64,000 nucleotides of DNA from Oscillospiraceae bacterium (lineage in GTDB: Bacteria > Bacillota > Clostridia > Oscillospirales > Ruminococcaceae), in contig JAFRTG010000047.1 of assembly GCA_017427265.1 (NCBI GenBank), forward strand, positions 1 to 64,000, read 5' to 3'. Below, piece after piece: positions 1 to 64,000 of this stretch; positions within the stretch are counted from its first letter, which is position 1, and each line of letters opens with the position of its first letter. The position numbers were made by a program, and so were the translations under genes. Below the pieces are notes generated by a model. The model saw nothing but the letters and a program-made list of their open reading frames with translations, did not search any database and was not told the DNA's origin.

Positions 1-2
1 AC

Positions 3-434
3 GTCGCTCCCCACACGGGGAGCGTGGATTGAAATAAAGTAAACAGGGTTGTTTTGATAGAAAACACTATCGTCGCTCCCCACACGGGGCGCGTGGATTG
101 AAATATAAACGCAGCAATGCTAATCACAAAGGCAAGCAAGTCGCTCCCCACACGGGGAGCGTGGATTGAAATTTGAATCTGAAGTTGAACTTGCATCAGA
201 AGAACGGGGTCGCTCCCCACACGGGGAGCGTGGATTGAAATTGTCAGAGTGATTGACAGCTTTTACTACAAGACGTCGCTCCCCACACGGGGAGCGTGGA
301 TTGAAATATTGTGACAACAAACCTGACGATGGAGGAAATCTCAGTCGCTCCCCACACGGGGAGCGTGGATTGAAATTCCTATTGTCCGCACTGCGGCGCG
401 AGAATGGATATGGTCGCTCCCCGCACGGGGAGCG
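3..434 (+). CRISPR. Type I-C-like CRISPR array (trailer end)
   Basis: Six near-identical 33-bp repeats (starting GTCGCTCCCC, ending GGATTGAAAT) begin at 3, 72, 140, 209, 275 and 344, and a seventh, degenerate copy begins at 413. The six spacers are 33-36 bp and all different. The palindromic core and the ATTGAAAT end match the repeat family of type I-C systems. Repeat 2 carries one substitution in the right arm of its stem. The last repeat loses the GGATTGAAAT end, which marks the trailer, so the leader and any cas genes should lie to the left, outside the window. The array may continue past base 1. Confidence 0.96.
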
Positions 435-435
435 T

Positions 436-490
436 AGCCTGTCCACAAAGCCCCTCTGCGAGCAACGCAGAGGGGCTTTGTGGACAGGCT
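436..490. terminator. Perfect 25-bp inverted repeat next to the CRISPR trailer
   Basis: Bases 436-460 and 466-490 are exact reverse complements separated by a 5-nt loop (AGCAA). The left arm begins inside the region where the last CRISPR repeat degenerates. It lies between the array (+ strand) and the convergent ABC permease gene ending at 527, so a bidirectional terminator is the simplest reading, although no clear U-tract follows on either strand. Confidence 0.6.
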
Positions 491-526
491 GAGGCACGGA
501 GAATGATCTCCGCGCCTTTGTTTCCG

Positions 527-2536
527 TTATCCTTTTCTGACGATTTTATAGTATGTCTTTGCAGTGAAAGAGTAGATCAGGCTGTAAAGCAATGTAAATG
601 CGCCAAAGCTGCACAGCACGCACATCACAAAAAGTCTTGTGTTATCCAAATCCAGCATTTTCAGCATACGGTTTATCAGAGGAAAAGCGAAGGCAATGTG
701 TATTCCTGCCGTAATCAGCGGAAGAAAGAACACAATCAGTATTTGCGATCTGATGGACTTCACGACCTCCGAAAGACTCATTCCGACATTCTGCATGATC
801 TCAAACCGCTTCTGATCCTCATAGCCTTCCGTGATCTGCTTGTAGTAGATAATCAGGATCGTCTCCATCAGGAACAGTGTGCCTAAGAAGATTCCAAGGA
901 AGAACAGTCCGCCGTAAACGGAAAGCGTTTCATCTTTTGTCTCGATCTTTGTGCTGTAATAAAATCCGCGATCCGGATGATCGTGCAGATAAGTGTCAAG
1001 CAGTTCCGTACATTGCGTTTCCTGCTGTTCTCTGTTTGCATCGGCATAGTACAGATTGATTGTTTCTCTTCCGTAATTCGGGCGGAAATTGGTGTTGTTA
1101 TAGGCGTTTAACATTTCAAGAGTAATATCTCTGCTGCCCAAAATCATATCATAGCTGCCCGTAGAATATTCCTGACCGCCTTCCTCGTACTCGCACCGAA
1201 CCACACGAAATATCTTTCCGAGCATTGTGATCGTATCAGGCTTAAATCCTGAACGGTTTGTATAGATTACGCATTCATCATCAGCAAGGTCAAAGCCTGT
1301 ATTAGGTAATTCTCTGTGTGCTCCGGCTGTATAAATTGAAGCAGTAAACGCATTTTCAATATTGTTTGTCAGGTGGTAGTCATCGGTTTGGGGATCATAA
1401 CTGTAATCATTCTTTGTAAATGTCTGCGGAGCAGTCCAGTCGCCATGAAAAAACAGATGCGCAGAGGTAAGCCTGTCGATCCGCAGGCCGTTTATTTTAT
1501 CAGACAGGTAAGCTGTAACTGCATCACCCTTTTCAATATTGATTCCGGAAATTCTGACATCGGAAGCGTGCTGCTTTTCGATCACATCTTCAATGCCGAT
1601 ATACAGCGAAGTTGTTGACGAGATCATAACAAGCACCATTGTGGACAGGATGCATACGCTTGCTAATCCCACTGCATTGCGCTTCATCCGGTACAGCAAA
1701 CCCGATACCGCAGTAAAATGACCGGTTCTGTAATAATAGCTTTTGTTCCGTTTCAGCAGCTTCAAAATCGTAATGCTTACCGCCATAAACAGAAAATATG
1801 TGCCGATCATGACACAGATCACGGCAATAAACATCTTTAACAGAAAAGAGTCGGTTCCGAAATAGGCATTGACCGTAATGCTCAGATAATACCCGACACT
1901 AATCAGCGCAAAACCGAGCAGTGTCATGATGATTTTTGTTTTCGGCTCCCGTTCACCGGCATTTGAGCCGGAAAGCAGCTCGACCGGCTTCGCAAGATGA
2001 ATTTGATTGAGCATATTCAGATAGATCAGAAAGAATGTGACGAGAATAAAAACCGTTGTGATAATCAGCGAATCAAAGGAGATATGAAAGCCTAACACAA
2101 CCCTCTCTCCGATCAGCCTTGTCAGTGACAGGAACATGAGCTTGTCAAGAAGGATGCCAATGCCCAGGCCGCATACAAGGGTAATCAGTACGATATAGAC
2201 CGTTTCAATAAACAGCATTTTTGCGATATGCCGTTTTTCCATACCGAGGATATTCAGCAAACCAAACTCTTTGCGGCGGCGTTTCACGATAAAGCTGTTT
2301 GTATAGAACAGGAAGATAAAGGCAAAAATCATCGTGACATAGCTGCCGAAATTCATGATAATCGGCAGAGCATGGGAACCTCTCGGCAGCTTTGCATAAT
2401 CGGGATTTGTTGCAAGGGAACGAATGATATACAGCATTGCTGCTGTCAGAACGCTGGTGATGATATAGGGAATATATATCTTCGCATTCTTTTTGATATT
2501 CTCAAACGCCAGCTTTGCATAATAACGGTTACGCAT
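527..2536 (-). CDS. BceB-type ABC transporter permease
   Basis: Membrane subunit of a peptide-antibiotic sensing and detoxifying ABC transporter of the BceAB type. The protein is about 669 residues with an N-terminal membrane segment, clustered FtsX-like segments, and a large (about 200-residue) extracellular domain before the last three membrane segments, which is the hallmark of BceB permeases that bind the antibiotic complex. The start is taken at the ATG that begins MRNRYYAK; the reading frame is open slightly further upstream (GTG at 2545). It overlaps the end of the ATPase gene, so the two are translationally coupled. The kinase and regulator upstream complete a Bce module. The substrate cannot be told from sequence. 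Confidence 0.9.
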   Translation of the reverse strand: MRNRYYAKLAFENIKKNAKIYIPYIITSVLTAAMLYIIRSLATNPDYAKLPRGSHALPIIMNFGSYVTMIFAFIFLFYTNSFIVKRRRKEFGLLNILGMEKRHIAKMLFIETVYIVLITLVCGLGIGILLDKLMFLSLTRLIGERVVLGFHISFDSLIITTVFILVTFFLIYLNMLNQIHLAKPVELLSGSNAGEREPKTKIIMTLLGFALISVGYYLSITVNAYFGTDSFLLKMFIAVICVMIGTYFLFMAVSITILKLLKRNKSYYYRTGHFTAVSGLLYRMKRNAVGLASVCILSTMVLVMISSTTSLYIGIEDVIEKQHASDVRISGINIEKGDAVTAYLSDKINGLRIDRLTSAHLFFHGDWTAPQTFTKNDYSYDPQTDDYHLTNNIENAFTASIYTAGAHRELPNTGFDLADDECVIYTNRSGFKPDTITMLGKIFRVVRCEYEEGGQEYSTGSYDMILGSRDITLEMLNAYNNTNFRPNYGRETINLYYADANREQQETQCTELLDTYLHDHPDRGFYYSTKIETKDETLSVYGGLFFLGIFLGTLFLMETILIIYYKQITEGYEDQKRFEIMQNVGMSLSEVVKSIRSQILIVFFLPLITAGIHIAFAFPLINRMLKMLDLDNTRLFVMCVLCSFGAFTLLYSLIYSFTAKTYYKIVRKG

Positions 2537-3296
2537 TTGCATCACCGCCTGACATCAGCAGTGTGAGTGTATCGGAAATGCGCTGGTACATTTCATCGTT
2601 CGTGCAGCTGCCTCTGTAGAGCTGATGATACACAGAGCCGTCCTTGATAAACAGCACTCTGCCAGCCCTGCTTGCCGCCTTTGTGGAGTGCGTTACCATA
2701 AGGATTGTCTGCCCGTCCGCGTTCAGGTCGGCTAAAATATCGAGCAGACCGTCTGTTGAACGGGAATCCAGCGCGCCTGTCGGCTCATCGGCCAGAATCA
2801 GCTTCGGCTTTGTGATGATCGCCCTTGCCACTGCTGTACGCTGCTTCTGACCGCCCGATACTTCATAAGGATACTTTTCAAGTATGTCCGTAATGCCGAG
2901 TCTTTTGGCGATCGGTGTCAGACGGGTATTCATTTCATCAACCGCACACCCAAGCAGAACAAGCGGAAGAAAAATGTTATCCTTGATTGAAAATGTATCA
3001 AGTAGGTTAAAATCCTGAAAGACAAAGCCGAGATTGTCACGCCGGAATGCAGAGATTTCTTTCTCCTTGATTTTCGTAATATCCTTGCCCTCCAGAAGAA
3101 CGGAGCCTGTTGTCGGCTTGTCCAGCGCTGCAAGGATATTGAGCAATGTCGTCTTTCCTGAGCCGGATTCGCCCATAATCGCCACATATTCGCCCTGTTC
3201 CACCGAAAAGCTCACATCGGTCAGCGCCTGCACCTTGTTGCCGCCGAAGCGCGTGGTATAAATTTTTCCAAGTGATGATACTTCCAGTATTGCCAC
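2529..3296 (-). CDS. BceA-type ABC transporter ATPase
   Basis: ATP-binding subunit partnering the permease that follows. It is 255 residues with Walker A GESGSGKTT near residue 41, signature VSGGQKQR, and Walker B LILADEPTGALD, all intact. It belongs to the MacB/LolD-like family used by Bce transporters. Translation starts at a GTG (3294-3296) preceded by AGGAGG at 3305-3310. The promoter region just upstream holds a candidate response-regulator operator, so the gene is likely induced by the kinase/regulator pair encoded upstream. Confidence 0.93.
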   Translation of the reverse strand: MAILEVSSLGKIYTTRFGGNKVQALTDVSFSVEQGEYVAIMGESGSGKTTLLNILAALDKPTTGSVLLEGKDITKIKEKEISAFRRDNLGFVFQDFNLLDTFSIKDNIFLPLVLLGCAVDEMNTRLTPIAKRLGITDILEKYPYEVSGGQKQRTAVARAIITKPKLILADEPTGALDSRSTDGLLDILADLNADGQTILMVTHSTKAASRAGRVLFIKDGSVYHQLYRGSCTNDEMYQRISDTLTLLMSGGDANA

Positions 3297-3328
3297 TTTT
3301 TATGCCTCCTTCGATTTGTTGTAAGCCT

Positions 3329-3402
3329 ATTATACCACGCTCCCGAATCATTGAAAATTGATTTGTGTGACATTTTCGTGTGACAATGTGACATTTTTGT
3401 AA
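3329..3402 (-). promoter_or_regulatory. Promoter and BceR-like operator of the ABC operon
   Basis: On the minus strand a -35 TTTTCA (3352-3357) and -10 TATAAT (3329-3334) are separated by 17 bp. Upstream, on the plus strand, TGACATTTTTGTAA (3389-3402) fits TNACA-N4-TGTAA, the type of inverted repeat recognised by BceR-family regulators. Further TGTGACA half-sites lie beside it. The assignment to this regulator is inferred from motif and neighbourhood. Confidence 0.7.
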
Positions 3403-3490
3403 GTCGCTATTCTGTTTTTATCGTTTCAGGCAGCTTCAGCGAAACAGAAGTGCCTTCACCCGCCTTGCTTTGAATCGCAATCTGAATGCC

Positions 3491-4399
3491 TCACCTGTCA
3501 CAGGCTTTCTTTACAAGATACAGCCCAAGACCGGTTGATTTATGCTGTGTTCTGCCGTTGCAGCCTGTATATCCGCGCTCGAAAATGCGGGGAATATCCT
3601 CTGCGGCAATGCCGATGCCCGTATCGGAAATCATGACCGTGCGGTCGTCCGATACACGGATTGTGACTTTTCCGCCGTTCGTATATTTGACGGCATTGGA
3701 TAATATCTGCTCTATAATGAAGCCGAGCCACTTGCTGTCCGTGACAGCTGTAAGCTCTGTTCCCTCATAATCAAGCCGCAGCTTTTTGTGTATAAAGATC
3801 GGAGCATATTTCCGCAGGCCGGCCCGGATCACCGCATCTATCTGTATCTTTTCAGATACAAGGTCTGATGCATTGCCGTCAAGCCTGAAATAGCAAAGTA
3901 CCATTTCCACATACTGCTCTATCCGGAACAGCTCATCGGAGATCGCCCTGTTTTCCGGCGTATCGGCATCATCAAGCTGCATATGCATCACAGATATGGG
4001 AATTTTGATCTGGTGTACCCAGACCGTAAAATAGTCGAGCATATCTGTTTTTTCGCTCCGGAGCTTCATATCTGCCTGTCTGCACTGCTCGTTCAGCTCG
4101 GAAATGATTGCAAGCCACTGTTCCTGCTCCGGCGTCTGTGCTTCGGGGAGATGCTCATTCAGCAGTTCTGTATGACGGAGCAGTTCTTCCCGTTTCTGAT
4201 ATTCCATACGAAAACGAATATAGCGTATTACCGTTACGGTTACGGCAACGAACGCACACAGCAAAGCCGCATAAACGACTGCTTCAACCTCCAGCGCATA
4301 CAGTGAAAAGACGAATGCGAATATCCCGGCAAATACAGCGAACAGCAAGGCTGTACCTGAATACTGCCTTATAAATTTCAAAAACAGCTTCATATTCAC
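3491..4399 (-). CDS. BceS-type sensor histidine kinase, C-terminus cut by in-frame TGA
   Basis: Intramembrane-sensing histidine kinase of 302 residues. Two N-terminal membrane segments (about 13-60) are joined by almost no outside loop. The phosphorylation box FTVWVHQIKIPI holds the histidine, followed by an N-box (ILSNAVKYT), G1 (ISDTGIGI) and G2 (STGLGLYL). The protein stops right after KKACDR at a TGA. The same frame then continues for 27 codons (GIQIAIQSKAGEGTS and on) to a TAG at 3407-3409, and that text matches the normal end of BceS kinases. A Leu codon seems to have become TGA, removing the last strand of the ATPase domain. This is either a real truncation or a sequence error. It starts directly after the regulator stop codon. 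Confidence 0.88.
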   Translation of the reverse strand: MNMKLFLKFIRQYSGTALLFAVFAGIFAFVFSLYALEVEAVVYAALLCAFVAVTVTVIRYIRFRMEYQKREELLRHTELLNEHLPEAQTPEQEQWLAIISELNEQCRQADMKLRSEKTDMLDYFTVWVHQIKIPISVMHMQLDDADTPENRAISDELFRIEQYVEMVLCYFRLDGNASDLVSEKIQIDAVIRAGLRKYAPIFIHKKLRLDYEGTELTAVTDSKWLGFIIEQILSNAVKYTNGGKVTIRVSDDRTVMISDTGIGIAAEDIPRIFERGYTGCNGRTQHKSTGLGLYLVKKACDR

Positions 4400-5074
4400 T
4401 CACCGTTCTATGAGATAACCGCTGCCGACTTTGGTCTTTATCAGGTCTGTCACGCCGATTTCAGTGAGCTTATGCCGCAGCCGGTTGACATTGACCGTCA
4501 GGGTGTTTTCTTCCACATAGCAGTCCGCCTGCCACAGCTTAATCATAAGTGCATCACGGCTCACGACTTTGCCCTTGTTTTCGAGCAGCGTCTGCATGAT
4601 ACGGAATTCGTTTTTGGTAAGCTCAATCGTTTTGCCGCCGAAGGAAACGGTCGTATCTCCCAAATCAAGCGTTACGCCGTTATGTGAAAGCTCCGGTACG
4701 GGCATCGGCATATCGTAGCATCTGCGCAGGAGTGCCTGTATCTTCGCCACAAGCACAGTTCCGTCCGCAGGCTTTGCGATAAAATCATCTCCGCCCATAT
4801 TGACCGCCATCACGATATTCATATTATCAGCAGCAGAGGATAAAAACATGACAGGCACTTTCGAGTGCTTTCTGATTTCCGCACACCAATGATAGCCGTT
4901 GAAGAACGGGAGCATAATGTCCATGATGACAAGATGCGGCTCAAATTCCAGAAATTCGTCTGTAACAGCATCGAATCGCTTGACACACCGCACCTCATAG
5001 TCCCAGCTTGAAATGATCTTTTGAAGTGCTTTGGCGAGCGCCTTATCATCCTCTACAATCATGATCTTATACAT
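4400..5074 (-). CDS. BceR-type response regulator (OmpR/PhoB family)
   Basis: DNA-binding response regulator of about 224 residues, partner of the kinase that follows with no gap. The receiver domain has the acidic pair EDD, the phospho-acceptor Asp in LVIMDIMLPFFNG, and the conserved Lys in FIAKP. The C-terminal winged helix shows the OmpR-type pattern ending in GSGYLIER. The start chosen is the ATG at 5072-5074 (MYKIMIVEDD) because the receiver domain starts there and GAAAGGA lies just upstream. It probably activates the ABC operon through the operator at 3389-3402. Confidence 0.92.
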   Translation of the reverse strand: MYKIMIVEDDKALAKALQKIISSWDYEVRCVKRFDAVTDEFLEFEPHLVIMDIMLPFFNGYHWCAEIRKHSKVPVMFLSSAADNMNIVMAVNMGGDDFIAKPADGTVLVAKIQALLRRCYDMPMPVPELSHNGVTLDLGDTTVSFGGKTIELTKNEFRIMQTLLENKGKVVSRDALMIKLWQADCYVEENTLTVNVNRLRHKLTEIGVTDLIKTKVGSGYLIER

Positions 5075-5120
5075 ATAGCATTTCCTTTCAGCTGAATCTG
5101 CGCTTTGAGGATTTGTTGTT

Positions 5121-5149
5121 ATTATAGCACAGATGCGGCAAGAGTTCAA
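5121..5149 (-). promoter_or_regulatory. Promoter of the response regulator-kinase operon
   Basis: TTGAAC (5144-5149 on the plus strand) and TATAAT (5121-5126) with a 17-bp spacer on the minus strand, about 50 bases before the regulator start. Confidence 0.75.
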
Positions 5150-5165
5150 GCACGAAACCCGCACG

Positions 5166-5205
5166 AAAAGAAAGCGCCTTATCCCGAATGCTTCGGAGAT
5201 AAGGC
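5166..5205 (-). terminator. Terminator after the alkD-like gene
   Basis: Stem GCCTTATC/GATAAGGC with an inner CCGAA/TTCGG stem (5176-5205), followed on the minus strand by a T-rich stretch. It is placed 35 bases past the stop codon of the AlkD-like gene. Confidence 0.7.
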
Positions 5206-5239
5206 TTTATATATCAGAATTCAGCTGTTTTGTGATTGC

Positions 5240-5929
5240 TTATACGGAGCCGGCAGCACGAAGCTCGCGCAGGAGCGATTTGGTGCTGTCCGGGATGCGG
5301 CGGCTTTCAATGGCCTTCTGAATTGTTTTGCGGTGTACCCACTGCGGCAGACGCAGCTCCGTCAGATAGGGCAGAATCGTCTCCGGCTGTTTGGCCAGCG
5401 CCGTCGCAAAATACCACGCAATCTCCATATTGACGTAGTATTCCTCTGAGCGGATTGCTGCCACTGCTTCCGGATATTCCGGCTGAAACCGTGCGTCCAG
5501 AAAATGCTGCATCAGCATTCCGATGCCGAATCGCACCGTATACGGATGCGGGCTCTGCAGCCACGCGCGGATGGCCGGGAGCAGACGCTCAGCCTCGCGC
5601 CGGAACACCGCCGGGGAGAGCTGGTCGCAGGTTGCCCAGTTGTCCACATAGGGCAGAAAGCGCTGCACCTCGGCAAGACATGCATCAAACGGCCGCCGCC
5701 GCGCAATCAGAAAGGCATGAAGCTGGTTCTCGTCAAAGTACGAATGCGGAAGCGTCTGCAGGAATTCCTGCACGGCATCCGGTTCGGCGTCCAGTGATTT
5801 GGCGAGTGCTTTCAGATCGGGCGTCCGGCAGCCGAGGACGCATTCCGGCGGCAGATGCGGCACCAGTTTGCTTACAAATACTGCGTTTTTCGGATCTGCA
5901 ACAGCGCGCAGGCGTTCCTCAATGGTCAT
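5240..5929 (-). CDS. DNA alkylation repair protein (AlkD-like)
   Basis: HEAT-like-repeat DNA glycosylase family protein of 229 residues. Members of the family remove alkylated bases such as 3-methyladenine or 7-methylguanine. Family features include the N-terminal DPKNAVFVSKLVPHLPPE, GCRTPDLKALAK and the central VDNWATCDQLSP motif with the Asp and Trp used in catalysis, followed by helical repeats (HPYTVRFGIGMLMQHFLD). The length is normal for the family. An ATG at 5927-5929 follows a GGAG site. It has its own terminator and is probably monocistronic. Confidence 0.88.
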   Translation of the reverse strand: MTIEERLRAVADPKNAVFVSKLVPHLPPECVLGCRTPDLKALAKSLDAEPDAVQEFLQTLPHSYFDENQLHAFLIARRRPFDACLAEVQRFLPYVDNWATCDQLSPAVFRREAERLLPAIRAWLQSPHPYTVRFGIGMLMQHFLDARFQPEYPEAVAAIRSEEYYVNMEIAWYFATALAKQPETILPYLTELRLPQWVHRKTIQKAIESRRIPDSTKSLLRELRAAGSV

Positions 5930-6005
5930 GTTTTTTCTCCTGTTTTATATTTTGAATCTGCAAAAGGATGATGCGTTTTCGTTTTGGGATGCCTTCCGGC
6001 GAAAT

Positions 6006-7151
6006 TCAGATCAGTGCCCGCGCCGGTTGCCTGTCTGCAATGATGCACAGAAACAGATAAAATGCCAGATACAGCGGCAGAAAACACATGCCCGTTTTTT
6101 CTGCGAGTATGCCGGTCAGCGGCGGCATGACAGCAGCTCCGAGATAGGCGCTTGCTGTTTGCAGGCCGATCAGACTCTGTGCGGATTCCCTGCTGAAACG
6201 CCGCGGCGTCTCATGCAGCATACACGGATAAACCGGCGCACAGCCGAAGCCCGTAATGAACAGCCCGCACAGCGCGGCCAAATCCGGCCGAAGCATCAGG
6301 ATGCCGATGCCCGCTGCGGTGATGCAGAGCCCTGCGCGGATCATTCTGCGGTCTTCGAGATGCTCCGAAAGGGAGCCCGCAAGCAGCCGTCCTGCCGTGA
6401 TGCCGGCATAAAACAGTGCACCGGCAGCAGCGGCGTTCTTCGGCTGAAAACCGCGGCACTGCACCAGCCAGCTTCCCGCCCAGAGTCCCGCAGTGCTCTC
6501 CAGCGCACAGCTGCAGAAAAATGCCGCAAGCGATCCCTTTGCACCGCACAGCCGCAGGACAGCCCCGAACGCAGCGGCAGAACCGCCCTGCGTTTTTTCA
6601 GATTTCGTATGCTTCCACAGCGGCAGCGAACAGAATAAGACCGCTGTGAGCATCAGCTGCAGGACGGCGACCGTCCGGTAACCGCTGTGCCAGTCAGCAG
6701 ACGCTGAAAGGCGCAGACGCATGATGTACGGGCTGAGGATGCATCCGATTCCCCAGCAGCAATGCAGCCAGTTCATATGCCGCGCCGGATAATGCACGGC
6801 TGCGTAATGATTCAGCGCGGTATCGACGGCGCCTGCTCCGAGCCCGTAAGGCACGGAAAAAAAGCAAAGTGCCGCAAAGCTCCCGGCAGATGCATAGCCG
6901 CACAGCGCACAGGCCGTCAGCAGAACGCTGCACGCTGCGACCGTCCCCGTGCCGAAGCGCTGCAGCAGTCTGCCCGCAAGCAGACTGGAGAGCACTGTCC
7001 CGCCGGAGATCATCAGGGACAGGATTCCGGCAAAGGATACCGGTACATGCAGCTGCGGATACATGGACGGCCATGCCGCACCCAGCAGAGAGTCCGGCAG
7101 ACCCATGCTGATAAACGAAAGATACAGGACTGTCAGCAGCAGAGAGAACAA
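6006..7151 (-). CDS. MFS transporter
   Basis: Major facilitator superfamily membrane protein of 381 residues, with about 12 hydrophobic segments. The N-terminal half has ISMGLPDSLLGAAWP, which resembles the sugar/FucP-like and YbjJ-like branches. The conserved loop between segments 2 and 3 is visible as AGRLLQRFGTGT. The substrate is unknown. Translation probably starts at a TTG (7149-7151), since a GGAAAGGAG site lies 5-8 bases before it. The gene lies 43 bp downstream of the DegV gene and on the same strand, so they may be co-transcribed. Confidence 0.82.
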   Translation of the reverse strand: MFSLLLTVLYLSFISMGLPDSLLGAAWPSMYPQLHVPVSFAGILSLMISGGTVLSSLLAGRLLQRFGTGTVAACSVLLTACALCGYASAGSFAALCFFSVPYGLGAGAVDTALNHYAAVHYPARHMNWLHCCWGIGCILSPYIMRLRLSASADWHSGYRTVAVLQLMLTAVLFCSLPLWKHTKSEKTQGGSAAAFGAVLRLCGAKGSLAAFFCSCALESTAGLWAGSWLVQCRGFQPKNAAAAGALFYAGITAGRLLAGSLSEHLEDRRMIRAGLCITAAGIGILMLRPDLAALCGLFITGFGCAPVYPCMLHETPRRFSRESAQSLIGLQTASAYLGAAVMPPLTGILAEKTGMCFLPLYLAFYLFLCIIADRQPARALI

Positions 7152-7194
7152 GAACGGCTCCTTTCCTCACGCAGAGGAAGGCTGCCGGTTCCGG

Positions 7195-8082
7195 TCAGTC
7201 CTGTACAGGCTTCTCCGTGCGCGATGCTCCGAGATAAAACAGCGCAACGGTTCCAGGACCGGCGTGTGCGCCGATAACAGGCCCGATTTCCCCGATGACG
7301 ACATGCTTTGCGCCGTGATGCTGCAGCAGAGCTTCCTTGAGCATCTCAGCGTAATCCGGTGCGTCGGCATGTGCGATGAACACAGTGGATTCCTTATCCG
7401 TGCACTCTGCATTGTAGTGCTTGCCGAGCTCCATGACGGCATTCTTTCTGCCGCGCAGCTTCTGGCCGGGGACCAGCTTTCCCTCATCGTTGACATAGAG
7501 CACCGGCTTGATGCCGAGCAGCGCACCCGCATAGGCGGACATCGCGCCGACTCTGCCGCCGCGCTTGAGGAACAGCAGATCATCGACCGTGAACCGGTGA
7601 ACGATCTTCAGGCGTGTTGCTTCAGCATATGCAGCAAGCTCGTCCAGTGACAGCCCGCGTTCCTTCTGCTCGGCACAGTGATAGACCAGCAGCCCCTGTC
7701 CCATGCTTGCACTGAGGGAATCAACGATCCTGATGCTGCGGCCGGGATATTCCTCTGCAAGCTCCTCTGCCGCGATGCGCGCCGTCGCACACATGCAGCT
7801 GAGCGGTGACGAGAAGGACAGATAGAGAATATCTCTGCCCGCTTCCAGGTGTTTTCCGAATATTTCACGGAACGAAGAAAGATTCGCTGCTGAGGTACAG
7901 GCAACCTGTCCGCCGCGAAGCGCATCGTAAAAATCCTTGCCGCGCAGGGTACATGTCAGTGCAGGGTTGTCCTTCATAAATACATTGAGCGAGATTGTCT
8001 CTACGCCCATTCGCTGCAGCATCTGTTCAGAAAGGTCGGCACCGCTGTCGGTAATCAGTGCATAGCTTTCGTTCGGAGTCAT
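7195..8082 (-). CDS. DegV family fatty-acid-binding protein
   Basis: About 295 residues of the DegV fold. Firmicute members bind fatty acids and several act as the lipid-binding subunit (FakB) of fatty-acid kinase. It opens with ALITDSGADLS, carries the ligand-site segment LSFSSPLSCMCATA, the VDSLSASMGQGLLV loop and the C-terminal GPVIGAHAGPGTVALFYLG, all typical. The ATG at 8080-8082 is preferred; an in-frame GTG lies three codons upstream. No FakA is nearby. A promoter with an inverted repeat is just upstream. Confidence 0.88.
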   Translation of the reverse strand: MTPNESYALITDSGADLSEQMLQRMGVETISLNVFMKDNPALTCTLRGKDFYDALRGGQVACTSAANLSSFREIFGKHLEAGRDILYLSFSSPLSCMCATARIAAEELAEEYPGRSIRIVDSLSASMGQGLLVYHCAEQKERGLSLDELAAYAEATRLKIVHRFTVDDLLFLKRGGRVGAMSAYAGALLGIKPVLYVNDEGKLVPGQKLRGRKNAVMELGKHYNAECTDKESTVFIAHADAPDYAEMLKEALLQHHGAKHVVIGEIGPVIGAHAGPGTVALFYLGASRTEKPVQD

Positions 8083-8110
8083 AACATTCACTCGCTTTCA
8101 TGGTTTTGAG

Positions 8111-8163
8111 ATACAGCCGTATGGCTGTATTCCTATTTTACCGCATTTCCGGGTTTTTGTCAC
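8111..8163 (-). promoter_or_regulatory. Promoter and inverted repeat upstream of the DegV gene
   Basis: Minus-strand GTGACA (8158-8163) and TAAAAT (8135-8140) with a 17-bp spacer. Immediately downstream at 8111-8130 is ATACAGCC-GTAT-GGCTGTAT, an 8-bp inverted repeat positioned where a repressor would block transcription. Confidence 0.55.
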
Positions 8164-8262
8164 GGACTTTTTTCTCTGCCCTGCGGAAACAGGATTGAGA
8201 ATCGGCGGTAGAGCCTGTTTTCGGCTTCTCTACTGTCAGGAGAGTTCGTTGTTTTGAAGCTA

Positions 8263-8291
8263 TTGCATTCTTTTGAGAAATGTGGTATAAT
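8263..8291 (+). promoter_or_regulatory. Promoter of the XRE regulator gene
   Basis: TTGCAT (8263-8268), 17-bp spacer, TATAAT (8286-8291), about 40 bases before the start codon. Confidence 0.75.
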
Positions 8292-8329
8292 AGAGAAAAT
8301 CTGACAGGTCAACAGAAGGGAGGGGTTCG

Positions 8330-9025
8330 ATGGACGACTGGAAACATGTTGTCGCAGCAAATCTGGTGCGGCTTCGCAAGGAGAATCAGCTGACGCAGCT
8401 TCAGCTTGCAGAAATGCTGCACTACTCCGATAAGGCAGTCTCCAAGTGGGAACGCGGAGAATCCCTGCCTGACCTTGCCGTCATGAAGCAGCTCGCGGAT
8501 TATTACGGCATCCGCATTGACGATTTTCTGAACGACCCCGATGCCGTTCCCGCAGCACCCGCAGAGCCGGTAACGGAGATTGCGGAACCTGCTCCGGAGG
8601 CTGAGCCGGAAACGCCGGCAGAGGATTCTGCTGCCGCGGAGCGCGATGCTGCTGTCTCTGTCCGGCAGCGCAGACATAACCGCATCATCATCACCGGCAT
8701 GGCCGCATTGCTGGTCTGGCTGGTTGCCTCGATGATCTTTGTCGTGCTGGATACGATCCTGCCGGATCTGAAATACAGCTCTTTTCTCTTCATCTATGCG
8801 GCGCCGATCACGGCGGTCGTGGCACTGGTATTCAATTCGATCTGGTTCAACCGCCGCTGGAATTTTGCGATCATTTCCTTTCTGATCTGGTCGGTGCTCG
8901 GCGCGCTGTTCATGACGTTCTATGAATATAAAATCTGGAAGCTGTTCCTGATCGGAATTCCGGCGCAGCTGATTGTGCTGCTGTGGTCGCGGCTGCGGCC
9001 GGTGCATATGACAGAAGAAAAATAA
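8330..9025 (+). CDS. XRE-family regulator with C-terminal membrane segments
   Basis: 231-residue protein. Residues 1-65 form a Cro/CI-type helix-turn-helix (NLVRLRKENQLTQLQLAEML, then SDKAVSKWERGESLPDL). An Ala/Pro/Glu-rich linker (about 68-105) leads to four hydrophobic segments (about 120-225). This layout, a membrane-tethered XRE regulator, is common in Clostridia. The target is unknown. The MATE exporter gene lies 65 bp downstream on the same strand, so it may be the regulated gene. A GGGAGGGG site precedes the ATG. Confidence 0.85.
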   Translation: MDDWKHVVAANLVRLRKENQLTQLQLAEMLHYSDKAVSKWERGESLPDLAVMKQLADYYGIRIDDFLNDPDAVPAAPAEPVTEIAEPAPEAEPETPAEDSAAAERDAAVSVRQRRHNRIIITGMAALLVWLVASMIFVVLDTILPDLKYSSFLFIYAAPITAVVALVFNSIWFNRRWNFAIISFLIWSVLGALFMTFYEYKIWKLFLIGIPAQLIVLLWSRLRPVHMTEEK

Positions 9026-9090
9026 TGCGTTCCCTGCTGTATTCCTGTGCAGCAGGGAATTTTGCAGACAGCCCCCGAAAGGAGAACAGG

Positions 9091-10434
9091 ATGAATTCCA
9101 AAAAGCAATTATACCGCAGTCTGCTGATGATTGTCATGCCGATTGCGTTTCAGTATCTGATGGCCTCGCTGGTGACGGCTTCGGATGCATTCATGCTCGG
9201 ATTTCTCGATCAGGACTCGCTTTCGGCGGTGTCTCTTGCCGGGCAGATCGCCTTTGTGTTCAGCCTGTTTTACTGTGCGTTCACCGGCGGATGCAGCGTA
9301 CTGGCAGCGCAGCACTGGGGCAAGGGCGACCGCGGAACCGTCGAGGAGATTTTTGCCGTCACCATGCGCTATACCCTGCTGACGGGCTTTTTCTTTACGG
9401 CTGCGGCCTATATGATTCCGGAACAGATCATGCTGATTTTTACGCGGGATCCCGTGCTCATCCGCATGGGCGGGGAGTACCTGAAAACGGTCGCGCTTTC
9501 CTACGTGCTGACGGGCTTTTCGCAGACCTGCTTCGGCATTATGAAAATCTGCGACAGAGCCGGACTCAGTTCGCTGATCGGGTCGCTTTCGGTCGTGCTG
9601 AACATTGCTCTGAATGCGCTGCTGATCTTCGGCATCGGGCCGTTCCCGCGCATGGGCATCGCCGGTGCCGCGATTGCGACACTGATTGCACGTATTTTCG
9701 AGGCGGTTTTCGTGCTGGCGATGATGTACAGCGGAAAATGTCTGCCGCTGCGGCTGAATCTGATGCTGCAGAACCGCAATCAGATTCTGCACCGGGATTA
9801 CTGGAAATATTCCGTGCCGCTGCTGCTGAATCAGCTGGGCTGGGGCGGCGGCGTGACGATGTATTCCGTCATCATGGGACACCTCGGCACCGATGCGACC
9901 GCTGCAAATTCCATCGCGGGTATCGTCCGCAGCATGATTGCAAGTCTCTGCTGGGGCATCGCGTCCGGTGTCAGTATTCTGCTCGGCGGAATGCTCGGCC
10001 GCGGGGAGCTTGACGAGGCGAAAAAGGCGGGCGGCAGCTTTGTGCGGTTCTCGCTCTGGGTCGGTGCAGGCTCCGGCGTGGTGATTCTGGCGCTGACGCC
10101 GCTTGTGCTGCGCGTTACGACGCTGAACGGGCAGGCGGAGTATTACCTGAAATACATGATGCTGATGGCGGCATACTATATCATCGGAAATTCGCTGAAT
10201 TCGACGGTTATCGGCGGCATATTTCCGGCGGGCGGCGATACGCGCTTCGGCATGATCTGCGATATTGTCACGCTCTGGTGCGTGGTCGTTCCGATGGGAA
10301 TGCTGGCGGCATTTGTATTGAAGCTGCCTGTGCTGGCCGTTGCGTTTATCCTGACGCTGGATGAATTCGTCAAGATTCCGGCGGTATACCGGCACTATAT
10401 GAAGTTCAAGTGGCTGCGGAATATCACCACTTAA
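9091..10434 (+). CDS. MATE family efflux transporter
   Basis: Multidrug/toxin extrusion transporter of 447 residues with about 12 membrane helices arranged as two similar halves. Typical features are LMIVMPIAFQYLMASLVTASD at the start (Asp in helix 1 region), SLAGQIAFVFSLF, and the second-half counterpart YWKYSVPLLLNQLGWGGG. The start ATG at 9091 is chosen because CGAAAGGAG precedes it and the family begins here; the frame is open upstream. The substrate is unknown. Probably expressed with the upstream XRE regulator. Confidence 0.9.
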   Translation: MNSKKQLYRSLLMIVMPIAFQYLMASLVTASDAFMLGFLDQDSLSAVSLAGQIAFVFSLFYCAFTGGCSVLAAQHWGKGDRGTVEEIFAVTMRYTLLTGFFFTAAAYMIPEQIMLIFTRDPVLIRMGGEYLKTVALSYVLTGFSQTCFGIMKICDRAGLSSLIGSLSVVLNIALNALLIFGIGPFPRMGIAGAAIATLIARIFEAVFVLAMMYSGKCLPLRLNLMLQNRNQILHRDYWKYSVPLLLNQLGWGGGVTMYSVIMGHLGTDATAANSIAGIVRSMIASLCWGIASGVSILLGGMLGRGELDEAKKAGGSFVRFSLWVGAGSGVVILALTPLVLRVTTLNGQAEYYLKYMMLMAAYYIIGNSLNSTVIGGIFPAGGDTRFGMICDIVTLWCVVVPMGMLAAFVLKLPVLAVAFILTLDEFVKIPAVYRHYMKFKWLRNITT

Positions 10435-10600
10435 ATTTCCGGACAAGTCGGCTGCAAAGAATTCCCGATCGGATGAACACACGGCGCTGCCGACATTCTT
10501 GCGAAATATGACGCAGTTGCGAAAAAACGGTAGCATTTTCGAGGTTTTGCACAAATCCGGCGGAGCGTTTTGTGCAGGCGAACGAATTTTCCGGAAGCTA

Positions 10601-10681
10601 TTTACATTTCGTCCTTTTTATGGTAAGATAAAAATGAAGGGAACCCGCATTCCCCGCCGCTGGATTCCGGCAATGCGGGGC
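10601..10681 (+). promoter_or_regulatory. Promoter and structured leader of the dockerin protein gene
   Basis: TTTACA (10601-10606) and TAAGAT (10624-10629) with a 17-bp spacer. The transcript would begin with a leader of about 120 nt containing a strong hairpin (CCCGCATT paired with AATGCGGG, 10646-10680). The rest of the 320-bp gap after the MATE gene shows nothing else I recognise. Confidence 0.6.
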
Positions 10682-10756
10682 CGGGACGGAAGTGTCCGAA
10701 TACGGAGCACAGATACGGGATGTGCGCCGCATGTTCAGCCCAAAGGAGGAACCATT

Positions 10757-11176
10757 ATGAAAAAGAAAGTTTTCGCCGCGCTTTGCGCAGGCGCCATGCT
10801 CTGCGGCATGGTTTCCGCGCCGGTTTCTGCGTGGGAAACCAAGTACACCAAGGGCGACATCAATATGGACGGCAAGATCGACGGAAAAGATACCATGGCC
10901 GCCTTGAAAGAGTATACTTATTATTTTGTCAGCGGTCTGGATCATTATCTGACAGACGAACAGCTCGAACTGGCTGATATCACGCCGAGAGAGTCTACGC
11001 ATACTATAGAAAATCCAATAACAGGGGTAAGTTATGAAAGAACAACCAAAGTTACGATTCGGGAATGCCATTTGCTTCTCATGTACTACACCTACGGCAT
11101 TGTGGATGAAACGGTGAGAGAAAAAGACATTGTTGACTGGGCATGGGAAGTTGCACCGAAGGCTTTCGAGAAATGA
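10757..11176 (+). CDS. Secreted dockerin-only protein
   Basis: 139-residue precursor with a classical signal peptide (MKKKVFAALCAGAML, cleavage after about residue 27 at VSAW). The mature part starts almost at once with a dockerin calcium loop (GDINMDGKIDGKD). The second repeat is degenerate: instead of D-x-N-x-D residues it has VTIRECHLLLMYYTY, so only one good calcium loop is seen. No enzyme domain is present. Dockerins normally dock enzymes to cohesins on a scaffoldin; a dockerin without cargo could cap or compete for cohesins. AAAGGAGG lies 7 bases before the ATG. Confidence 0.8.
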   Translation: MKKKVFAALCAGAMLCGMVSAPVSAWETKYTKGDINMDGKIDGKDTMAALKEYTYYFVSGLDHYLTDEQLELADITPRESTHTIENPITGVSYERTTKVTIRECHLLLMYYTYGIVDETVREKDIVDWAWEVAPKAFEK

Positions 11177-11248
11177 GTCGAACGGCAATGAAGAAAAAGC
11201 ATTGACTGCATTGTTCTTCATTCGCCCGTAATCTGAAAATAAAACGCC

Positions 11249-11278
11249 AAAAATCCCCTGCACATGCAGGGGATTTTT
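11249..11278. terminator. Bidirectional terminator
   Basis: Perfect 14-bp arms AAAAATCCCCTGCA / TGCAGGGGATTTTT with A- and T-tracts, between the dockerin gene and the convergent hypE gene. Confidence 0.9.
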
Positions 11279-11379
11279 GTTTGCCGAAATTTGAAAAAGC
11301 TCGGCTAAAAACTTTAATTTTGGTTTGCCGAACCGGCTGGAGGATTAAGGTATCCGCTGCGCAGCGGACACTGCCCGCT

Positions 11380-12387
11380 TTAGCAGATGCGGGGGAGAAG
11401 TTCGCCTTTTGGCTGCGGAAGTACCGTCTGTGTGCCGATTTCCGTTTCCATAATGACCTTGCCGGCATTCTCTGCAGTCACCGTTCCGATGATCGCCGCA
11501 TTTTGCGAGTATTTGCCTTCGCGCAGTTTTTCGACGATCGCTGCTGTGTGTTCCTGCGGCGCGAAGATCACCAGTCTGCCCTCACAGGCCAGATACAGCG
11601 GCTCCAGACCGAGCATCCCGCAGACGCCCTTCACTCGCGGATCGACCGGGACGCTCGCCGCATCCAGCCGGATGCCCACATTGCTCTGTCCTGCAATCTC
11701 GTAAAGCACTGTGCCCACGCCGCCGCGCGTTGCATCACGGATGACATGAATCTCGTCTGTTACCTCGTAGAGGCTTTCAACCGTGCCCCAGAGCGGCGCG
11801 CAGTCGCTGTCCACATCGGATTCAATGCCGAAATCGTTGCGCGCAATCAGAATCGTGCAGCCGTGCCGTCCGACGTCGCCGGTCACGATCACCGCATCAC
11901 CGGGCTTTGCAAATGTGCCGGATGTTTGTGCCTGCGGCATGATCTGGCCGATGCCGGTCGTCGTGATGAATACGCCGTCGCACTGACCTTTGCCTGCGAC
12001 TTTCGTATCACCCGCAACAATGCGCACGCCGACTTCTGCTGCCGTTTTTTCCATCGCAGCTGCGATTTCTTCGAGCGCGTCCATCGGGAAGCCCTCCTCA
12101 ATGACAAACGCGCAGGTCAGATAAAGCGGCTTTGCGCCCATGCAGGACAGGTCATTGACTGTGCCGCAGATCGACAGCTTGCCGATGTTGCCGCCGTTGA
12201 ACTTCCACGGCGAGACAATAAAGCCGTCGGTCGATGTTGCGATTTTTCCGCCGGGCTGCGGCAGAACCGCCGCATCGTCGCCTGTGAACATCGGGTTTGA
12301 AAAATGTGCCTTGAATACGCGGTCGATCAGTTCGTTTGTCTGTGTGCCGCCGGCGCCGTGTGCCAGCGTGACTGTTTGATTGCTCAT
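11380..12387 (-). CDS. hypE: HypE, hydrogenase maturation dehydratase
   Basis: Converts the carbamoyl group on its C-terminal Cys to thiocyanate, the source of the cyanide ligands of the Fe(CN)2CO unit. 335 residues with the AIR-synthase-like fold: LAHGAGGTQTNELI, FTGDDAAVLP, IVAGDTKVAGKG, RDATRGGVGT. It ends in ELLPRIC, retaining the essential last Cys. It is the most distal hyp gene of the minus-strand block and sits 24 bp after an acetyltransferase gene. hypA and hypB are not in the window. Confidence 0.95.
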   Translation of the reverse strand: MSNQTVTLAHGAGGTQTNELIDRVFKAHFSNPMFTGDDAAVLPQPGGKIATSTDGFIVSPWKFNGGNIGKLSICGTVNDLSCMGAKPLYLTCAFVIEEGFPMDALEEIAAAMEKTAAEVGVRIVAGDTKVAGKGQCDGVFITTTGIGQIMPQAQTSGTFAKPGDAVIVTGDVGRHGCTILIARNDFGIESDVDSDCAPLWGTVESLYEVTDEIHVIRDATRGGVGTVLYEIAGQSNVGIRLDAASVPVDPRVKGVCGMLGLEPLYLACEGRLVIFAPQEHTAAIVEKLREGKYSQNAAIIGTVTAENAGKVIMETEIGTQTVLPQPKGELLPRIC

Positions 12388-12411
12388 GATTTCTGATTAC
12401 TCCTTTGCAGG

Positions 12412-12885
12412 TCAGTTTTTCTCGTAGAAAACGAGTGTCATATTTTTGTTGACGGGCAGTGTCTCACCGGTGCGGTGATAGCCCGCTTTTTCGTAAAGAC
12501 GGCAGTTTCCGGCTTCTTGCAGGATGGTGCTGAGCGCCCAGTTCTCTGCGCCGTGCAGGCGCTCTGCCGCTTCGATCGCCGCCTGTGCAAAGCCCTTTCT
12601 GCGGTGCGCCGGCAGGATGAACAGCGGCGAGATCTGCCGGCGGCTGCCGTCCTGTTTATCAACAATGCGAATGGCGCCGACCTTTTCGCCGTCTGCGGTC
12701 AGCCAGTAGTAGTATGTGAACGGCTGCATCAGCCGCTCTGTGATGCGCGAAAGCGGCTCGGCAGCAGGGTTTGTCTCATAGTCCTGATATGCTTCGAGCA
12801 GCGCTGCAAAGCAGGTTTTCTGCATCTGCCAGAGCGGCTCTGCTTCTTCAATCGTGATGCGCTGCAATTCCACGGTGTTCCTCAT
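12412..12885 (-). CDS. GNAT acetyltransferase
   Basis: 157-residue GCN5-related N-acetyltransferase. The acetyl-CoA loop is visible as LPAHRRKGFAQAAI, and the C-terminal LYEKAGYHRTGE is the usual last-strand pattern. The start at MRNTVELQ (ATG 12883-12885) overlaps the preceding gene by four bases (ATGA), supporting it over upstream starts. The substrate is unknown. Confidence 0.82.
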   Translation of the reverse strand: MRNTVELQRITIEEAEPLWQMQKTCFAALLEAYQDYETNPAAEPLSRITERLMQPFTYYYWLTADGEKVGAIRIVDKQDGSRRQISPLFILPAHRRKGFAQAAIEAAERLHGAENWALSTILQEAGNCRLYEKAGYHRTGETLPVNKNMTLVFYEKN

Positions 12886-13085
12886 TTCCGGCTGACGATC
12901 ACGGTCAGCAGCGTGATAATGGCCGCTCCTGCGACCAATGAGATGCGGTTCAGGCTGAGCAGCCGCCGCGTGCGGTCGTCCGGACATTTGCGGTAGCTGC
13001 GCTTGTGCCGCTGCAGTTCTGTGACGGCCAGCAGCTCGGCTGCGATTGCCAGCAGCAGCATGATGCGGTATGCCATGTGATTCAC
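12882..13085 (-). CDS. Small membrane protein, unknown
   Basis: 67 residues with hydrophobic segments at about 5-21 and 46-64 flanking a basic stretch (QRHKRSYRKCPDDRTRRLL). It overlaps the acetyltransferase gene by four bases and follows the small soluble gene by 15 bp. I do not recognise the family. Confidence 0.55.
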   Translation of the reverse strand: MNHMAYRIMLLLAIAAELLAVTELQRHKRSYRKCPDDRTRRLLSLNRISLVAGAAIITLLTVIVSRK

Positions 13086-13100
13086 CCCGTTCCGGCGCGG

Positions 13101-13274
13101 TTATGCAAACACCTCGAACATGCCCATAAACCCGCGCAGCTTTGTGTTGACATCCGTTTCCGGCGGCAGCAGCGCCATTGCGACCTGAAACGGCTCGGCG
13201 TTTTCGGTGTCGGTCTGCTTCAAAAAGGCGTAATCGCCCTGAATATCAGTTACAACATAATCATGCGGTTCCAC
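13101..13274 (-). CDS. Small acidic protein, unknown
   Basis: 57-60 residues, EPHDYVVTDIQGDYAFLKQ then VAMALLPPETDV, with a beta-rich look. The GTG at 13272-13274 is well spaced from GAGGTGA; an in-frame GTG at 13283 is the alternative. Similar short proteins with a MALLPPE motif occur in Clostridia as far as I recall, but no function is known to me. The 5' end lies in a 100-bp tandem repeat. Confidence 0.6.
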   Translation of the reverse strand: MEPHDYVVTDIQGDYAFLKQTDTENAEPFQVAMALLPPETDVNTKLRGFMGMFEVFA

Positions 13275-13472
13275 AAAAATCACCTCATTATCTTATCAGT
13301 TTTGTTTTCTCAGCAGCGTCCGCGGCGTGCTTCAGATCAATGGAGGCCGGCACTGCCGGCTCATGCGGTTCCACAAAAATCACCTCATTATCTTATCAGT
13401 TTTGTTTTCTCAGCGTCGCCTGCGGTGTGCTTCAGATCAATGGCGGCCGGCACTGCCGGCTCATGCGGTTCC
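13261..13472. repeat. 100-bp tandem repeat (2.1 copies) duplicating a gene start
   Basis: Units 13261-13360 and 13361-13460 are nearly identical, differing mainly around CAGCAGCGTCCGCGGC versus CAGCGTCGCCTGCGGT. A third copy starts at 13461 and stops after 12 bp. The unit contains the ribosome site and first codons of the small gene at 13274, so a non-productive second start site lies 100 bp upstream. This fills the gap between the small gene and the next acetyltransferase. Confidence 0.93.
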
Positions 13473-13488
13473 GTTTTCTTCACATCCG

Positions 13489-13932
13489 TCATAGCGGCTT
13501 TACAAAGAGCTGTGTCATCTCGTGCCATGCGGTTTCGACCGTGCCGTGCAGTTCAAAGCCGTATTTTTCGTAGAGCCCCTGCTCGTCGCTGGTCAGATAA
13601 ACGGCTGTATAGCCAAGCGATTTTGCATAGTCCGAGGCTGCCGCAATCATCTGCTCTGAGATGCGCCGCCCGCGGTATGCGGCATCCACATAGACGAAGC
13701 CGATAAACGGCGTATATACGCAGGATTCCGGCATTTCATCCTTTGCCGTGAGCGTGCAGAATCCAATCGGCGATTCAGCGTCAAAGGCGGCAAATACACG
13801 CTCCCACTCAGCAAACCTGTTTGTGCGCATCAGCTCTGCGAGAAATGCACCGGCACGCCACGGGCAGTCTGCGGCGAAGCATGCAACGGTATCCCATGCG
13901 GGTTCTCCGGCGTGCAACGTCAGAATTGTCAT
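13489..13932 (-). CDS. GNAT acetyltransferase
   Basis: 147 residues. The acetyl-CoA motif is VDAAYRGRRISEQMIAAA, followed by YLTSDEQGLYEKYGFE, the typical end of aminoglycoside- or protein-type GNAT enzymes. Begins with GAAAGGA before the ATG and overlaps the stop of the HD-domain gene by four bases. The substrate is unknown. Confidence 0.85.
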   Translation of the reverse strand: MTILTLHAGEPAWDTVACFAADCPWRAGAFLAELMRTNRFAEWERVFAAFDAESPIGFCTLTAKDEMPESCVYTPFIGFVYVDAAYRGRRISEQMIAAASDYAKSLGYTAVYLTSDEQGLYEKYGFELHGTVETAWHEMTQLFVKPL

Positions 13933-14513
13933 GGTGATATTCCTTTCACCGGTGGATTCTCTCCAATCTTTTCAAGCGTATCTGCAAGGATTTCCTTTCG
14001 GAGCTCCGTGAGCCATTCCGAGAATGCAGCCGCTTCAAATCCGTAGGTTTTGTTCAGCTCAAATTCGTTCTCCGACCACGTATCAAGCGGCGATTCATTG
14101 TGCTGAATCAGCGCTTCCAGCTTGTCCAGTGCCTTATAGATTTTCGCCTCCGTTGTCACCTGCGCTTCCATTTCGGCATAGAGCGCGGAAAGCTTCGCGG
14201 CGGTTTCCGGCGGCATGGTCTGTACCCACTGCCGCAGCAGGGAATCCTCAGTTTTTCTGTCTGCATCCGTTTTCAAAAACGTCGGAATATCACCGGTAAA
14301 GCATTCGCCCAGATCGTGAATGATACACATCTGCACGACCTTGTCCATATCGGCATCGGGGAATTCAGGCCGCAGCAGCAGCGCCATCAGCGAGACGCGC
14401 CAGCTGTGCTCTGCGACGCTTTCCGTGCGCCCCTTTGCCGTCGTGCAGTGCCGGGGCGTATCCTTTAAACGCTCTGCAATATGCAGGATTTCCAGATAGT
14501 CTCTTGCGTTCAT
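13929..14513 (-). CDS. HD-domain hydrolase (YfbR-like)
   Basis: 194-residue metal-dependent phosphohydrolase. Ligands of the HD domain are visible: His in VAEHSWRVSLMALLL, the HD pair in CIIHDLGE, and the downstream Asp in the helix IYKALDKLEALIQ. Closest in layout to YfbR/5'-nucleotidase-like HD proteins. Start at MNARDYLEILHIAER is chosen because the domain starts there. Confidence 0.82.
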   Translation of the reverse strand: MNARDYLEILHIAERLKDTPRHCTTAKGRTESVAEHSWRVSLMALLLRPEFPDADMDKVVQMCIIHDLGECFTGDIPTFLKTDADRKTEDSLLRQWVQTMPPETAAKLSALYAEMEAQVTTEAKIYKALDKLEALIQHNESPLDTWSENEFELNKTYGFEAAAFSEWLTELRKEILADTLEKIGENPPVKGISP

Positions 14514-14544
14514 ATGGCTGCTCCTGTCCGTCGAAATGGGGGAT

Positions 14545-15132
14545 TCAGCGGTATTCAGCAACATCTTCTGGCTTTTTCCGCGGACGCGGCGGCGGGGCTT
14601 CGTCAGGATAGCCGAGCGCGACCGCGCAGGTCAGCTGCGACGGGGTGCCGATGAAGGCTGCCAGCTCCGGATAGGCATAGAATGTATTGGCAATCCAAAG
14701 AGTGCCGAGTCCGAGGGAAGCGGCTTTCAGCAGCATGTTTTGTACGGCCGCGCCGATCGAGAGGCTGTCGCAGATCTCGGTGATGCGGTCGGCCGGAGAT
14801 ATGCCGTCAAACGGCGAGCCGGAATTTGTATTCAGAATCATAATCAGAACGGGGGCTTCCTGCATGATTTTCAGTGTATGAAACGCATCTGTCAGCCCGG
14901 TTTTTGCTTCCTGCGGGATCGTGCTGTCGTCAAGCATCCGGGTCAGACCGGCATCCATTGCCCGAAGCAGCTGTTCCTTTGATTTCTCCGTAAATACGAT
15001 AAATTTCCACGGCTGCCGGTTCTTGGCCGAGGGCGCAAGCATTCCTGCCTGCAGCACCTCGCCGATCAGTTTCCGATCCGGCAGCTCCGCACGGTATTTG
15101 CGGATGCTGCGCCTTTCCTTGATCGCGTCCAT
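14545..15132 (-). CDS. Nitroreductase family flavoprotein
   Basis: 195-residue FMN-dependent oxidoreductase. The N-terminal IKERRSIRKYR and SAKNRQPWKFIVF supply FMN phosphate contacts; SIGAAVQNMLLKAASLGLGTLWI is the dimer/FMN helix of the family. The C-terminal ALGYPDEAPPPRPRK is also typical. The substrate could be a quinone, nitro compound or other flavin-linked acceptor. It lies between hypD and hypE in the same gene block. Confidence 0.88.
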   Translation of the reverse strand: MDAIKERRSIRKYRAELPDRKLIGEVLQAGMLAPSAKNRQPWKFIVFTEKSKEQLLRAMDAGLTRMLDDSTIPQEAKTGLTDAFHTLKIMQEAPVLIMILNTNSGSPFDGISPADRITEICDSLSIGAAVQNMLLKAASLGLGTLWIANTFYAYPELAAFIGTPSQLTCAVALGYPDEAPPPRPRKKPEDVAEYR

Positions 15133-15169
15133 ATTTTCACCTCATATTTTGCTGCAAATCAGTGCTGCC

Positions 15170-15511
15170 TTACAGACAGCCTTCGTTTATGATTACTTTT
15201 TTGATGCCTGTGACACTGTTCAGTGCAGCGAGGAGCCGTTCCAGAATGTCATCATGACATTTCTTCGGAAAGTCAGAGAGATCAACGCCGATCATCACGA
15301 AACTGAAATCGGTTCCCGTATAATCCTTATCGAATCTCGTGTTTGTATAAAGTCCGTCATAGATGTTCTGAACTTCATTCTTTGCAGCAAGGATTTCTTC
15401 ACGCTGTTTCTGGGTAAATACAGTTTCCGGATAAATGTGGAAACAGGCTCCGCCTTTTGCTTTGCCTCTGAAATCGGCAGGAAAATACGTGCTGATTTTC
15501 TGAAGATCCAT
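15170..15511 (-). CDS. Conserved-looking hypothetical protein
   Basis: 113 residues, soluble, mixed alpha/beta (FPADFRGKAKGGACFHIY, then VMIGVDLSDFPKKCHDDI). Three Cys but no metal motif. It starts 19 bp after hypD and precedes the nitroreductase by 37 bp, so it is likely in the same transcript. Family not recognised. Confidence 0.6.
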   Translation of the reverse strand: MDLQKISTYFPADFRGKAKGGACFHIYPETVFTQKQREEILAAKNEVQNIYDGLYTNTRFDKDYTGTDFSFVMIGVDLSDFPKKCHDDILERLLAALNSVTGIKKVIINEGCL

Positions 15512-15530
15512 AATACCCTCCTGTTAGCGC

Positions 15531-16574
15531 TTACGAATACTGATAATACGCGGCGCAGGCGCCCTCATCGGAGACCATGCAAGCGCCGACCGGATGCAGC
15601 GGCGTGCAGCCTTTGCCGAACACCTTGCAGTCGCACGGGCGAATCTTGCCCTGCAGGACATCGCCGCAGCGGCACGCCGGATTCGGCTTGCCCGTGATGA
15701 CCGGCATGTTATGCTTGATCCGTGCGTCGAAATCTGCGTATTCTGCGCGCAGCTTCATGCCGGAGCCCGGAATCATGCCGAGGCCGCGCCATTCGCTGTC
15801 ACAGGGCTCCATGACCGCGTTCATCAGCGCGATTGCTGCGGGATTGCCCTCGTCCTTCACCACACGCGGATAGCAGTTGCGGAAGAACGGCTCGCCCTGT
15901 TCCAGCAGTTTTATCGTTACAGCCAGCGCGGTCAGCAACTCGCTTGCCGTAAAGCCCGCCACGACGCCGGAAACGCCCTGCTCCTCGCAGAGCCGGATGC
16001 AGGTTTCGTTGCCGGTGATCGCATTGACATGCCCCGGATACAGAAATGCATCCGCGCTGCCGACCAATGCCTGATAGGCATTCGGCATGGTTTTATTCGC
16101 GGTCAGCAGCGAGAAGTTCGTAAGTCCTGCTTCCTTTGCCTGCTTGGCAGCCAGACATGCAGACGGCGTGGTCGTCTCAAAGCCGACCGCCAGAAATACA
16201 ACCTGCTTTTCCGGGTTTTCCTTTGCCAGTGTGACTGCATCCAGCGGCGAATAGACCGGCCGGATATCGCCGCCCTTTGCACGCGCGCCGGCAAGGCTCA
16301 TTTCGGTGCCGGGGACACGGATCAAATCACCGAATGTGCAGATGATGCACTGTTTTTCGAGCGCGAGCCAGATGGCCTCGTCGATGAAGCCGACGGCCGT
16401 CACACAGACCGGACATCCCGGCCCGGAGATCAGGTCGATCTGCGGCGGGAGCAGCTTTCTGAGGCCGATGCGGAAAATCTCATGCGTATGCGTGCCGCAG
16501 ACCTCCATGATGCGCAGCGGACGGCCGCTGTATGAGGTGATGATCTCTCTGGCACGCTTCATGCTTTCGTTCAC
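15531..16574 (-). CDS. hypD: HypD, Fe-S scaffold for Fe(CN)2CO assembly
   Basis: With HypC it forms the scaffold on which the Fe(CN)2CO unit is built. 347 residues with the invariant Cys in EVCGTHTHE (26), the redox pair in SGPGCPVCVT (54 and 57), and a C-terminal [4Fe-4S] set (RCGDVLQGKIRPCDCKVFG, then GC and GAC). All catalytic residues are present. Overlaps hypC by four bases, matching the HypC-HypD complex. Confidence 0.96.
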   Translation of the reverse strand: MNESMKRAREIITSYSGRPLRIMEVCGTHTHEIFRIGLRKLLPPQIDLISGPGCPVCVTAVGFIDEAIWLALEKQCIICTFGDLIRVPGTEMSLAGARAKGGDIRPVYSPLDAVTLAKENPEKQVVFLAVGFETTTPSACLAAKQAKEAGLTNFSLLTANKTMPNAYQALVGSADAFLYPGHVNAITGNETCIRLCEEQGVSGVVAGFTASELLTALAVTIKLLEQGEPFFRNCYPRVVKDEGNPAAIALMNAVMEPCDSEWRGLGMIPGSGMKLRAEYADFDARIKHNMPVITGKPNPACRCGDVLQGKIRPCDCKVFGKGCTPLHPVGACMVSDEGACAAYYQYS

Positions 16575-16780
16575 AGCAGTTCCTCCATGACCGTATCGGC
16601 CTCGTCAGCTTCGTCCGCCGTGATCTTTGCGATCGCAACGCCCGCGTGTACCATGACGAAATCGCCGGGCTCAAGGTCATCGAGCACACCGGCGCTGACG
16701 GCTCTCTGCGCGCCGCTTGCGTCAATCAGCGCGGTGCCGTCCTCAACCTTGACAACTCTTGCAGATAATCCAACACACAT
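16571..16780 (-). CDS. hypC: HypC, Fe carrier chaperone
   Basis: 69-residue OB-fold chaperone. It begins MCVGLSARVV, with the essential Cys2 that holds the iron, and has the LEPGDFVMVHAGVAIAKI end strand of the HypC/HupF family. Starts after a CGGAGG site. The 152 bp between this gene and hypF hold no gene; weak promoter-like TTGAAA/TATTCA boxes are the only thing I see there. Confidence 0.95.
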   Translation of the reverse strand: MCVGLSARVVKVEDGTALIDASGAQRAVSAGVLDDLEPGDFVMVHAGVAIAKITADEADEADTVMEELL

Positions 16781-16932
16781 TTTTATTTACCTCCGTTCAA
16801 TAATCAGCATTGCCGGCGCAGTCTGTCTGCGCACAGCATGAATATTCAAAAAAATACGAGCTTTTCAATGTAATGGGATGCCGAAGAAGCGCTGTCCTCT
16901 CGGCAGGGCAGGGGGCAGCGCCCCGTTTTCAA

Positions 16933-19242
16933 TTATTGCGCAGCGATCCCGAAAAGCGCCTGCCCGATGCAAAGGCCGCCGTCGTTCGGGGGAATCAGGC
17001 TGTGCAGCAGGACGGTGAAGCCCGCCGCGGTCAGCTGTTCGTGACAGAGCCGCGTCAGCAGACGGTTCTGAAAGACGCCGCCGCTGAGTGCACATACCGA
17101 AAGACCGGTCTTTTCGCGGATTTTCATGCAGGCATCCCGCAGCATGACACTGAGCGCTGCATGGAACTGATATGCGAGAAAACGCTGATTTTCCGGCGTG
17201 CGCTCCGAAAGATACCGCTGCGTGATCTCTGCGGCGAGCGCCGTTGTGCAGAGCGTCAGGAAGCCGCTTTCTTCTGCGGTGCCTGTTGTCAGAATGCACG
17301 CAGAATCACCGTTTTCGGCGGCGTGTTGCTCTGCGGCATTCATCAGCGCGGATGCGGCTTCTCCCTCAAAGGTCGAGGACAGGCGGATGCCGAGAATCGC
17401 GGCAATCGCATCGAACAGTCTGCCGCAGCTCGTCGAGCGGACGCTGTTGACGCCCATGCGCGCCATATTGGTCTGCACCTTGTATTCCTGCGCGGTGCAG
17501 AGGCCGAGCGTTTCGCAGATTGCCTGCGCGCTTTCACCGTCTGCATCCCGCAGCAGCGCGGACGCAATGCGCCGCCCCTCTCTGGCGGAGAGGTCGCCGC
17601 CGGTCTGGATGAACGGCGTAATGCTGCCCGCGCGGATATATCCGGACGGGTCACAGAGCAGCAGCTCGCCGCCCCAGATTGTGCCGTCGTCGCCGTAGCC
17701 GGTGCCGTCCAGACTGATGCCGATGACGCGCTCCGTGACATTGTTTTCTGCCGTGCAGGAGAGCACATGCGCATAGTGATGCTGCACCTGAACCAGCGGA
17801 ATTCCGCGTTCCTGCGCAATTTCCTGCGCGGCTGTGACCGTATTGTACAGCGGGTGCGTATCACAGACGATCAGCTCCGGCTCTGCTTCCAGCAGACCGC
17901 ACATCCGGTCAACGGATTCGCGGAGCGCCTCTGCGGTGCGGATATCGGCCATATCCCCGATATAGGGCGAGGCATAGAGCAGGCCGCCCTTTGCGATGCA
18001 GAATGTATTTTTCAGCTCGCCGCCGATTGCCAGCACGGTTTTGTGCTGCTTGCGGTGAATCATAACGGGCAGCGGCGCAAATCCGCGGGAGCGCCGGATC
18101 ATGTACGGCTTTCCGAACAGCCAGTCGCAGACCGAATCGTCCGCGCGCAGACGGATTCTGCGGTCGTGCGAGAGCATGATATCGCAGAAGCCGCTGATCT
18201 CTTTGACTGCGTCCGCATCGTTCCGGCAGATCGGCGCGCCGTGCGCGTTGCCGCTTGTCATGACAAGGCAGTCCGTCATGGCGATGCCGTCGGGATAATC
18301 AAAGAGCAGCATCTGTACGGGCGCATACGGGAGCATGACGCCGACCGTCCGGTTATCCGGGGCGATTTCTTCGCAGATTGACATGTCTGCGCGCTTTTCA
18401 AGCAGCAATACCGGCTTCTGCCAGCCGGTCAGCATCTCCCGCTGACCGTCCGCAAGAACACATTCGCGTTCGGCGGAGTGCAGGTCGCGCATCATGACGG
18501 CAAACGGCTTCATCGGCCGGTGCTTCAGCATCCGCAGACGCTGAACTGCTTCCGGGTTTTTCGCATCGCAGCAGAGGTGAAATCCGCCGATGCCCTTGAC
18601 TGCGGCGATTCCGCCCTCCATGATTGTCCGCCGCACGGCCGTAATTGCCTCGCCGCCGCGGATATCCGTGCCGATCAGATACAGCGCCGGGCCGCAGTCA
18701 TTGCAGCAGTTCGGCTGCGCGTCGTAGCGTCTGGTCGCCGGGTCGTGATACTCCGCGGCGCAGTCCGGACACATCGGAAACACACGCATACTCGTGCGTT
18801 CCCGGTCGTAGGGCATTGCGTCGAGAATCGTCAGGCGCGGGCCGCACTGCGTACAGTTGATGAACGGGTGCAGATAACGCCGGTTCTGCGGGTCAAAGAG
18901 CTCTGCGCGGCATTGGTCGCAGGTCGCAATGTCAGGTGATACGAAGATATCGCCGTATTCCCGTTCGCTTTCGATGATTGAAAATGATTCATAGGATTCT
19001 GCCGTGTCCGGCGGAATCTCCTCGCTGTCCATGCCGAGGATCACGGCGCGGTCAGGCGGCGTATTGCGCACGGCTTCCGTGAAGCTGCGGAGCGCTTCGG
19101 GCGTGCCCTGCGCAAGAATCTCCACATAGGAGCCCTTGTTTGCAACGGTACCGCGGATGCCGAAGCGTTCGGCTGTCACGGCAGTAAACGGGCGGAAGCC
19201 GACACCCTGCACAATGCCGTAAACATGGATATTCAGTGTCAA
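16933..19242 (-). CDS. hypF: HypF, carbamoyltransferase
   Basis: Makes the carbamoyl-adenylate used for cyanide ligands. About 769 residues with all domains in order: acylphosphatase (HVYGIVQGVGFRPF), zinc fingers (CDQC, CTQC, CPDC, CNDC), the YrdC-like domain (IGGFHLCCDAKN), and the Kae1-like C-terminal domain (VQVQHHYAHVLSC; SLDGTGYGDDGTIWG; SGGVFQNRLL). The start is taken at a TTG (19240-19242) with AGAGAGGAGG upstream because the acylphosphatase domain begins there. It follows a hypothetical gene by 16 bp. Confidence 0.96.
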   Translation of the reverse strand: MTLNIHVYGIVQGVGFRPFTAVTAERFGIRGTVANKGSYVEILAQGTPEALRSFTEAVRNTPPDRAVILGMDSEEIPPDTAESYESFSIIESEREYGDIFVSPDIATCDQCRAELFDPQNRRYLHPFINCTQCGPRLTILDAMPYDRERTSMRVFPMCPDCAAEYHDPATRRYDAQPNCCNDCGPALYLIGTDIRGGEAITAVRRTIMEGGIAAVKGIGGFHLCCDAKNPEAVQRLRMLKHRPMKPFAVMMRDLHSAERECVLADGQREMLTGWQKPVLLLEKRADMSICEEIAPDNRTVGVMLPYAPVQMLLFDYPDGIAMTDCLVMTSGNAHGAPICRNDADAVKEISGFCDIMLSHDRRIRLRADDSVCDWLFGKPYMIRRSRGFAPLPVMIHRKQHKTVLAIGGELKNTFCIAKGGLLYASPYIGDMADIRTAEALRESVDRMCGLLEAEPELIVCDTHPLYNTVTAAQEIAQERGIPLVQVQHHYAHVLSCTAENNVTERVIGISLDGTGYGDDGTIWGGELLLCDPSGYIRAGSITPFIQTGGDLSAREGRRIASALLRDADGESAQAICETLGLCTAQEYKVQTNMARMGVNSVRSTSCGRLFDAIAAILGIRLSSTFEGEAASALMNAAEQHAAENGDSACILTTGTAEESGFLTLCTTALAAEITQRYLSERTPENQRFLAYQFHAALSVMLRDACMKIREKTGLSVCALSGGVFQNRLLTRLCHEQLTAAGFTVLLHSLIPPNDGGLCIGQALFGIAAQ

Positions 19243-19258
19243 GCAGGGAGCCTCCTCT

Positions 19259-19846
19259 CTAAATGATTGACCAGAGCGTGACGGCGGATTCGTAGGCGGC
19301 GGGGTCTGCATACGGCAGATCATGGTGCAGCCATACAAGCCGGAACCGGATTTCTTTTTCAGTGCGATCCAGCAGCCGGAACTGATAACCGCTCCAGTCT
19401 GGTAACGGAATCAGGACGTATCTGCTGAATTTTGATTCGTCGTACTGCGCCGGCGGCTTCAGGCCGATCCGCACGCCGCCCTGTATGACCGGAACAGCCT
19501 GCCGGTCCTTTTCGGCATCATTGGGGTCCGCGGCACCGAGACTCAGCGTATAGCCGCCGCAGGTTGTCACATTTGCAACGGCGTATTCGTCGCTGTCGCC
19601 GTAGGTGAAATGTGCCGCACCGCAGAGCCGCAGCGTATACACCATGCCGGGTGTCAGCGCGGCGGTATCTATGCTGACCGTGTACTGATCCTGCGCCGTG
19701 AACGGGACATTCCGCTGCGCAATATCGTCCCAAATTTCTGCGCGGTACGGCAGAATCTCCTGCCGGATGCAGAAGGGCACCGGATGCCCCGCGGAATCGG
19801 TCAGCCGCAGAACGCCGCACGGCGTTTCAAATTCCGTCACAGCCAT
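19259..19846 (-). CDS. Hypothetical beta-rich protein
   Basis: 195 residues with no signal peptide and a high content of predicted strands (YTLRLCGAAHFTYGDSDEY, VLIPLPDWSGYQFRLL). It overlaps the upstream acetyltransferase gene by 10 bp and precedes hypF by 16 bp, so it is firmly embedded in the block. I do not recognise the family. Confidence 0.6.
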   Translation of the reverse strand: MAVTEFETPCGVLRLTDSAGHPVPFCIRQEILPYRAEIWDDIAQRNVPFTAQDQYTVSIDTAALTPGMVYTLRLCGAAHFTYGDSDEYAVANVTTCGGYTLSLGAADPNDAEKDRQAVPVIQGGVRIGLKPPAQYDESKFSRYVLIPLPDWSGYQFRLLDRTEKEIRFRLVWLHHDLPYADPAAYESAVTLWSII

Positions 19847-20271
19847 TGGTTGAACGCCGTTTTGTCCGCACTGCTGTAGCCCGCACGTTCGTAGAACCGC
19901 AGGGTGCTTTCCAGCTTTGAGCCGGTCATCAGCATCATTTTATAGCAGTTTTCCCGCAGTGCGATCTGTTTTGCGTAATCAAGACATGCCGTTGCGAGCC
20001 CGCGGCCGCGGTAATCGGCGTGCGTCACGACGTTTTCAATCAGCGCATAGGGGCGCAGATCATGCGTCAGATTCGGCACGATCACGCAGACGCAGGACGA
20101 AACGATTCTGCCGTCCTCCTCCGCGACGATGATATGATAATCGGGGTCGCTGAGAATCCGGTCGCGGAGCGCATCCCGGCGGGGGCTGCTTTCCGGAACT
20201 GATTTTTCATGCAGATGCGTGTATAATTGCAGGAGGCTTTCAAAATCCTGCGCCTGAAGTTCCCGAATCAT
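19837..20271 (-). CDS. GNAT acetyltransferase
   Basis: 144 residues. Acetyl-CoA motif THADYRGRGLATACLDYA and the end pattern RFYERAGYSS are clear. It starts 3 bp after the component-1-like gene, so it belongs to the same transcript. Such enzymes often acetylate small molecules or proteins; the substrate is not known. Confidence 0.85.
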   Translation of the reverse strand: MIRELQAQDFESLLQLYTHLHEKSVPESSPRRDALRDRILSDPDYHIIVAEEDGRIVSSCVCVIVPNLTHDLRPYALIENVVTHADYRGRGLATACLDYAKQIALRENCYKMMLMTGSKLESTLRFYERAGYSSADKTAFNQWL

Positions 20272-20274
20272 AGC

Positions 20275-21303
20275 TTACTCCTTTGCTGAGCCGGATACCG
20301 CATAATGCGGAAAATCCATCCATTCGCCGGTGAATCCCGGCACCGCACGCCGCAGCATATTGTCGGCGATGATGACGTCATATTCTGCGGCGGCCCTGCG
20401 CAGATCTGCTTCTGCGGAGATGCGGAAATCGCCGTCCTGCGCATAGCGGCTGTCCTGCATGAACCATGTCGCGCAGGTGACTTCGCAGCCTGTGATGCGT
20501 TCGCGCAGTGCGTTGGCCGCAAACTGCTGGTGCACGATCAGAACACGTTTGCCGGAAAGCGCCGCAGCCTTTGCCGTCAGGCCGTCCGGCAGAACCGGAT
20601 AACCGACCGAAAACGGGGTTCCGAAGGTGTCGCGCAGATATTCCGCCGCCTTGAGTCCGGCCGGTGAAATGACAAGAATCTGCTCGCATTCCGATGCGCT
20701 GCGGATTGCATCGAGACCGCTGTCCATGCCAAAGCAGACGACCTCGTTCCAGCCCTGCTGCCGCAGCGCTGCGATGATGCTGTCTGCGCGTGTCAGACCG
20801 GTCTCAAGCGGCGTTGCACCGAGTACGCCGAGCGTTCCTGCTCTGACAGGCAGCTGCTCTTTTGCAAATTCGCGGAACAGCCGCACATAGGCGAGACTTT
20901 CCCCGAAGTCACAGAGCCTTGTGCCGTCTGTCTCTGTTACGATGCAGGGCAGACCGGTTTTCTTTTCGGCCATGCGCTTCAATGCCTGAAAATCAGTTGC
21001 GATGACCGCAGGCACCGGCGTCCCGACGATCGCCGTAAAGGCCGCGGGAATCTGCTCCGTGATCTGTGCGAGCTTTTCGATCAGCAGCTTGTCGTGGCCG
21101 AGAATCGCGTCCATATCGCGCAGCCCCGCACTGAACAAAGCCGAGCGCTTTTCGTGCCAGCGGGGTTCGTCGAAGCCGCAGACATTGCCTGCGCAGCCGC
21201 CGGCATCGCAGATGACCGTGATGCCGCCCAGCTCGTAAAAGACCGCACATGCGCCGGAATCATCGGGCGCGAGCGGCGAAAGATGTGTCAGCAGACTGCT
21301 CAT
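20275..21303 (-). CDS. Nitrogenase component-1-like subunit, beta-like, set 2
   Basis: 342-residue homolog of the 382-residue subunit encoded at 23852-25000. Both share GAC..xYELGG, a GC near residue 37, FDEPRW and DAILG. In NifD/NifK-type folds these Cys bind a bridging Fe-S cluster. Here Cys19 and Cys37 are kept, but the third ligand position is changed (IVGTP instead of VCGSP), and extra Cys32 and Cys42 appear. This suggests a different cluster or a non-catalytic partner. It overlaps the alpha-like gene by four bases. It is too short and too diverged to be NifK, and no FeMo-cofactor genes are present. Function unknown. Confidence 0.85.
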   Translation of the reverse strand: MSSLLTHLSPLAPDDSGACAVFYELGGITVICDAGGCAGNVCGFDEPRWHEKRSALFSAGLRDMDAILGHDKLLIEKLAQITEQIPAAFTAIVGTPVPAVIATDFQALKRMAEKKTGLPCIVTETDGTRLCDFGESLAYVRLFREFAKEQLPVRAGTLGVLGATPLETGLTRADSIIAALRQQGWNEVVCFGMDSGLDAIRSASECEQILVISPAGLKAAEYLRDTFGTPFSVGYPVLPDGLTAKAAALSGKRVLIVHQQFAANALRERITGCEVTCATWFMQDSRYAQDGDFRISAEADLRRAAAEYDVIIADNMLRRAVPGFTGEWMDFPHYAVSGSAKE

Positions 21304-22589
21304 GATGTCACCCCCTGCAGTGCCGCTTCGAGCTGTTCAAACAGGAGCGTCACGCCGCGGTAGCCGAACGGCTGCGCCTCCTCCTGAAAGCCGATGCCCG
21401 GCAGATCTCTGTGATAATACATCGCGTCGTTTCCGATGACCGCGTCAAGCTCACATGTGCGCCGGTAATTGAGCATGGTCGGCGACAGATTCGAGTAAAT
21501 GCGCGTTTCCGGCGAAATCTCCGCGAGCTTTTTGATAAAGACAAAGTTGCGCTCTCCGACGGTGCCGTAAATCTCCGGCACGGAGAAGCCGTATTCGGTC
21601 AGGGCGAGCGCAAGCTCAAAGCTGTCTGCGTTGAGGCATTCCCCGACTGCAATGCGCAGCCCGCCGAATCTGTCCTGTACGCGCTCAACGGCTTCCAGCG
21701 CGGTCTGATAACAGTCCGTGTCATCGAACTGCACGCCGAGCGCCTGTCCGAGCAGACGGTACTGATTGCGGATCTTGTCGAGCCGGTAAAGCCGCGTCAG
21801 CTCAATGAACGGAATGCCGAGCCGCTCCTGCATATCCTGTGCGGCAAACCGCGATTCCGCATTGAGCACGAGGTTGAAATTTGCTTTGGAAAGCGCCTGG
21901 TATTCAGCGAAGGTTTGACAGCGGCCGAGCTCGCCGATCGTTTTGATGCCCGCCGATTTCAGCAGCGGATAGATCTCGCAGCCGTCCTCCAGCGCGGAGA
22001 AAAAGCCGAGCAGATTGCAGGCCGTGGAAACGCGCTTCTGCTTTTCCAGCAGCGAATACACCGATTTGCGCACCAGCGCCATCGGCGGCAGTCGTTTTTC
22101 GCGCGTCAGTGCGTACATATATGCCGGAACAGCCGGGATGCCGGTTTTCTCGGTACAGGCGCGGCAGACGCGCTCCATGTCCGTGCCGAGCAGCGCATCG
22201 ACACAGGTGATGCAGATTGCAATCGCAGAGGGCTGTGTTTGACATTCTCCGAGCAGCTCCTCGCAGGCCTGCGGGATTTTTTTGAGATAACGCCCCGTGA
22301 CGATATCGGTATCGTCGAGCATCAGATAGAAAAAGCGTTCGCTGTAGCCGAGCTCGTTGAGCAGCGCGGTATTGCGGCCGCAGCAGCCCGGCGCGACCAG
22401 CAGCATCACGGAGCCCGGAATCGCAAGCCCCGCACGCTTGACGCCGAAGCCCTTGGCGCCCGGCGAGTTGTAATCAAGCGTCGCCGGCGAGCTGTAGATC
22501 ATGTGCTTTGCCGAATTGAGCTCCGGCGGCAGATTTTCAAAGCCGCGGGCAGTCAGCTCCGCCGCGGTGATGGAATATGCGTTATTCAA
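21300..22589 (-). CDS. Nitrogenase component-1-like subunit, alpha-like, set 2
   Basis: 429 residues of the nitrogenase component 1 oxidoreductase fold. Features: an IPGSVMLLVAPGCCGR loop with adjacent Cys69-Cys70, LDDTDIVTGRY (the E/D-x-D-I-V-x-G motif of NifD/E relatives), and ICITCVDALLGTD with Cys126 and Cys129. It resembles the set 1 subunit at 25016-26326 in spacing (YN.P, IPG, D.x.G, C.....G.D), so the two sets look like a duplicated cassette. It overlaps the flavin-type gene by 8 bp and the beta-like gene by 4 bp. Substrate unknown. Confidence 0.87.
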   Translation of the reverse strand: MNNAYSITAAELTARGFENLPPELNSAKHMIYSSPATLDYNSPGAKGFGVKRAGLAIPGSVMLLVAPGCCGRNTALLNELGYSERFFYLMLDDTDIVTGRYLKKIPQACEELLGECQTQPSAIAICITCVDALLGTDMERVCRACTEKTGIPAVPAYMYALTREKRLPPMALVRKSVYSLLEKQKRVSTACNLLGFFSALEDGCEIYPLLKSAGIKTIGELGRCQTFAEYQALSKANFNLVLNAESRFAAQDMQERLGIPFIELTRLYRLDKIRNQYRLLGQALGVQFDDTDCYQTALEAVERVQDRFGGLRIAVGECLNADSFELALALTEYGFSVPEIYGTVGERNFVFIKKLAEISPETRIYSNLSPTMLNYRRTCELDAVIGNDAMYYHRDLPGIGFQEEAQPFGYRGVTLLFEQLEAALQGVTS

Positions 22590-23067
22590 ATTTCTTCACC
22601 TGTTTCGCCTTGCAGGACAGCGTTTCCGCATCGAGCCGGAACACGGCTGTTTTGTTCGCTGCTTCTGCACGGAATGTCCATTCTTCTTTTCCGGTTGCCT
22701 GCCGCATCAGGCAGCGCAGACCGGCCATCCGCTCCGCTTCATCTGTCACGATGCTGACGCGGCCTGTGCCGGTCACGCTCTGATAGGCCGCCGAATGCCC
22801 GCAGGCGTCCTCCGCGGAAAGCAGCGCGTAATTGCCGTCGATCTCAAAGCCGACGGACGGATTCAGCAGACTGAGCGTATATTTTCGCCCGGCCGCTGCA
22901 CCGTGAAAATAGAACCGGCAGCTGCCGTTTTCGCAGCAGACGCCGTAATTGACGGGCACAATATAGATTTCGCCGTGATCGTAAAACGCAATGCGGATGA
23001 TCTGTTCCTGTTCCAGAAAGGCAGCGATCTGTGCTGCATCGGTAATCTCTCTGTCTGATCTTCTCAT
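22582..23067 (-). CDS. Pyridoxamine 5'-phosphate oxidase-like flavin protein (NimA-like)
   Basis: 161-residue split-barrel protein of the PNPOx/NimA-like group, which bind FMN, heme or F420-type cofactors. Pattern: [43 protein letters not shown], and a central [12 protein letters not shown]. It is inserted between a NifH-like gene and its component-1-like partner genes with overlaps on both sides (4 and 8 bp), so tight co-expression is certain from layout. Whether it delivers electrons, a flavin product or detoxification is not known. Confidence 0.82.
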
Positions 23068-23825
23068 GCTTTCTCCTCCTCGGCAATCAACAGGTCAGCG
23101 AGCGCAAAGAACCGCTTTGCGGTTTCGCATTCCGGGTCGCCCTCAATGACGGTTTTCCCCATATCTTCGTACTTTGTGATATCATCCGAGCGCGGGATAT
23201 CCGCGGTAATCGCAAGCCCTGCGGATTCCGCAAAGGCGCGGACCTTCTGCTCCTCATCGGTGACATTCCGGCGGTTGAGAATCAGGCCGCGTACCTTGGC
23301 ATAGCTGCGGTCCTCAAAGTTTTTCACCGCATTGTTGATGTTGTTTGCGGCATAGAGCGCCATTTTTTCGCCGGAGGTGACGATCAGCACCTGCTCTGCA
23401 TAGCCCTCCCGGATCGGCGCGGCAAATCCGCCGCAGACGACGTCACCGAGCACGTCGTAGAGCACGACATCCGGCTGAAAGCGGTCAAAAAGCCGCAGCT
23501 CCTGCAGCAGGCTGAAGGTCGTGATGATGCCGCGTCCTGCACAGCCGAGTCCCGGTGTCGGGCCGCCGGTTTCGATGCAGAGCACCCCGCCGAAGCCGGT
23601 CTGCGAGATCTGCTCCGGCCGGTCGGGCTCGTCGTCGTGATCGCGCATCCAGTCCATGACCGGCGTGACCGGTGTGCCGCCGAGCAGATTGATCGTCGAA
23701 TCGGCCTTTGGGTCACAGCCGATCTGGATGACCCTTTTGCCGCGCATCGCAAATGCTGCCGCGAGATTCGCCGTGCAGGTCGATTTGCCGATGCCGCCTT
23801 TTCCGTAAATTGCCAGTTTTATCAT
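23064..23825 (-). CDS. NifH-like ATPase reductase, set 2
   Basis: 253-residue Fe protein homolog: ATP-driven electron donor to a component-1-like partner. P-loop [10 protein letters not shown] (residues 7-16), GCDPKADST switch (36-44), and both [4Fe-4S] ligands in [10 protein letters not shown] (Cys95) and LGDVVCGGF (Cys131). All key residues of NifH/BchL/CfbC are intact, so it should be a working reductase. It follows the set 1 beta-like gene by 26 bp and overlaps the flavin-type gene by 4 bp. It is one of two such reductases in the block. Confidence 0.93.
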
Positions 23826-23851
23826 ATCAAGTTTCCTTTTCGGTATTCCGT

Positions 23852-25000
23852 TCAGAGGTCTGCCGCCCAGGCGTCAAAGCGCGCTGCGGTCAGATCCGGT
23901 ATGATCTTGTCAAAGCACCTGCCGGAAAAGGCATAGTGCGGCAGCTCGATGTGCCGCGTGCCATTCGGCAGAATGAAGCGGTAAAACGGGTCCGCGATGA
24001 CGGCATCCGGCTGCATGTCAGCAAGTGCGGATTCGATTTCGTCCTCCGCAAATACATCGGAATCGGCCGCGCCGAGCATCTCCTCATGATGCGGCAGCGG
24101 GCAGATTACATTTGCCGCAAAGCCGGTCAGACTCAGCTGCGCGGCGATCGAGCCCGCAGAGACCGCCTCTCCGATGACCGTGATCTTTTTTCCCGCTGTG
24201 CCGCGCAGGGCGCAGGGATAAGCATGGGCTCCGGTCTCGGCGCTCTGCCGCAGCGATGCCGCAAGCTGTGCGGAAAAAGCTGCGCCGTAAGGGACGCCGC
24301 AGACATACGGGATTCCGAAGCGTTCATACAGATATTCCGCGGCGGCAAATCCGCATTCGGAAAGCACCAGACTGACCGACGCTTCCGCAGCCTGCGCCAG
24401 CGTTTCCGGCGTATCGCCCATTGCAAAGCAGGACACAACGGAAAAGCCCGCTTCCTGCAGCCAGGCGCGGATATGCGGAACCGTCTGAAGATTGCCGAAA
24501 TCCAGCGGGGTCGCACCGAGCAGATTGACGCCGTTCGGGCGCTTTTGCGCAGCGGGCTGCACGAACAGCTCTGCCGCTGCACGCAGGGCTTCTGACGCGC
24601 CTTCCGGATAGGAATGCATACCGTTGGTGTGAAGCGCAACGGTCCGTATGCCGGTGCGCTGTCCGATTTCGGCAGCGACCGCATCGAAATCCACGCCGAT
24701 CATCATGGGCATGGGAGAGCCGCAGACCGCAATGAACCGCGGGTTCTGATCGGCGGCGGCAGCGGCGGTATCCGCGATGAGCTTTTCGTCGTTGCCGAGA
24801 ATCGCGTCCAGCTCCGTCAGCGCGGAGATATAGGTCATGGACTGCTTGTCCCACCAGCGCGGCTCATCGAACGTGGCATAGGTCGAATTGCAGCCGGATG
24901 CATCGTGCACGACGGTCAGACCGCCCAGCTCATAGAGCGCGGAGCAGGCGCCGGCGGTATCGGCTGCATAGCAGGGAATGATTTTTGCAGTATGCTTCAT
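23852..25000 (-). CDS. Nitrogenase component-1-like subunit, beta-like, set 1
   Basis: 382 residues. Three Cys at positions expected for the shared Fe-S cluster are present: Cys19 ([13 protein letters not shown]), Cys37 ([10 protein letters not shown]) and Cys93 ([12 protein letters not shown]). [16 protein letters not shown] and [11 protein letters not shown] match the NifK-like region between the second and third ligand. No FeMo-cofactor His/Cys context is seen, so it is closer in kind to nitrogenase-like reductases than to true nitrogenase. It lies 15 bp after the alpha-like gene. Function unknown. Confidence 0.87.
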
Positions 25001-25015
25001 GCAGATGCTCCCTTC

Positions 25016-26326
25016 TCACAGCAGACAGGATGCGCAGCCGAAGCCCTTGTGCCGCAGCAGTGCGCGGCGGTCCTTCGGGGTGCGGCAGGCATCCGCTGCA
25101 AGCGCTGCGATCGCGCGGATGCCGGAAAACCCGTAATATCCGCCGTTGAGGATCAGGTTGACAAAGTGATCGGATGCAAAGTAATAGGCGGCCTTCTGCC
25201 CGAATGCGAGCAGCGGCTCTGCTGCATCGGTATGATGGTGCAGCATATTGACATTCGCAGGCGCAAGGATCATCAGCGCGGGAAAGTTCTGCTGCAGCCA
25301 TCCAAAGGCAGCGGATTCCTCTCCGACTGTATCCGCAATGAGATATTTCACATTGATGCCATGCTTCAGAAGCAGCACTGCCAGCGAAAACGGCCGCGAG
25401 ACAAAGGTATAGTCAATCGCAGCGGGCATGTTGCCGAGGGTCTGCTTGAGCGCATCAAGCGCAGCATCCGCAGCGGCAATGTCCGCAGAAAAATCGGGGC
25501 AGGGGATGCCGAGTGCATCACAGAGCGTCTGATAATGCGCCGTGATTTCATCATAGTCAAAGCTGTTCGGCAGATAGAGCGACGGCGTGTCAAAGCGCTC
25601 CGTCAGCAGCTCTGCCGCGCCGGAGGCCGTCGGCAGATATGTGATGTTCAGCGAACATTCCGCGAGCTGCAGATATTCTTCATAGGTTTTGCAGAGCGTC
25701 AGATCACGCAGCGTAAAGCCTGCGCCGCGGATGATCTGCACGAGCTCGGAGCTTTCGTCGGTCGGTCGGTCGTTTCCGATGATGCCGACGGCCTTCGGAT
25801 TTTTCGGCAGCGGCTGCAGCGGCAGATACATCTGCCGGCAGGTCTGCACGACCGGCGGGAGCGTCTCCCGCATGGTCGGCGTCATATAGCAATCGACAAA
25901 GGTGATATCCGGAAAGCGTTCCGAGAGCGCTGCGATGACAGCGTCAAAGTCGCAGCCGGCAAACAGATGCATACAGCTGAGAAACAGCAGTACCACCGGC
26001 GGATGCTGCTCCAGCCTGTCAACGATTTCCGCAGTGCCGTCAATGAGGCTTTCCTCCAGCGTGCCGTTGAACATGTCCTCCTCGGTCAGTGAGATCCAGC
26101 TGAGGCGTTCGAGTGCGTTCATCTCCGCTGCTGTCAGAATGACACCGCGCAGACATCCCTGCGCACAGCCGTAGATCTGGTGCGCACCGGGAATCAGCAT
26201 GCCCATCTGCACAATGTTCCACATGCCGCGTGCAGGCGGATTGTATTCCAGTCCGGAGAGGAACAGACATTCAGGGTCGGCGTCTGCAATGCGGACAGAC
26301 GGCGGCTTTTTCAGATTCTTCTGCAT
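25016..26326 (-). CDS. Nitrogenase component-1-like subunit, alpha-like, set 1
   Basis: 436 residues. N-terminal Cys20; then IYGCAQGCLRGV with Cys54 and Cys58; then LSCMHLFAGCDFDAV with Cys118 and Cys125; TEEDMFNG replaces the E-x-D-I-V-x-G motif. The extreme C-terminus ends CASCLL, an unusual C-x-x-C tail. It starts 3 bp after the NifH-like gene and is followed by its beta-like partner, giving an H-alpha-beta order like nifHDK. No nifB, nifE or nifN is seen. Confidence 0.87.
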   Translation of the reverse strand: MQKNLKKPPSVRIADADPECLFLSGLEYNPPARGMWNIVQMGMLIPGAHQIYGCAQGCLRGVILTAAEMNALERLSWISLTEEDMFNGTLEESLIDGTAEIVDRLEQHPPVVLLFLSCMHLFAGCDFDAVIAALSERFPDITFVDCYMTPTMRETLPPVVQTCRQMYLPLQPLPKNPKAVGIIGNDRPTDESSELVQIIRGAGFTLRDLTLCKTYEEYLQLAECSLNITYLPTASGAAELLTERFDTPSLYLPNSFDYDEITAHYQTLCDALGIPCPDFSADIAAADAALDALKQTLGNMPAAIDYTFVSRPFSLAVLLLKHGINVKYLIADTVGEESAAFGWLQQNFPALMILAPANVNMLHHHTDAAEPLLAFGQKAAYYFASDHFVNLILNGGYYGFSGIRAIAALAADACRTPKDRRALLRHKGFGCASCLL

Positions 26327-26329
26327 ATT

Positions 26330-27085
26330 TTAACCTCCGCAGATCTGCAGCACGGTATCGGCCAGCGCCGAAAGCTGTGCGGCGGCTTGGGAGTCCGGGA
26401 ATGCATTGACAAACGGAACGCCCATGACATCGGCCTGCTGAATCTCCGCGCTGCGGTCGATCGCGCCGATGATGCGCGTGTCAAAATCCCTTGCGAGCGC
26501 TTCTGCTTCGGCATCCTCGTTCTCGACATTGCGGCGGTTCAGGATCAGGCCGCCGAGCGTGGCGTAGCCTCTGCCTTGAAAATTCTGCACGGCCATGCAG
26601 ATATTGCCCGCTGCATAGCGCGCCATTTTTTCGCCGGAGGTCACGACGAACACCTTGTCGGCGTAGCCCTTGCGCATCGGCATGGAAAAGCCGCCGCAGA
26701 CGACATCGCCCAGCACGTCGTAGATTACAATGTCCGGCTGATAGGTCTCATAGGCGCCGAGTCGCTTGAGCGTTTCCAGCGCATTGATGATGCCTCTGCC
26801 CGCGCAGCCGACGCCCGGCACCGGGCCGCCTGCCTCGACACAGATGACGCCGCTTTCCGATTCTGTCACAAGATCGGAAAGCACGATCTGCTTTCCCTTT
26901 TCACGTTCGAGCTGCAGCACTGTCGGGATGCGCGTGCCGCCGTGCAGCAGGGCAGTGGAATCCGCCTTCGGGTCGCAGCCGATCTGCATGACGCGAAGGC
27001 CTTTTTTTGCAAACGCTGCGGAAAGATTGCCGGAGATCGTGGATTTGCCGATCCCGCCTTTGCCGTAAACAGCGAGTTTGATCAT
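26330..27085 (-). CDS. NifH-like ATPase reductase, set 1
   Basis: 251 residues, start ATG 27083-27085 with AAAGGAG upstream; the frame is open further up but that stretch is leader RNA. P-loop [10 protein letters not shown] (7-16), GCDPKADST (36-44), [4Fe-4S] ligands Cys94 ([10 protein letters not shown]) and Cys130 (LGDVVCGGF). Very similar to the second reductase at 23064-23825. First gene after the conditional-looking terminator in the leader, so its expression is probably gated there. Confidence 0.93.
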
Positions 27086-27121
27086 AACGAATACTCCTTT
27101 CCGCCGCTCATGAGACCGGCG

Positions 27122-27270
27122 GTAAAATAAAAACACCCGACTTCTGACAGGACAGATGTCGGGCTGTACGTATCCCGCAGCACAGCAGGATACGGCATCC
27201 GCGGTATCGTACTTTTGCCGCAAGGCAGCGCCGCTGCGTTTTGGCATCAGAAGAAATGCGAAAGAATGAT
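27122..27270 (-). promoter_or_regulatory. Leader with alternative hairpins and intrinsic terminator before the nitrogenase-like genes
   Basis: Between the regulator gene and nifH-like set 1. On the minus strand CCCGAC (27158-27163) pairs with GTCGGG (27136-27141), with an inner CTG/CAG pairing, followed by the T-rich run TGTTTTTATTTT: a good intrinsic terminator. Upstream, bases 27188-27193 can pair either with 27170-27175 (GTATCC/GGATAC) or inside a small hairpin at 27188-27200, so alternative folds exist. Only about 36 bases separate the T-run from the nifH-like start, too few for a promoter, so read-through must be allowed under some condition. I recognise no known riboswitch class. Confidence 0.6.
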
Positions 27271-27525
27271 TCAGTTTTCAGGTGCCGGTGCATAGACCGT
27301 TTTGGCGCTGACGCCGCTGAGCCTGCCGATTCCGCCGGCGAGCCGGTTGATGACGTCCTGCGGCGCGTCAATGGCAATGTTGATGATGCTGATGCCCTTT
27401 GCGCGGTACGGGATGCCCATCCGGCCGATGATATACCGGTCATAATCGTGCAGCAGCGCGTTGATGTGTACGGCCGAGCTGCTTTCCTGCACAATGATCG
27501 CAATGACTGCGACTCTGGTTTCCAT
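27271..27525 (-). CDS. TM1266-family hydrogenase-system regulator-like protein
   Basis: 84-residue ferredoxin-like/ACT-type small protein ([68 protein letters not shown]). This pattern is that of the TM1266 family, usually found with [FeFe]-hydrogenase maturation genes and called a putative iron-only hydrogenase system regulator. Start at ATG 27523-27525, preceded by GGAAAGGA. It heads the nitrogenase-like block. Its mechanism is unknown. Confidence 0.85.
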
Positions 27526-27573
27526 AGGGATGATTTCCTTTCCGTACAGTTGCGGAGTCTGCTCCGCCCATCT

Positions 27574-27602
27574 ATTATACAATAACCGGCGGGAAAAGTC
27601 AA
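27574..27602 (-). promoter_or_regulatory. Promoter of the nitrogenase-like/hyp gene block
   Basis: Minus-strand TTGACT (27597-27602) and TATAAT (27574-27579) with a 17-bp spacer; near-consensus. It is divergent from the cdaA promoter 36 bp away. Confidence 0.85.
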
Positions 27603-27637
27603 CCGCAAAAACAGTTATTAAAATTTTATTTGAGTGG

Positions 27638-27666
27638 TTGAAATCAGCGGAAAAATATGTTATACT
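27638..27666 (+). promoter_or_regulatory. Promoter of cdaA-cdaR
   Basis: TTGAAA (27638-27643) and TATACT (27661-27666), 17-bp spacer, about 75 bases before the cdaA start. Confidence 0.8.
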
Positions 27667-27743
27667 ATATCTGTATGAATGAAAACGGATAATCTGCCAT
27701 TCCGCCGCAGGGGGCGCGGCATACGGAAAAGGAAGTGAGACCT

Positions 27744-28829
27744 TTGCTTTTGGATTTTCTTCATAACGTCTGGTTTGCGCTGACAAACGTGTTCAGTTCG
27801 ATTACGCCGATTGACTTGCTGGATATTGCGCTGCTGACCGCGTTATTGTTTACAATTCTGAAATTCGTGCGTGAGACGCGGGCAGGGCAGCTGATGAAGG
27901 GCGTTCTGTTTGTCGTCGGTGCATTTATTCTGAGTGATTTCCTGAAGCTGCGCGTCATCCGGCTGATTTCGCTGAAGGCGCTGAGCGTCGGACTGATTGC
28001 GATTATCGTGCTGTTCCAGCCGGAGCTGCGCCGCGTTCTTGAAAAATTCGGCTCCACGACTTCGCGGCTCTCCCGCCTGACCTTCGGCAGCAATGAGGAG
28101 AGCGTCACGCAGTGGAACCGTGCAATCCCGATCATTGCGGAAGCGGTCGCCCAGCTTTCCAAGACCGCGACCGGCGCGCTGATTGTCATTGAGCGCAACA
28201 CCAAGCTCGGCGAGCAGATCTCCAACGGCACGGTCATGAAGGCCGAACCGAGCGTCGAGCTGTTCGGCAATATTTTCTTCAACAAAACCCCGCTGCATGA
28301 CGGCGCTGTCATCATGCGGGACGGTATTATCTGGGCGGCAGCCTGCTTTCTGCCGAAGCCGCAGAAGGAGGAGCTGATTGACAAGCATCTCGGCTCCCGG
28401 CACCGGGCAGCCATCGGCATGAGCGAAAACTCGGATGCACTGGTCATTGTGGTCTCTGAGGAGACCGGCCAGATTTCCGTAGCACATGACGGTGTCCTGA
28501 CACGGAACTACACCAAGCTCTCTCTGGAAAAGCTGCTGCGTGCGGTGCTGATTCCGCAGGACAAGGATGAGTGGCGCGACAAGATGCTGTTCCGCCGCGC
28601 AAAGGCTGAGGATCCCTCTGCAGCGCGGGCAGCGAAGGCAAAGGAAGCCGAGGGCAAACCGCAGGAACCGCTCAGAAGCGGCAATGCTGCGCAGCGGACC
28701 GCGGCAAAGCCGCATCCGGCCAAGACCGTTCATGTGCCGGTACAGAAATCCGGTTACACGCAGAAAAAGAAGCAACCCGCAAAGCAGCCGGCTGATCACA
28801 AGCCCCCTGTGCAGAAAAAGGAGGGCTGA
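27744..28829 (+). CDS. cdaA: CdaA, diadenylate cyclase
   Basis: Membrane enzyme that makes c-di-AMP from two ATP. About 361 residues: three membrane helices (about 20-75), a coiled link, then the DAC domain with the catalytic LHDGAVI and SRHRAAIG motifs. The tail (about 270-361) is a Lys/Ala/Gln/Pro-rich extension not needed for catalysis. The start is placed at TTG 27744 because AGGAAGTGA fits as its ribosome site; an in-frame GTG at 27735 overlaps that site. The cdaR partner follows 3 bp later. Confidence 0.95.
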   Translation: MLLDFLHNVWFALTNVFSSITPIDLLDIALLTALLFTILKFVRETRAGQLMKGVLFVVGAFILSDFLKLRVIRLISLKALSVGLIAIIVLFQPELRRVLEKFGSTTSRLSRLTFGSNEESVTQWNRAIPIIAEAVAQLSKTATGALIVIERNTKLGEQISNGTVMKAEPSVELFGNIFFNKTPLHDGAVIMRDGIIWAAACFLPKPQKEELIDKHLGSRHRAAIGMSENSDALVIVVSEETGQISVAHDGVLTRNYTKLSLEKLLRAVLIPQDKDEWRDKMLFRRAKAEDPSAARAAKAKEAEGKPQEPLRSGNAAQRTAAKPHPAKTVHVPVQKSGYTQKKKQPAKQPADHKPPVQKKEG

Positions 28830-28832
28830 AAG

Positions 28833-30257
28833 ATGAACGCGAATCGAATGACAGCCGGCATCAAAAATCTGCTCCGGCTGATTCCGAAGCCGCATAAGCC
28901 GAGCAAGGACAACCTCATTCTGCTGATTATCTCGTTTTTTCTTGCGGTATTCCTCTGGGCTTATCTGGTCTCGAATATCGTAGCGGATTATTCGCCGGCT
29001 TTCTCCAATATCCGTGTAACCAGCAATCTTGCCAACACCAAGGCGGCCGACTACCGGCTGCAGCTGCTGAAGGAATCGCAGCAGGCACTGGAAAACATGA
29101 CGGTCAACTGCACGATCCGCGGAAACCGTGCCGATATCGGCGGCCTGAAGCGTTCGCAGCTTGAGGCTTACGTGGATTATGATTCGGTGCTGAATGTCTC
29201 CGGCAAGCAGGATCTGCCGATCCGCATCCGCACGACGGAGGGACGGGAATTCGACAACGTAACCGTTTCGCCGGATACCGTGACGCTGAGTCTGGATTAT
29301 TTCGATACCAAGACAATTCGTGTGCTCAATGAGAATGTCAGCTATAATTATCTGCAGGTCGGAGAAGATGTGCATGTCGATAAGGAGAATATTACCGTAG
29401 ATCCGTCCACAGTACAGATCAGCGGCCCGAAATCGCAGCTGGATGCGATTGACCATATCAATATTCAGATTGCGGACAGCACAAGCCTTGACCAGACGAC
29501 AACCTTCAGTGATGTGATGGGCTGCAGACTGATGAACAGCAGCAACACGGAGATCCCGGATAATCCGGACATCACGGTGCAGACGCAGCGTTTTTCCGTG
29601 ACGGTTCCGGTCTATTACACCAAGACGCTGCCGCTCACGCTCAATATCAAACCGGTTCCGGAAGGATTCCCGATTGATGAAGTCATGAAGCGGATCCGGC
29701 TTGTGACGAATGATGTCTATACGCTGCCGGGGTATACGGATGAGCCGAATCCGCTGATGGTCGAGCTCAAGATGACCGATCCGGAGAAAAAGGCTGCTCT
29801 GGATGAACACGAGAGCTATGAGGGCTTTGCATGTCAGCTTTCGCAGCTGTCACCGAATTCGGATAAGCCGCCGCAGTTCACCTTCAATCCCGGTGAGGGC
29901 TATGAGGATCTGACCAATATCGGAAAGGTCACGGTCACACTGGACGGCGAGGATCTGATTACCAAGACGCTGCTTATCAAAAACAGCGATATCAAGCCGA
30001 AAATGGAAAAGCCCGGCTATGTCTGTGAGATGAAGGTGCCGACGGGCAATACCAGAGTGACACTGGTCGGAACCGAAGCACAGCTTGCAGAGATCAATGA
30101 GGAGGATCTGCAGGTCGGCGTGAGCTATCTGACAGCTGATCCGGGAAACAATACACTCGCACTGGAGGTCGAGCTGCCGGAGGATCCGACAGGCACACGC
30201 TTTGTCTGGGTCAGCCCGGTACCTACTGTTGACGTTGTTGTCAGAAAGCAGGAGTAA
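28833..30257 (+). CDS. cdaR: CdaR, YbbR-domain regulator of CdaA
   Basis: 474 residues: one N-terminal membrane helix (LILLIISFFLAVFLWAYLV) followed by an outside region of several YbbR repeats, for example the YYTKTLPLTLNIKPVPEGF segment. In Firmicutes this protein binds CdaA and modulates c-di-AMP output. Start 3 bp after the cdaA stop. It may continue the operon toward glmM outside most layouts, but here the next gene is convergent. Confidence 0.92.
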   Translation: MNANRMTAGIKNLLRLIPKPHKPSKDNLILLIISFFLAVFLWAYLVSNIVADYSPAFSNIRVTSNLANTKAADYRLQLLKESQQALENMTVNCTIRGNRADIGGLKRSQLEAYVDYDSVLNVSGKQDLPIRIRTTEGREFDNVTVSPDTVTLSLDYFDTKTIRVLNENVSYNYLQVGEDVHVDKENITVDPSTVQISGPKSQLDAIDHINIQIADSTSLDQTTTFSDVMGCRLMNSSNTEIPDNPDITVQTQRFSVTVPVYYTKTLPLTLNIKPVPEGFPIDEVMKRIRLVTNDVYTLPGYTDEPNPLMVELKMTDPEKKAALDEHESYEGFACQLSQLSPNSDKPPQFTFNPGEGYEDLTNIGKVTVTLDGEDLITKTLLIKNSDIKPKMEKPGYVCEMKVPTGNTRVTLVGTEAQLAEINEEDLQVGVSYLTADPGNNTLALEVELPEDPTGTRFVWVSPVPTVDVVVRKQE

Positions 30258-30288
30258 GAGACTTCGGAATCATGAATCATACAAAACA

Positions 30289-30318
30289 AGAGGCGCTGAT
30301 AATGATATCAGCGCCTCT
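30289..30318. terminator. Hairpin after cdaR
   Basis: AGAGGCGCTGATA / TATCAGCGCCTCT, 13-bp perfect arms with a 4-nt loop, 31 bases after cdaR. No strong U-tract. Confidence 0.7.
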
Positions 30319-30377
30319 GCCTGTCCATAGCCTTCAATATCAATCTCTGTATAAAAGGAAATGCTGCTGCCGTGAAA

Positions 30378-30407
30378 CACCGCACAGAGCGTCAGCTCTG
30401 TGCGGTG
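30378..30407. terminator. Hairpin after the GH5 gene
   Basis: CACCGCACAGAGC / GCTCTGTGCGGTG, 13-bp perfect arms with a 4-nt loop, directly past the convergent GH5 gene and followed on the minus strand by TTTC. Confidence 0.65.
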
Positions 30408-30415
30408 CGGGGGTG

Positions 30416-31771
30416 CTATGACGATGCTTGGGCAGTCAGCAGGATGCGTTTGAGCAAAGTCAGATCGGCCGCATTGATGACAGTGTCACCGCTGAGATCG
30501 GCCTTGCCGTCGGGGAGCGATTCCTCACCGAGCAGATATTTGGTCAGCAGGGCTGCGTCTGCGGCATTGACCTGACCGTCGCTGTCAAGATCGCCGCGGA
30601 TCTCTGCGGGGGACTGCGGCTGATACGCTTTGCCGCCAATCGCAAAGAGCTTTTTTTGCAGCTCGCGGTCGGTGAGCTGACAGGCCTCGCGGTCATAATG
30701 TCCGCCGGGTGTTGACCACAGTACCGGACAATGTCCGCATTTGTAAGCCTCCTCGCAGACGGAAGAGATAAACCGCCGCACGGATTCCGGTTCCTTGTTT
30801 TTAGTCGGGCAGCCGTATTCTCCGATGATGACCGGGATGCCCTTGTCCGTGAAGTTTGTTTTCATCATCTGCATTTCCTTGCGCAGGGATGCGTATTCCT
30901 CGTCGCTGCCCCATGTCGGGGAAGCCTTGCCCCAGTCCGCATCTTCTTCGAGAATCGCAAATCCGGCAGGGGAATAATAATGCACGGAAACCGCCATGCG
31001 GTTTGCGGGGTCAGAGGGCATCTGGAACAGCGGGTCGCAGGTGCGGTCGATGCCGGTGTTGTAGCCGGAAATCAGCAGATGCCGCTTCGGGTTATTGCCG
31101 CCCGATTTCCGGATCGTATCGACAAAGGCCTGATTGATCTCGCAGCAGAGCTGATAGGCCTCTGCCTTGCCCGCGGTACCGCCCCACGGGTTCCAGACGG
31201 TCTCCCAGCCGAGTTCCTCGTTCTGGGATTCAAACATGAGGCGGTCGCCGTAATGCTTGAAGCTGTCCGCGATCTGCTCCCACATGTGCGTAAAACGCTT
31301 CATGCTTTCGTCCCTGTTTTTCGGGAAATCATTGACCCAGCCGCCGTCCCAGTGAATATTGATGATCGCGTACATGCCGCAGTCAAGCGTCATATCCACG
31401 ATCTCGTGCACGCGGGCGTCATAGGCTGCATTGATCGTGTAGGTGCCGTCCTGTTCCATCATGTTTGACCACGCGACCGGGATGCGCAGGACACCGAAGC
31501 CCTCCTTCGCAATGCCCTCGATGATCTCTTTGGTGATGACGGGACTGCCCCATGCGGTTTCGTAGTCCTTCGCCTGACCGGAGCCGTATTCCGCGATCCA
31601 GTCGCCGCAGGCCTCAAGCGTATTGCCCAGATTGATGCCGATGCCCATATCGTGCACCAGCTCTGCTGTGGAGATATCCCGCATCTCCGGTTCGGCGGAG
31701 ACGGGAAAGATGCAGCAGCCGAAGCACAGAACTGCTGCGGTCAGTGCGGAAATCCGCCCTGTATGATTCAT
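30416..31771 (-). CDS. GH5 cellulase with C-terminal dockerin
   Basis: 451-residue secreted endoglucanase-like enzyme. Signal peptide about 1-26 (ends PVSAEP). Catalytic domain about 33-375: GINLGNTLEACG, RIPVAW, INIHWDGGW, acid/base Glu in FESQNEEL, and nucleophile Glu in IIGEYG, a pattern of the GH5 subfamily 4 kind. A dockerin follows (about 390-451) with two calcium loops, GDLDSDGQVNAAD and ADLSGDTVINAAD, which would attach it to a cellulosome scaffoldin. Hydrolyses beta-1,4-glucans (cellulose, xyloglucan or mixed-linkage glucan cannot be told apart). Confidence 0.93.
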   Translation of the reverse strand: MNHTGRISALTAAVLCFGCCIFPVSAEPEMRDISTAELVHDMGIGINLGNTLEACGDWIAEYGSGQAKDYETAWGSPVITKEIIEGIAKEGFGVLRIPVAWSNMMEQDGTYTINAAYDARVHEIVDMTLDCGMYAIINIHWDGGWVNDFPKNRDESMKRFTHMWEQIADSFKHYGDRLMFESQNEELGWETVWNPWGGTAGKAEAYQLCCEINQAFVDTIRKSGGNNPKRHLLISGYNTGIDRTCDPLFQMPSDPANRMAVSVHYYSPAGFAILEEDADWGKASPTWGSDEEYASLRKEMQMMKTNFTDKGIPVIIGEYGCPTKNKEPESVRRFISSVCEEAYKCGHCPVLWSTPGGHYDREACQLTDRELQKKLFAIGGKAYQPQSPAEIRGDLDSDGQVNAADAALLTKYLLGEESLPDGKADLSGDTVINAADLTLLKRILLTAQASS

Positions 31772-31882
31772 GGTTTCCTCCTCGCATTTTCTGTCCGGCA
31801 GACCGTCTGCGCGCTTCTGGCGGTGTGCCGGTATCGCATTTTTCTGTTTTCTTTGTTTGGTACATGGCCGTGTACTGTATTT

Positions 31883-31912
31883 ATTTTAACGCGAAGCACG
31901 GCTCCCGGTCAA
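31883..31912 (-). promoter_or_regulatory. Promoter of the GH5 gene
   Basis: Minus-strand TTGACC (31907-31912) and TAAAAT (31883-31888), 18-bp spacer, giving a 5' leader of about 100 nt that includes a GTACACGGCCATGTAC inverted repeat near the start point. Confidence 0.6.
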
Positions 31913-31954
31913 TGGACAAAGTATAGAAAAAGTGTATATTCACATGCAGAGGAA

Positions 31955-31983
31955 GCGCCGCAGAGCATGCTGCTCTGCGGCGC
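31955..31983. terminator. Hairpin after the lipoprotein gene
   Basis: GCGCCGCAGAGCA / TGCTCTGCGGCGC, 13-bp perfect arms, 3-nt loop, about 35 bases past the lipoprotein stop. Confidence 0.6.
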
Positions 31984-32017
31984 CTTTTATACTATTATAC
32001 TGTACGGGCGATGCTGA

Positions 32018-32749
32018 TTACTTGCCGGTGCCGGTAACCGTGAAATCGACCTCGACCTTGCTCCATTTTGCAAAGCTCGCGGGGTCGATGGTCTCCGAGG
32101 AATACTCACCGAACTCGCCGGTGACAGGCCCCTCTGCGGTGTGCGCGTCATCCGGGAACTTGCTGACGAAGTGATTGTAGATATTGGCGCGCATTTCCGT
32201 GCCGTCATCAGACGAGGTGTAGTTTTTGGCTGTCATCTGTACGGGCTTGCCGTCCACGCGGATTTCCTTGATTTCAATGCACATTTTCGGATAGAGCACC
32301 GTGCCGTCAAACACCTTGACTGCAGCAAAATCAATGCCCTCACACTGATAGCTGCCCGACGGATCGCCGGTAATCTCCTGCTGTGCGCCCTTGGAGCCGA
32401 CATTGACGCTGACGGTATAATCGCCGTCTCCGCTGATGTGTGCAGCGCCTGCGCCGTAGCTGAGCAGGTCGTCTGCCGTACCGAAATATTTGACATACCA
32501 CTGGCTGTCGGTGATGCAGAGCACGGCATCTCCGGCGGCAGCTGCAACGCGCTCTTCCAGCTCGACAGGCTGCGTTTCAGCAGCAGATGCGTCCTCTGCA
32601 GCAGGCGTATCCTCAGCAGAGCTTGTTTCGGCAGCGGATTTCCCGTCATTTGCAGCAGGTGTGTTCTTCTTGTCTTTTTTGCCGCACGCGGTACATGCAG
32701 TGAGCACCATAACAGATGCGGCCAAAGCGGCAAGCAGCTTCTTTGTCAT
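32018..32749 (-). CDS. Lipoprotein, unknown, possibly carbohydrate-binding
   Basis: 243 residues. Lipobox VLTAC-TAC at about residues 15-22 with Gly-Lys-Lys after it, so it is anchored to the membrane outside. An Ala/Glu/Ser/Thr linker (about 25-65) precedes a beta-rich domain (GDGDYTVSVNVGS, FAAVKVFDGTVLYPKMCIEIKEIRVDG) that resembles a jelly-roll carbohydrate-binding module by pattern only. It lies between a cellulase and a LacI regulator. Function not established. Confidence 0.7.
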   Translation of the reverse strand: MTKKLLAALAASVMVLTACTACGKKDKKNTPAANDGKSAAETSSAEDTPAAEDASAAETQPVELEERVAAAAGDAVLCITDSQWYVKYFGTADDLLSYGAGAAHISGDGDYTVSVNVGSKGAQQEITGDPSGSYQCEGIDFAAVKVFDGTVLYPKMCIEIKEIRVDGKPVQMTAKNYTSSDDGTEMRANIYNHFVSKFPDDAHTAEGPVTGEFGEYSSETIDPASFAKWSKVEVDFTVTGTGK

Positions 32750-32836
32750 ATTGCGTTACCTCTTTCTGGATAAAATCCCTGTCGGAGCGGCCGCCGGACC
32801 CCTCCGAAGCGGCTGCATCCCTTTTCAGATACTTTA

Positions 32837-32865
32837 ATGATACATCGTTTTATAAAAAATCGCAA
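32837..32865 (-). promoter_or_regulatory. Promoter of the lipoprotein gene
   Basis: Minus-strand TTGCGA (32860-32865) and TATCAT (32837-32842) with a 17-bp spacer. The leader contains GC-rich pairing (GCCGCTTCGGAGGGG and GGCGGCCGC). Confidence 0.55.
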
Positions 32866-33072
32866 GTGGGAAAAAGCCGAATGTTAAGGAAAAATAGAGA
32901 TTGAATTCATGTGATTTGCACAAGCTGTTTTTCCGGAATCCGGCTGCCGGAATACAGAAAAAGTGCGTATTTGGTTGAAAGATACAAAAAACAATTACAA
33001 AACGGATACTGATATGCCGGTTCCGCTTTAATTTTATCTAATATTATACAGGATGTTTTTTTTATTCGGGTA

Positions 33073-33101
33073 TTTACAAATCAGAAGAAATGTGATATAA
33101 T
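33073..33101 (+). promoter_or_regulatory. Promoter of the LacI-family gene
   Basis: TTTACA (33073-33078) and TATAAT (33096-33101), 17-bp spacer. The rest of the 430-bp gap between the lipoprotein and this gene is AT-rich with no ORF. Confidence 0.8.
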
Positions 33102-33180
33102 AAAGAAAAAAGCTGTACCCGGTGTATACTATTTTTATATACATTGCATCATGATAAAGTGGGTGCAAGGAGGGGCGAGG

Positions 33181-34212
33181 ATGAAGAACGGAATCCGGAT
33201 GTCGGATATCGCAAAAGAGCTCGGCGTCAGTGTCGTGACGGTTTCCAATGCACTGAATGACCGCGGCGGTGTCAGTGAGGAAATGAAAAAGAAGATCCGG
33301 GCGCGGGCGTCGGAGCTCGGCTACCGGCCTTCCGCACCGCGGACGCCCCGCAAGGCTGCAACCGAACTGCAGAATCAGGGCGGCAACATCGGCATTCTGA
33401 CCAGCGAGCGGTTTGCCGGCGTGCGCGGAACCTTTTACTGGTATCTGACGGCGGGCGTCTCCAAGGAGCTGACGCGATGTAACCTGTATTCCGTCTATGA
33501 GAGCGTTTCCGCTGCGGATGAGCGTGACGGCATTCTGCCGCGCATTGCATCCGAGCGGCAGGTGCGCGGACTGATTATCGTCGGCCAGCTTGCGACGGAT
33601 TATCTTGAGCAGCTTGCCGCACTGCATATTCCGATGCTGTTTCTCGATTTTTACGATAAACACAGCGATATTGACGCCGTGATTTCCGATAACTTCTATG
33701 ACAGCTACCTGATTACGGATCAGCTTGTGATGCTCGGCCATAAGGAGATCGGTTTTATCGGCTCCGTGACCGCGACCAGCAGCATCCATGACCGCTTTCT
33801 CGGTTACATAAAATGTTTAATGGAACACGGCCTTCCGTACCGGGAAGAGTGGACCGTGGAGGACCGTCTGCCTGATGGCAGAAGTTTGAATGAATTCGAC
33901 CTGCCGGAGCAGCTTCCGACCGCATTCGTATGCAACTGCGACGAGACTGCGTTCCGCCTGATAGGCGATCTGCAGCGGAGAGGCATCCGCGTGCCGGAGG
34001 ACATTTCCGTGACCGGATATGACAACTACACCGTATCGGATATGTGTGTACCTGCGATCACAACGGTTGAAGTTGATCTGACCGAAATGGCACATACAGC
34101 GGTGTCTCTGATGCTGGCCAGACTGGAAAATCCGCAGAAGCCGCCGGCCCGGCATGTGATCCCCGGAAAGATCATTCTGAAGCAGTCGATGGCGGCACCG
34201 AAAAAACGGTAG
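33181..34212 (+). CDS. LacI/GalR-family transcription regulator
   Basis: 343 residues. N-terminal helix-turn-helix and hinge helix (MSDIAKELGVSVVTVSNALN, VSEEMKKKIRARASELGYRP) followed by a periplasmic-binding-like sugar sensor domain (about 65-343; IGFIGSVTATSSIHDRFLGY, DISVTGYDN). The start is the ATG at 33181 after GGAGGGG. Its position between plant-fibre degradation genes suggests control of a saccharide response, by context only. Confidence 0.9.
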   Translation: MKNGIRMSDIAKELGVSVVTVSNALNDRGGVSEEMKKKIRARASELGYRPSAPRTPRKAATELQNQGGNIGILTSERFAGVRGTFYWYLTAGVSKELTRCNLYSVYESVSAADERDGILPRIASERQVRGLIIVGQLATDYLEQLAALHIPMLFLDFYDKHSDIDAVISDNFYDSYLITDQLVMLGHKEIGFIGSVTATSSIHDRFLGYIKCLMEHGLPYREEWTVEDRLPDGRSLNEFDLPEQLPTAFVCNCDETAFRLIGDLQRRGIRVPEDISVTGYDNYTVSDMCVPAITTVEVDLTEMAHTAVSLMLARLENPQKPPARHVIPGKIILKQSMAAPKKR

Positions 34213-34264
34213 CATATTTGGCGAAACGCCTAAAAACGGCCGCAAAATTTTGGATGAAACATAG

Positions 34265-34491
34265 TTGCAATCATCTAAATGTTTGTGGTATAATATTCCT
34301 ATGGATCTATGTGTGGCTATTGCTATGCCCATTTGCAGAAAGCCTTCTCGGAGAAGCCTGCGAACAGCAGGCCATTTGAAAGAGTGTATCTGTTCTGGGT
34401 GCACGGGTTGCACACGGATATAAAAGAAGCGCCGGGTCGCTCATCGGCCGCTTCAAAACACTTCAATTTCAGGCTTGCAGGAGGTGGTTTT
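34265..34491 (+). promoter_or_regulatory. Promoter and long leader of the type IV pilus operon
   Basis: TTGCAA (34265-34270) and TATAAT (34289-34294), 18-bp spacer. About 190 nt of leader follow, with hairpins CTTCTCGGAGAAG, GCCTGCGAACAGCAGGC and GAAGCG...CGCTTC just before the AGGAGGTGG ribosome site. I could not match a known riboswitch (no c-di-GMP GEMM core seen). Confidence 0.6.
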
Positions 34492-35685
34492 ATGCCAATG
34501 AGTTTCACTTATACTGCAAAGGATGCAGTCGGTAACATCCGCAAGGGTGTCATGACCGCAGAGGATGAGCAGGAATTTTTGGCAAAAATCCGAGAAAAGG
34601 GAATGTACGTCACCGAGTACAAGGAACGTCAGTCAAATGTCAAAACCGTCAAAAAGTTTAAGACAAAGGATCTGGCATTCGCAACCCGTCAGATGGCAGC
34701 TATGCTGACTTCCGGTCTGACGCTGGTCAAGGCGCTGGATATTCTCTGCAAGGAGCAGGAGAGCGAAGCTGCTCGAAACGTATGGCGCGATGTGTACGAA
34801 AACGTGCAGAAGGGTGAATCCTTCTCAGATTCACTGGAAGTACACGGCAGCGTGTTCCCCACTTTGATGACATCTATGGTGGGCGCAGGTGAGGCTTCCG
34901 GTCAGATGGATATCATCATGCAGCGTCTGAGCGACTATTACGCCAACCAGAACAAGATCTCCAATACGATCAAGAGTGCAATGGTCTACCCGATTATTCT
35001 GGCGGTTCTGACAGTTGCGGTTGTCATCGGCGTTTTCGTGTTCATCATGCCGACATTCTCCCAGCTCTACGATGACGAATCGAAGATGCCGGCACTGTCC
35101 AGAGCTATGATGAACATCGGTAAGTTCATGGTGAAGCACTGGCTGATTCTGGTCTTGCTGCTGTTTGCAATTATCTTTGTTTCCGTCTATATGCTGAAGC
35201 TGCCTGACGTTCGTATGAAATGGGACCGCTTTATTATAAAAGGTCCGGCCTTCGGCAAACTGGTCGTCAAGATCTATACCGCACGTTTTGCACAGACAAT
35301 GGCTTCGCTTTATTCCTCCGGCCTTCCGATGGTCGAATGTTTGAAGCGTTCCGCAGATACCCTGAACAATTCATACATCTCTATGAAGTTCCGCGATATC
35401 GTGGATGAGGTCAAGAGCGGTGAAACGCTCAGTTCTTCCATTCAGAGAGCCGATATTTTCGACTCCATGTTCTGCTCAATCATCTACGTCGGTGAGGAAT
35501 CCGGTGCACTGGATGAAATCCTTGCCAAAACCGCAGAATACTACGATGAAGAAGCAGACTCCGCCGTGAAGCGTCTCTGCTCGCTGCTTGAACCGCTGAT
35601 GCTCATTATCATGGGTATTGTCATCGGTCTCGTCTGCGCAGCGTTCTTCCCGGCACTGTACGAGTCCATCGGCCAGATCGGCTGA
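34492..35685 (+). CDS. pilC: PilC/GspF, pilus assembly inner-membrane protein
   Basis: 397-residue platform protein of the type IV pilus. Two GspF repeats with the conserved DLAFATRQMAAMLTSGLTLVKAL and the matching KIYTARFAQTMASLYSSGLPM segment, three membrane helices, and the C-terminal LLEPLMLIIMGIVIGLVCAAFFPALY. The ATG at 34492 with GGAGGTGG upstream is preferred. First gene of the pil operon. Confidence 0.94.
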   Translation: MPMSFTYTAKDAVGNIRKGVMTAEDEQEFLAKIREKGMYVTEYKERQSNVKTVKKFKTKDLAFATRQMAAMLTSGLTLVKALDILCKEQESEAARNVWRDVYENVQKGESFSDSLEVHGSVFPTLMTSMVGAGEASGQMDIIMQRLSDYYANQNKISNTIKSAMVYPIILAVLTVAVVIGVFVFIMPTFSQLYDDESKMPALSRAMMNIGKFMVKHWLILVLLLFAIIFVSVYMLKLPDVRMKWDRFIIKGPAFGKLVVKIYTARFAQTMASLYSSGLPMVECLKRSADTLNNSYISMKFRDIVDEVKSGETLSSSIQRADIFDSMFCSIIYVGEESGALDEILAKTAEYYDEEADSAVKRLCSLLEPLMLIIMGIVIGLVCAAFFPALYESIGQIG

Positions 35686-35776
35686 TCCGAATCCAATCAG
35701 ATATCCTTGCGGGGGCGGGAACGCCCTCGCAAACAAGATACCGCGTTAACTAAAAACAGAGAGGTGGATACACTAA

Positions 35777-37450
35777 ATGCTTTCTTTTGATATTACCGAC
35801 CGAAACATAAGGATCATTAAGGGAACTGAAAGCAACGGCAAGATCCGTATCAGTTCCGCTGCAACCCTGAACCTTGAAGAAGAGGTCATCGTAAACGGTC
35901 ACGTCCGTGACGTTCCGCGTCTGGCAACACTGATTAACCAGGTGCTCCGTTCCAACAAAATGCCTGATAAAGAGGCAATCGTAAGCATTTCTTCCAACAT
36001 GACGATCTTCAAGGAACTGCATATCCAGAAGTCTGACAAGCAGCAGGATTTCATGAAGATGGTTCGTGCAGAGATGGCTGCCGCACTCGGCATTGATGAG
36101 TCCTATTCCGTTTCCTATATCGTCTGCGGCGATTCCGAGCAGACAGAGGGTGCGGTCAAGGTGCTCGCAACGGCCTGCCCGTATGAGGTCGTTGACTGCT
36201 ACAAGCGTGTGTTCAGCATGCTGACCATCAACCTCCGCAGCGTTATGATCGGCTGCAACTGCATTACCAAGGTTCTGCTTGCAGATACCAAGGTCAAAGG
36301 CAAGATGCCGCTCCTTGCAGTTCAGATCGACAACAACTTCATTTCGCTGAACCTTTATGAGAACAGCCAGCTCTCGTTCTCCCGTTTTGCTTCGATTTCT
36401 GCGGAAGACTATGACGATTCCGAAGACTACGTGTTTGAGGCAGTCAATGAGAACATCTTCCGTATGCTGCAGTTCCAGAAATCCAAGTCCGGCAGCGAAC
36501 CGATCGAGAATGTCGTTTTCTACGGCGATACCCATGAGTACGTCAGACTGACGAACGAGCTTGAAAAGATGGGTATCCGCACCAGCATCATCAATGTGCC
36601 GCCGCAGATTCACGGCTATGAGAATCTTGAGTTCTCCTCCTATGCCAACGCGATCGGCGCAATGTTCAAGCGCAACAAGGATACCGAGCGCATCAATCTC
36701 CTCGAAACGGATACTGTCAACAACAACAAGATCCGTTCCGACAGCTCCTACTTCCTGATTCTCGGCCTCACGGCACTGCTTTCTGCAGCGGCCTGCTTTG
36801 CGGGATGGTCTTATTTCGCAATCAAGCGGCGCAGCGCGGTGAAGAAAACTGAGGTCATTACTGCGAAGCAGAATTCGGATTTGACCAAGAAGCTGAAGGC
36901 TCAGCTTGATATGCTTGGCAAGACCGAAACCAAGGCCAACACCTATCTGACCGGCGTGCGTGATGCATATAATGCATTCTACAGCCAGCCGAAGCCGACC
37001 TCCAAGATGTATGATGATATTCAGAACACCATCATCGAAACGGTTGCGGATATTCAGGGCACAGAGAATATTGATGAAGACAAGTACATCATTGTCACCT
37101 TCAACAACATCACATATGCTGACGGCGTATATAATGTTGATGTGGAGTTCGCGCGTGATTACGATGTTCCGATGCCTGTAACGCCCAGCCGTGTCGTGAA
37201 TGCGATTCGTTCCCTGAGCGATGTTGCAGAGTGCAGTTATTCCGGCTACAATCTCACTACGAAAGAGTCGGAAAAGAAGGCGAATGTGCCGCAGCAGGTG
37301 GATGAAGACGGAAATCCGGTTGCTGTGAATAATCAGGACGGAGACAAAGAAAAGCAGCAGATTTGTACGATGAGCCTGAACATCAGAATCAAGGGCGGCA
37401 TGATCGACGTTGATAACCTTGATGGCAATAGCGCGGAGGAGGCAGAATAA
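35777..37450 (+). CDS. PilM-PilN fusion-like pilus assembly protein
   Basis: 557 residues. Residues 1 to about 320 look like the actin-like cytoplasmic PilM (opens MLSFDITDRNIRIIKG). A membrane helix follows (about 323-348, LILGLTALLSAAACFAGWSYF), then a coiled stretch and a globular outside domain resembling PilN. In most bacteria PilM and PilN are separate; here they appear fused. It overlaps the next gene (PilO-like) by one base of TAATG. Spacing from pilC is 91 bp and includes a GC hairpin. Confidence 0.8.
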   Translation: MLSFDITDRNIRIIKGTESNGKIRISSAATLNLEEEVIVNGHVRDVPRLATLINQVLRSNKMPDKEAIVSISSNMTIFKELHIQKSDKQQDFMKMVRAEMAAALGIDESYSVSYIVCGDSEQTEGAVKVLATACPYEVVDCYKRVFSMLTINLRSVMIGCNCITKVLLADTKVKGKMPLLAVQIDNNFISLNLYENSQLSFSRFASISAEDYDDSEDYVFEAVNENIFRMLQFQKSKSGSEPIENVVFYGDTHEYVRLTNELEKMGIRTSIINVPPQIHGYENLEFSSYANAIGAMFKRNKDTERINLLETDTVNNNKIRSDSSYFLILGLTALLSAAACFAGWSYFAIKRRSAVKKTEVITAKQNSDLTKKLKAQLDMLGKTETKANTYLTGVRDAYNAFYSQPKPTSKMYDDIQNTIIETVADIQGTENIDEDKYIIVTFNNITYADGVYNVDVEFARDYDVPMPVTPSRVVNAIRSLSDVAECSYSGYNLTTKESEKKANVPQQVDEDGNPVAVNNQDGDKEKQQICTMSLNIRIKGGMIDVDNLDGNSAEEAE

Positions 37451-38367
37451 TGAAATTCGGATATCGTGATAGAATCATTTTAATGGTCGTGATTGTGCTG
37501 GTCATTTTGGGCGTTGGTATTTTCGGATTCATTAAGCCGATGCGTGACAAAATGAAGAAGGCCGAACAACAGCTTTCGACAGCAGAAGGCGAATGGGATA
37601 TGCAGCTCAGAGAGTTCGACAGAATTGAGCCGATTCAGAAGAAAATTGAGAGAAAGTACGCTGAGGGCACTGAGTATGCTGAGAAGTTCACTGACGAGAT
37701 GACGGATGTTGAGCTTGACGAATTCCTCCGGAATGAGTTTATCAACACAGAGGACATGATTGAGGACGAAGCAAAGGTCAGAAATGCGGTTTCACTGGCG
37801 GCTGACACGACAAGCTCTGTCTCCTATTACTACTACACGCCGGACATTGTGACCTATCCGCTCTATGAGTATGCAGATCTTGACGGTTCGCTTGCTGATG
37901 CACTTGCAGAGAAAATGCATGATTCCGATATTCTGAGCCAGCGTTCTCCGCAGACAGTCGGTGCAGGATCCGCATCTCTCGTAATCCAGATGAAGAAGGA
38001 AAACCTGATGAACCTGCTTGACAGAGTCGATCAGTATGCTAAGTCCCACAATGACGCAATGATGATTACATCGGTGAACATTGATGACTTCACCTTCAAC
38101 GAGAATCTCGGCGAAGAGGAAGGCGCTGCTAAAAACCAGCCGCAGTTGGACGAAGAGGGCAATCCGATTGAGGGTGCTGCAGCGAACAACAATGACGAGA
38201 AGGCAGACGACGAAAATAGAAAAGACTACTCGAACGTGACAATCAACTACTCTGTTCTTTATGTTCAGGAGCCGACCAAGCCGGAGCTCGGCGATAAGTA
38301 CGATCCGACGATCTGGGACGGCAATGAATGGAAGGACGTTGTATTTGAGGGAGAAACGACCGAGTAA
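37450..38367 (+). CDS. PilO-like pilus alignment protein
   Basis: 305 residues: membrane helix at about 8-29 (IILMVVIVLVILGVGIFGFI), a coiled coil (about 30-75), then a predicted ferredoxin-like outside domain and a charged acidic tail. Size, order after the PilM-PilN protein and topology fit PilO. Sequence identity to known PilO is not visible by eye, so the name rests on layout. Confidence 0.7.
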   Translation: MKFGYRDRIILMVVIVLVILGVGIFGFIKPMRDKMKKAEQQLSTAEGEWDMQLREFDRIEPIQKKIERKYAEGTEYAEKFTDEMTDVELDEFLRNEFINTEDMIEDEAKVRNAVSLAADTTSSVSYYYYTPDIVTYPLYEYADLDGSLADALAEKMHDSDILSQRSPQTVGAGSASLVIQMKKENLMNLLDRVDQYAKSHNDAMMITSVNIDDFTFNENLGEEEGAAKNQPQLDEEGNPIEGAAANNNDEKADDENRKDYSNVTINYSVLYVQEPTKPELGDKYDPTIWDGNEWKDVVFEGETTE

Positions 38368-38382
38368 TTCTGTACCGGCGGA

Positions 38383-38413
38383 AGCCTTCTTAGAGCGCAA
38401 TTCTAAGAAGGCT
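38383..38413 (+). other. Intergenic hairpin inside the pil operon
   Basis: AGCCTTCTTAGA / TCTAAGAAGGCT, 12-bp perfect arms with a 7-nt loop and no U-tract, between the PilO-like and PilX-like genes. Possibly an mRNA stability or processing element. Confidence 0.5.
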
Positions 38414-38440
38414 GTCCGCAGTTGAGAAAGGTGGTTTCGT

Positions 38441-41314
38441 ATGAAACAAATTGTGAGGAAAGGAACAGTTAAGGGAACGGTACTATTCACGGTCGTCACG
38501 GTCATGCTGGTAATGGTAACCTTCCTGATGACAACGCTGGTGCTGACAACCTCTGCAAAGCGCCGTGCTCATTATTCATACTATGAGACGCAGGCGCAGT
38601 ATGCTGCTCAGGCTGCGCTGAATTCCATTACCGCACGAGCCTATAACGATCCGCAGTTCCACAGATACCTGCTGGATACAGTGACCGTGCGCAATGTACA
38701 GCATGAAATGACGGTTGATTTCCGTGATACTGACATTCAGTTCACGAACTTTGACGAAACGACCAACACCGGCACTGTTACGTGCTGGGTTGAGCGTGTT
38801 GATGATCAGCATGTCTGGGATGATGTGACGCACGCGATCCACAGCCAGCCGGCGTGGAAGATCACTGCAACGGCCAATGTCGGCCGTGGCAGAAACGAAA
38901 GTGAATTTACCCTTTGCAAAACTGTTTACGAAAGATTCCAGGCGAACGTTGACAATGCCGGAGCACCGGTGTTCAACAGCGTTGCAAACAGCGTTCTGAC
39001 GTATAACAAAACGCTTGGCAACCCCGGCGGCGGCGGTGGAACGCCCGTCAGACAGGCAACATCCCCCGGTATGATGTCTCTGGGCAACCAGGGTGTCGGC
39101 GACAACGGCATCTGGCTTGGTCCGCAGTATTCCAACCTGCAGAGCCCACCTCTCGGCAGAACCAAATATGATAGCGCACCTGCCAGCTATCTGCTTGAAC
39201 CGGATAACGACAACTACGGTGTTGGCAATCTGATTTATGTCAACAATCTTTATGTGGATGTCATGGATTCGATTATGTTCCAGCACAAAAAAGAAGGCGC
39301 TGTCATTTACGGTAATGTTGAAGTAAATGATGCAAACCGTGAAAACAAGGGTCTGCATTTTATGTCGGGCATTGCGACGGATGCACCGGACTCGTATCAG
39401 GACTGCAATTATGTTTACATTGACGGAAAGCTGACGGTTACGTCCAGTGGCGGTGCATTTATCGGTACGCAGCATGGTAACAATAGAGGTACACATCCGG
39501 TGAATCTGTTCTGCGGTGCTGTTGACTGTTCCAATGAACTGACGGTTTACGGTGATACCGTGCTGTATGATCCGGCACTGAGCTCTTCGTGGAGCGGTAC
39601 CGGTGAAAATACGGCTTTGCTTAATTTCACCGGAAGCAATATCAACAAGAATCCGGGCACCTCTTATGCAGACGATGTAACCGGTAACCTGATCTGCAAC
39701 AATAGTTCTCTGACTCTGAGCAATATGACCATCAACGGCGATCTGGTTTACGCAAATCCGGCCGGTTCGCTGAGCTTGAACGGAGTCACAGTGAAGGGCG
39801 AACTGATCAGCGCCGTGGCGCCGACTGTAACGGGCGGTTCGATCGAAGGCGGGCAGTCTCTTGGCGCAGATGCCTATAACAAGATCAATACTGCCTATTA
39901 TACACAGGATGCGTCGGATGACAATTCTTATGTAAAACGTGTTGCAGCGATTGACAATACAACGACAACGGAATCAGGCAGAAAGAAGTATGACTATTCT
40001 CTGATGCCGTATCATCTCAGAATTGATGAGATTTTTGAGAACTACTGTCGCTGGGATCTGGCGAAAGATTCTGAGGCTGAAGCACAGGAGTTTATTGACG
40101 GCGCTACGCCGGATCCGCTGATTGATGAAAGTGAAGCGGCTGGCCACAACTGGTATGTTAAGGACTTTAATACAAGTTCTACCACCAAAGTGTATGTTCC
40201 TGCGACCACAGCGAAACAGTCTTTCAAGATTATCCCGGAGCATAAGCTCTATAATAAGGATCAGGTTGTTGAAACTGTGACGGGAAGCAGCACACTGAAT
40301 ATCACCACTCTTGACCAGTTCAACACATTTGCAGGCGGTGCCGACAAGCTCCCTGCAACCTCTCCGACTTCTGTGAATAAGGTTCAGATTGTAAGCCATA
40401 ACCAGAGCGCAACAGTTGACAAGCGATTCTGGAACAAACCTGCAAAGGTAGTGACAACAAGCTGCACGGTTGATGTTTCATCGTTCGGTGAGGGTTCTAT
40501 GCTCTTCATTGATCCGTCCACATCGACTGATCCGCTCTATATCGTCCTGAAGGGCACTGCGCCGGCTGGCAACCTGGATGATAATGGTTTCTACATCATG
40601 GTAAACAACACTGCTTACTACGGCGGCGGAGACTATTCGAGCGATACAGCTGCAACGCCGTATTCGACCTCAAGCCCGGTTTTCTATCCGTCCAGCAAGC
40701 AGGTGTATATCTTCCTCGATAGTTCCTTCAGTGTGTCAAATAAATTCTACATGATGGTGACCGGAAGCTATTCTCAGCTGAAGTCGAAGGATTTCAGTAT
40801 CGTACAGCAGCCGGTATACCCGGACGATGCATCGTTCACCTCAGTTGATGAGGAATACCGCTATGCATATGAGCTTGTTCCGAACTTCACAGTCTTCGGC
40901 TGTGACCAGGAGTATAACTTCGGCGATAACGCCTGCGGTTTCCTGAACGCTGATATCGTGATGCCAAAATCGAAACTTAACTTTAAATCTCTGAACATGG
41001 GCGACTTTGCCGTGAAATATAGAGAAGACTGCAATGTTACTGAGTGGTACAGCGGTGGTAACAGTGCAACGCAATCCTACGGCAGCGTGGACGGCAAATC
41101 TTATCTGTGCGGCATCGGTGCCTTCCTGGTTGACGGCCTGGAAGCAACAAGTAACAAGAAGGGCATGTTCGCCTATGTCGGCGGAGCGGCAACACCGACT
41201 CCCAGCCCGACGCCTTCCACAACTTCGACTGCAACGAATAATAACTGGAATGGCACGAATCTTGGCGAAGTGCATGTTCCTTACTTCGATGACATGTACG
41301 AATCTCCGTCGTAA
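38441..41314 (+). CDS. Very large PilX/PulK-like minor pilin-type protein
   Basis: 957 residues. N-terminal hydrophobic helix (about 14-38, VLFTVVTVMLVMVTFLMTT) followed by a helical YYETQAQYAAQAALNSI stretch, as in PilX/GspK-type proteins, but without the G-F-T-L-x-E prepilin site. The long outside part is rich in Gly/Asn/Ser/Thr with repeated beta-strand character (for example GNLICNNSSLTLSNMTINGD), suggesting a beta-helix. It ends in a Pro/Thr/Ser stretch (TPTPSPTPSTTST). It may be a tip adhesin; this is inference. Confidence 0.72.
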   Translation: MKQIVRKGTVKGTVLFTVVTVMLVMVTFLMTTLVLTTSAKRRAHYSYYETQAQYAAQAALNSITARAYNDPQFHRYLLDTVTVRNVQHEMTVDFRDTDIQFTNFDETTNTGTVTCWVERVDDQHVWDDVTHAIHSQPAWKITATANVGRGRNESEFTLCKTVYERFQANVDNAGAPVFNSVANSVLTYNKTLGNPGGGGGTPVRQATSPGMMSLGNQGVGDNGIWLGPQYSNLQSPPLGRTKYDSAPASYLLEPDNDNYGVGNLIYVNNLYVDVMDSIMFQHKKEGAVIYGNVEVNDANRENKGLHFMSGIATDAPDSYQDCNYVYIDGKLTVTSSGGAFIGTQHGNNRGTHPVNLFCGAVDCSNELTVYGDTVLYDPALSSSWSGTGENTALLNFTGSNINKNPGTSYADDVTGNLICNNSSLTLSNMTINGDLVYANPAGSLSLNGVTVKGELISAVAPTVTGGSIEGGQSLGADAYNKINTAYYTQDASDDNSYVKRVAAIDNTTTTESGRKKYDYSLMPYHLRIDEIFENYCRWDLAKDSEAEAQEFIDGATPDPLIDESEAAGHNWYVKDFNTSSTTKVYVPATTAKQSFKIIPEHKLYNKDQVVETVTGSSTLNITTLDQFNTFAGGADKLPATSPTSVNKVQIVSHNQSATVDKRFWNKPAKVVTTSCTVDVSSFGEGSMLFIDPSTSTDPLYIVLKGTAPAGNLDDNGFYIMVNNTAYYGGGDYSSDTAATPYSTSSPVFYPSSKQVYIFLDSSFSVSNKFYMMVTGSYSQLKSKDFSIVQQPVYPDDASFTSVDEEYRYAYELVPNFTVFGCDQEYNFGDNACGFLNADIVMPKSKLNFKSLNMGDFAVKYREDCNVTEWYSGGNSATQSYGSVDGKSYLCGIGAFLVDGLEATSNKKGMFAYVGGAATPTPSPTPSTTSTATNNNWNGTNLGEVHVPYFDDMYESPS

Positions 41315-41332
41315 CAGAGAGGAGGAAGCGAT

Positions 41333-42340
41333 ATGAAGAAACAAAAGGGTATGACCCTCGTTGAGATTGTCATCTCAATGGCAATCTACGGCCTCCTTGC
41401 ACTCCTTCTGACCGAGATTATGACCTGCGTGAACGCAAGTATGCGTGCAACGCGGCAGCTGAACAACCGTCTTTCCTACGAGGCAAAATTCGCGGACAAT
41501 CAGCTGACGACCGGTGCAAATGCAACTTTTTCCCTGAACCGGCATGATTTCGTCATCAACTATGACGGCGGCACGAGACAAATCAATGATGATCCGACTG
41601 CGGCCAATCATATGGACGCCTTTGAATGGACGGCCAATATGTTCGACGGCAGCATCGTGGGCGAACGCTATGCAACGGATATCAACTACCGCTTCATGAA
41701 GTTCGCGCATCAGGGCGCTGACCTCAGCTCGTACCCCGGCCCGAACTATCATCTGATTATTCGTCCTGTTGCTTATTTCAGCAGTGATGTTACCGGTTCT
41801 CCCGGCCTTACAAATGCTGAAATGCAGGCACTGGATACCCGCGCCCGCGACGAAATCAAGTTCCTGAGCGAGATCCGTATCACAAACGGAACTCTGGTTG
41901 ATCCTTCGACTGATGCAGATATCCCTGCTGGCAATGCGGCGTATACGATCAAGGGTGCTGCCGGCGGAACCTATTTCCAGGAGAGCGACCTGAACACAGA
42001 TATTGATCTGTTTGTACACAACTCTTCGGATGTCCGTCTGCCCACTGACAGAGATGTATCCGGTATCATCGGATTCCAAACGAGAGCGAGAAATATCATC
42101 CATGTTCAGAACCATCTCGGCGTAGCCCAGCCTGATGAGCGTGATACGGACATCAAGCCGTATTCCAATCCGCAGGTCACTTATCATATGTATGTCCGCC
42201 TCGGCGAATCTGAGACGAATGCCACATACTATGAGACAACCGTGATTGAGTACAATGTCCTTACGGGTGAGATGCATGCACTTCCGGCACTGAAGGCTGA
42301 TGACCCGATTCCGGTTCATCCGCTGCCGACCGGACCGTAA
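41333..42340 (+). CDS. Minor prepilin (PilW/PilV-like)
   Basis: 335 residues. Class III signal MKKQKG|MTLVEIVISMAIYG with Glu at +5, cleaved by PilD. The rest is a large beta-rich globular head without recognised domain. GAGAGGAGG precedes the ATG, 18 bp after the PilX-like gene. Confidence 0.85.
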   Translation: MKKQKGMTLVEIVISMAIYGLLALLLTEIMTCVNASMRATRQLNNRLSYEAKFADNQLTTGANATFSLNRHDFVINYDGGTRQINDDPTAANHMDAFEWTANMFDGSIVGERYATDINYRFMKFAHQGADLSSYPGPNYHLIIRPVAYFSSDVTGSPGLTNAEMQALDTRARDEIKFLSEIRITNGTLVDPSTDADIPAGNAAYTIKGAAGGTYFQESDLNTDIDLFVHNSSDVRLPTDRDVSGIIGFQTRARNIIHVQNHLGVAQPDERDTDIKPYSNPQVTYHMYVRLGESETNATYYETTVIEYNVLTGEMHALPALKADDPIPVHPLPTGP

Positions 42341-42414
42341 GCATGAAAAATCAAACGGCCCTGCCGGAGATGACAAATCCGGCAGGGAACCGTGGGAAAG
42401 GAGTAGAGGCATCT

Positions 42415-43611
42415 ATGAAAATGGTGCGCAAGCTAAAAGGCTTTACGCTTGTTGAACTGATCATTGTGCTGGCGTTGTTTTCATTGATCATGTTCAGTGT
42501 TGTGCAGTTACTTTCGCCGGTCACCAAGTATTTTGTCCGAAGTTCAAACTTTGAACAGACAACGGCATGTATCGACAACATGAAACGTGCGATTGAAGGC
42601 AACCTGAAATACGCCGACCGCGTGCGTGCGTATGCCGGCTATATTCCGTATACAATTACAACGAATATGTCCGGTGATGAAGTGATTACGCCGACAAGCG
42701 TGCTGGATGATCATGTTCAGGCGTTTTATGATGAATTCTTCACGAACCGTTCGTTCATTGACTGCACCGGTGACATCTATGTGCTGGTTTTTGACAATTC
42801 CGTTGATGAAAATGCGCTGAAGTTTGATACACTGAAGGAATTCACGGATGCAGAGGCCAATTCCGGCCGGATCGTGCGTCTGGTTTATCACTTTGATAAT
42901 CCGGCCGCAGAGAGCGCTCCGGGTACGCCGGCGCTGGATCTGAACCCTGACGTTGACAACTGGTATGTCAATCAGAAAATGTACGGCAATTTCAATTATC
43001 AGTTTATTCTCGGTGCTCCCGATTCGGCAAGCTGGTTCAGCGAAGCTGCACTGGACTCCGGATCCGCCTTTGTTGATGAGCTGAATTCCTCCATCTCGGT
43101 GGACGAAAGTGCATCCGTACAGCCGGTTCTGTTTGAGCCGCGTAACTGCTGCATTCAGATTCGTTCCTACGAGGTTGCGAAGAATTATGAATATGAAGAC
43201 GCAAGCACAATTTCACTGGGCGAAGATAAGCTGATTATGAAGCCCGAATTCCAGACCTTCACCGCTTCGTTCACGATGCGTAATGTTCTGGATCCGAGCA
43301 CGAACTACAGAACGGCGCTGGATGATTTTCCGATCCTGCATACCTCCGGCGCAAGCGGATATGACGTTTCCGAAAGCGTTCATACCTATTCCCAGGGTCT
43401 GGCTGTTCCGCGCTACAGACCGGTTACGAACAATCCATCTGCTGATCCGGATGCTTTTTTCAGCGAGAACATTGAAAACAAGCTGAATGGCACGACCGGT
43501 ACGGAAGCTCCCGGCTTCTATTTCATCTTTACGCTGGCAGAAACCACACGGGATAATCCTGACAGCGCATATCTTGCTGATGTGTCAGCTGCATTCCCCA
43601 GCTCTCACTGA
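42415..43611 (+). CDS. Minor prepilin
   Basis: 398 residues. Prepilin site LKG|FTLVELIIVLALFSLIMF with Glu at +5, followed by a large head domain. The start ATG at 42415 is chosen over an upstream in-frame ATG because GGAAAGGAG lies in front and the leader peptide would be nine residues. Last gene of the forward pil operon before a convergent terminator. Confidence 0.85.
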   Translation: MKMVRKLKGFTLVELIIVLALFSLIMFSVVQLLSPVTKYFVRSSNFEQTTACIDNMKRAIEGNLKYADRVRAYAGYIPYTITTNMSGDEVITPTSVLDDHVQAFYDEFFTNRSFIDCTGDIYVLVFDNSVDENALKFDTLKEFTDAEANSGRIVRLVYHFDNPAAESAPGTPALDLNPDVDNWYVNQKMYGNFNYQFILGAPDSASWFSEAALDSGSAFVDELNSSISVDESASVQPVLFEPRNCCIQIRSYEVAKNYEYEDASTISLGEDKLIMKPEFQTFTASFTMRNVLDPSTNYRTALDDFPILHTSGASGYDVSESVHTYSQGLAVPRYRPVTNNPSADPDAFFSENIENKLNGTTGTEAPGFYFIFTLAETTRDNPDSAYLADVSAAFPSSH

Positions 43612-43620
43612 TAAATGAAA

Positions 43621-43643
43621 GGCAGCCGGTGTTGCCGGCTGCC
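43621..43643. terminator. Hairpin between convergent prepilin and peptidase genes
   Basis: GGCAGCCGG / CCGGCTGCC with a short loop, 10 bases after the minor prepilin stop. Confidence 0.7.
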
Positions 43644-43667
43644 TGAATTTCAGACCTATTCGTGCAA

Positions 43668-44561
43668 TCACGGAAGAATTGCTGATAACAGCATCAGTTC
43701 TTCCTCCGGCGGGAAGCAATATGCAAGATACATATTGGTGAGCTCCTCGCCGAACATCGCACCGATCAGAAGACCCGCGCAGAGGTACGGGCCGAATGCA
43801 AATTTGGAACTGCCTGTGACGCGCTTGATGATGAGGCCAAAGATCAGAGCAAGAAAAATGCCGATGAACACGGAAGGCACAATGGCTTTCCAGCCGAGAT
43901 AAACACCGGCACAGGCCATCAGAATGGTATCGCCGAGTTCAATCCCGCGAACCTTTTCACCGGTTTTTTTCTTGATGACTGCACCGCTGATCTCACCGAT
44001 CAGGAAAAACGGAACACTGACGGCAAACAGACCGATGATTCTGTCTTTGAGCGGAATAAACGCGACAAAGTGAGAGGGAATCGCAAGAACTGCGATGATA
44101 AGCAGCATCGGAACGTACATGTCCATCGTGTCCCAGTCAATGAAACCAATGCAAATCAGAAGTGATGTGAAAATGCACATCAGAAATGCATTCCAGTTAA
44201 GTCCGAAAGCGAAGAAACATGCTAGATATAAGATGCCGTTCAAACCTTCGACAATCGGATACCGGACAGAAATCTTTTCCCCGCAGCTGTGACATTTGCC
44301 ACGCAGAAAGATCCAGCTGAACACAGGGATCAGATCAATCAACCGGATTTTGGCGCCGCATGTCATGCAGTGCGACGAGCGCTTAATCAGGGATTCACCG
44401 CGCGGCAGCCGGATGATGACCACATTCAAAAAGCTGCCGATGCAGATGCCGTACAAAAACACGATTGGTACGGCAAGCAGATAGAATCCGGCGTCCATAA
44501 AACGCCATTCTTTCCACCCGGTTTGAGCGGCCATCGCTGCCGCGGCTAACATTTGGTACAT
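43668..44561 (-). CDS. pilD: Prepilin peptidase (A24 family)
   Basis: 297-residue membrane aspartic peptidase/N-methyltransferase. Zinc-type Cys pairs (HCMTCGAK and KCHSCGEK), the catalytic Asp in ICIGFIDWDTMDMYVP, and the second Asp in ELGDTILMA are all present, with about eight membrane helices. Start at ATG 44559-44561 with AAAGGAGG upstream. It is the only pil gene on the minus strand. Confidence 0.93.
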   Translation of the reverse strand: MYQMLAAAAMAAQTGWKEWRFMDAGFYLLAVPIVFLYGICIGSFLNVVIIRLPRGESLIKRSSHCMTCGAKIRLIDLIPVFSWIFLRGKCHSCGEKISVRYPIVEGLNGILYLACFFAFGLNWNAFLMCIFTSLLICIGFIDWDTMDMYVPMLLIIAVLAIPSHFVAFIPLKDRIIGLFAVSVPFFLIGEISGAVIKKKTGEKVRGIELGDTILMACAGVYLGWKAIVPSVFIGIFLALIFGLIIKRVTGSSKFAFGPYLCAGLLIGAMFGEELTNMYLAYCFPPEEELMLLSAILP

Positions 44562-44644
44562 AGCGGTACCTCCTTTATGGTTTGTACTGTAATTCTATTG
44601 TACCACAGTTTGGCATATTTTTCAAGAGTTTTTGGAGGTTGAGT

Positions 44645-46306
44645 ATGAGAAACATCCGAATCGGTGACTACCTCGTTGAGGAAGGTCACATCACCCCGGA
44701 GCAACTGCAGCAGGTTCTGCAGAGACAGCGCGAGTCCACCGATCAGAAAAAGTTCGGTGAGGTCATCGTCGAGATGGGCTTCATGTCCGACATCAAATTC
44801 GCGCAGGCACTGTCTGTTAAGCTGCAGGTTCCGTTCGTTGACCTGAATAATGTTGAAATTGACGGCGAAATTGCGCGTAAGGTTCCGCAGGATCTTGCAG
44901 AGCGCAACTGCGTCATCGCAATCAACCAGACCGGCCGTCGTTTAACAGTCGCCACGGATGATCCTGTCAACTTCAATATCCTCGAAGATATCAAGGTCAA
45001 GACCGGTTATGATACGATTCCGGTTCTGGCCACCAGAATGGCAATCAAGAAGGCCATCGGTAAGGCTTATCAGATGACCGACCTCGGCGATCTCGGCGTC
45101 GATACCACGCAGGGCGAAGTTCTGGACGATGAAGAGTCCAGAGACCGTGTCGAGAGTGCCCCGATCGTTAAGCTGGCAACGCAGATTGTTGAAAACGCAT
45201 TCCGTATGGAAGCAACGGATATTCATATCGAGCCGTTTGATAAGTACACGCAGATCCGTGTCCGTGTCAACGGTGACCTGACAACCCTGATGAATGTTTC
45301 CAGTAATGTCCAGAATCAGCTCTCCACCCGTCTGAAGCTGATCTCCGGCATGAACATCGCAGAAAAGCGTATCCCGCAGGACGGCCGTTTCTCCCAGACG
45401 GTTGACGGCATTCCGCTGGACGTCCGTGTTTCTTCTCTGCCGATGGTTCACGGTGAAAAGATCGTTATCCGAATTCTCTCCACCGGCGCCATCAAGACCC
45501 GAGGCCTGCACGAGCTCGGTATGTCGGATTACAACTTCCGCCTGTTCGAGAGCATGATCAAGTGCCCGCACGGTGTTATCCTCGTTACCGGCCCGACCGG
45601 TTCCGGTAAGTCCACTACGCTTTATGCAGCGCTCGGCGCAATCGCAAGACCGGAAGTCAACGTCGTTACGGTTGAGGACCCGGTTGAAAAGCAGATGGAC
45701 GGCATCAACCAGTGCCAGATCAATGTTAAGTCCGGTATGACCTTCCCGGCGGCGCTTCGTTCGATTCTCCGTCAGGACCCGGATATCATCATGATCGGTG
45801 AGATGCGTGACGGTGAAACCGCAGAAATCGGTATCCGTGCTGCTATCACCGGCCACCTCGTTCTTTCCACGCTGCATACCAACGATGCTGCATCGACGAT
45901 CGTCCGTCTGATCGACATGGGCATCCCGGCATACATGGTCGCTTCCTCGCTGATCGGCGTTGTTGCACAGCGTCTGGTCAAGGTGCTCTGCCCGAAGTGC
46001 AGAAAGCAGAGAATGTCTACCGAGGAAGAAAATGAACTCATGCATATTGATCATTCCGTTCCGATTTACGATGCGGTCGGCTGCAATGAGTGCGGCGGCG
46101 GCTATCGCGGACGTACTGCTATTCACGAGATCATTCACTGCACCGGCAATATTTCTACGCTGATCGCAAACGGCGCAAGTACCGAGCAGCTGGAATCCAC
46201 TGCGCGTGCAAACGGTACCAAGCTGCTGCGTGACAACGTCGCAGACCTCGTCCAGCAGGGTGTTACCACGATGGATGAGCTGATCCGTGTTACATACGCG
46301 GTTTAA
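44645..46306 (+). CDS. pilB: PilB/GspE pilus extension ATPase
   Basis: 553 residues. N-terminal MshEN-type domain (IRIGDYLVEEGHITPEQL), Walker A GPTGSGKST near residue 316, Asp and Walker B boxes (IIMIGEMRDGETAEI), His box (STLHTNDA), and a C-terminal zinc site (CPKC...CNEC). This is the extension motor. ATG at 44645 follows TTTGGAGG. Confidence 0.94.
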   Translation: MRNIRIGDYLVEEGHITPEQLQQVLQRQRESTDQKKFGEVIVEMGFMSDIKFAQALSVKLQVPFVDLNNVEIDGEIARKVPQDLAERNCVIAINQTGRRLTVATDDPVNFNILEDIKVKTGYDTIPVLATRMAIKKAIGKAYQMTDLGDLGVDTTQGEVLDDEESRDRVESAPIVKLATQIVENAFRMEATDIHIEPFDKYTQIRVRVNGDLTTLMNVSSNVQNQLSTRLKLISGMNIAEKRIPQDGRFSQTVDGIPLDVRVSSLPMVHGEKIVIRILSTGAIKTRGLHELGMSDYNFRLFESMIKCPHGVILVTGPTGSGKSTTLYAALGAIARPEVNVVTVEDPVEKQMDGINQCQINVKSGMTFPAALRSILRQDPDIIMIGEMRDGETAEIGIRAAITGHLVLSTLHTNDAASTIVRLIDMGIPAYMVASSLIGVVAQRLVKVLCPKCRKQRMSTEEENELMHIDHSVPIYDAVGCNECGGGYRGRTAIHEIIHCTGNISTLIANGASTEQLESTARANGTKLLRDNVADLVQQGVTTMDELIRVTYAV

Positions 46307-46336
46307 TCGCGGAATGGAAGAAAGGGAGGACCTATT

Positions 46337-47446
46337 ATGCCTACGATTGTTATCAATAAGATTCTGGACGATGTCCGTGCGCTCGGCTGTTCTGACTTGC
46401 ATTTCACAGTCGGTATCAACCCGGTTGTCCGTCTGCACGGCCAGCTCCGTAAAATGAGCAGCTATCCGGAAATGACGGATGAAATGATCGCTGAGATCGT
46501 TGAGCAGATGACCAATGAGCAGCAGCGTAAGAACGTAACCAAGCGGATCGACACGGACTTCTCCTATACGACCCGTGCAGGCTTCCGTCACCGCTGCAAC
46601 ATCTTCTATCAGCGTGAGCATCTGGCTGTTGCCATCCGTCTGCTCCGCAACGATATCCCGACGCTGGACGATCTGTTCATGCCGCCTGTCATGGCTGAAT
46701 TTGCAATGCGTCCGCGTGGCCTTGTTCTCATCACCGGCCCGACCGGTTCCGGTAAGTCCACTACGCTCGCCGGCATGATTGACTATGTCAACTGCAACAA
46801 GAGCGCACACGTCATCACCATCGAGGACCCGATCGAGTATGTGCACGAGCACAAGCGCTGCATGGTCAACCAGCGTGAGGTCGGCTCTGACGTTCCGAAC
46901 TTCGCAATGGCGCTGAGAGCTGCGCTCCGTGAAGACCCGGACGTTATCCTCGTCGGCGAAATGCGTGACTTTGAGACCATTCAGGCTGCAATTACGGCAG
47001 CTGAAACCGGTCACCTTGTTTTCTCGACCCTTCATACAACCTCCGCACCGGACACCATCAACCGTATCATCGACGTGTATCCGGAGCACCAGCAGGTGCA
47101 GATTCGTACACAGCTTGCAAACGTGCTTGTCGGCGTCGTCTCGCAGACGCTGCTGCCGCTCAAGAACGGTACAGGCCGTATCGCAGCAATGGAGATCCTG
47201 AACGTCACAGACGCAATCTCCGCCATGATCCGTGAGGGTAAGATTCACCTGATCCTCAGCTCGATCCAGGCCGGTAAGGCACACGGCATGATGTGCCTTG
47301 ACCAGGAGCTCGCACGTCTGGTCAAGAATAATACCGTCAATGAGATCGACGCACTGGAGAAGTGCCAGGATAAGACCGAGTTCTATCGTTATCTGACAGC
47401 GATGGGCGGCCAGTCGATCATCACCAGAGAAGGCGTAATTGCATGA
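46337..47446 (+). CDS. pilT: PilT pilus retraction ATPase
   Basis: 369 residues, Walker A GPTGSGKST near residue 134, Walker B VILVGEMRDFETI, His box STLHTTSAPDTI and the PilT marker AIRLLRND. It supplies retraction, so the system probably makes dynamic pili, not only a pseudopilus. 30 bp after pilB with GGGAGG upstream; same transcript. Confidence 0.94.
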   Translation: MPTIVINKILDDVRALGCSDLHFTVGINPVVRLHGQLRKMSSYPEMTDEMIAEIVEQMTNEQQRKNVTKRIDTDFSYTTRAGFRHRCNIFYQREHLAVAIRLLRNDIPTLDDLFMPPVMAEFAMRPRGLVLITGPTGSGKSTTLAGMIDYVNCNKSAHVITIEDPIEYVHEHKRCMVNQREVGSDVPNFAMALRAALREDPDVILVGEMRDFETIQAAITAAETGHLVFSTLHTTSAPDTINRIIDVYPEHQQVQIRTQLANVLVGVVSQTLLPLKNGTGRIAAMEILNVTDAISAMIREGKIHLILSSIQAGKAHGMMCLDQELARLVKNNTVNEIDALEKCQDKTEFYRYLTAMGGQSIITREGVIA

Positions 47447-47453
47447 TTTAACA

Positions 47454-47486
47454 GAATCCCTTCGGTTCGCCGGAGGGATTCTTTGT
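47454..47486 (+). terminator. Terminator after pilT
   Basis: GAATCCCTTCGG / CCGGAGGGATTC with TTCG loop followed by TTTGTT. The rest of the 335-bp gap to the major pilin gene is AT-rich and holds only the promoter below. Confidence 0.88.
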
Positions 47487-47652
47487 TAAACGCTGCATAA
47501 TTTACTGAATTAAATATGGGTGTGAACCTTATGAATATTTACAGATGTGTAACTCTATTTGTACATTATGCCGAAAACGATACGCAAAAATCGGCCGAAA
47601 AATTCGGTTTCGTAAAAGTTTGTTCACAATTCAGAAATATTGCGGAAAACAC

Positions 47653-47681
47653 TTGACATTTTCCTTTGGTTATGTTATACT
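47653..47681 (+). promoter_or_regulatory. Strong promoter of the major pilin gene
   Basis: TTGACA (47653-47658, consensus) and TATACT (47676-47681), 17-bp spacer, about 100 bases before the pilin start. This suggests higher expression than the rest of the locus. Confidence 0.85.
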
Positions 47682-47782
47682 AAGACCATGGAAAGCAAAT
47701 ACCGCGTTTGACGTCGACGGGGTTTTGCAAATCCGATCAAAAAGCAGGAAAACTGCTAAAGTTTCTGAGGAGGTTATTTATC

Positions 47783-48280
47783 ATGAAAAAGAAAGGCTTT
47801 ACCCTTATTGAGCTGATCGTTGTTATCGCGATCATCGGCGTTCTGGCTGCTATCCTGATCCCGGCAATGCTTGGCTACATCAAGCGTTCCAAGATCACCA
47901 CTGCAAACTCTGCAGCGAAGGAGATCATGACAGCTGCTACTTCCGCAATCACTGACCTCGATTCTGAGGATCGTAACATTCTGAGCGTTAGTGATATTTC
48001 TGCAGCAACAGGTTCTTCTTGGAGAACTTCGACTGATGCTTCCAACATCAACAACCGTTTCCAGTACAAGGTTTACACCTACTTCTCTGATATTCTGAAG
48101 CTCACTTCGGTTTCTATCGACCTGAATAACGGTAACCCGGTTGCTGTTGCGGTTCTGAACGGCCAGTATCCTGGCACCAACCCGCACCAGATGAGCGTTG
48201 ATGATTTCGATCAGAAAACGACTTGGACCATTGCTCAGGCTCTGTCTTATGCAGGTTCTGGCACTGTTCCGTCGACCTAA
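47783..48280 (+). CDS. pilA: Type IV major pilin precursor
   Basis: 165 residues. Leader MKKKG|FTLIELIVVIAIIGVL with Glu at +5 and the long pilin helix up to KITTANSAAKEIM, then a compact head. It has its own consensus promoter and terminator, as expected of the most abundant subunit. TGAGGAGG lies before the ATG. Ruminococcus albus uses a pilin-like protein for cellulose adhesion; whether this one does is not shown. Confidence 0.93.
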   Translation: MKKKGFTLIELIVVIAIIGVLAAILIPAMLGYIKRSKITTANSAAKEIMTAATSAITDLDSEDRNILSVSDISAATGSSWRTSTDASNINNRFQYKVYTYFSDILKLTSVSIDLNNGNPVAVAVLNGQYPGTNPHQMSVDDFDQKTTWTIAQALSYAGSGTVPST

Positions 48281-48320
48281 TTTCACTTGAATAGGGTGCT
48301 ATTAGTAACTGAATGAATGA

Positions 48321-48350
48321 GAAAGCCCCCTGAACTGGGGGCTTTCTTGT
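48321..48350 (+). terminator. Terminator after the first pilin
   Basis: GAAAGCCCCC / GGGGGCTTTC with a 6-nt loop followed by TTGT. Confidence 0.85.
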
Positions 48351-48408
48351 GTAAAGAGAATTTGTTAAAAAGTAATTTGCATTAGGACAGTATAGAGAGG
48401 TATGAAAG

Positions 48409-48942
48409 ATGAAGAGGAAAGGATTTACACTGATTGAACTGATTGTCGTTGTTGCGATTATCGGCGTGCTCACTGCAATCCTGATCCCTGCACTGACGGG
48501 TTATGCTCGGAGAGCCAAAATAACATCTTCCAATCAATCTGCCAAAAGTATTTATAACGGCATAAACCTCGCAATCACGGAACTGTCAGCGGCTGATATT
48601 TCAGTTGCACATTTAAATGGGTCAAAAATCACTTTTACCGGTGAAGAAGTACAGGCGATTGTTGATGAGCATCTTACATTACGCGATGCAACAACGCAGG
48701 CAAATATTACGAAATTGTTGTATTCAAAAGCATATCAGTATTTCTCATCTATTGTGGAGGTTGATAGCTTCACATATATGTTGGTTCAAGAGCAGTGTTT
48801 TGCTGTTGGTACGCTTATGAACATTTATCCTGGTTCTTATCCGATTGCAATTGGTCCGGATGATTATGAGGAAGTTCTTAAACACGGTGAGATATGGACT
48901 TCGCTCATTGCAATCGAGTATTCGACCGGTGAGCGTCCGTAA
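48409..48942 (+). CDS. Second type IV pilin precursor
   Basis: 177 residues, leader MKRKG|FTLIELIVVVAIIGVL, sharing the helix with the first pilin but with a different head (DISVAHLNGSKITFTGEE). Its codon use looks more AT-rich than its neighbour (many AAA/ATT/GAT codons), suggesting a different history. It follows the terminator of the first pilin; no clear promoter of its own is seen, so it is probably expressed at a lower level by read-through. Confidence 0.88.
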   Translation: MKRKGFTLIELIVVVAIIGVLTAILIPALTGYARRAKITSSNQSAKSIYNGINLAITELSAADISVAHLNGSKITFTGEEVQAIVDEHLTLRDATTQANITKLLYSKAYQYFSSIVEVDSFTYMLVQEQCFAVGTLMNIYPGSYPIAIGPDDYEEVLKHGEIWTSLIAIEYSTGERP

Positions 48943-48963
48943 TTCGTGAACAAGTTCAAATGA

Positions 48964-49034
48964 AGGGCATCCGAAAGGGTGCCTTTTCGCGTATACAGAA
49001 TAATCCCGCCTGTTGTGCAAACAGACGGGATTTT
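48964..49034. terminator. Two terminators between the pilin and convergent membrane gene
   Basis: GGCATCC-GAAA-GGGTGCC-TTTT (48967-48988, + strand) and AATCCCGCCTGTT / AACAGACGGGATT (49002-49033, for the minus-strand gene). Confidence 0.8.
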
Positions 49035-49037
49035 GTG

Positions 49038-51236
49038 TTATCTCCAGAATTCAAACAGTCTTGCGAAGGTCATAGCCTTTGCCTGCCAGTCGATCGGGAA
49101 GAGCGAATCGGGCGGGTTGTAGCTCCAGAGCTGTACGAAGTTCATGGCCAGACTCAGTATTCCGGCGCCGATCATAACGCTGTTGAGATGGCGCTGCGTG
49201 TTTTCCTTGCAGCGGCTGTAGATCAGGAACGAGATAATCAGTGCACCGAGAATCATCTGCCATGCGAAGTCCACGCAATAGCGCGTACCGTAGCCGCTTT
49301 CCCAGATCGAGAAGATGATGACGAACGGGCAGATGACGCAGACCGCAGCAATCAGAATCGCGTAGAGCCGCTTCCACGGGCTGTCAGAGAGACAATAAGC
49401 ATGTTTTGCCTTGCAGTATGCAGTGATGGGCAATGCGCGCCACAGAAGACCCATAGCAGCGCCGGTTGCGAGGAAATAGTAGCCGTTGGGGTTGAAGGTT
49501 TTTGCGCCCTCTGCGAACATAAACGGAAAATGTTCCGTGAAGTTCGGGTAGGCGAGGATGTAGCTGTAAATGCCGAGCAGTGCGAAGTGCGTGTGATACT
49601 GTGCGTTGATAAAATCGTTGATGGTCAGCGAATACTGAATGCCGAAGTCCAGCGGATTGCCGAAGCGCACCCAGTTGTACCAGATCTGAATGGAGCCGAT
49701 CACGGCGAACGGCACCAGCGAGCACAGCAGATAGGGGAGATAATACTTGACAGTCGGTTTTGTGTCCTTTTCTTTTTCGGGCGGGATGAACTGTCCTTTC
49801 AGCTTGCGGAAGCCGGCGTAAATAAAGATCAGCGCGCAGATGCAGTAAACTGCGAGCGTCGGGCGGCTGAGTACGCCCATGCTCAGACAGGCGGCCGAGA
49901 CGGCCATGCGCCAGTTGATGATTTTGCCGTCTCCGATGACGTTGGCGCTCATCAGAAAGTATGCGCCTGCGGTGACGAACAGGAATCCGGAAACCTGCGC
50001 AATCTCGTAGAAATTCGCGTAGTAGAAATTGAAGAAAACACCGGTTGACATCTGCATAATGGCCAGACCGATCAGTACCAGCGATGCCGGAATTTTGCGG
50101 AAGAATTTGTCGATGAAGCACAGATAGAATTTGCTCAGGAAGATGATGCCGAATATGCCGAACAGCCAGACCGCCCAGCAGGACGGGAAGTAGTAGCCGG
50201 TGATTGCGTGATACGGCAGAAACAGGATCAGAACCGGCGCGATGCCGTAATAGGAATAGTATTTACCTTCAAAGAGCAGATGATCCCACGGATAGTAGCC
50301 GACGCCGTCGCGCTGACTGCCGTCATAGGGGTTATCCAGTGCGAGCAGATCGGGGTTGGACGGCAAATCCAGATCAACGCGGCCGGCCTCAAACGCATCG
50401 ACAATCTCCTGTGAGATCTGGTTGCCGTAGGTCGATTTCAGATCCGCGGAGATGCTGTGCGAAGAATTCTGATAGCGCGCCATATTGGTCAGGAACAGCG
50501 CGAGTGCAACCAGACATCCGGTGAACACCCATGCAATATTCCGTGCGGGCTGCCGGATTTCGCTGTAGCTGCGGCGGAGCAGGGCGGGGTGGGCGAGCGC
50601 GTAAACGATCAGGGCGCCGCCGAACAGGATCAGCAGTCGCAGCAGCGAGAAATGCAGCCCGATCGGCTTGTTGATCTCGATGCTGTCGATCGTGACGGAT
50701 TCGCCGTCCTCAGAATCGAAGCTGAGCTGCAGGTCGGAAACCGTACCGGAGAAATTGCACGGAACCGTTTCGCTCCGCTTGTTTCCACGGATGGTCTGCA
50801 CGGACGCGATGCCGTAGCGGTAATTGTTGGAATATGTCGTGTCCTTGATATCGACGCTGAAGTACATGGTGCTTTTCTTCGACGACCAGCCGTGCACCGA
50901 GAGCGTGCCGACCGGCGTGTTCAGCCCTTCAAACGTGATAACGGAGTGGCCGTTTTCGGGGTTCATCTTGCTGACCGCGTTGTAATTCTGGGTTTGCGCC
51001 GTGGTCATATCGAGCACGCGGTGCGGATAGTCCCCGAAATACAGATGCGTCATATTGAGGTTGAATACGAAGATTTCGAGGAACAGGCATACGGCAAGTG
51101 CGCGGATAGCAAACGCGGCGTGTTCAGCGAATTTGCCGCATTTACTTCGGAATTTCTCCTTCTTTGTGAAATGCCATGCTGCCCAGAGCCCGCCGCATCC
51201 GAGCGCCAGCAGCAGGACGAACAAAACTGCCTTCAT
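49038..51236 (-). CDS. Large polytopic membrane protein, GT-C glycosyltransferase-like
   Basis: About 732 residues with roughly a dozen membrane helices and an outside loop of about 130 residues near the N-terminus (MTTAQTQNYNAVSKMNPENG, GLNTPVGTLSVHGWSSKKS). The helical bundle with short outside loops (for example NPYDGSQRDGVGYYPWDHLL) resembles GT-C fold lipid-linked-sugar glycosyltransferases or O-antigen-type polymer proteins. No Asp-rich motif is certain. The ATG at 51236 has AAAAGGAG upstream and is preferred over an earlier in-frame start. Function is only suggested. Confidence 0.65.
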   Translation of the reverse strand: MKAVLFVLLLALGCGGLWAAWHFTKKEKFRSKCGKFAEHAAFAIRALAVCLFLEIFVFNLNMTHLYFGDYPHRVLDMTTAQTQNYNAVSKMNPENGHSVITFEGLNTPVGTLSVHGWSSKKSTMYFSVDIKDTTYSNNYRYGIASVQTIRGNKRSETVPCNFSGTVSDLQLSFDSEDGESVTIDSIEINKPIGLHFSLLRLLILFGGALIVYALAHPALLRRSYSEIRQPARNIAWVFTGCLVALALFLTNMARYQNSSHSISADLKSTYGNQISQEIVDAFEAGRVDLDLPSNPDLLALDNPYDGSQRDGVGYYPWDHLLFEGKYYSYYGIAPVLILFLPYHAITGYYFPSCWAVWLFGIFGIIFLSKFYLCFIDKFFRKIPASLVLIGLAIMQMSTGVFFNFYYANFYEIAQVSGFLFVTAGAYFLMSANVIGDGKIINWRMAVSAACLSMGVLSRPTLAVYCICALIFIYAGFRKLKGQFIPPEKEKDTKPTVKYYLPYLLCSLVPFAVIGSIQIWYNWVRFGNPLDFGIQYSLTINDFINAQYHTHFALLGIYSYILAYPNFTEHFPFMFAEGAKTFNPNGYYFLATGAAMGLLWRALPITAYCKAKHAYCLSDSPWKRLYAILIAAVCVICPFVIIFSIWESGYGTRYCVDFAWQMILGALIISFLIYSRCKENTQRHLNSVMIGAGILSLAMNFVQLWSYNPPDSLFPIDWQAKAMTFARLFEFWR

Positions 51237-51379
51237 ATCATTCTCCTTTTCGGTTTTTGATAGGGTCATACCCTTTTTATTTTATCATAATCGCATGGAC
51301 AAGAGATGAACGAAATATGTCCGAACTATGAACGAACCTTTCTGCCACAGCTTGTCAAAAAAGTAGTATCTCCGATGGA

Positions 51380-51815
51380 TTTATAATGGGGCTTCGCCCC
51401 AAACTCCACCAAAGGGATAGCATCCCTTTGGAATCCCGCGATATAAAATGAAGAAAACACATCACGATTTCTGTCCGGAACGTCAAGGCAGACAAAATAA
51501 AAGTTTCGCTCAAGCCTTTTCAAGGGCGAAAGTTATGCACAAGGACTTAAATCGCCCAAAACTAAAGTTTTTGGTCGAGCTTTTTTCAAAAAGCTCGCGG
51601 GTTCTTAGGGCAGAGCCCTAAGTCGCTCACCGCAGTGAGCGACCCCCCTGCGTTCAAGAGCTCCGCAAGGGGTGAATTGCCGCAAAGCGGCAAGAGGGGA
51701 CGCCCTGCGATAGAGGGCATCCCCTTTATTGATACCACTTTTTCTACAGTTAAAGGCGCCGATTTCAACAATCAGCGCCTTTATGCGATATTCAAATGAG
51801 CTCCGGGGATGCGAT
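51380..51815. other. Hairpin-rich noncoding stretch
   Basis: The 613-bp gap between two minus-strand genes has no convincing gene. It is dense in short perfect inverted repeats: AAAGGGAT/ATCCCTTT, GAGCTTTTT/AAAAAGCTC, CTTAGGGC/GCCCTAAG, GTCGCTCAC/GTGAGCGAC, TTGCCGC/GCGGCAA, GGGGACGCCCT/AGAGGGCATCCCC and AAAGGCGC/GCGCCTTT. One of these presumably ends the upstream transcript; the rest look like a small-repeat array or a decayed element. Open frames here (for example 51326-51523) lack ribosome sites. Confidence 0.7.
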
Positions 51816-51849
51816 CCCCCTTTCCGATCCGTCGGGAATCCCACTATCC

Positions 51850-53823
51850 TCACTTTTTCGGAGCAAGCTCCTCGGCGGAAATGAGTCTGGTGATGAACTT
51901 CAGGATCTTGGTGACGTCCTCCAGCTCGACCTGCTTTGTGCCGTTTGTGACAGAAGCATTCGAGATACCGGTTTCGGTAATCTTCGCAGTGGAATCACCG
52001 CTGATGAATTTGCAGATCAGAACCGCATCAGAAACGTCAACCGTGCCGTCGCAGTTTGCATCGCCCCATTTCATGCCGTCCTGTGAATTGGTGGGGGATT
52101 CTTTGCCGCCACGCTCAGTGGTCACGGAGCCGGGCTGCTCAACCGTCGGTTCGGAGGTAGTTGTCTGGCTGACGCGGTGCTCCGTCGTAGCAGTTGTCGT
52201 GACGGTTGTTCTGGTGGTTGTCGGCTGCGTTGAGACGGATGTGGTCACAGTCGTTGTGGTCGAAACCTTTGTGGTCGTTGTCGGCTGTGCGGTAGTCGTT
52301 GTCGGCTGTGCAGTCGTGGTGACCTGCTGCTTGGTTGTGGTAGCAGGCGGATCGACGATTGTGGCCGGATTGCCCTTCGGGCCGCCGATGCGTCCGCCGT
52401 CGATGTTGCTGCCCTCGGTGTTGGCATAGCTTGCGTAGAACTCGGAGAGCGAAAGGCCGTTGCTGCCGAGCGGAACCTTGTGGTCAAGACCAATGTACTT
52501 CTTGGAGGTCTGGGTCTTCCACAGAGACTTTTCAAACAGGGAATACTTGTTGTTGTCCCAGGTCTTGAAGTCATTGCCGAGCAGACCGCCGGTATCGCCG
52601 GAGTTCGGGTTCAGGCACCAGAAGGTGTGGTTGATGTGATGCTTGACCATATAGTCACGGAGCAGGCACATCCACTGTTCGTTCTTGCCCTTGTCCATAT
52701 GGCCGCCCCATTCACCAATCAGCAGCGGAGCGATTTCTTCTTCATTGATGTAAGCCCAGGTATCGCGCCAGTAATCGTCAAGCAGGGTCTGCTCAGTGAA
52801 ATCCTTGTCGAACCATGTCTGATTGAAAACAGACGGGCCGTAGTCATGCGGCGAATAGACAATCTGCGAATTGCCGGTGCCGTCGAGCTTGATCGGCCAC
52901 TCTCTGACGCCGCGGAGGTTGCCGCCCCACCATGCGCCGATATACGGCGAATTGTCTCTGCGGTCGGCCATACCCCAGTAGTCACCTTCCATTGCGCCGC
53001 TCATGGACTGCTCAACGCCTTCAATGAAGATCAGGGCATTCGGATTCTTTTTCAGAATTGCATTTGCGCACTGTGTTGCCGCATAGGCCCAGTTGTTCTC
53101 GTCGGTGGAACCGTCCCATTTAGCGGCTTCATCGCCTTCCTGACCCTTGCCGTGCGGCTCGTTCTGCAGGTCATAGCCGAGAATGGTGTCATCGTTTGCA
53201 TAATGGCCGGCCATCCATGCGAGCGATTCGATCCACGATTCCGTGGTGACGCCTGCCTTGCCGTACCATGTATTCCAGACGTGGCCGGAGTTGTCGGAGT
53301 GCGGGCTGTGTACGTCGATAAAGCATTTCAGACCGTACTTTTTGCACTTTTCCAGCAGGATGTCAAAAATCTCCTGACTGTTCTTGATGGTCTTTCCGTC
53401 CTCTTCCAGGAAGTCAATGTTGAAGCCGTTGCTCTCATCGCCCCAGGCCTGAACGGAGCTGACCGCATTCGGTTCGCCGTTCATCCAGGAGATGATGAGC
53501 TCCGAAGAGATCGGGAAGCGGATGATGTTGATGCCGTGGTCGGCGACAGCCGAAAGGAACGGATCCGCCTCGGTGGCGTAAAGGCCGTGCGGCGCATTCT
53601 CGGAGCAGTTCAGGCCGAACCAGTTTGCGCCGGTCAGCCAGACTTCGTTGCCGTCCTTATCGAACAGGCGGCTGCCCTCGGCGTGGAGCCAGTCGTCTCC
53701 GGATTCCGCGGCGGCGGCGTGGACGGTGACAGGCTGCTGCAGGCCTTTACCCGCAAAACCGACAGTGCCTGTCGCGGTGATGATTGCTGCCATACAGAGT
53801 GACAGCATGTGCTTGTGCTTCAT
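51850..53823 (-). CDS. GH5 endoglucanase with Thr-rich linker and dockerin
   Basis: 657 residues. Signal peptide about 1-38 (ends VTVHAAAA). GH5 domain about 42-455: WLTGANWFGLNC, GINIIRFPIS, LKCFIDVHSPH, acid/base Glu in YDLQNEPHG, PHDYGPSVF, nucleophile Glu in LLIGEWGG, the pattern of GH5 subfamily 1-type cellulases. A long Thr/Pro/Gln linker (about 495-585) joins a C-terminal dockerin (WGDANCDGTVDVSDAVL; second loop weaker). Likely a cellulosomal endo-beta-1,4-glucanase. Closely similar to the gene at 54157-56049. Confidence 0.94.
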   Translation of the reverse strand: MKHKHMLSLCMAAIITATGTVGFAGKGLQQPVTVHAAAAESGDDWLHAEGSRLFDKDGNEVWLTGANWFGLNCSENAPHGLYATEADPFLSAVADHGINIIRFPISSELIISWMNGEPNAVSSVQAWGDESNGFNIDFLEEDGKTIKNSQEIFDILLEKCKKYGLKCFIDVHSPHSDNSGHVWNTWYGKAGVTTESWIESLAWMAGHYANDDTILGYDLQNEPHGKGQEGDEAAKWDGSTDENNWAYAATQCANAILKKNPNALIFIEGVEQSMSGAMEGDYWGMADRRDNSPYIGAWWGGNLRGVREWPIKLDGTGNSQIVYSPHDYGPSVFNQTWFDKDFTEQTLLDDYWRDTWAYINEEEIAPLLIGEWGGHMDKGKNEQWMCLLRDYMVKHHINHTFWCLNPNSGDTGGLLGNDFKTWDNNKYSLFEKSLWKTQTSKKYIGLDHKVPLGSNGLSLSEFYASYANTEGSNIDGGRIGGPKGNPATIVDPPATTTKQQVTTTAQPTTTTAQPTTTTKVSTTTTVTTSVSTQPTTTRTTVTTTATTEHRVSQTTTSEPTVEQPGSVTTERGGKESPTNSQDGMKWGDANCDGTVDVSDAVLICKFISGDSTAKITETGISNASVTNGTKQVELEDVTKILKFITRLISAEELAPKK

Positions 53824-53984
53824 GGTGGTATTCCCCCTCGTTTATTTCCGTGCGGGTGCACGGATGATGAACGGCACTTGAAATGGTATCCGCAGGCCCT
53901 CTAAACTGCGGACACCGTACCGTTTGAACCGTGATTGAAAACATGGTGATAAATTTTTGTCAGTTTTCACATTATGGCATCATA

Positions 53985-53990
53985 ATTATA
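53985..53990 (-). promoter_or_regulatory. -10 box of the first GH5/dockerin gene
   Basis: TATAAT on the minus strand in an AT-rich gap of 333 bp; no good -35 is seen, so an activator may be needed. The transcript would have a leader of about 155 nt. Confidence 0.4.
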
Positions 53991-54077
53991 CCATATGTAC
54001 ATGAACAAACTATAGACAAATTGTGTATTTTTTGCGAACTGCCGCAAATAATAGGGATATAAATTGAAAACAGCGCA

Positions 54078-54112
54078 AAAAGAACCCATCCTTGTGCCGG
54101 ATGGGTTCTTTT
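54078..54112. terminator. Terminator after the second GH5/dockerin gene
   Basis: AAAAGAACCCATCC / GGATGGGTTCTTTT, 14-bp perfect arms with a 7-nt loop, A/T tracts on both sides. Confidence 0.9.
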
Positions 54113-54156
54113 GAATATACATATTGTATATTAGTCAGGAATTATTGCAATGCAGC

Positions 54157-56049
54157 TTAATACGGTGCCAGTTCTTCATCCGAGATCAGCTTTGCAATGA
54201 ACTTCAGGATTTTGGTCACATCGTCGATTTCGACCTTGCCGTCGCCCTTCTGAACGGACGCATTCATGATTCCCGTTTGCGTAATTTTCGCAGACGCATC
54301 GCCGCTGATAAACTTGCAAGCAAGAACAGCGTCGGAAACATCCACCTGATTATCGCAGTTCGCGTCGCCCCACTTGGTATGCCTGGCAGTGGTTGTGGTG
54401 ACGGAGGAGGTGGTCGGATCGGTCGGCAGTGTTGTGACGGGTGTGGTTGTAGCCGTCGTTGTGACGGTCGTGGTCACCTTGGCGGTGGTTGTACCGGGCT
54501 GCGGGTCTGTCACGATCACAGAATGTCCGTCTCCGCCTGCGTCGAGGTTGCTCTTTGCGCCGGAGGCGTAGAACTCTCCGAGCGAGACGCCCGTGCCGTT
54601 GATGCCGAGCGGCGTCTTGTGGTCAAGGCCGATGAACTTGCCGGAGCTGGTCTGCCAGAGTGCCTTCTTCAGCAGATCGTACTTGTCCTCTTCCCAGTAG
54701 ATCGTCGTGCCGTTGCTGGTCTCGGTGACATCGTTCAGATTGTACTTGAAGTTCTTCCACAGACCTTCGGTATCGCCGGAGTTGGTATTCAGGCACCAGA
54801 AGGTGTGGTTGATATGATGCTTAATCATATAGTCGCGGAGCAGCGTCATCCATTTTTCGTTGTCGCCGCCCATTTTGCCGCCCCATTCGCCGATGAGCAG
54901 CGGAGCGATGTTATCCTCGTTGATGAATGCCCAGGTATCGCGCCAGTAATCGTCGAGCAGGGTCTGCTCGGTGAAGTTCTTGTCAAACCAGGTCTGATTG
55001 TAAACAGACGGGCCGTAGTCATGCGGCGAATAGACGATCTGCGAATTGCCGGTGCCGTCGAGCTTGATCGGCCATTCCTTGACGCCGCGGAGATTGCCGC
55101 CCCACCATGCGCCGATATACGGCGAATTGTCCTTGCGGTCGGCCATGCCCCAGTAGTCGCCTTCCATTGCGCCGCTCATGGACTGCTCAACGCCTTCAAT
55201 GAAAATCAGCGCATGGGGATTGACCTTGAGAATCGCATTTGCGCACTTTGTGGCAGCATATGCCCAGTTGTTCTCATCGGTGGAGCCGTCCCATTTTGCG
55301 GCGGCATCGCCCTCCGGGCCTTTGCCGTGCGGCTCATTTTCGAGGTCAAATCCGAGGATGGTATCATCATTTTTGTATTCGTTGGCCACCCAGACCAGCG
55401 AATCAATCCAGCTCTTGGTTGTAACGCCAGCCTGACCGTACCAGGTATTCCAGACATGTCCGGAGTTATCGGCGTGCGGGCTGTGAACGTCGATGAAGCA
55501 CTTGATGCCGTATTTCTTCAGCTTGCTGAGAATGATCTCGAAAGCCTTTTTGGAATCGACATGCGTCTTGCCGTCCGCCTCGACGAAATCCTTGTTGATG
55601 CTGCCGTAGGTACCGGCCTTTGTGACCTTTCCGTCCTCAGCGACCTCGTCCTTCGGCGGCGTATAAGCGGCCTGCAGACCGCCGCCGGAGACCGGTTCGA
55701 GCTCGCCGTTCATCCATTCGATCAGCAGCTCGGAAGAGAACGGGAAGCGGATGATGTTGATGCCTCTGTCCGCGACCTCGCGGAGCAGGTCATCGCAGTC
55801 TGCGCTCCAGAGATAGTGTGCGCAGCGCTCGGAGCAGTTGAAGCCGAACCAGTTTGCACCGGTCAGCCAGACCTCCTTGCCGTTCATGTCGTAGAGCCGG
55901 CTGCCCTCAGCGTGCAGCCAGTCGTCGTTGGTGTCGTCTGCAGCATTGACGGTAACGGAAAACTGCGGATCATTACCCGTAAATCCGACTGTTCCGGTTG
56001 CGGTGAGGATTGCTGCAAGACAAACCGAAGTGACTTGCCTGTGTTTCAT
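54157..56049 (-). CDS. GH5 endoglucanase with dockerin (paralog)
   Basis: About 630 residues. Same architecture as its neighbour: signal peptide (MKHRQVTSVCLAAIL), GH5 domain with FDLENEPHG (acid/base Glu) and LLIGEWGG (nucleophile Glu), Thr-rich linker, dockerin (WGDANCDNQVDVSDAVL). Differences: extra segment ELEPVSGGGLQAAYTPPKDE near residue 110, a shorter linker, and another dockerin second loop. The two genes look like a tandem duplication that has since diverged. Start at 56047-56049 with GGGAGGAAAG upstream; upstream in-frame codons are not used. Confidence 0.94.
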   Translation of the reverse strand: MKHRQVTSVCLAAILTATGTVGFTGNDPQFSVTVNAADDTNDDWLHAEGSRLYDMNGKEVWLTGANWFGFNCSERCAHYLWSADCDDLLREVADRGINIIRFPFSSELLIEWMNGELEPVSGGGLQAAYTPPKDEVAEDGKVTKAGTYGSINKDFVEADGKTHVDSKKAFEIILSKLKKYGIKCFIDVHSPHADNSGHVWNTWYGQAGVTTKSWIDSLVWVANEYKNDDTILGFDLENEPHGKGPEGDAAAKWDGSTDENNWAYAATKCANAILKVNPHALIFIEGVEQSMSGAMEGDYWGMADRKDNSPYIGAWWGGNLRGVKEWPIKLDGTGNSQIVYSPHDYGPSVYNQTWFDKNFTEQTLLDDYWRDTWAFINEDNIAPLLIGEWGGKMGGDNEKWMTLLRDYMIKHHINHTFWCLNTNSGDTEGLWKNFKYNLNDVTETSNGTTIYWEEDKYDLLKKALWQTSSGKFIGLDHKTPLGINGTGVSLGEFYASGAKSNLDAGGDGHSVIVTDPQPGTTTAKVTTTVTTTATTTPVTTLPTDPTTSSVTTTTARHTKWGDANCDNQVDVSDAVLACKFISGDASAKITQTGIMNASVQKGDGKVEIDDVTKILKFIAKLISDEELAPY

Positions 56050-56158
56050 AGTCTTTCCTCCCTCATTCAAATGCGGCCGTGCGGTTTGCACGGAGATCAG
56101 CGCGTTCGCGGCAGATGTGCCCTCTATGCAGCTGCCGCGCATTTCCGAGCCGTGAATC

Positions 56159-57109
56159 TCAGAAAATGCCGAAGCGCTTTTTCTCGTAGAACGGTTTTTC
56201 CTCAGCGACGAGCTCCTTTGCACGGATCGAAGAAGAAGCAACGCAGTCGAACGGCAGATCGGAATAATCTGCGCAGTCCTTTACGAGTGCAGCGCTGATC
56301 TCGTCGATATCCGTATTGTCGTCGCCTTCGAGTGCGATGAGCAGATAGCGCTCGCCCTTCTCGGTTTCCGGACGGATGTAAGCCTTCTTGACGGCCTTCT
56401 GCTTTTTGAGCACGCCCTTGAGTGCGTTCAGCAGATCGTCGGTCAGCGGATCGCTTTCCGGCTCGGTGTTCTCATCGGCGGAAGCCTTTGCAGCTTCCAT
56501 ATCGGCCATAGCCTGACGGATGAGATCCTGCTGTGCCTCTCTGGAGTTCTCGGCAGCGCCGAGCGGGTTGGTCGGCTGCGGACGGACTTCCGCAGGAGCC
56601 GGCTGCGGTGCGGGTGCAGAGGAGAGCACCAGCTCGCCGCCTCTGTCACCGATCGCAATGATCTGCTGACGGATCAGGCAGAGGGAGCTGCCGAACGGGT
56701 TGATGACCATACCGTCGATGGCTTCGTTGGCCTTCATGAAGTGATAAAGATCAACAAAGGACATAACAGCGACCTGGAAGCGCTCGCCGGGCTTGCGGTT
56801 CTTCTTCAGCTCGACTTCGTCGGTGAAGGCCGGCATAAACTTTTCGCCCTTCGGGTTGGTCATGATCTGGAAGGCAACGCGGGCCTGAGTCTGCTCGCCC
56901 TCCTTGGGCGCTTCCTCCGGCTGCTCGACCTGTGCGGGCAGAAGGTACTTTGCTTCGACCGCTGCCTTCAGGAAGGCCTTTTCGTGCTCTCTGAACTGGG
57001 CTTCGTCTTTGATTTTGTTGTCCTCATCTCTGTTGGCAAGGTCCAGCTTGAAGGTGGCCATTGCGTCAACGAGAACGGGGTTTGTAATCGGCTGCATAGG
57101 TTCTGGCAT
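56159..57109 (-). CDS. SseB-like protein
   Basis: 316 residues, with SseB family domains: N-terminal ARVAFQIMTNPKGEKFMPAF and VDLYHFMKANEAIDGMVINP, a Pro/Ala/Gln linker (about 165-200), and a C-terminal domain (KKQKAVKKAYIRPETEKGER; LLIALEGDD). The molecular role of SseB proteins is unclear (named from serine sensitivity); they also occur as domains in secretion-linked proteins. Start at ATG 57107-57109 after TTAGGAGGAT. The downstream GH5 gene begins 110 bp later and may share its transcript. Confidence 0.8.
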   Translation of the reverse strand: MPEPMQPITNPVLVDAMATFKLDLANRDEDNKIKDEAQFREHEKAFLKAAVEAKYLLPAQVEQPEEAPKEGEQTQARVAFQIMTNPKGEKFMPAFTDEVELKKNRKPGERFQVAVMSFVDLYHFMKANEAIDGMVINPFGSSLCLIRQQIIAIGDRGGELVLSSAPAPQPAPAEVRPQPTNPLGAAENSREAQQDLIRQAMADMEAAKASADENTEPESDPLTDDLLNALKGVLKKQKAVKKAYIRPETEKGERYLLIALEGDDNTDIDEISAALVKDCADYSDLPFDCVASSSIRAKELVAEEKPFYEKKRFGIF

Positions 57110-57223
57110 GAGAATCCTCCTAATCTCAGTAAAGAATGGTATCCGCCTTTTCGGCGTATAATAGTATTCTAGCATATTTCGGAAAAAAAAGCAAGTTTTT
57201 TTCGATATTTCCGCGCAGCGCAT

Positions 57224-57405
57224 AAAAAAGCGGACGAATCACAGGATTCGTCCGCTGTCATCAGCAGTCTCCGCCTTGCCGTCGCCTGAACAATAAAACC
57301 CGCTTTGAGCAGGTGGGTATTCGCCTGTGCATCTCACGCTCCCTGGCTACCGCTGACGCGGGAGGTCTGCAATACTTGACACAGAGCAGGATTCCCTGAA
57401 TATAA
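57224..57405 (-). ncRNA. ssrS: Probable 6S RNA
   Basis: About 180-nt transcript in a gene-free gap. 5' and 3' parts pair in the way of 6S RNA (CTGT.GTCA with TGA..ACAG; GCAG-AC-CTCC with GGAG-AC-TGC around a long interrupted stem), and the 3' strand has GTTCAGGCGACGGCAAGGCGG, resembling the CAGCCTGCGGCGGCATCTCGG end of Escherichia coli 6S. It ends in a perfect hairpin (GCGGACGAATC/GATTCGTCCGC, 57230-57255) plus a T-run. 6S binds the sigma-70 holoenzyme and mimics an open promoter. Assigned by pattern, not by a covariance search. Confidence 0.68.
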
Positions 57406-57412
57406 GTGTTGG

Positions 57413-57494
57413 ATTATATCAAATCAGGCTTGGTCGCACAAGGCAGAATGCTTTATGCTACATTTAGTATACCATGAAGGCTGAAAAAAATCAA
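57413..57494 (-). promoter_or_regulatory. Two tandem promoters before the 6S-like RNA
   Basis: Proximal: TTGTGC (57436-57441) / TATAAT (57413-57418), 17-bp spacer. Distal: TTGATT (57489-57494) / TATACT (57466-57471), 17-bp spacer. Either could make the RNA, the distal one giving a longer precursor. Confidence 0.65.
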
Positions 57495-57536
57495 TCGGTA
57501 ACTTTCACCAAAATTTATGTTGAATTTTGGATAATA

Positions 57537-57875
57537 TTACTCAGAATCTTCATCTTCGTCGTCTGCTTCCTCATCAAGCCGTGCGATGAACAGATCTGCA
57601 ATGCGCTCGTACTCCTCGTCGCTTTCGATCGGCTCAAGGATCTCATTGCCCTCAGCATCCGTTTTTGCGCAGAGAACGACAAGCTCGACCTCACCCTCCA
57701 GCAGCTCCTCCGGATTTTCGATATGCGGGATGAGCGCGAAGTAAACCTGTCCGTTTTCTTCGAGCACGTCGATCAGTTCAAACAGCTTTTCGTTTCCGTC
57801 CTCATCTACGAGTGTGTAGAGATCGGCATTGTCCATCAGTTCATCCTGCTCCATAGGCATATTTTGCTCTTGCAT
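57537..57875 (-). CDS. DUF1292 family protein
   Basis: 112 residues, acidic: ADLYTLVDEDGNEKLFELIDVLEENG, QVYFALIPHIENP, and the Asp/Glu-rich end EEADDEDEDSE. This fits the DUF1292 family of Firmicutes, which is of unknown function and often lies near yrrK/mreB-type genes. Start with GGAGTAAGAG upstream. Confidence 0.87.
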   Translation of the reverse strand: MQEQNMPMEQDELMDNADLYTLVDEDGNEKLFELIDVLEENGQVYFALIPHIENPEELLEGEVELVVLCAKTDAEGNEILEPIESDEEYERIADLFIARLDEEADDEDEDSE

Positions 57876-58021
57876 TCTCTTACTCCGTTCTGCCGGATCG
57901 GATCCGGGCTGAAATTTACGGATATCCGTATGACAATATTGTAACCGATTTTCCGGAAAATGTCAAGCCGGTTTTTCAACAAGAATTTTCACGAAATTTT
58001 CAAAAAAAGTTACGTGAAACT

Positions 58022-58050
58022 ATTGACAAATCACATAATACATGCTATAA
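58022..58050 (+). promoter_or_regulatory. Near-consensus promoter of the structured RNA region
   Basis: TTGACA (58022-58027, consensus) and TATAAT (58045-58050, consensus) with a 17-bp spacer, giving a start near 58057. Divergent from the DUF1292 gene. No ORF with a good ribosome site follows for over 1 kb. Confidence 0.9.
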
Positions 58051-58056
58051 TAAAAC

Positions 58057-58877
58057 CATAAGAACAGCAAAGACATTCCCGAAGCGGATCGGAAGAACGG
58101 CTCAGAAGAACCGGCCATTCAGATGAACCGGATTCCGCTTCTGATGAAGCAGAGGGGCAATGCTCCGGCAGTTCTTATAACAACGAATCTGCGGCGTTTC
58201 CGGTTTATGCATCGTCTGCATGAACTGCGTAACGGCTGGCGGTATCGGCCAGCCGGGATCCGGCCGCAAAACATATTCAGAAAGGATGCGTGAGGACCAA
58301 TGGATACAATGGAATTTGTCCCATTCGTTGACGGAGGCTCGTGCGCGGTGTGTTCTGTGTGACAATATGCACTCTCTTGCTTCCGGTTTTGCGCTTCAAT
58401 CCAGCAGACTGAAAGTCCGAAGCAATAAAAACCGGATATGCGGGTGCGATTCCGATATGGAAGCTGGCACAGAATACCGCCGGCCGATGGGTCGGTGCAG
58501 AAGAGCAGCGCGCAGCCGCAATGCAGCAAGAAGGTTGAAATAACAGTGAAAAAAGGAAAAACAGGCTGCAGCAGGTGCAGCTGAACAGCGGAGATGCGGG
58601 TCAAAGAGAACGGCTCATGTCAGCGGCCGCTGAAAAAGATTATGATTGACCGTCAATGATAAATGGGAAAGGATCTTTACCCCGTGCGGCTCATGAAGCA
58701 GGTGCACGACTGCGGAAGAGTCAGCTTGGGAGCACCGGGGCGCATTCCCGTGGATGTGAAGCGGCTCCCGCACAAATGCCGAGGGGCATTGATATAGATT
58801 CTTTCTATACCGAAAAACTGAAAAAAACTGAATAGCAAATAAGGGGAGGCTTCAGCAGAGAAGCCTCCTTTATTTTG
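58057..58877 (+). ncRNA. Candidate large structured noncoding RNA (~820 nt)
   Basis: Starts at a consensus promoter and ends at a strong terminator (GGAGGCTTC/GAAGCCTCC inside AAATAA/TTATTT, 58839-58877). The 5' end closes on itself: ATAAGAAC (58057-58064) pairs with GTTCTTAT (58070+, at 58170-58177), and inside it GAAGCGGA (58080-58087) with TCCGCTTC (58133-58140). Further hairpins are ATGCA/TGCAT (58207-58221), GGCTGG/CCAGCC (58234-58254), GGGAGC/GCTCCC (58728-58769) and ATGCC/GGCAT. Frames inside are short and lack normal codon use; a 44-codon frame (58663-58797) is the best coding alternative. Size and layout resemble large ornate RNAs (ROOL, GOLLD, OLE types), but I cannot assign a class. 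Confidence 0.5.
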
Positions 58878-59135
58878 GATTTACGGCAGCCGCCGCAGAG
58901 CCGGAGCGCCCTTTTCGCCTTTTTTCGAGCGATATCCGTTTTTCTTTCCTGTTTCTTCTTTTTGAACCTCTTGACAAAGCGTGCGGCAGGCTGTAAAATA
59001 GAAAACAGTTCGGCAGCGCATTGGCGGAGCCGATACAAAACAGGGAAAAGCCATGGATTTTCCGTCCTGTACCAAACACTGCATTCGTTTCCGAACAACA
59101 ACACACTATTTTTCACTGAAAGGACTTATATCGCA

Positions 59136-59546
59136 TTGAAGAAAAATTTTCTCACCAAACTTGCTGTCCCTGCATTTGCGGCGGCAGCACTCGCCGGCAT
59201 GGGCAGCATGACAATGACTGCACATGCGGCAAAATACCACTGGTGGATATCACGCGGCCTTGACGGCTTTTCCAGTGTCAGAACTGACTTTGACTGGACT
59301 GTTGACAGCCGTTATAACATCACGGAAAGCTCTGCCTACCAGACGGCGAACGGCTTTCTTGCCTCTGCCAACGGCTGCTGCAGAACCTACACAAGTCTGC
59401 TGGAGCATGACTGGGTCACGAACTGCGGCCCAACTGCCAATATCGGCATTGGCGGCGTCGTGACCATTCCGTTCGGCTATCAGTTCAAAGATAAGGTCGT
59501 CCTGTTTAATTCCGGCGGTTCCAGAGTTGACTGGAATGCGGGCTGA
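59136..59546 (+). CDS. Secreted peptide, possible bacteriocin-like
   Basis: 136-residue precursor starting at TTG 59136 (GAAAGGA 11 bases upstream). Signal peptide about 1-31 (KNFLTKLAVPAFAAAALAG, cleaved after AHA). The mature part of about 105 residues is rich in Gly/Ser/Asn/aromatic residues (KYHWWISRGLDGF, NITESSAYQTANGFL) with a Cys-Cys pair (NGCCRTY) and a further Cys. An ABC ATPase and permease follow in the same direction, the usual layout for a secreted bacteriocin plus immunity/export. I looked for the lactococcin 972 pattern and it is only loosely similar. Function unproven. Confidence 0.65.
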   Translation: MKKNFLTKLAVPAFAAAALAGMGSMTMTAHAAKYHWWISRGLDGFSSVRTDFDWTVDSRYNITESSAYQTANGFLASANGCCRTYTSLLEHDWVTNCGPTANIGIGGVVTIPFGYQFKDKVVLFNSGGSRVDWNAG

Positions 59547-59555
59547 TTGATTTCT

Positions 59556-59604
59556 GCAGAACCGTTCTGTATGCCGGAGCGCTGCAGAACGGTTCTGCTT
59601 TTCT
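59556..59604 (+). terminator. Intrinsic terminator between peptide and ABC genes
   Basis: GCAGAACCGTTCTG (59556-59569) and CAGAACGGTTCTGC (59585-59598) are perfect 14-bp arms, then TTTTC. It lies 10 bases after the peptide stop, so the ABC genes are expressed by partial read-through, giving more peptide than transporter. Confidence 0.75.
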
Positions 59605-59618
59605 GTATGGAGAAAAGA

Positions 59619-60290
59619 ATGATAGAACTAATTGATTTTCAGAAGCAATATAAACACAACACCATTTATGAACCGACCAACACAGTTTTTCCGGGCAATT
59701 CCATCAGCTTTCTGATGGGAAAGAACGGCTGCGGCAAAACAACGCTTATGAAATGTATCGGGATGCTGGAGAACTACGGCGGCAGCATCCTGTTTGATAA
59801 ACAGCCGCTTCCGGCGGTGCGGAATCAGTGCATGATTATCTGGGACGATACGCCCTGCTGTCAGAACCTCAGCGGCTTTCAGAATCTGATGCTGCTGTCA
59901 GAGGACAAATGCAGCAAAAAGGAGGTCCGGCAGACGGGGGAGCACTATCTGAAGCATTCCGTCCTGAACCGGAAGGTCAAAACGTATTCATACGGCCAGC
60001 GGAAAAAGCTGATGCTTGCGCTCGCGGATCTGCTGAAGCCGAAGTATCTCTTGATGGATGAAATCTCCAACGGTCTGGATGCGGACATGATGGACGAGCT
60101 TGCAGCGCATCTGAACAGCATGAAGCAGCACTGCACAATCATCCTGACCGGACATCAGTTTGGATTTTATGAAAAAGTCGCAGAACATGTCTTTGTAAAA
60201 GGAAAAACAACCGTAACAGAAGTTCCACCCGAAGAATGTGCAGCCGGAAGTCTGGAGGAGATCTATCATGCATACACAGCTCAGACGTGA
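59619..60290 (+). CDS. ABC transporter ATPase
   Basis: 223 residues. Walker A GKNGCGKTTLMK, signature TYSYGQRKKL (a variant of LSGGQ), Walker B YLLMDEISNGLD and the switch His in LTGHQFG. Short, like ATPases of the CcmA/bacteriocin-immunity (BcrA-like) kind. The ATG at 59619 is preceded by GGAGAAAAGA; the next gene overlaps it by 23 bp, so ATPase and permease are coupled. Confidence 0.88.
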   Translation: MIELIDFQKQYKHNTIYEPTNTVFPGNSISFLMGKNGCGKTTLMKCIGMLENYGGSILFDKQPLPAVRNQCMIIWDDTPCCQNLSGFQNLMLLSEDKCSKKEVRQTGEHYLKHSVLNRKVKTYSYGQRKKLMLALADLLKPKYLLMDEISNGLDADMMDELAAHLNSMKQHCTIILTGHQFGFYEKVAEHVFVKGKTTVTEVPPEECAAGSLEEIYHAYTAQT

Positions 60291-61206
60291 TTTTCGCTAT
60301 TTCGGCTATTCCGGATTATGGCTCCTGATGACCGCGCTGTTTCTTCTGGGCGCCCTGATGATATGTCATACAAACGATCAGCATGCCCGTATGAATATTA
60401 TAACTTATCAGCGATCGGCAGAGATAGCGGAGCGCGACGGAGAGGATATTCAGGCTTTGATTGAACAGGGCTACAGCAATCTGGTGATTGGTGAGAACGG
60501 CGGCGGAGTCGAGAACCCGATTGCGTACTATTATGAACAGACCGGTATCTCGCTGGATAACATGCAGCCTAGACGGCTTGTGCCGCTGCTGATGGCAGGA
60601 GAGCTGGCGCTTGCCCCGCTGCTTGCGGCATTTTTCGGGCTGCTGTGGGTCTCTGCCGATTACAAAAACCGAACCTTCCGCGACCGTGCCATACGATTCG
60701 GCAAGCAGTCCGCCGTGATCTCACGGCAGCTCAGCGGCTCTCTGATTCTGCTGCTCATGCTGATGATTGCGGTGCTTGCGGCCTTTGGCTTTCAGGCATA
60801 TTTCAGACATGCATTCTATGCAGACTTCCCGGATGCGGTCACGACATTCCCGATGAGCACGGAGAGCGTTCCGGCTGTTACACACTTGAAATGCATCGCA
60901 TTCGTTCTGTTTATCATGCTGCTGTTCTACGAGTTCGGTTTTGCAGCGGGCAGCCTGTTCCGCCAGAATCCGGTTTCATATGCGCTGGTCGGCGCATACG
61001 TGATTTTCTCGCGGCCGGTTCTGCGCTATGGCATTGCGAATATCATCGGCAGATTTGCGCAGAAGATCTTTCCGTTTACCGGGGCAACCACGCTTACGCC
61101 GGGCAAGCCGATTGCCTTGCTTCCGGGCGCACTGATTCTGATTGCCGCGCTGCTTGTGCTGATTGCGCTGAATTCGGTCATTGTGCAGAAACGGAGCGCA
61201 TACTGA
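60268..61206 (+). CDS. ABC transporter permease
   Basis: 312 residues with about six membrane helices (LWLLMTALFLLGALMI, LIPLIVL-type segments, LALAPLLAAFFGLL, SLILLLMLMIAVLAAFGF, IAFVLFIMLLFYEFGF, LLPGALILIAALLVLIAL). Matches ABC-2-type permeases. ATG at 60268 with GGAGGA upstream. With the ATPase it likely exports, or gives immunity to, the secreted peptide encoded upstream. Confidence 0.8.
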   Translation: MHTQLRRDFRYFGYSGLWLLMTALFLLGALMICHTNDQHARMNIITYQRSAEIAERDGEDIQALIEQGYSNLVIGENGGGVENPIAYYYEQTGISLDNMQPRRLVPLLMAGELALAPLLAAFFGLLWVSADYKNRTFRDRAIRFGKQSAVISRQLSGSLILLLMLMIAVLAAFGFQAYFRHAFYADFPDAVTTFPMSTESVPAVTHLKCIAFVLFIMLLFYEFGFAAGSLFRQNPVSYALVGAYVIFSRPVLRYGIANIIGRFAQKIFPFTGATTLTPGKPIALLPGALILIAALLVLIALNSVIVQKRSAY

Positions 61207-61224
61207 TTTACTTTCTCTGCATTC

Positions 61225-61257
61225 AAAGGCGCTGGCGGTACCGTCAGCGCCTTTTCG
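61225..61257 (+). terminator. Terminator after the ABC operon
   Basis: AAAGGCGCTG / CAGCGCCTTT with a 10-nt loop, followed by TT. Confidence 0.8.
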
Positions 61258-61299
61258 GCCGTATCTGTCACGAAAGCCGGATAATTATACGGATATCCA

Positions 61300-61328
61300 T
61301 TGCAATTTTTATAATAGTGTGGTATAAT
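61300..61328 (+). promoter_or_regulatory. Promoter of the glycogen phosphorylase gene
   Basis: TTGCAA (61300-61305) and TATAAT (61323-61328), 17-bp spacer, 40 bases before the ATG. Confidence 0.82.
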
Positions 61329-61367
61329 ATCGGCAGAAACAAGCGAAGCAAGCAGGAGGAACGAAGA

Positions 61368-63728
61368 ATGAATCAGGCAGAAAAAATCCTGCAGGCCGCA
61401 GAGCAGAAGCTCGGCGTACCTGCTGCAAAGGCAGAGGTTCACGCGCTGCACAATGCGCTCGGAGAGGCGGTGCTCAGCGAACTGCTGCCGCACTGGAATG
61501 CCTGCCGGCAGGCGCATCTTGCAAGCCGCAGGGTCTGTTATTTTTCGATGGAATTTCTGATGGGACGCGCAGTGTTCAACAATTTGTACTGTCTCGGACT
61601 GCTGCAGGATATGGAGCAGGCGATGCAGAAAGCGGGCACCTCGCTTTCTGTGTTTGAGGAGATCGAGGATGCGGCGCTCGGAAACGGCGGCCTCGGCAGA
61701 CTCGCAGCCTGTTTTCTGGACAGCGCGGCGGCGTGCTCGCTGCCGGTTGACGGCTACGGCATCCGTTACCGCTACGGCCTGTTTAAGCAAGGGTTTGCGG
61801 ACGGCCGTCAGACCGAAACCGGCGATGACTGGTCGCGGTTCGGGGATCCGTGGAGCATCCGCTGCGATGCAGACGCGGTTCCGGTGAAATTCCGCGGACA
61901 GATCGTGCTTGCCGTTCCGTATGATATGCCGGTCATCGGCTTTGCACAGGACGGCAGTATGCCGCATATCGGCACGCTGCGGCTGTGGCAGGCAGAACCG
62001 GTCGAAGCATTTGACTTCAACACGTTCAATGCACAGCACTATCTGGAAGCGTCCAAGGAAACAGTCACGGCGGAGGACATTTCCCGCTGCCTGTACCCGA
62101 ACGATGACACCGCAGAGGGAAAGGCGCTGCGGCTCAAGCAGCAGTATTTCTTCTGCGCGGCCTCGCTTTCGGACTGCCTGAAAAAGCACAAGGCGCAGTT
62201 CGGCACGCTGGATTCGCTGCCGGAGCATCTGGCTGTGCAGCTGAACGATACGCATCCGGTCATTTCGATTCCGGAGCTGATTCGTCTCTTGCAGATTGAG
62301 GGATATTCCTTTGCACAGGCGCTTGACATGGCAAAGCGCATTTTCTCCTATACGAACCACACGATCATGCAGGAAGCGCTGGAAAAATGGGACTGCGATC
62401 TGGTCGAGCGCCTTCTGCCGGAGATCTATGCGATCATCCTGCAAATTTCGGAGCAGCATCTCGAAGAGCTCTATGCCGAAGACATTCCCGCGGCGGAGAT
62501 CAGAGCGATGCGGATTGTCCGCGACGGTCAGGTGCATATGGCAAATCTGGCGATGTATGCCGGCGCTTATGTCAACGGTGTTGCGGCGATTCACACGGAG
62601 CTGCTGAAAACGACCGTCCTGAAGGAATGGTATGCGTGGAAGCCGGAAAAATTCCAGAACAAGACAAACGGCATCACGCAGCGGCGCTGGCTCGGCGTCT
62701 GCAATCCGGAGCTGACCGCGCTGCTTGCAGAGCTGAACGGCTCAGCGGATTTCCTGACCGATCTGGAGCAGCTGAAACCGCTTTCCCGCTTTGCAGAGGA
62801 CAAAACGGTGCTGGAGCGCTTCCGGCAGGTCAAGCAGCTGAAAAAGCAGCAGCTTGCCGATTTTATCGAACAGACGGAGCATGTGCGCATTGATCCTGCA
62901 TCCTGCTTTGATATCCAGATCAAGCGGCTGCATGAATACAAGCGGCAGCTGCTCAATGCCTTTTCGATTCTCTGGATTTATTTCGGCATCAAGGACGGCA
63001 CGATCCGCGATTTTCAGCCGACGACCTTCCTGTTCGGCGCCAAGGCCGCACCCGGCTACCGCAGAGCCAAGGCGATCATCAAGTATATCAGCGAGATTGC
63101 CAAGCTGATTGACAGTGCCCCGGATGTCCGCGGACTCATCAAGGTGCATTTTGTGACCAATTATAATGTATCCTATGCAGAAAAGCTCGTGGCCGCCTGC
63201 GATATCTCGGAACAGATCTCGACGGCGGGTACAGAGGCATCCGGCACCGGCAATATGAAAATGATGCTCAACGGTGCGGTGACGCTCGGCACGCTCGACG
63301 GCGCGAATATTGAAATTGCAGATGCGGCGGGCGCAGAGAACAACTATATCTTCGGAGCGACGGTCGAGGAGCTCGCCGGCCTGAAAGACTATTGCAGCCG
63401 TTCCGTGATGTCGAAGAACCCGATGACTGCAAAGGCCGTCCGGACGCTGATTGACGGCACGGTCTCCGACGGCGGAACCGGAGAATTCCGGGAGCTCTAT
63501 TTTGCGCTGCTGGACGGTGCAAGCTGGCATCAGCCCGATCATTATTATCTGCTGCTGGATCTGCCGTCCTATGTGGAAACGAAGCTGCAGGCGCTTTCGG
63601 ATTACCGGGAACGCCCGGCAGAATTTCTGGCAAAGCAGTGGCGGAACACCTGTGCGGCGGGGCCGTTCAGCTCTGACCGCACCATCCGGCAGTATGCAGC
63701 GGAGTGCTGGCATATTTCGCAGGTCTGA
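61368..63728 (+). CDS. glgP: Glycogen/starch phosphorylase
   Basis: 786 residues, normal length. Releases glucose-1-phosphate from alpha-1,4-glucans. N-terminal YFSMEFLMGRAVFNNL, then LGNGGLGRLAACFLDS and YGIRYRYGLFKQ; the PLP-lysine motif EASGTGNMKMMLNGAVTLGT and C-terminal GANIEI are intact. The ATG at 61368 follows AGGAGG; upstream frame is the overlapping ABC permease region. It supports internal glycogen turnover, common in fibre-degrading ruminococci. Confidence 0.95.
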   Translation: MNQAEKILQAAEQKLGVPAAKAEVHALHNALGEAVLSELLPHWNACRQAHLASRRVCYFSMEFLMGRAVFNNLYCLGLLQDMEQAMQKAGTSLSVFEEIEDAALGNGGLGRLAACFLDSAAACSLPVDGYGIRYRYGLFKQGFADGRQTETGDDWSRFGDPWSIRCDADAVPVKFRGQIVLAVPYDMPVIGFAQDGSMPHIGTLRLWQAEPVEAFDFNTFNAQHYLEASKETVTAEDISRCLYPNDDTAEGKALRLKQQYFFCAASLSDCLKKHKAQFGTLDSLPEHLAVQLNDTHPVISIPELIRLLQIEGYSFAQALDMAKRIFSYTNHTIMQEALEKWDCDLVERLLPEIYAIILQISEQHLEELYAEDIPAAEIRAMRIVRDGQVHMANLAMYAGAYVNGVAAIHTELLKTTVLKEWYAWKPEKFQNKTNGITQRRWLGVCNPELTALLAELNGSADFLTDLEQLKPLSRFAEDKTVLERFRQVKQLKKQQLADFIEQTEHVRIDPASCFDIQIKRLHEYKRQLLNAFSILWIYFGIKDGTIRDFQPTTFLFGAKAAPGYRRAKAIIKYISEIAKLIDSAPDVRGLIKVHFVTNYNVSYAEKLVAACDISEQISTAGTEASGTGNMKMMLNGAVTLGTLDGANIEIADAAGAENNYIFGATVEELAGLKDYCSRSVMSKNPMTAKAVRTLIDGTVSDGGTGEFRELYFALLDGASWHQPDHYYLLLDLPSYVETKLQALSDYRERPAEFLAKQWRNTCAAGPFSSDRTIRQYAAECWHISQV

Positions 63729-63751
63729 ACGCAGCCCGGAAGGAGGACAAG

Positions 63752-64000
63752 ATGGGAGAATCGGTACTGATCCGCAGCTACGTGAACATGCTTCGCAATT
63801 ATGCCCGGTTCACGGGAAGAACGGAGCGCACGGAATACTGGCTTGCGGTGCTGATGCACATTTCGGCCACGCTCATCCTGTTTATTCTGTACAGCATCAG
63901 CCGATTGCAGTTTTTCTCGTATCTGCTTTCGTTATATCAGATGCTGCTGTTGGTTCCGATGTATTCGCTGAACGCAAGAAGACTGCATGACGTCGGCAAG
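63752..64000 (+). CDS. DUF805 family membrane protein (partial)
   Basis: Start at ATG 63752-63754 with GGAAGGAGG upstream; the first 83 residues are visible and the gene runs off the window. Pattern: NMLRNYARFTGRTERTEYW, membrane helices (VLMHISATLILFILYS and the next), then LNARRLHDVGK, which is the DUF805 signature. 23 bp after glgP, so it may share its transcript. Function unknown. Confidence 0.82.
   Translation, partial: MGESVLIRSYVNMLRNYARFTGRTERTEYWLAVLMHISATLILFILYSISRLQFFSYLLSLYQMLLLVPMYSLNARRLHDVGK

Follow-up and report, generated by a model that had tools for sequence, protein, structure and literature searches.

Genomic comparisons make it very likely that a cassette of nitrogenase-like genes functionally replaces HydG in the assembly of the H-cluster of [FeFe] hydrogenase, by a chemistry that we infer below. 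By the accepted account, [FeFe] hydrogenase owes its CO and CN− ligands to HydG, which in the standard pathway forms them on iron by splitting tyrosine. The passages of PMC3105041 on canonical HydE-HydF-HydG maturation give tyrosine as the source of both CO and CN−. Carriers of the cassette resemble this pathway in keeping HydE, HydF, a TM1266-like gene and [FeFe] hydrogenase but differ from it in that HydG is absent and the block instead holds two nitrogenase-like sets and the genes for HypF, HypC, HypD and HypE, and they probably build the metal site of their [FeFe] hydrogenase by an uncharacterised route. The initial annotation of the locus had stopped at a reductase with an unknown substrate; a role in assembling the [FeFe]-hydrogenase cofactor is suggested instead because the genes for HypFCDE follow downstream, the block in relatives frequently includes HydE and HydF, and HydG is absent from all carriers tested.

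The window analysed is a stretch of 64,000 nucleotides (contig JAFRTG010000047.1) from an Oscillospiraceae bacterium whose genome is 3.82 Mb and 99.3% complete. The genes of the block, all on the minus strand, are closely spaced (27525 down to 20275 and beyond), and from this spacing they may form a single transcript. As had been claimed for the locus, a gene for a TM1266-like putative regulator of the iron-only hydrogenase system comes first (27271 to 27525; PF21699, 98 bits against a cut-off of 27; TIGR03959, 102.8 bits against 60.8). It is followed by set 1, consisting of the NifH-like reductase H1 (26330 to 27085; PF00142, Fer4_NifH, 280.9 bits) and the component-1-like subunits D1 (25016 to 26326; PF00148, Oxidored_nitro, 72 bits) and K1 (23852 to 25000; 118.7 bits; alignments A2 and A7). 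Set 2 consists of the reductase H2 (23064 to 23825; PF00142, 293.6 bits) and the subunits D2 (21300 to 22589; 103 bits) and K2 (20275 to 21303; 52.6 bits; alignments A4 and A8), with a pyridoxamine-phosphate-oxidase-like flavoprotein gene (22582 to 23067; PF12900, Pyridox_ox_2, 72 bits against a cut-off of 27) between H2 and D2. All four component-1-like subunits exceed the PF00148 cut-off of 28.6 bits, which bears out the proposal of two such pairs.

Downstream of K2 lie genes for a GNAT acetyltransferase (19837 to 20271; PF00583, 66.7 bits) and for an uncharacterised 195-amino-acid protein (19259 to 19846) that matched no Pfam family at an E value of 0.01 and no NCBIfam family at 1e-5, both of them accessories within their own subclade. 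The view that cofactor genes are missing does not survive, since a series of genes for HypF, HypC, HypD and HypE starts within 1 kb of the end of the range that the initial annotation covered, on the same strand as the nitrogenase-like sets and at full length. They are HypF, the carbamoyltransferase of the first step of cyanide synthesis (16933 to 19338, start codon unsure; TIGR00143, 736 bits against a cut-off of 466); HypC, of a dedicated subtype with the N terminus MCVGLS (16571 to 16780; TIGR00074, 58.3 bits against 48); HypD, the scaffold for Fe(CN)2CO (15531 to 16574; TIGR00075, 402 bits against 193), which belongs to a cassette-specific clade; and HypE (11380 to 12387; TIGR02124, 413 bits against 252), whose C-terminal PRIC tail presumably bears the cyanide-carrying Cys.

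The nitrogenase-like proteins fall outside the characterised families against which they were compared. H1 has a P-loop and both Fe-S cysteine motifs, aligned with those of solved NifH chains, and the same three motifs are present in the sequence of H2, as the initial annotation had noticed. Cys54, Cys58 and Cys118 are invariant in D1, which also has a low-confidence C-terminal tail with a conserved Cys, and Cys69, Cys70, Cys126, Cys129 and Cys224 are invariant in D2. At the positions aligned with Cys275 and His442 of the nitrogenase alpha subunit, which we take to be the FeMo-cofactor ligands, D1 and D2 have other residues or a gap. A profile search of the source genome with Oxidored_nitro at an E value of 1e-3 gave only four matches, all of them in the cassette, so that the genome yielded no further pair of the NifDK or NifEN type, in agreement with the earlier remark that nifE and nifN are not seen. 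We rejected N2 fixation, already thought unlikely, because the FeMo-cofactor ligands are missing and only these four component-1 genes were found in the genome.

The H1/H2-type reductases scored 291 and 300 bits with the NifH model (cut-off, 394), 183 and 211 with BchL (345), 181 and 192 with BchX (331) and 296 and 294 with CfbC (402). The best scores for the other subunits were 34 bits with the alpha-subunit models (cut-offs, 486 to 654), 20 with NifK (427), 59 with DPOR_BchB (490) and 31 with CfbD (268); the nearest Nif models, NifE (68 bits; cut-off, 505) and NifEN (70.5 bits; cut-off, 1229), were missed as well, and PADLOC gave no match for D1, K1, D2 or K2. D1 and D2 are similar alike to DPOR, NifEN and nitrogenase subunits. 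The best PDB match of H1 is the Fe protein of methylthio-alkane reductase (9fmg_D, 225 bits), while the trees were built with Nif and BchXYZ references. In these trees, a placement that the initial annotation had proposed, the cassette proteins form clades of their own: D1 plus D2 and K1 plus K2 group separately from the Nif and BchYZ sequences, and the H2 clade is the sister of the H1 clade. Membership in BchLNB/XYZ or CfbCD was rejected on the NCBIfam scores. The cassette differs from DPOR (BchLNB), COR (BchXYZ), CfbCD and NifEN in missing the NCBIfam cut-offs, where a model exists, and from these systems and methylthio-alkane reductase in its gene context.

A search for the same gene order in other genomes, also proposed at the outset, covered 80 named loci from Bacillota, Lentisphaerota and Spirochaetota. 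The usual order is TM1266-(HydF)-(HydE)-H1-D1-K1-H2-D2-K2-HypF-HypC-HypD-HypE. Counting each gene only in named loci with enough flanking sequence, we found D2 in the block in 65 of 65, HypF in 54 of 56, HypD in 49 of 53, HydE in 49 of 62 and HydF in 31 of 52, and TM1266 was upstream of D1 in all 46 loci with at least 5.5 kb of upstream sequence. HydG was in the block in none of the named loci with enough flank among the 80. The label FLV for the flavoprotein was assigned at only 2 of the 80 loci (L097 and L101), so the flavin-type gene cannot be kept as part of the basic layout; the flavoprotein, GNAT and 195-amino-acid genes are clade-specific accessories and not core components. Three strains of Ruminococcus albus have the block and lack HydG. 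PMC6776011 describes H2 production with [FeFe] hydrogenases by another strain, R. albus 7.

The distribution of HydG, scored as a TIGR03955 match over the cut-off, was examined in 197 genomes of the family, 16 of which carry the cassette, and in 50 named carriers corresponding to 50 of the 80 named loci; three of the latter (L112, L114 and L131) are in genomes already among the 16, leaving 47 further carriers. HydG was found in 0 of the 16 and 0 of the 50, whereas it was present in 82 of the 89 family genomes that have HydF but no cassette (hypergeometric P = 7.8e-14, a value that overstates the association because relatedness was left uncorrected). HydE and HydF were both present in all 16 family carriers, with 525 bits (cut-off, 255) and 508 bits (cut-off, 326), respectively, in the source genome. 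[FeFe] hydrogenase was likewise found in 16 of 16 family carriers and in all 50 named carriers (with just 86 bits in G232). The HydA of the source genome has the motifs MPCTAKK and ACPGGCVNGG and, where the classic form is TSCCPAW, TSCSPGW, which we take to be the form of bifurcating hydrogenases. Within four genera, HydG and the cassette are exchanged for one another (G000 versus G108 and G188, G035 versus G143, G071 versus G162 and G093 versus G179).

Weaker HydG-family matches were scanned in five cases, and all five were ThiH. A stand-in role for ThiH was rejected, since HydG-family matches of at least 150 bits occur in just 7 of the 16 family carriers and 23 of the 50 named carriers (3 genomes shared). 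Activation of about 1% by HydE and HydF alone with stray CO and CN− is cited in the passages of PMC9431212, but this would fail to account for the conserved block. PF02906 occurs without HydF and HydG in 84 of the 197 genomes, and PF02906 alone is therefore no proof of an H-cluster. Seven genomes of the family set have HydF with neither the cassette nor an over-cut-off HydG; G049 and G173 hold HydG fragments and G016 is 55% complete. The other four (G043, G088, G116 and G175) have no such explanation.

The Hyp proteins of the cassette resemble those of [NiFe]-hydrogenase maturation in that HypF, HypC, HypD and HypE all exceed their NCBIfam cut-offs, but they differ in several respects. No [NiFe] large subunit was found in the source genome or in the other seven double-set genomes, and the 197 genomes include 8 in which HypD is present although [NiFe] hydrogenase is not, these being exactly the 8 double-set genomes. 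The large subunit is also absent from 46 of the 50 named carriers, the remaining 4 having a short [NiFe]-type match, as does the single-set carrier G022. Position 6 of HypC is Ser or Ala and never Pro among the cassette HypCs listed, and the cassette HypDs of all three phyla form one clade (support, 100/99). [NiFe]-hydrogenase maturation was rejected as the role of the Hyp genes because the double-set genomes have no [NiFe] large subunit. The other 8 of the 16 family carriers have a single set with neither HypD nor HydG, so that the Hyp genes are not essential to the core step; the single-set genomes scanned have parts of a FecCD-type importer in place of Hyp.

How might such an assembly line work? 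Known nitrogenase-family enzymes reduce N2, tetrapyrroles and sulfur compounds, and NifEN serves as a scaffold for the nitrogenase cofactor. Carbamoyl phosphate is the starting material for the cyanide made by HypF and HypE, and HypC-HypD build a unit of the Fe(CN)2(CO) type. We propose that the same steps would take place here and that the unit would be handed to H2-D2K2, whose co-occurrence with HypD is observed, since these organisms usually lack a [NiFe] hydrogenase that could take it up. Tentatively, H1-D1K1, which is common to all carriers, would then use ATP-driven low-potential electrons to convert the precursor into a form acceptable to HydE, the equivalent of Fe(CO)2(CN), for example through reduction of CO2 to CO at the iron or by swapping one cyanide for CO. 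HydE and HydF, judging from their families, would finish the two-iron site and insert it as usual. A broader scheme, to which we give somewhat less than an even chance, is that Fe-bound CO and cyanide can arise free of tyrosine: carbamoyl phosphate and CO2 would be the sources from which HypCDEF make Fe(CN)x(CO), nitrogenase-family enzymes would act as maturases that load or exchange CO on that iron, and Nif-, Hyp- and Hyd-type machineries would constitute one assembly line that spread between phyla as one block.

The most serious alternative, unlikely in our estimation, is that the sets contribute to the biosynthesis or activation of the H-cluster without making or loading the CO and CN− ligands. 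The ligands would come from HypCDEF or, in single-set lineages, from an imported compound, and the reductases would carry out another step, for example formation of the dithiomethylamine bridge or a reductive activation of the hydrogenase driven by ATP, like that of methyl-coenzyme M reductase, for which the passages of PMC12176620 describe an ATP-driven activation complex. With two sets of reductases in exchange for a single lost enzyme there is indeed room for a further task, the exact tracking of HypD by D2 in genomes without [NiFe] hydrogenase fits this reading, and so do the missing FeMo-cofactor ligands of D1 and D2 and the spread of their similarity over DPOR, NifEN and nitrogenase. Set 1 is nevertheless present in the 8 genomes that have neither HypD nor HydG, which implies that some HydG-type task has to be met there.

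It is less probable still that the sets reduce an unrelated small molecule and neighbour the hydrogenase maturation genes only incidentally, for example through shared low-redox regulation by TM1266. In favour of this, a Treponema saccharophilum plasmid has a related single set (D about 30% identical) with an ABC transporter of the iron type, and neither Hyd nor Hyp genes are annotated over a 29-kb stretch. Co-location alone, however, would not lead one to expect the absence of HydG from every carrier tested, with HydE and HydF retained in all 16 family carriers, nor the four within-genus exchanges and an order conserved over three phyla. Scarcely credible is the reading that the gene names alone would favour, in which an ordinary [NiFe] hydrogenase is the client of HypCDEF while the nitrogenase-like genes are there for nitrogen fixation or nitrogenase assembly; the absence of the [NiFe] large subunit from all double-set genomes and from 46 of the 50 named carriers speaks against its first half, and the count of component-1 genes and the lack of FeMo-cofactor ligands speak against its second.

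Replacement of HydG by the cassette thus remains the preferred reading, and two earlier observations touch on it. A single sentence published in 2012 placed NifHEN-like genes beside hydrogenase maturation genes and suggested active-site metallocluster assembly (PMC3464626). These genes probably belong to the cassette family; HydG, Hyp genes, two sets and a phylogenetic profile go unmentioned in that passage. In 2022, Clostridium acetogens were described in which hydG could not be recognised and HypCDEF occurred without HypAB, which was left unexplained in the passages concerned (PMC9431212). The genotype pattern is the same as here and the HypF-C-D-E locus tags are adjacent, but those organisms have a group 1a [NiFe] hydrogenase, and nitrogenase-like genes are unmentioned in these passages. 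A search of the open literature, with subscription papers and bioRxiv largely outside it, found no report of HydG replacement by the cassette.

If our reading is true, H-cluster biosynthesis has a second solution in rumen and gut bacteria, among them R. albus and R. bicirculans together with many uncultured relatives, and a nitrogenase-type enzyme gains a new job, that of building the metal site of another enzyme. It would offer new parts for hydrogenase production in other hosts, and the missing HydG and the HypCDEF without HypAB of the gas-fermenting Clostridium acetogens, as far as the passages of PMC9431212 describe them, may be explained. In the human gut, according to passages of PMC4995403, nifH amplicons of Cluster IV that are related to those of Ruminococcus and Coprococcus are abundant; on the same reading, some of these could mark hydrogenase maturation.

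In the window, a TM1266-like gene that starts at 27525 on the minus strand is the first of a block in which it is followed, on the same strand, by H1 (NifH-like), the component-1-like genes D1 and K1, a second NifH-like gene (H2), a flavoprotein gene, D2 and K2 (also component-1-like), a GNAT gene, a gene for a 195-aa product without an assigned family, HypF, HypC and HypD. HypE (12387-11380, minus strand) lies farther along than HypD, and several other genes fill the interval. From H1 through the 195-aa gene, adjoining genes overlap or are at most 30 bases apart, and spacing is wider between TM1266 and H1 (about 185 bases) and between HypF and HypC (about 150 bases). The small flavoprotein between H2 and D2 is of the pyridoxamine-phosphate-oxidase type. 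The initial annotation had rightly placed two H-D-K sets behind the TM1266-like gene, but the range it gave stopped at K2, and it therefore missed the Hyp genes. Elsewhere in the window, positions 30416-31771 (minus strand) encode what we take from the sequence to be a secreted endoglucanase-like protein with a dockerin-like stretch at its end, which would fit a cellulolytic Ruminococcus-type host, and positions 1-446, at the window edge, hold a CRISPR-like array of seven copies of a 36-nt repeat with 66- to 69-nt spacing, the final copy being degenerate.

The window genome (3.82 Mb, 99.3% complete) contains exactly four Oxidored_nitro matches, all inside the block. No [NiFe]-hydrogenase large subunit is present, despite the genome's four [NiFe]-type maturation genes. 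The genome does encode an [FeFe] hydrogenase (C18:402824-403684) with two classic H-cluster motifs and with TSCSPGW where TSCCPAW is expected, as well as the maturases HydE (C18:387612-388622) and HydF (C33:56954-58114). HydG is absent from this genome: the cut-off is 312 bits, and the top HydG-family match reaches 190; the matching protein is ThiH (515 bits).

We searched one sample of 197 genomes of the family for D1, HypD, [NiFe] hydrogenase, HydG, HydF and [FeFe] hydrogenase. D1 matched in 19 genomes at an E value of 1e-3, and 16 of these were counted as carriers of the cassette; G091, G116 and G179 were left out, their best matches (E 3e-6 to 3e-10) being of a more distant nitrogenase-like type. 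HydG exceeded its cut-off in 85 of the 197 genomes and in none of the 16 carriers, while HydF did so in 105, including all 16 carriers. HydG accompanies HydF in 82 of these 105 genomes and is missing from 23, of which the carriers make up 16 (the probability that every carrier lies among the 23 is 7.8e-14 if genomes are assumed to be independent, which they are not). More telling than this figure is the exchange between HydG and the cassette within genera, seen in the window's own genus (the window genome, G000, versus G108 and G188) and in three more, g36 (G035/G143), g72 (G071/G162) and g94 (G093/G179). The seven HydF-positive genomes with neither HydG above the cut-off nor the cassette comprise two with HydG fragments, one that is only 55% complete and four that are unexplained. 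HydE, searched for in 42 chosen genomes of the sample, exceeded its cut-off in 20, including all 16 carriers, and in none of the 17 that lack both HydF and HydG (two of which, G002 and G003, also lack PF02906). A PF02906 ([FeFe]-hydrogenase-type) protein with neither HydF nor HydG above the cut-off was present in 84 of the 197 genomes. One 0.9-Mb genome (G087) has HydF and HydG above the cut-offs and no PF02906 match.

When bacterial and archaeal genomes were scanned with a D1 alignment, 449 stretches encoding relatives were found, and the best 80 were kept. Among these 80 are three strains of Ruminococcus albus, R. bicirculans 80/3 and many Oscillospiraceae and Clostridiaceae, as well as a Spirochaetaceae genome and members of Lentisphaeria or Victivallales; L112, L114, L122, L129 and L131 are the family-sample genomes G192, G065, G035, G071 and G158, respectively. 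Labeled by best BLAST hit, the genes follow the one-strand order TM1266, HydF, HydE, H1, D1, K1, H2, D2, K2, HypF, HypC, HypD, HypE, with gaps at many of the 80 loci. Counted only at those of the best 80 loci where the sequence extends far enough in the direction concerned, TM1266 was found at 46/46, HydF at 31/52, HydE at 49/62, H1 at 62/75, K1 at 68/72, H2 at 63/68, D2 at 65/65, K2 at 59/63, HypF at 54/56, HypC at 44/54, HypD at 49/53 and HypE at 38/49, and some of the absences may stem from labeling, reading frames or overlapping ORFs. None of the loci so counted carries a HydG label. In the family sample, five of the seven double-set relatives (G065, G192, G113, G158 and G071) have the full order, with three extra ORFs separating HydF from HydE in G158; HydF lies elsewhere, on contig C15, in G035, and the block is split over contigs in G177. 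The window's subclade has HydE and HydF outside the block and has gained the genes for the flavoprotein, the GNAT protein and the 195-aa product.

We also searched 50 genomes drawn from the 80 loci (L112, L114 and L131 being also among the 16 family carriers) and found HydG above the cut-off in none and an [FeFe] hydrogenase in all 50, although the match in G232 scored just 86 bits. [NiFe]-hydrogenase matches occurred in four, every one short and lying in the first 69 profile positions. HydG-family matches of at least 150 bits, which are candidate ThiH proteins, were present in 23 of the 50; five HydG-family matches scanned from both carrier samples were all ThiH by the ThiH cut-off. The three R. 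albus strains searched lack HydG, and another strain, R. albus 7, is reported to make H2 with [FeFe] hydrogenases (PMC6776011). Together, these observations come near to showing that R. albus has an active [FeFe] hydrogenase but no HydG.

The Hyp genes track the second set. HypD was found in 16 of the 197 genomes, eight with and eight without a [NiFe] hydrogenase, and the latter are exactly the eight genomes with a second set, recognized as a second D1 match of 24 to 27% identity. The HypD proteins of the cassette form a dedicated clade. The remaining eight carriers have a single set, and HypD was not found in them; a [NiFe]-type match occurs in one, G022, a genome that is 86% complete.

In single-set carriers, cyanide would therefore have to come from another source. 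Among 10 neighboring proteins scanned from five such carriers, a FecCD permease was recognized in G040, G093 and G063, and a Peripla_BP_2 protein in these three and G032. Near H1-D1-K1 in G040, G156 and G063, an ABC ATPase is fused to a TM1266-like domain (L080:1770-2861, L084:11726-12784 and L085:13266-14321), a fusion linking hydrogenase maturation with an importer of the iron type. These neighbors hint that an imported compound substitutes for set 2 and Hyp. On the 424-kb Treponema saccharophilum plasmid pTS1 (L187:13232-19528), another single H-D-K set of related type is accompanied by an iron ABC transporter, in a 29-kb stretch with no annotated Hyd or Hyp genes. G043 and G116 (L179:7920-10114 and L183:7517-10839) possibly show a third HydG-less arrangement: in G043, HydF directly follows a HydE-like radical SAM gene scoring below the HydE cut-off, with ABC-transporter-like genes, and in G116 a comparable HydE-like gene is accompanied by a transporter of this kind. 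The distant H/D/K sets of G116, G091 and G179 (L089:8615-11148, L090:9146-11679 and L087:10595-13125), with ABC-transporter-like genes between or near them, form a separate clade in trees; they are not tied to HydG loss, since HydG is present in G179 (and absent from G116 and G091).

The open-access library searched yielded no literature on nitrogenase-like genes replacing HydG. In eight Clostridium acetogens surveyed in a 2022 paper, HydE and HydF were always present and hydG was not recognizable in five; HypC, HypD, HypE and HypF were present throughout, but just three had HypA and HypB, a pattern for which the paper could not account (PMC9431212). By its locus tags, HypF, HypC, HypD and HypE are neighbors, and a further HypCDE set is present in C. 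carboxidivorans (PMC9431212). Those acetogens differ, however, in having a [NiFe] hydrogenase, so that their Hyp genes are not strict orphans (PMC9431212).

The loss of HydG, the retention of HydE and HydF and the gain of the block are best explained if the block takes over the task of HydG, giving iron its CO and CN-. Carbamoyl phosphate and a source of CO are the starting materials from which HypF, HypE, HypC and HypD make Fe(CN)2(CO); in the window genome these proteins lack a [NiFe] client. Reduction of CO2 to CO is a known activity of nitrogenase Fe proteins and of vanadium nitrogenase. The H-cluster requires Fe(CO)2(CN)-type halves, and hence one cyanide would have to be replaced by CO and the iron reduced, work that would suit ATP-driven low-potential reductases. 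Given this reductase-type work, the Hyp chemistry and the CO2-to-CO precedent, set 2 would receive the product from HypCD, and the core shared by all carriers, set 1, would act at the step ahead of HydE. The system is a combination of known kinds, hydrogenase maturation and nitrogenase-like enzymes; the chemistry of the route, each step of which we infer, would, if confirmed, be categorically new.
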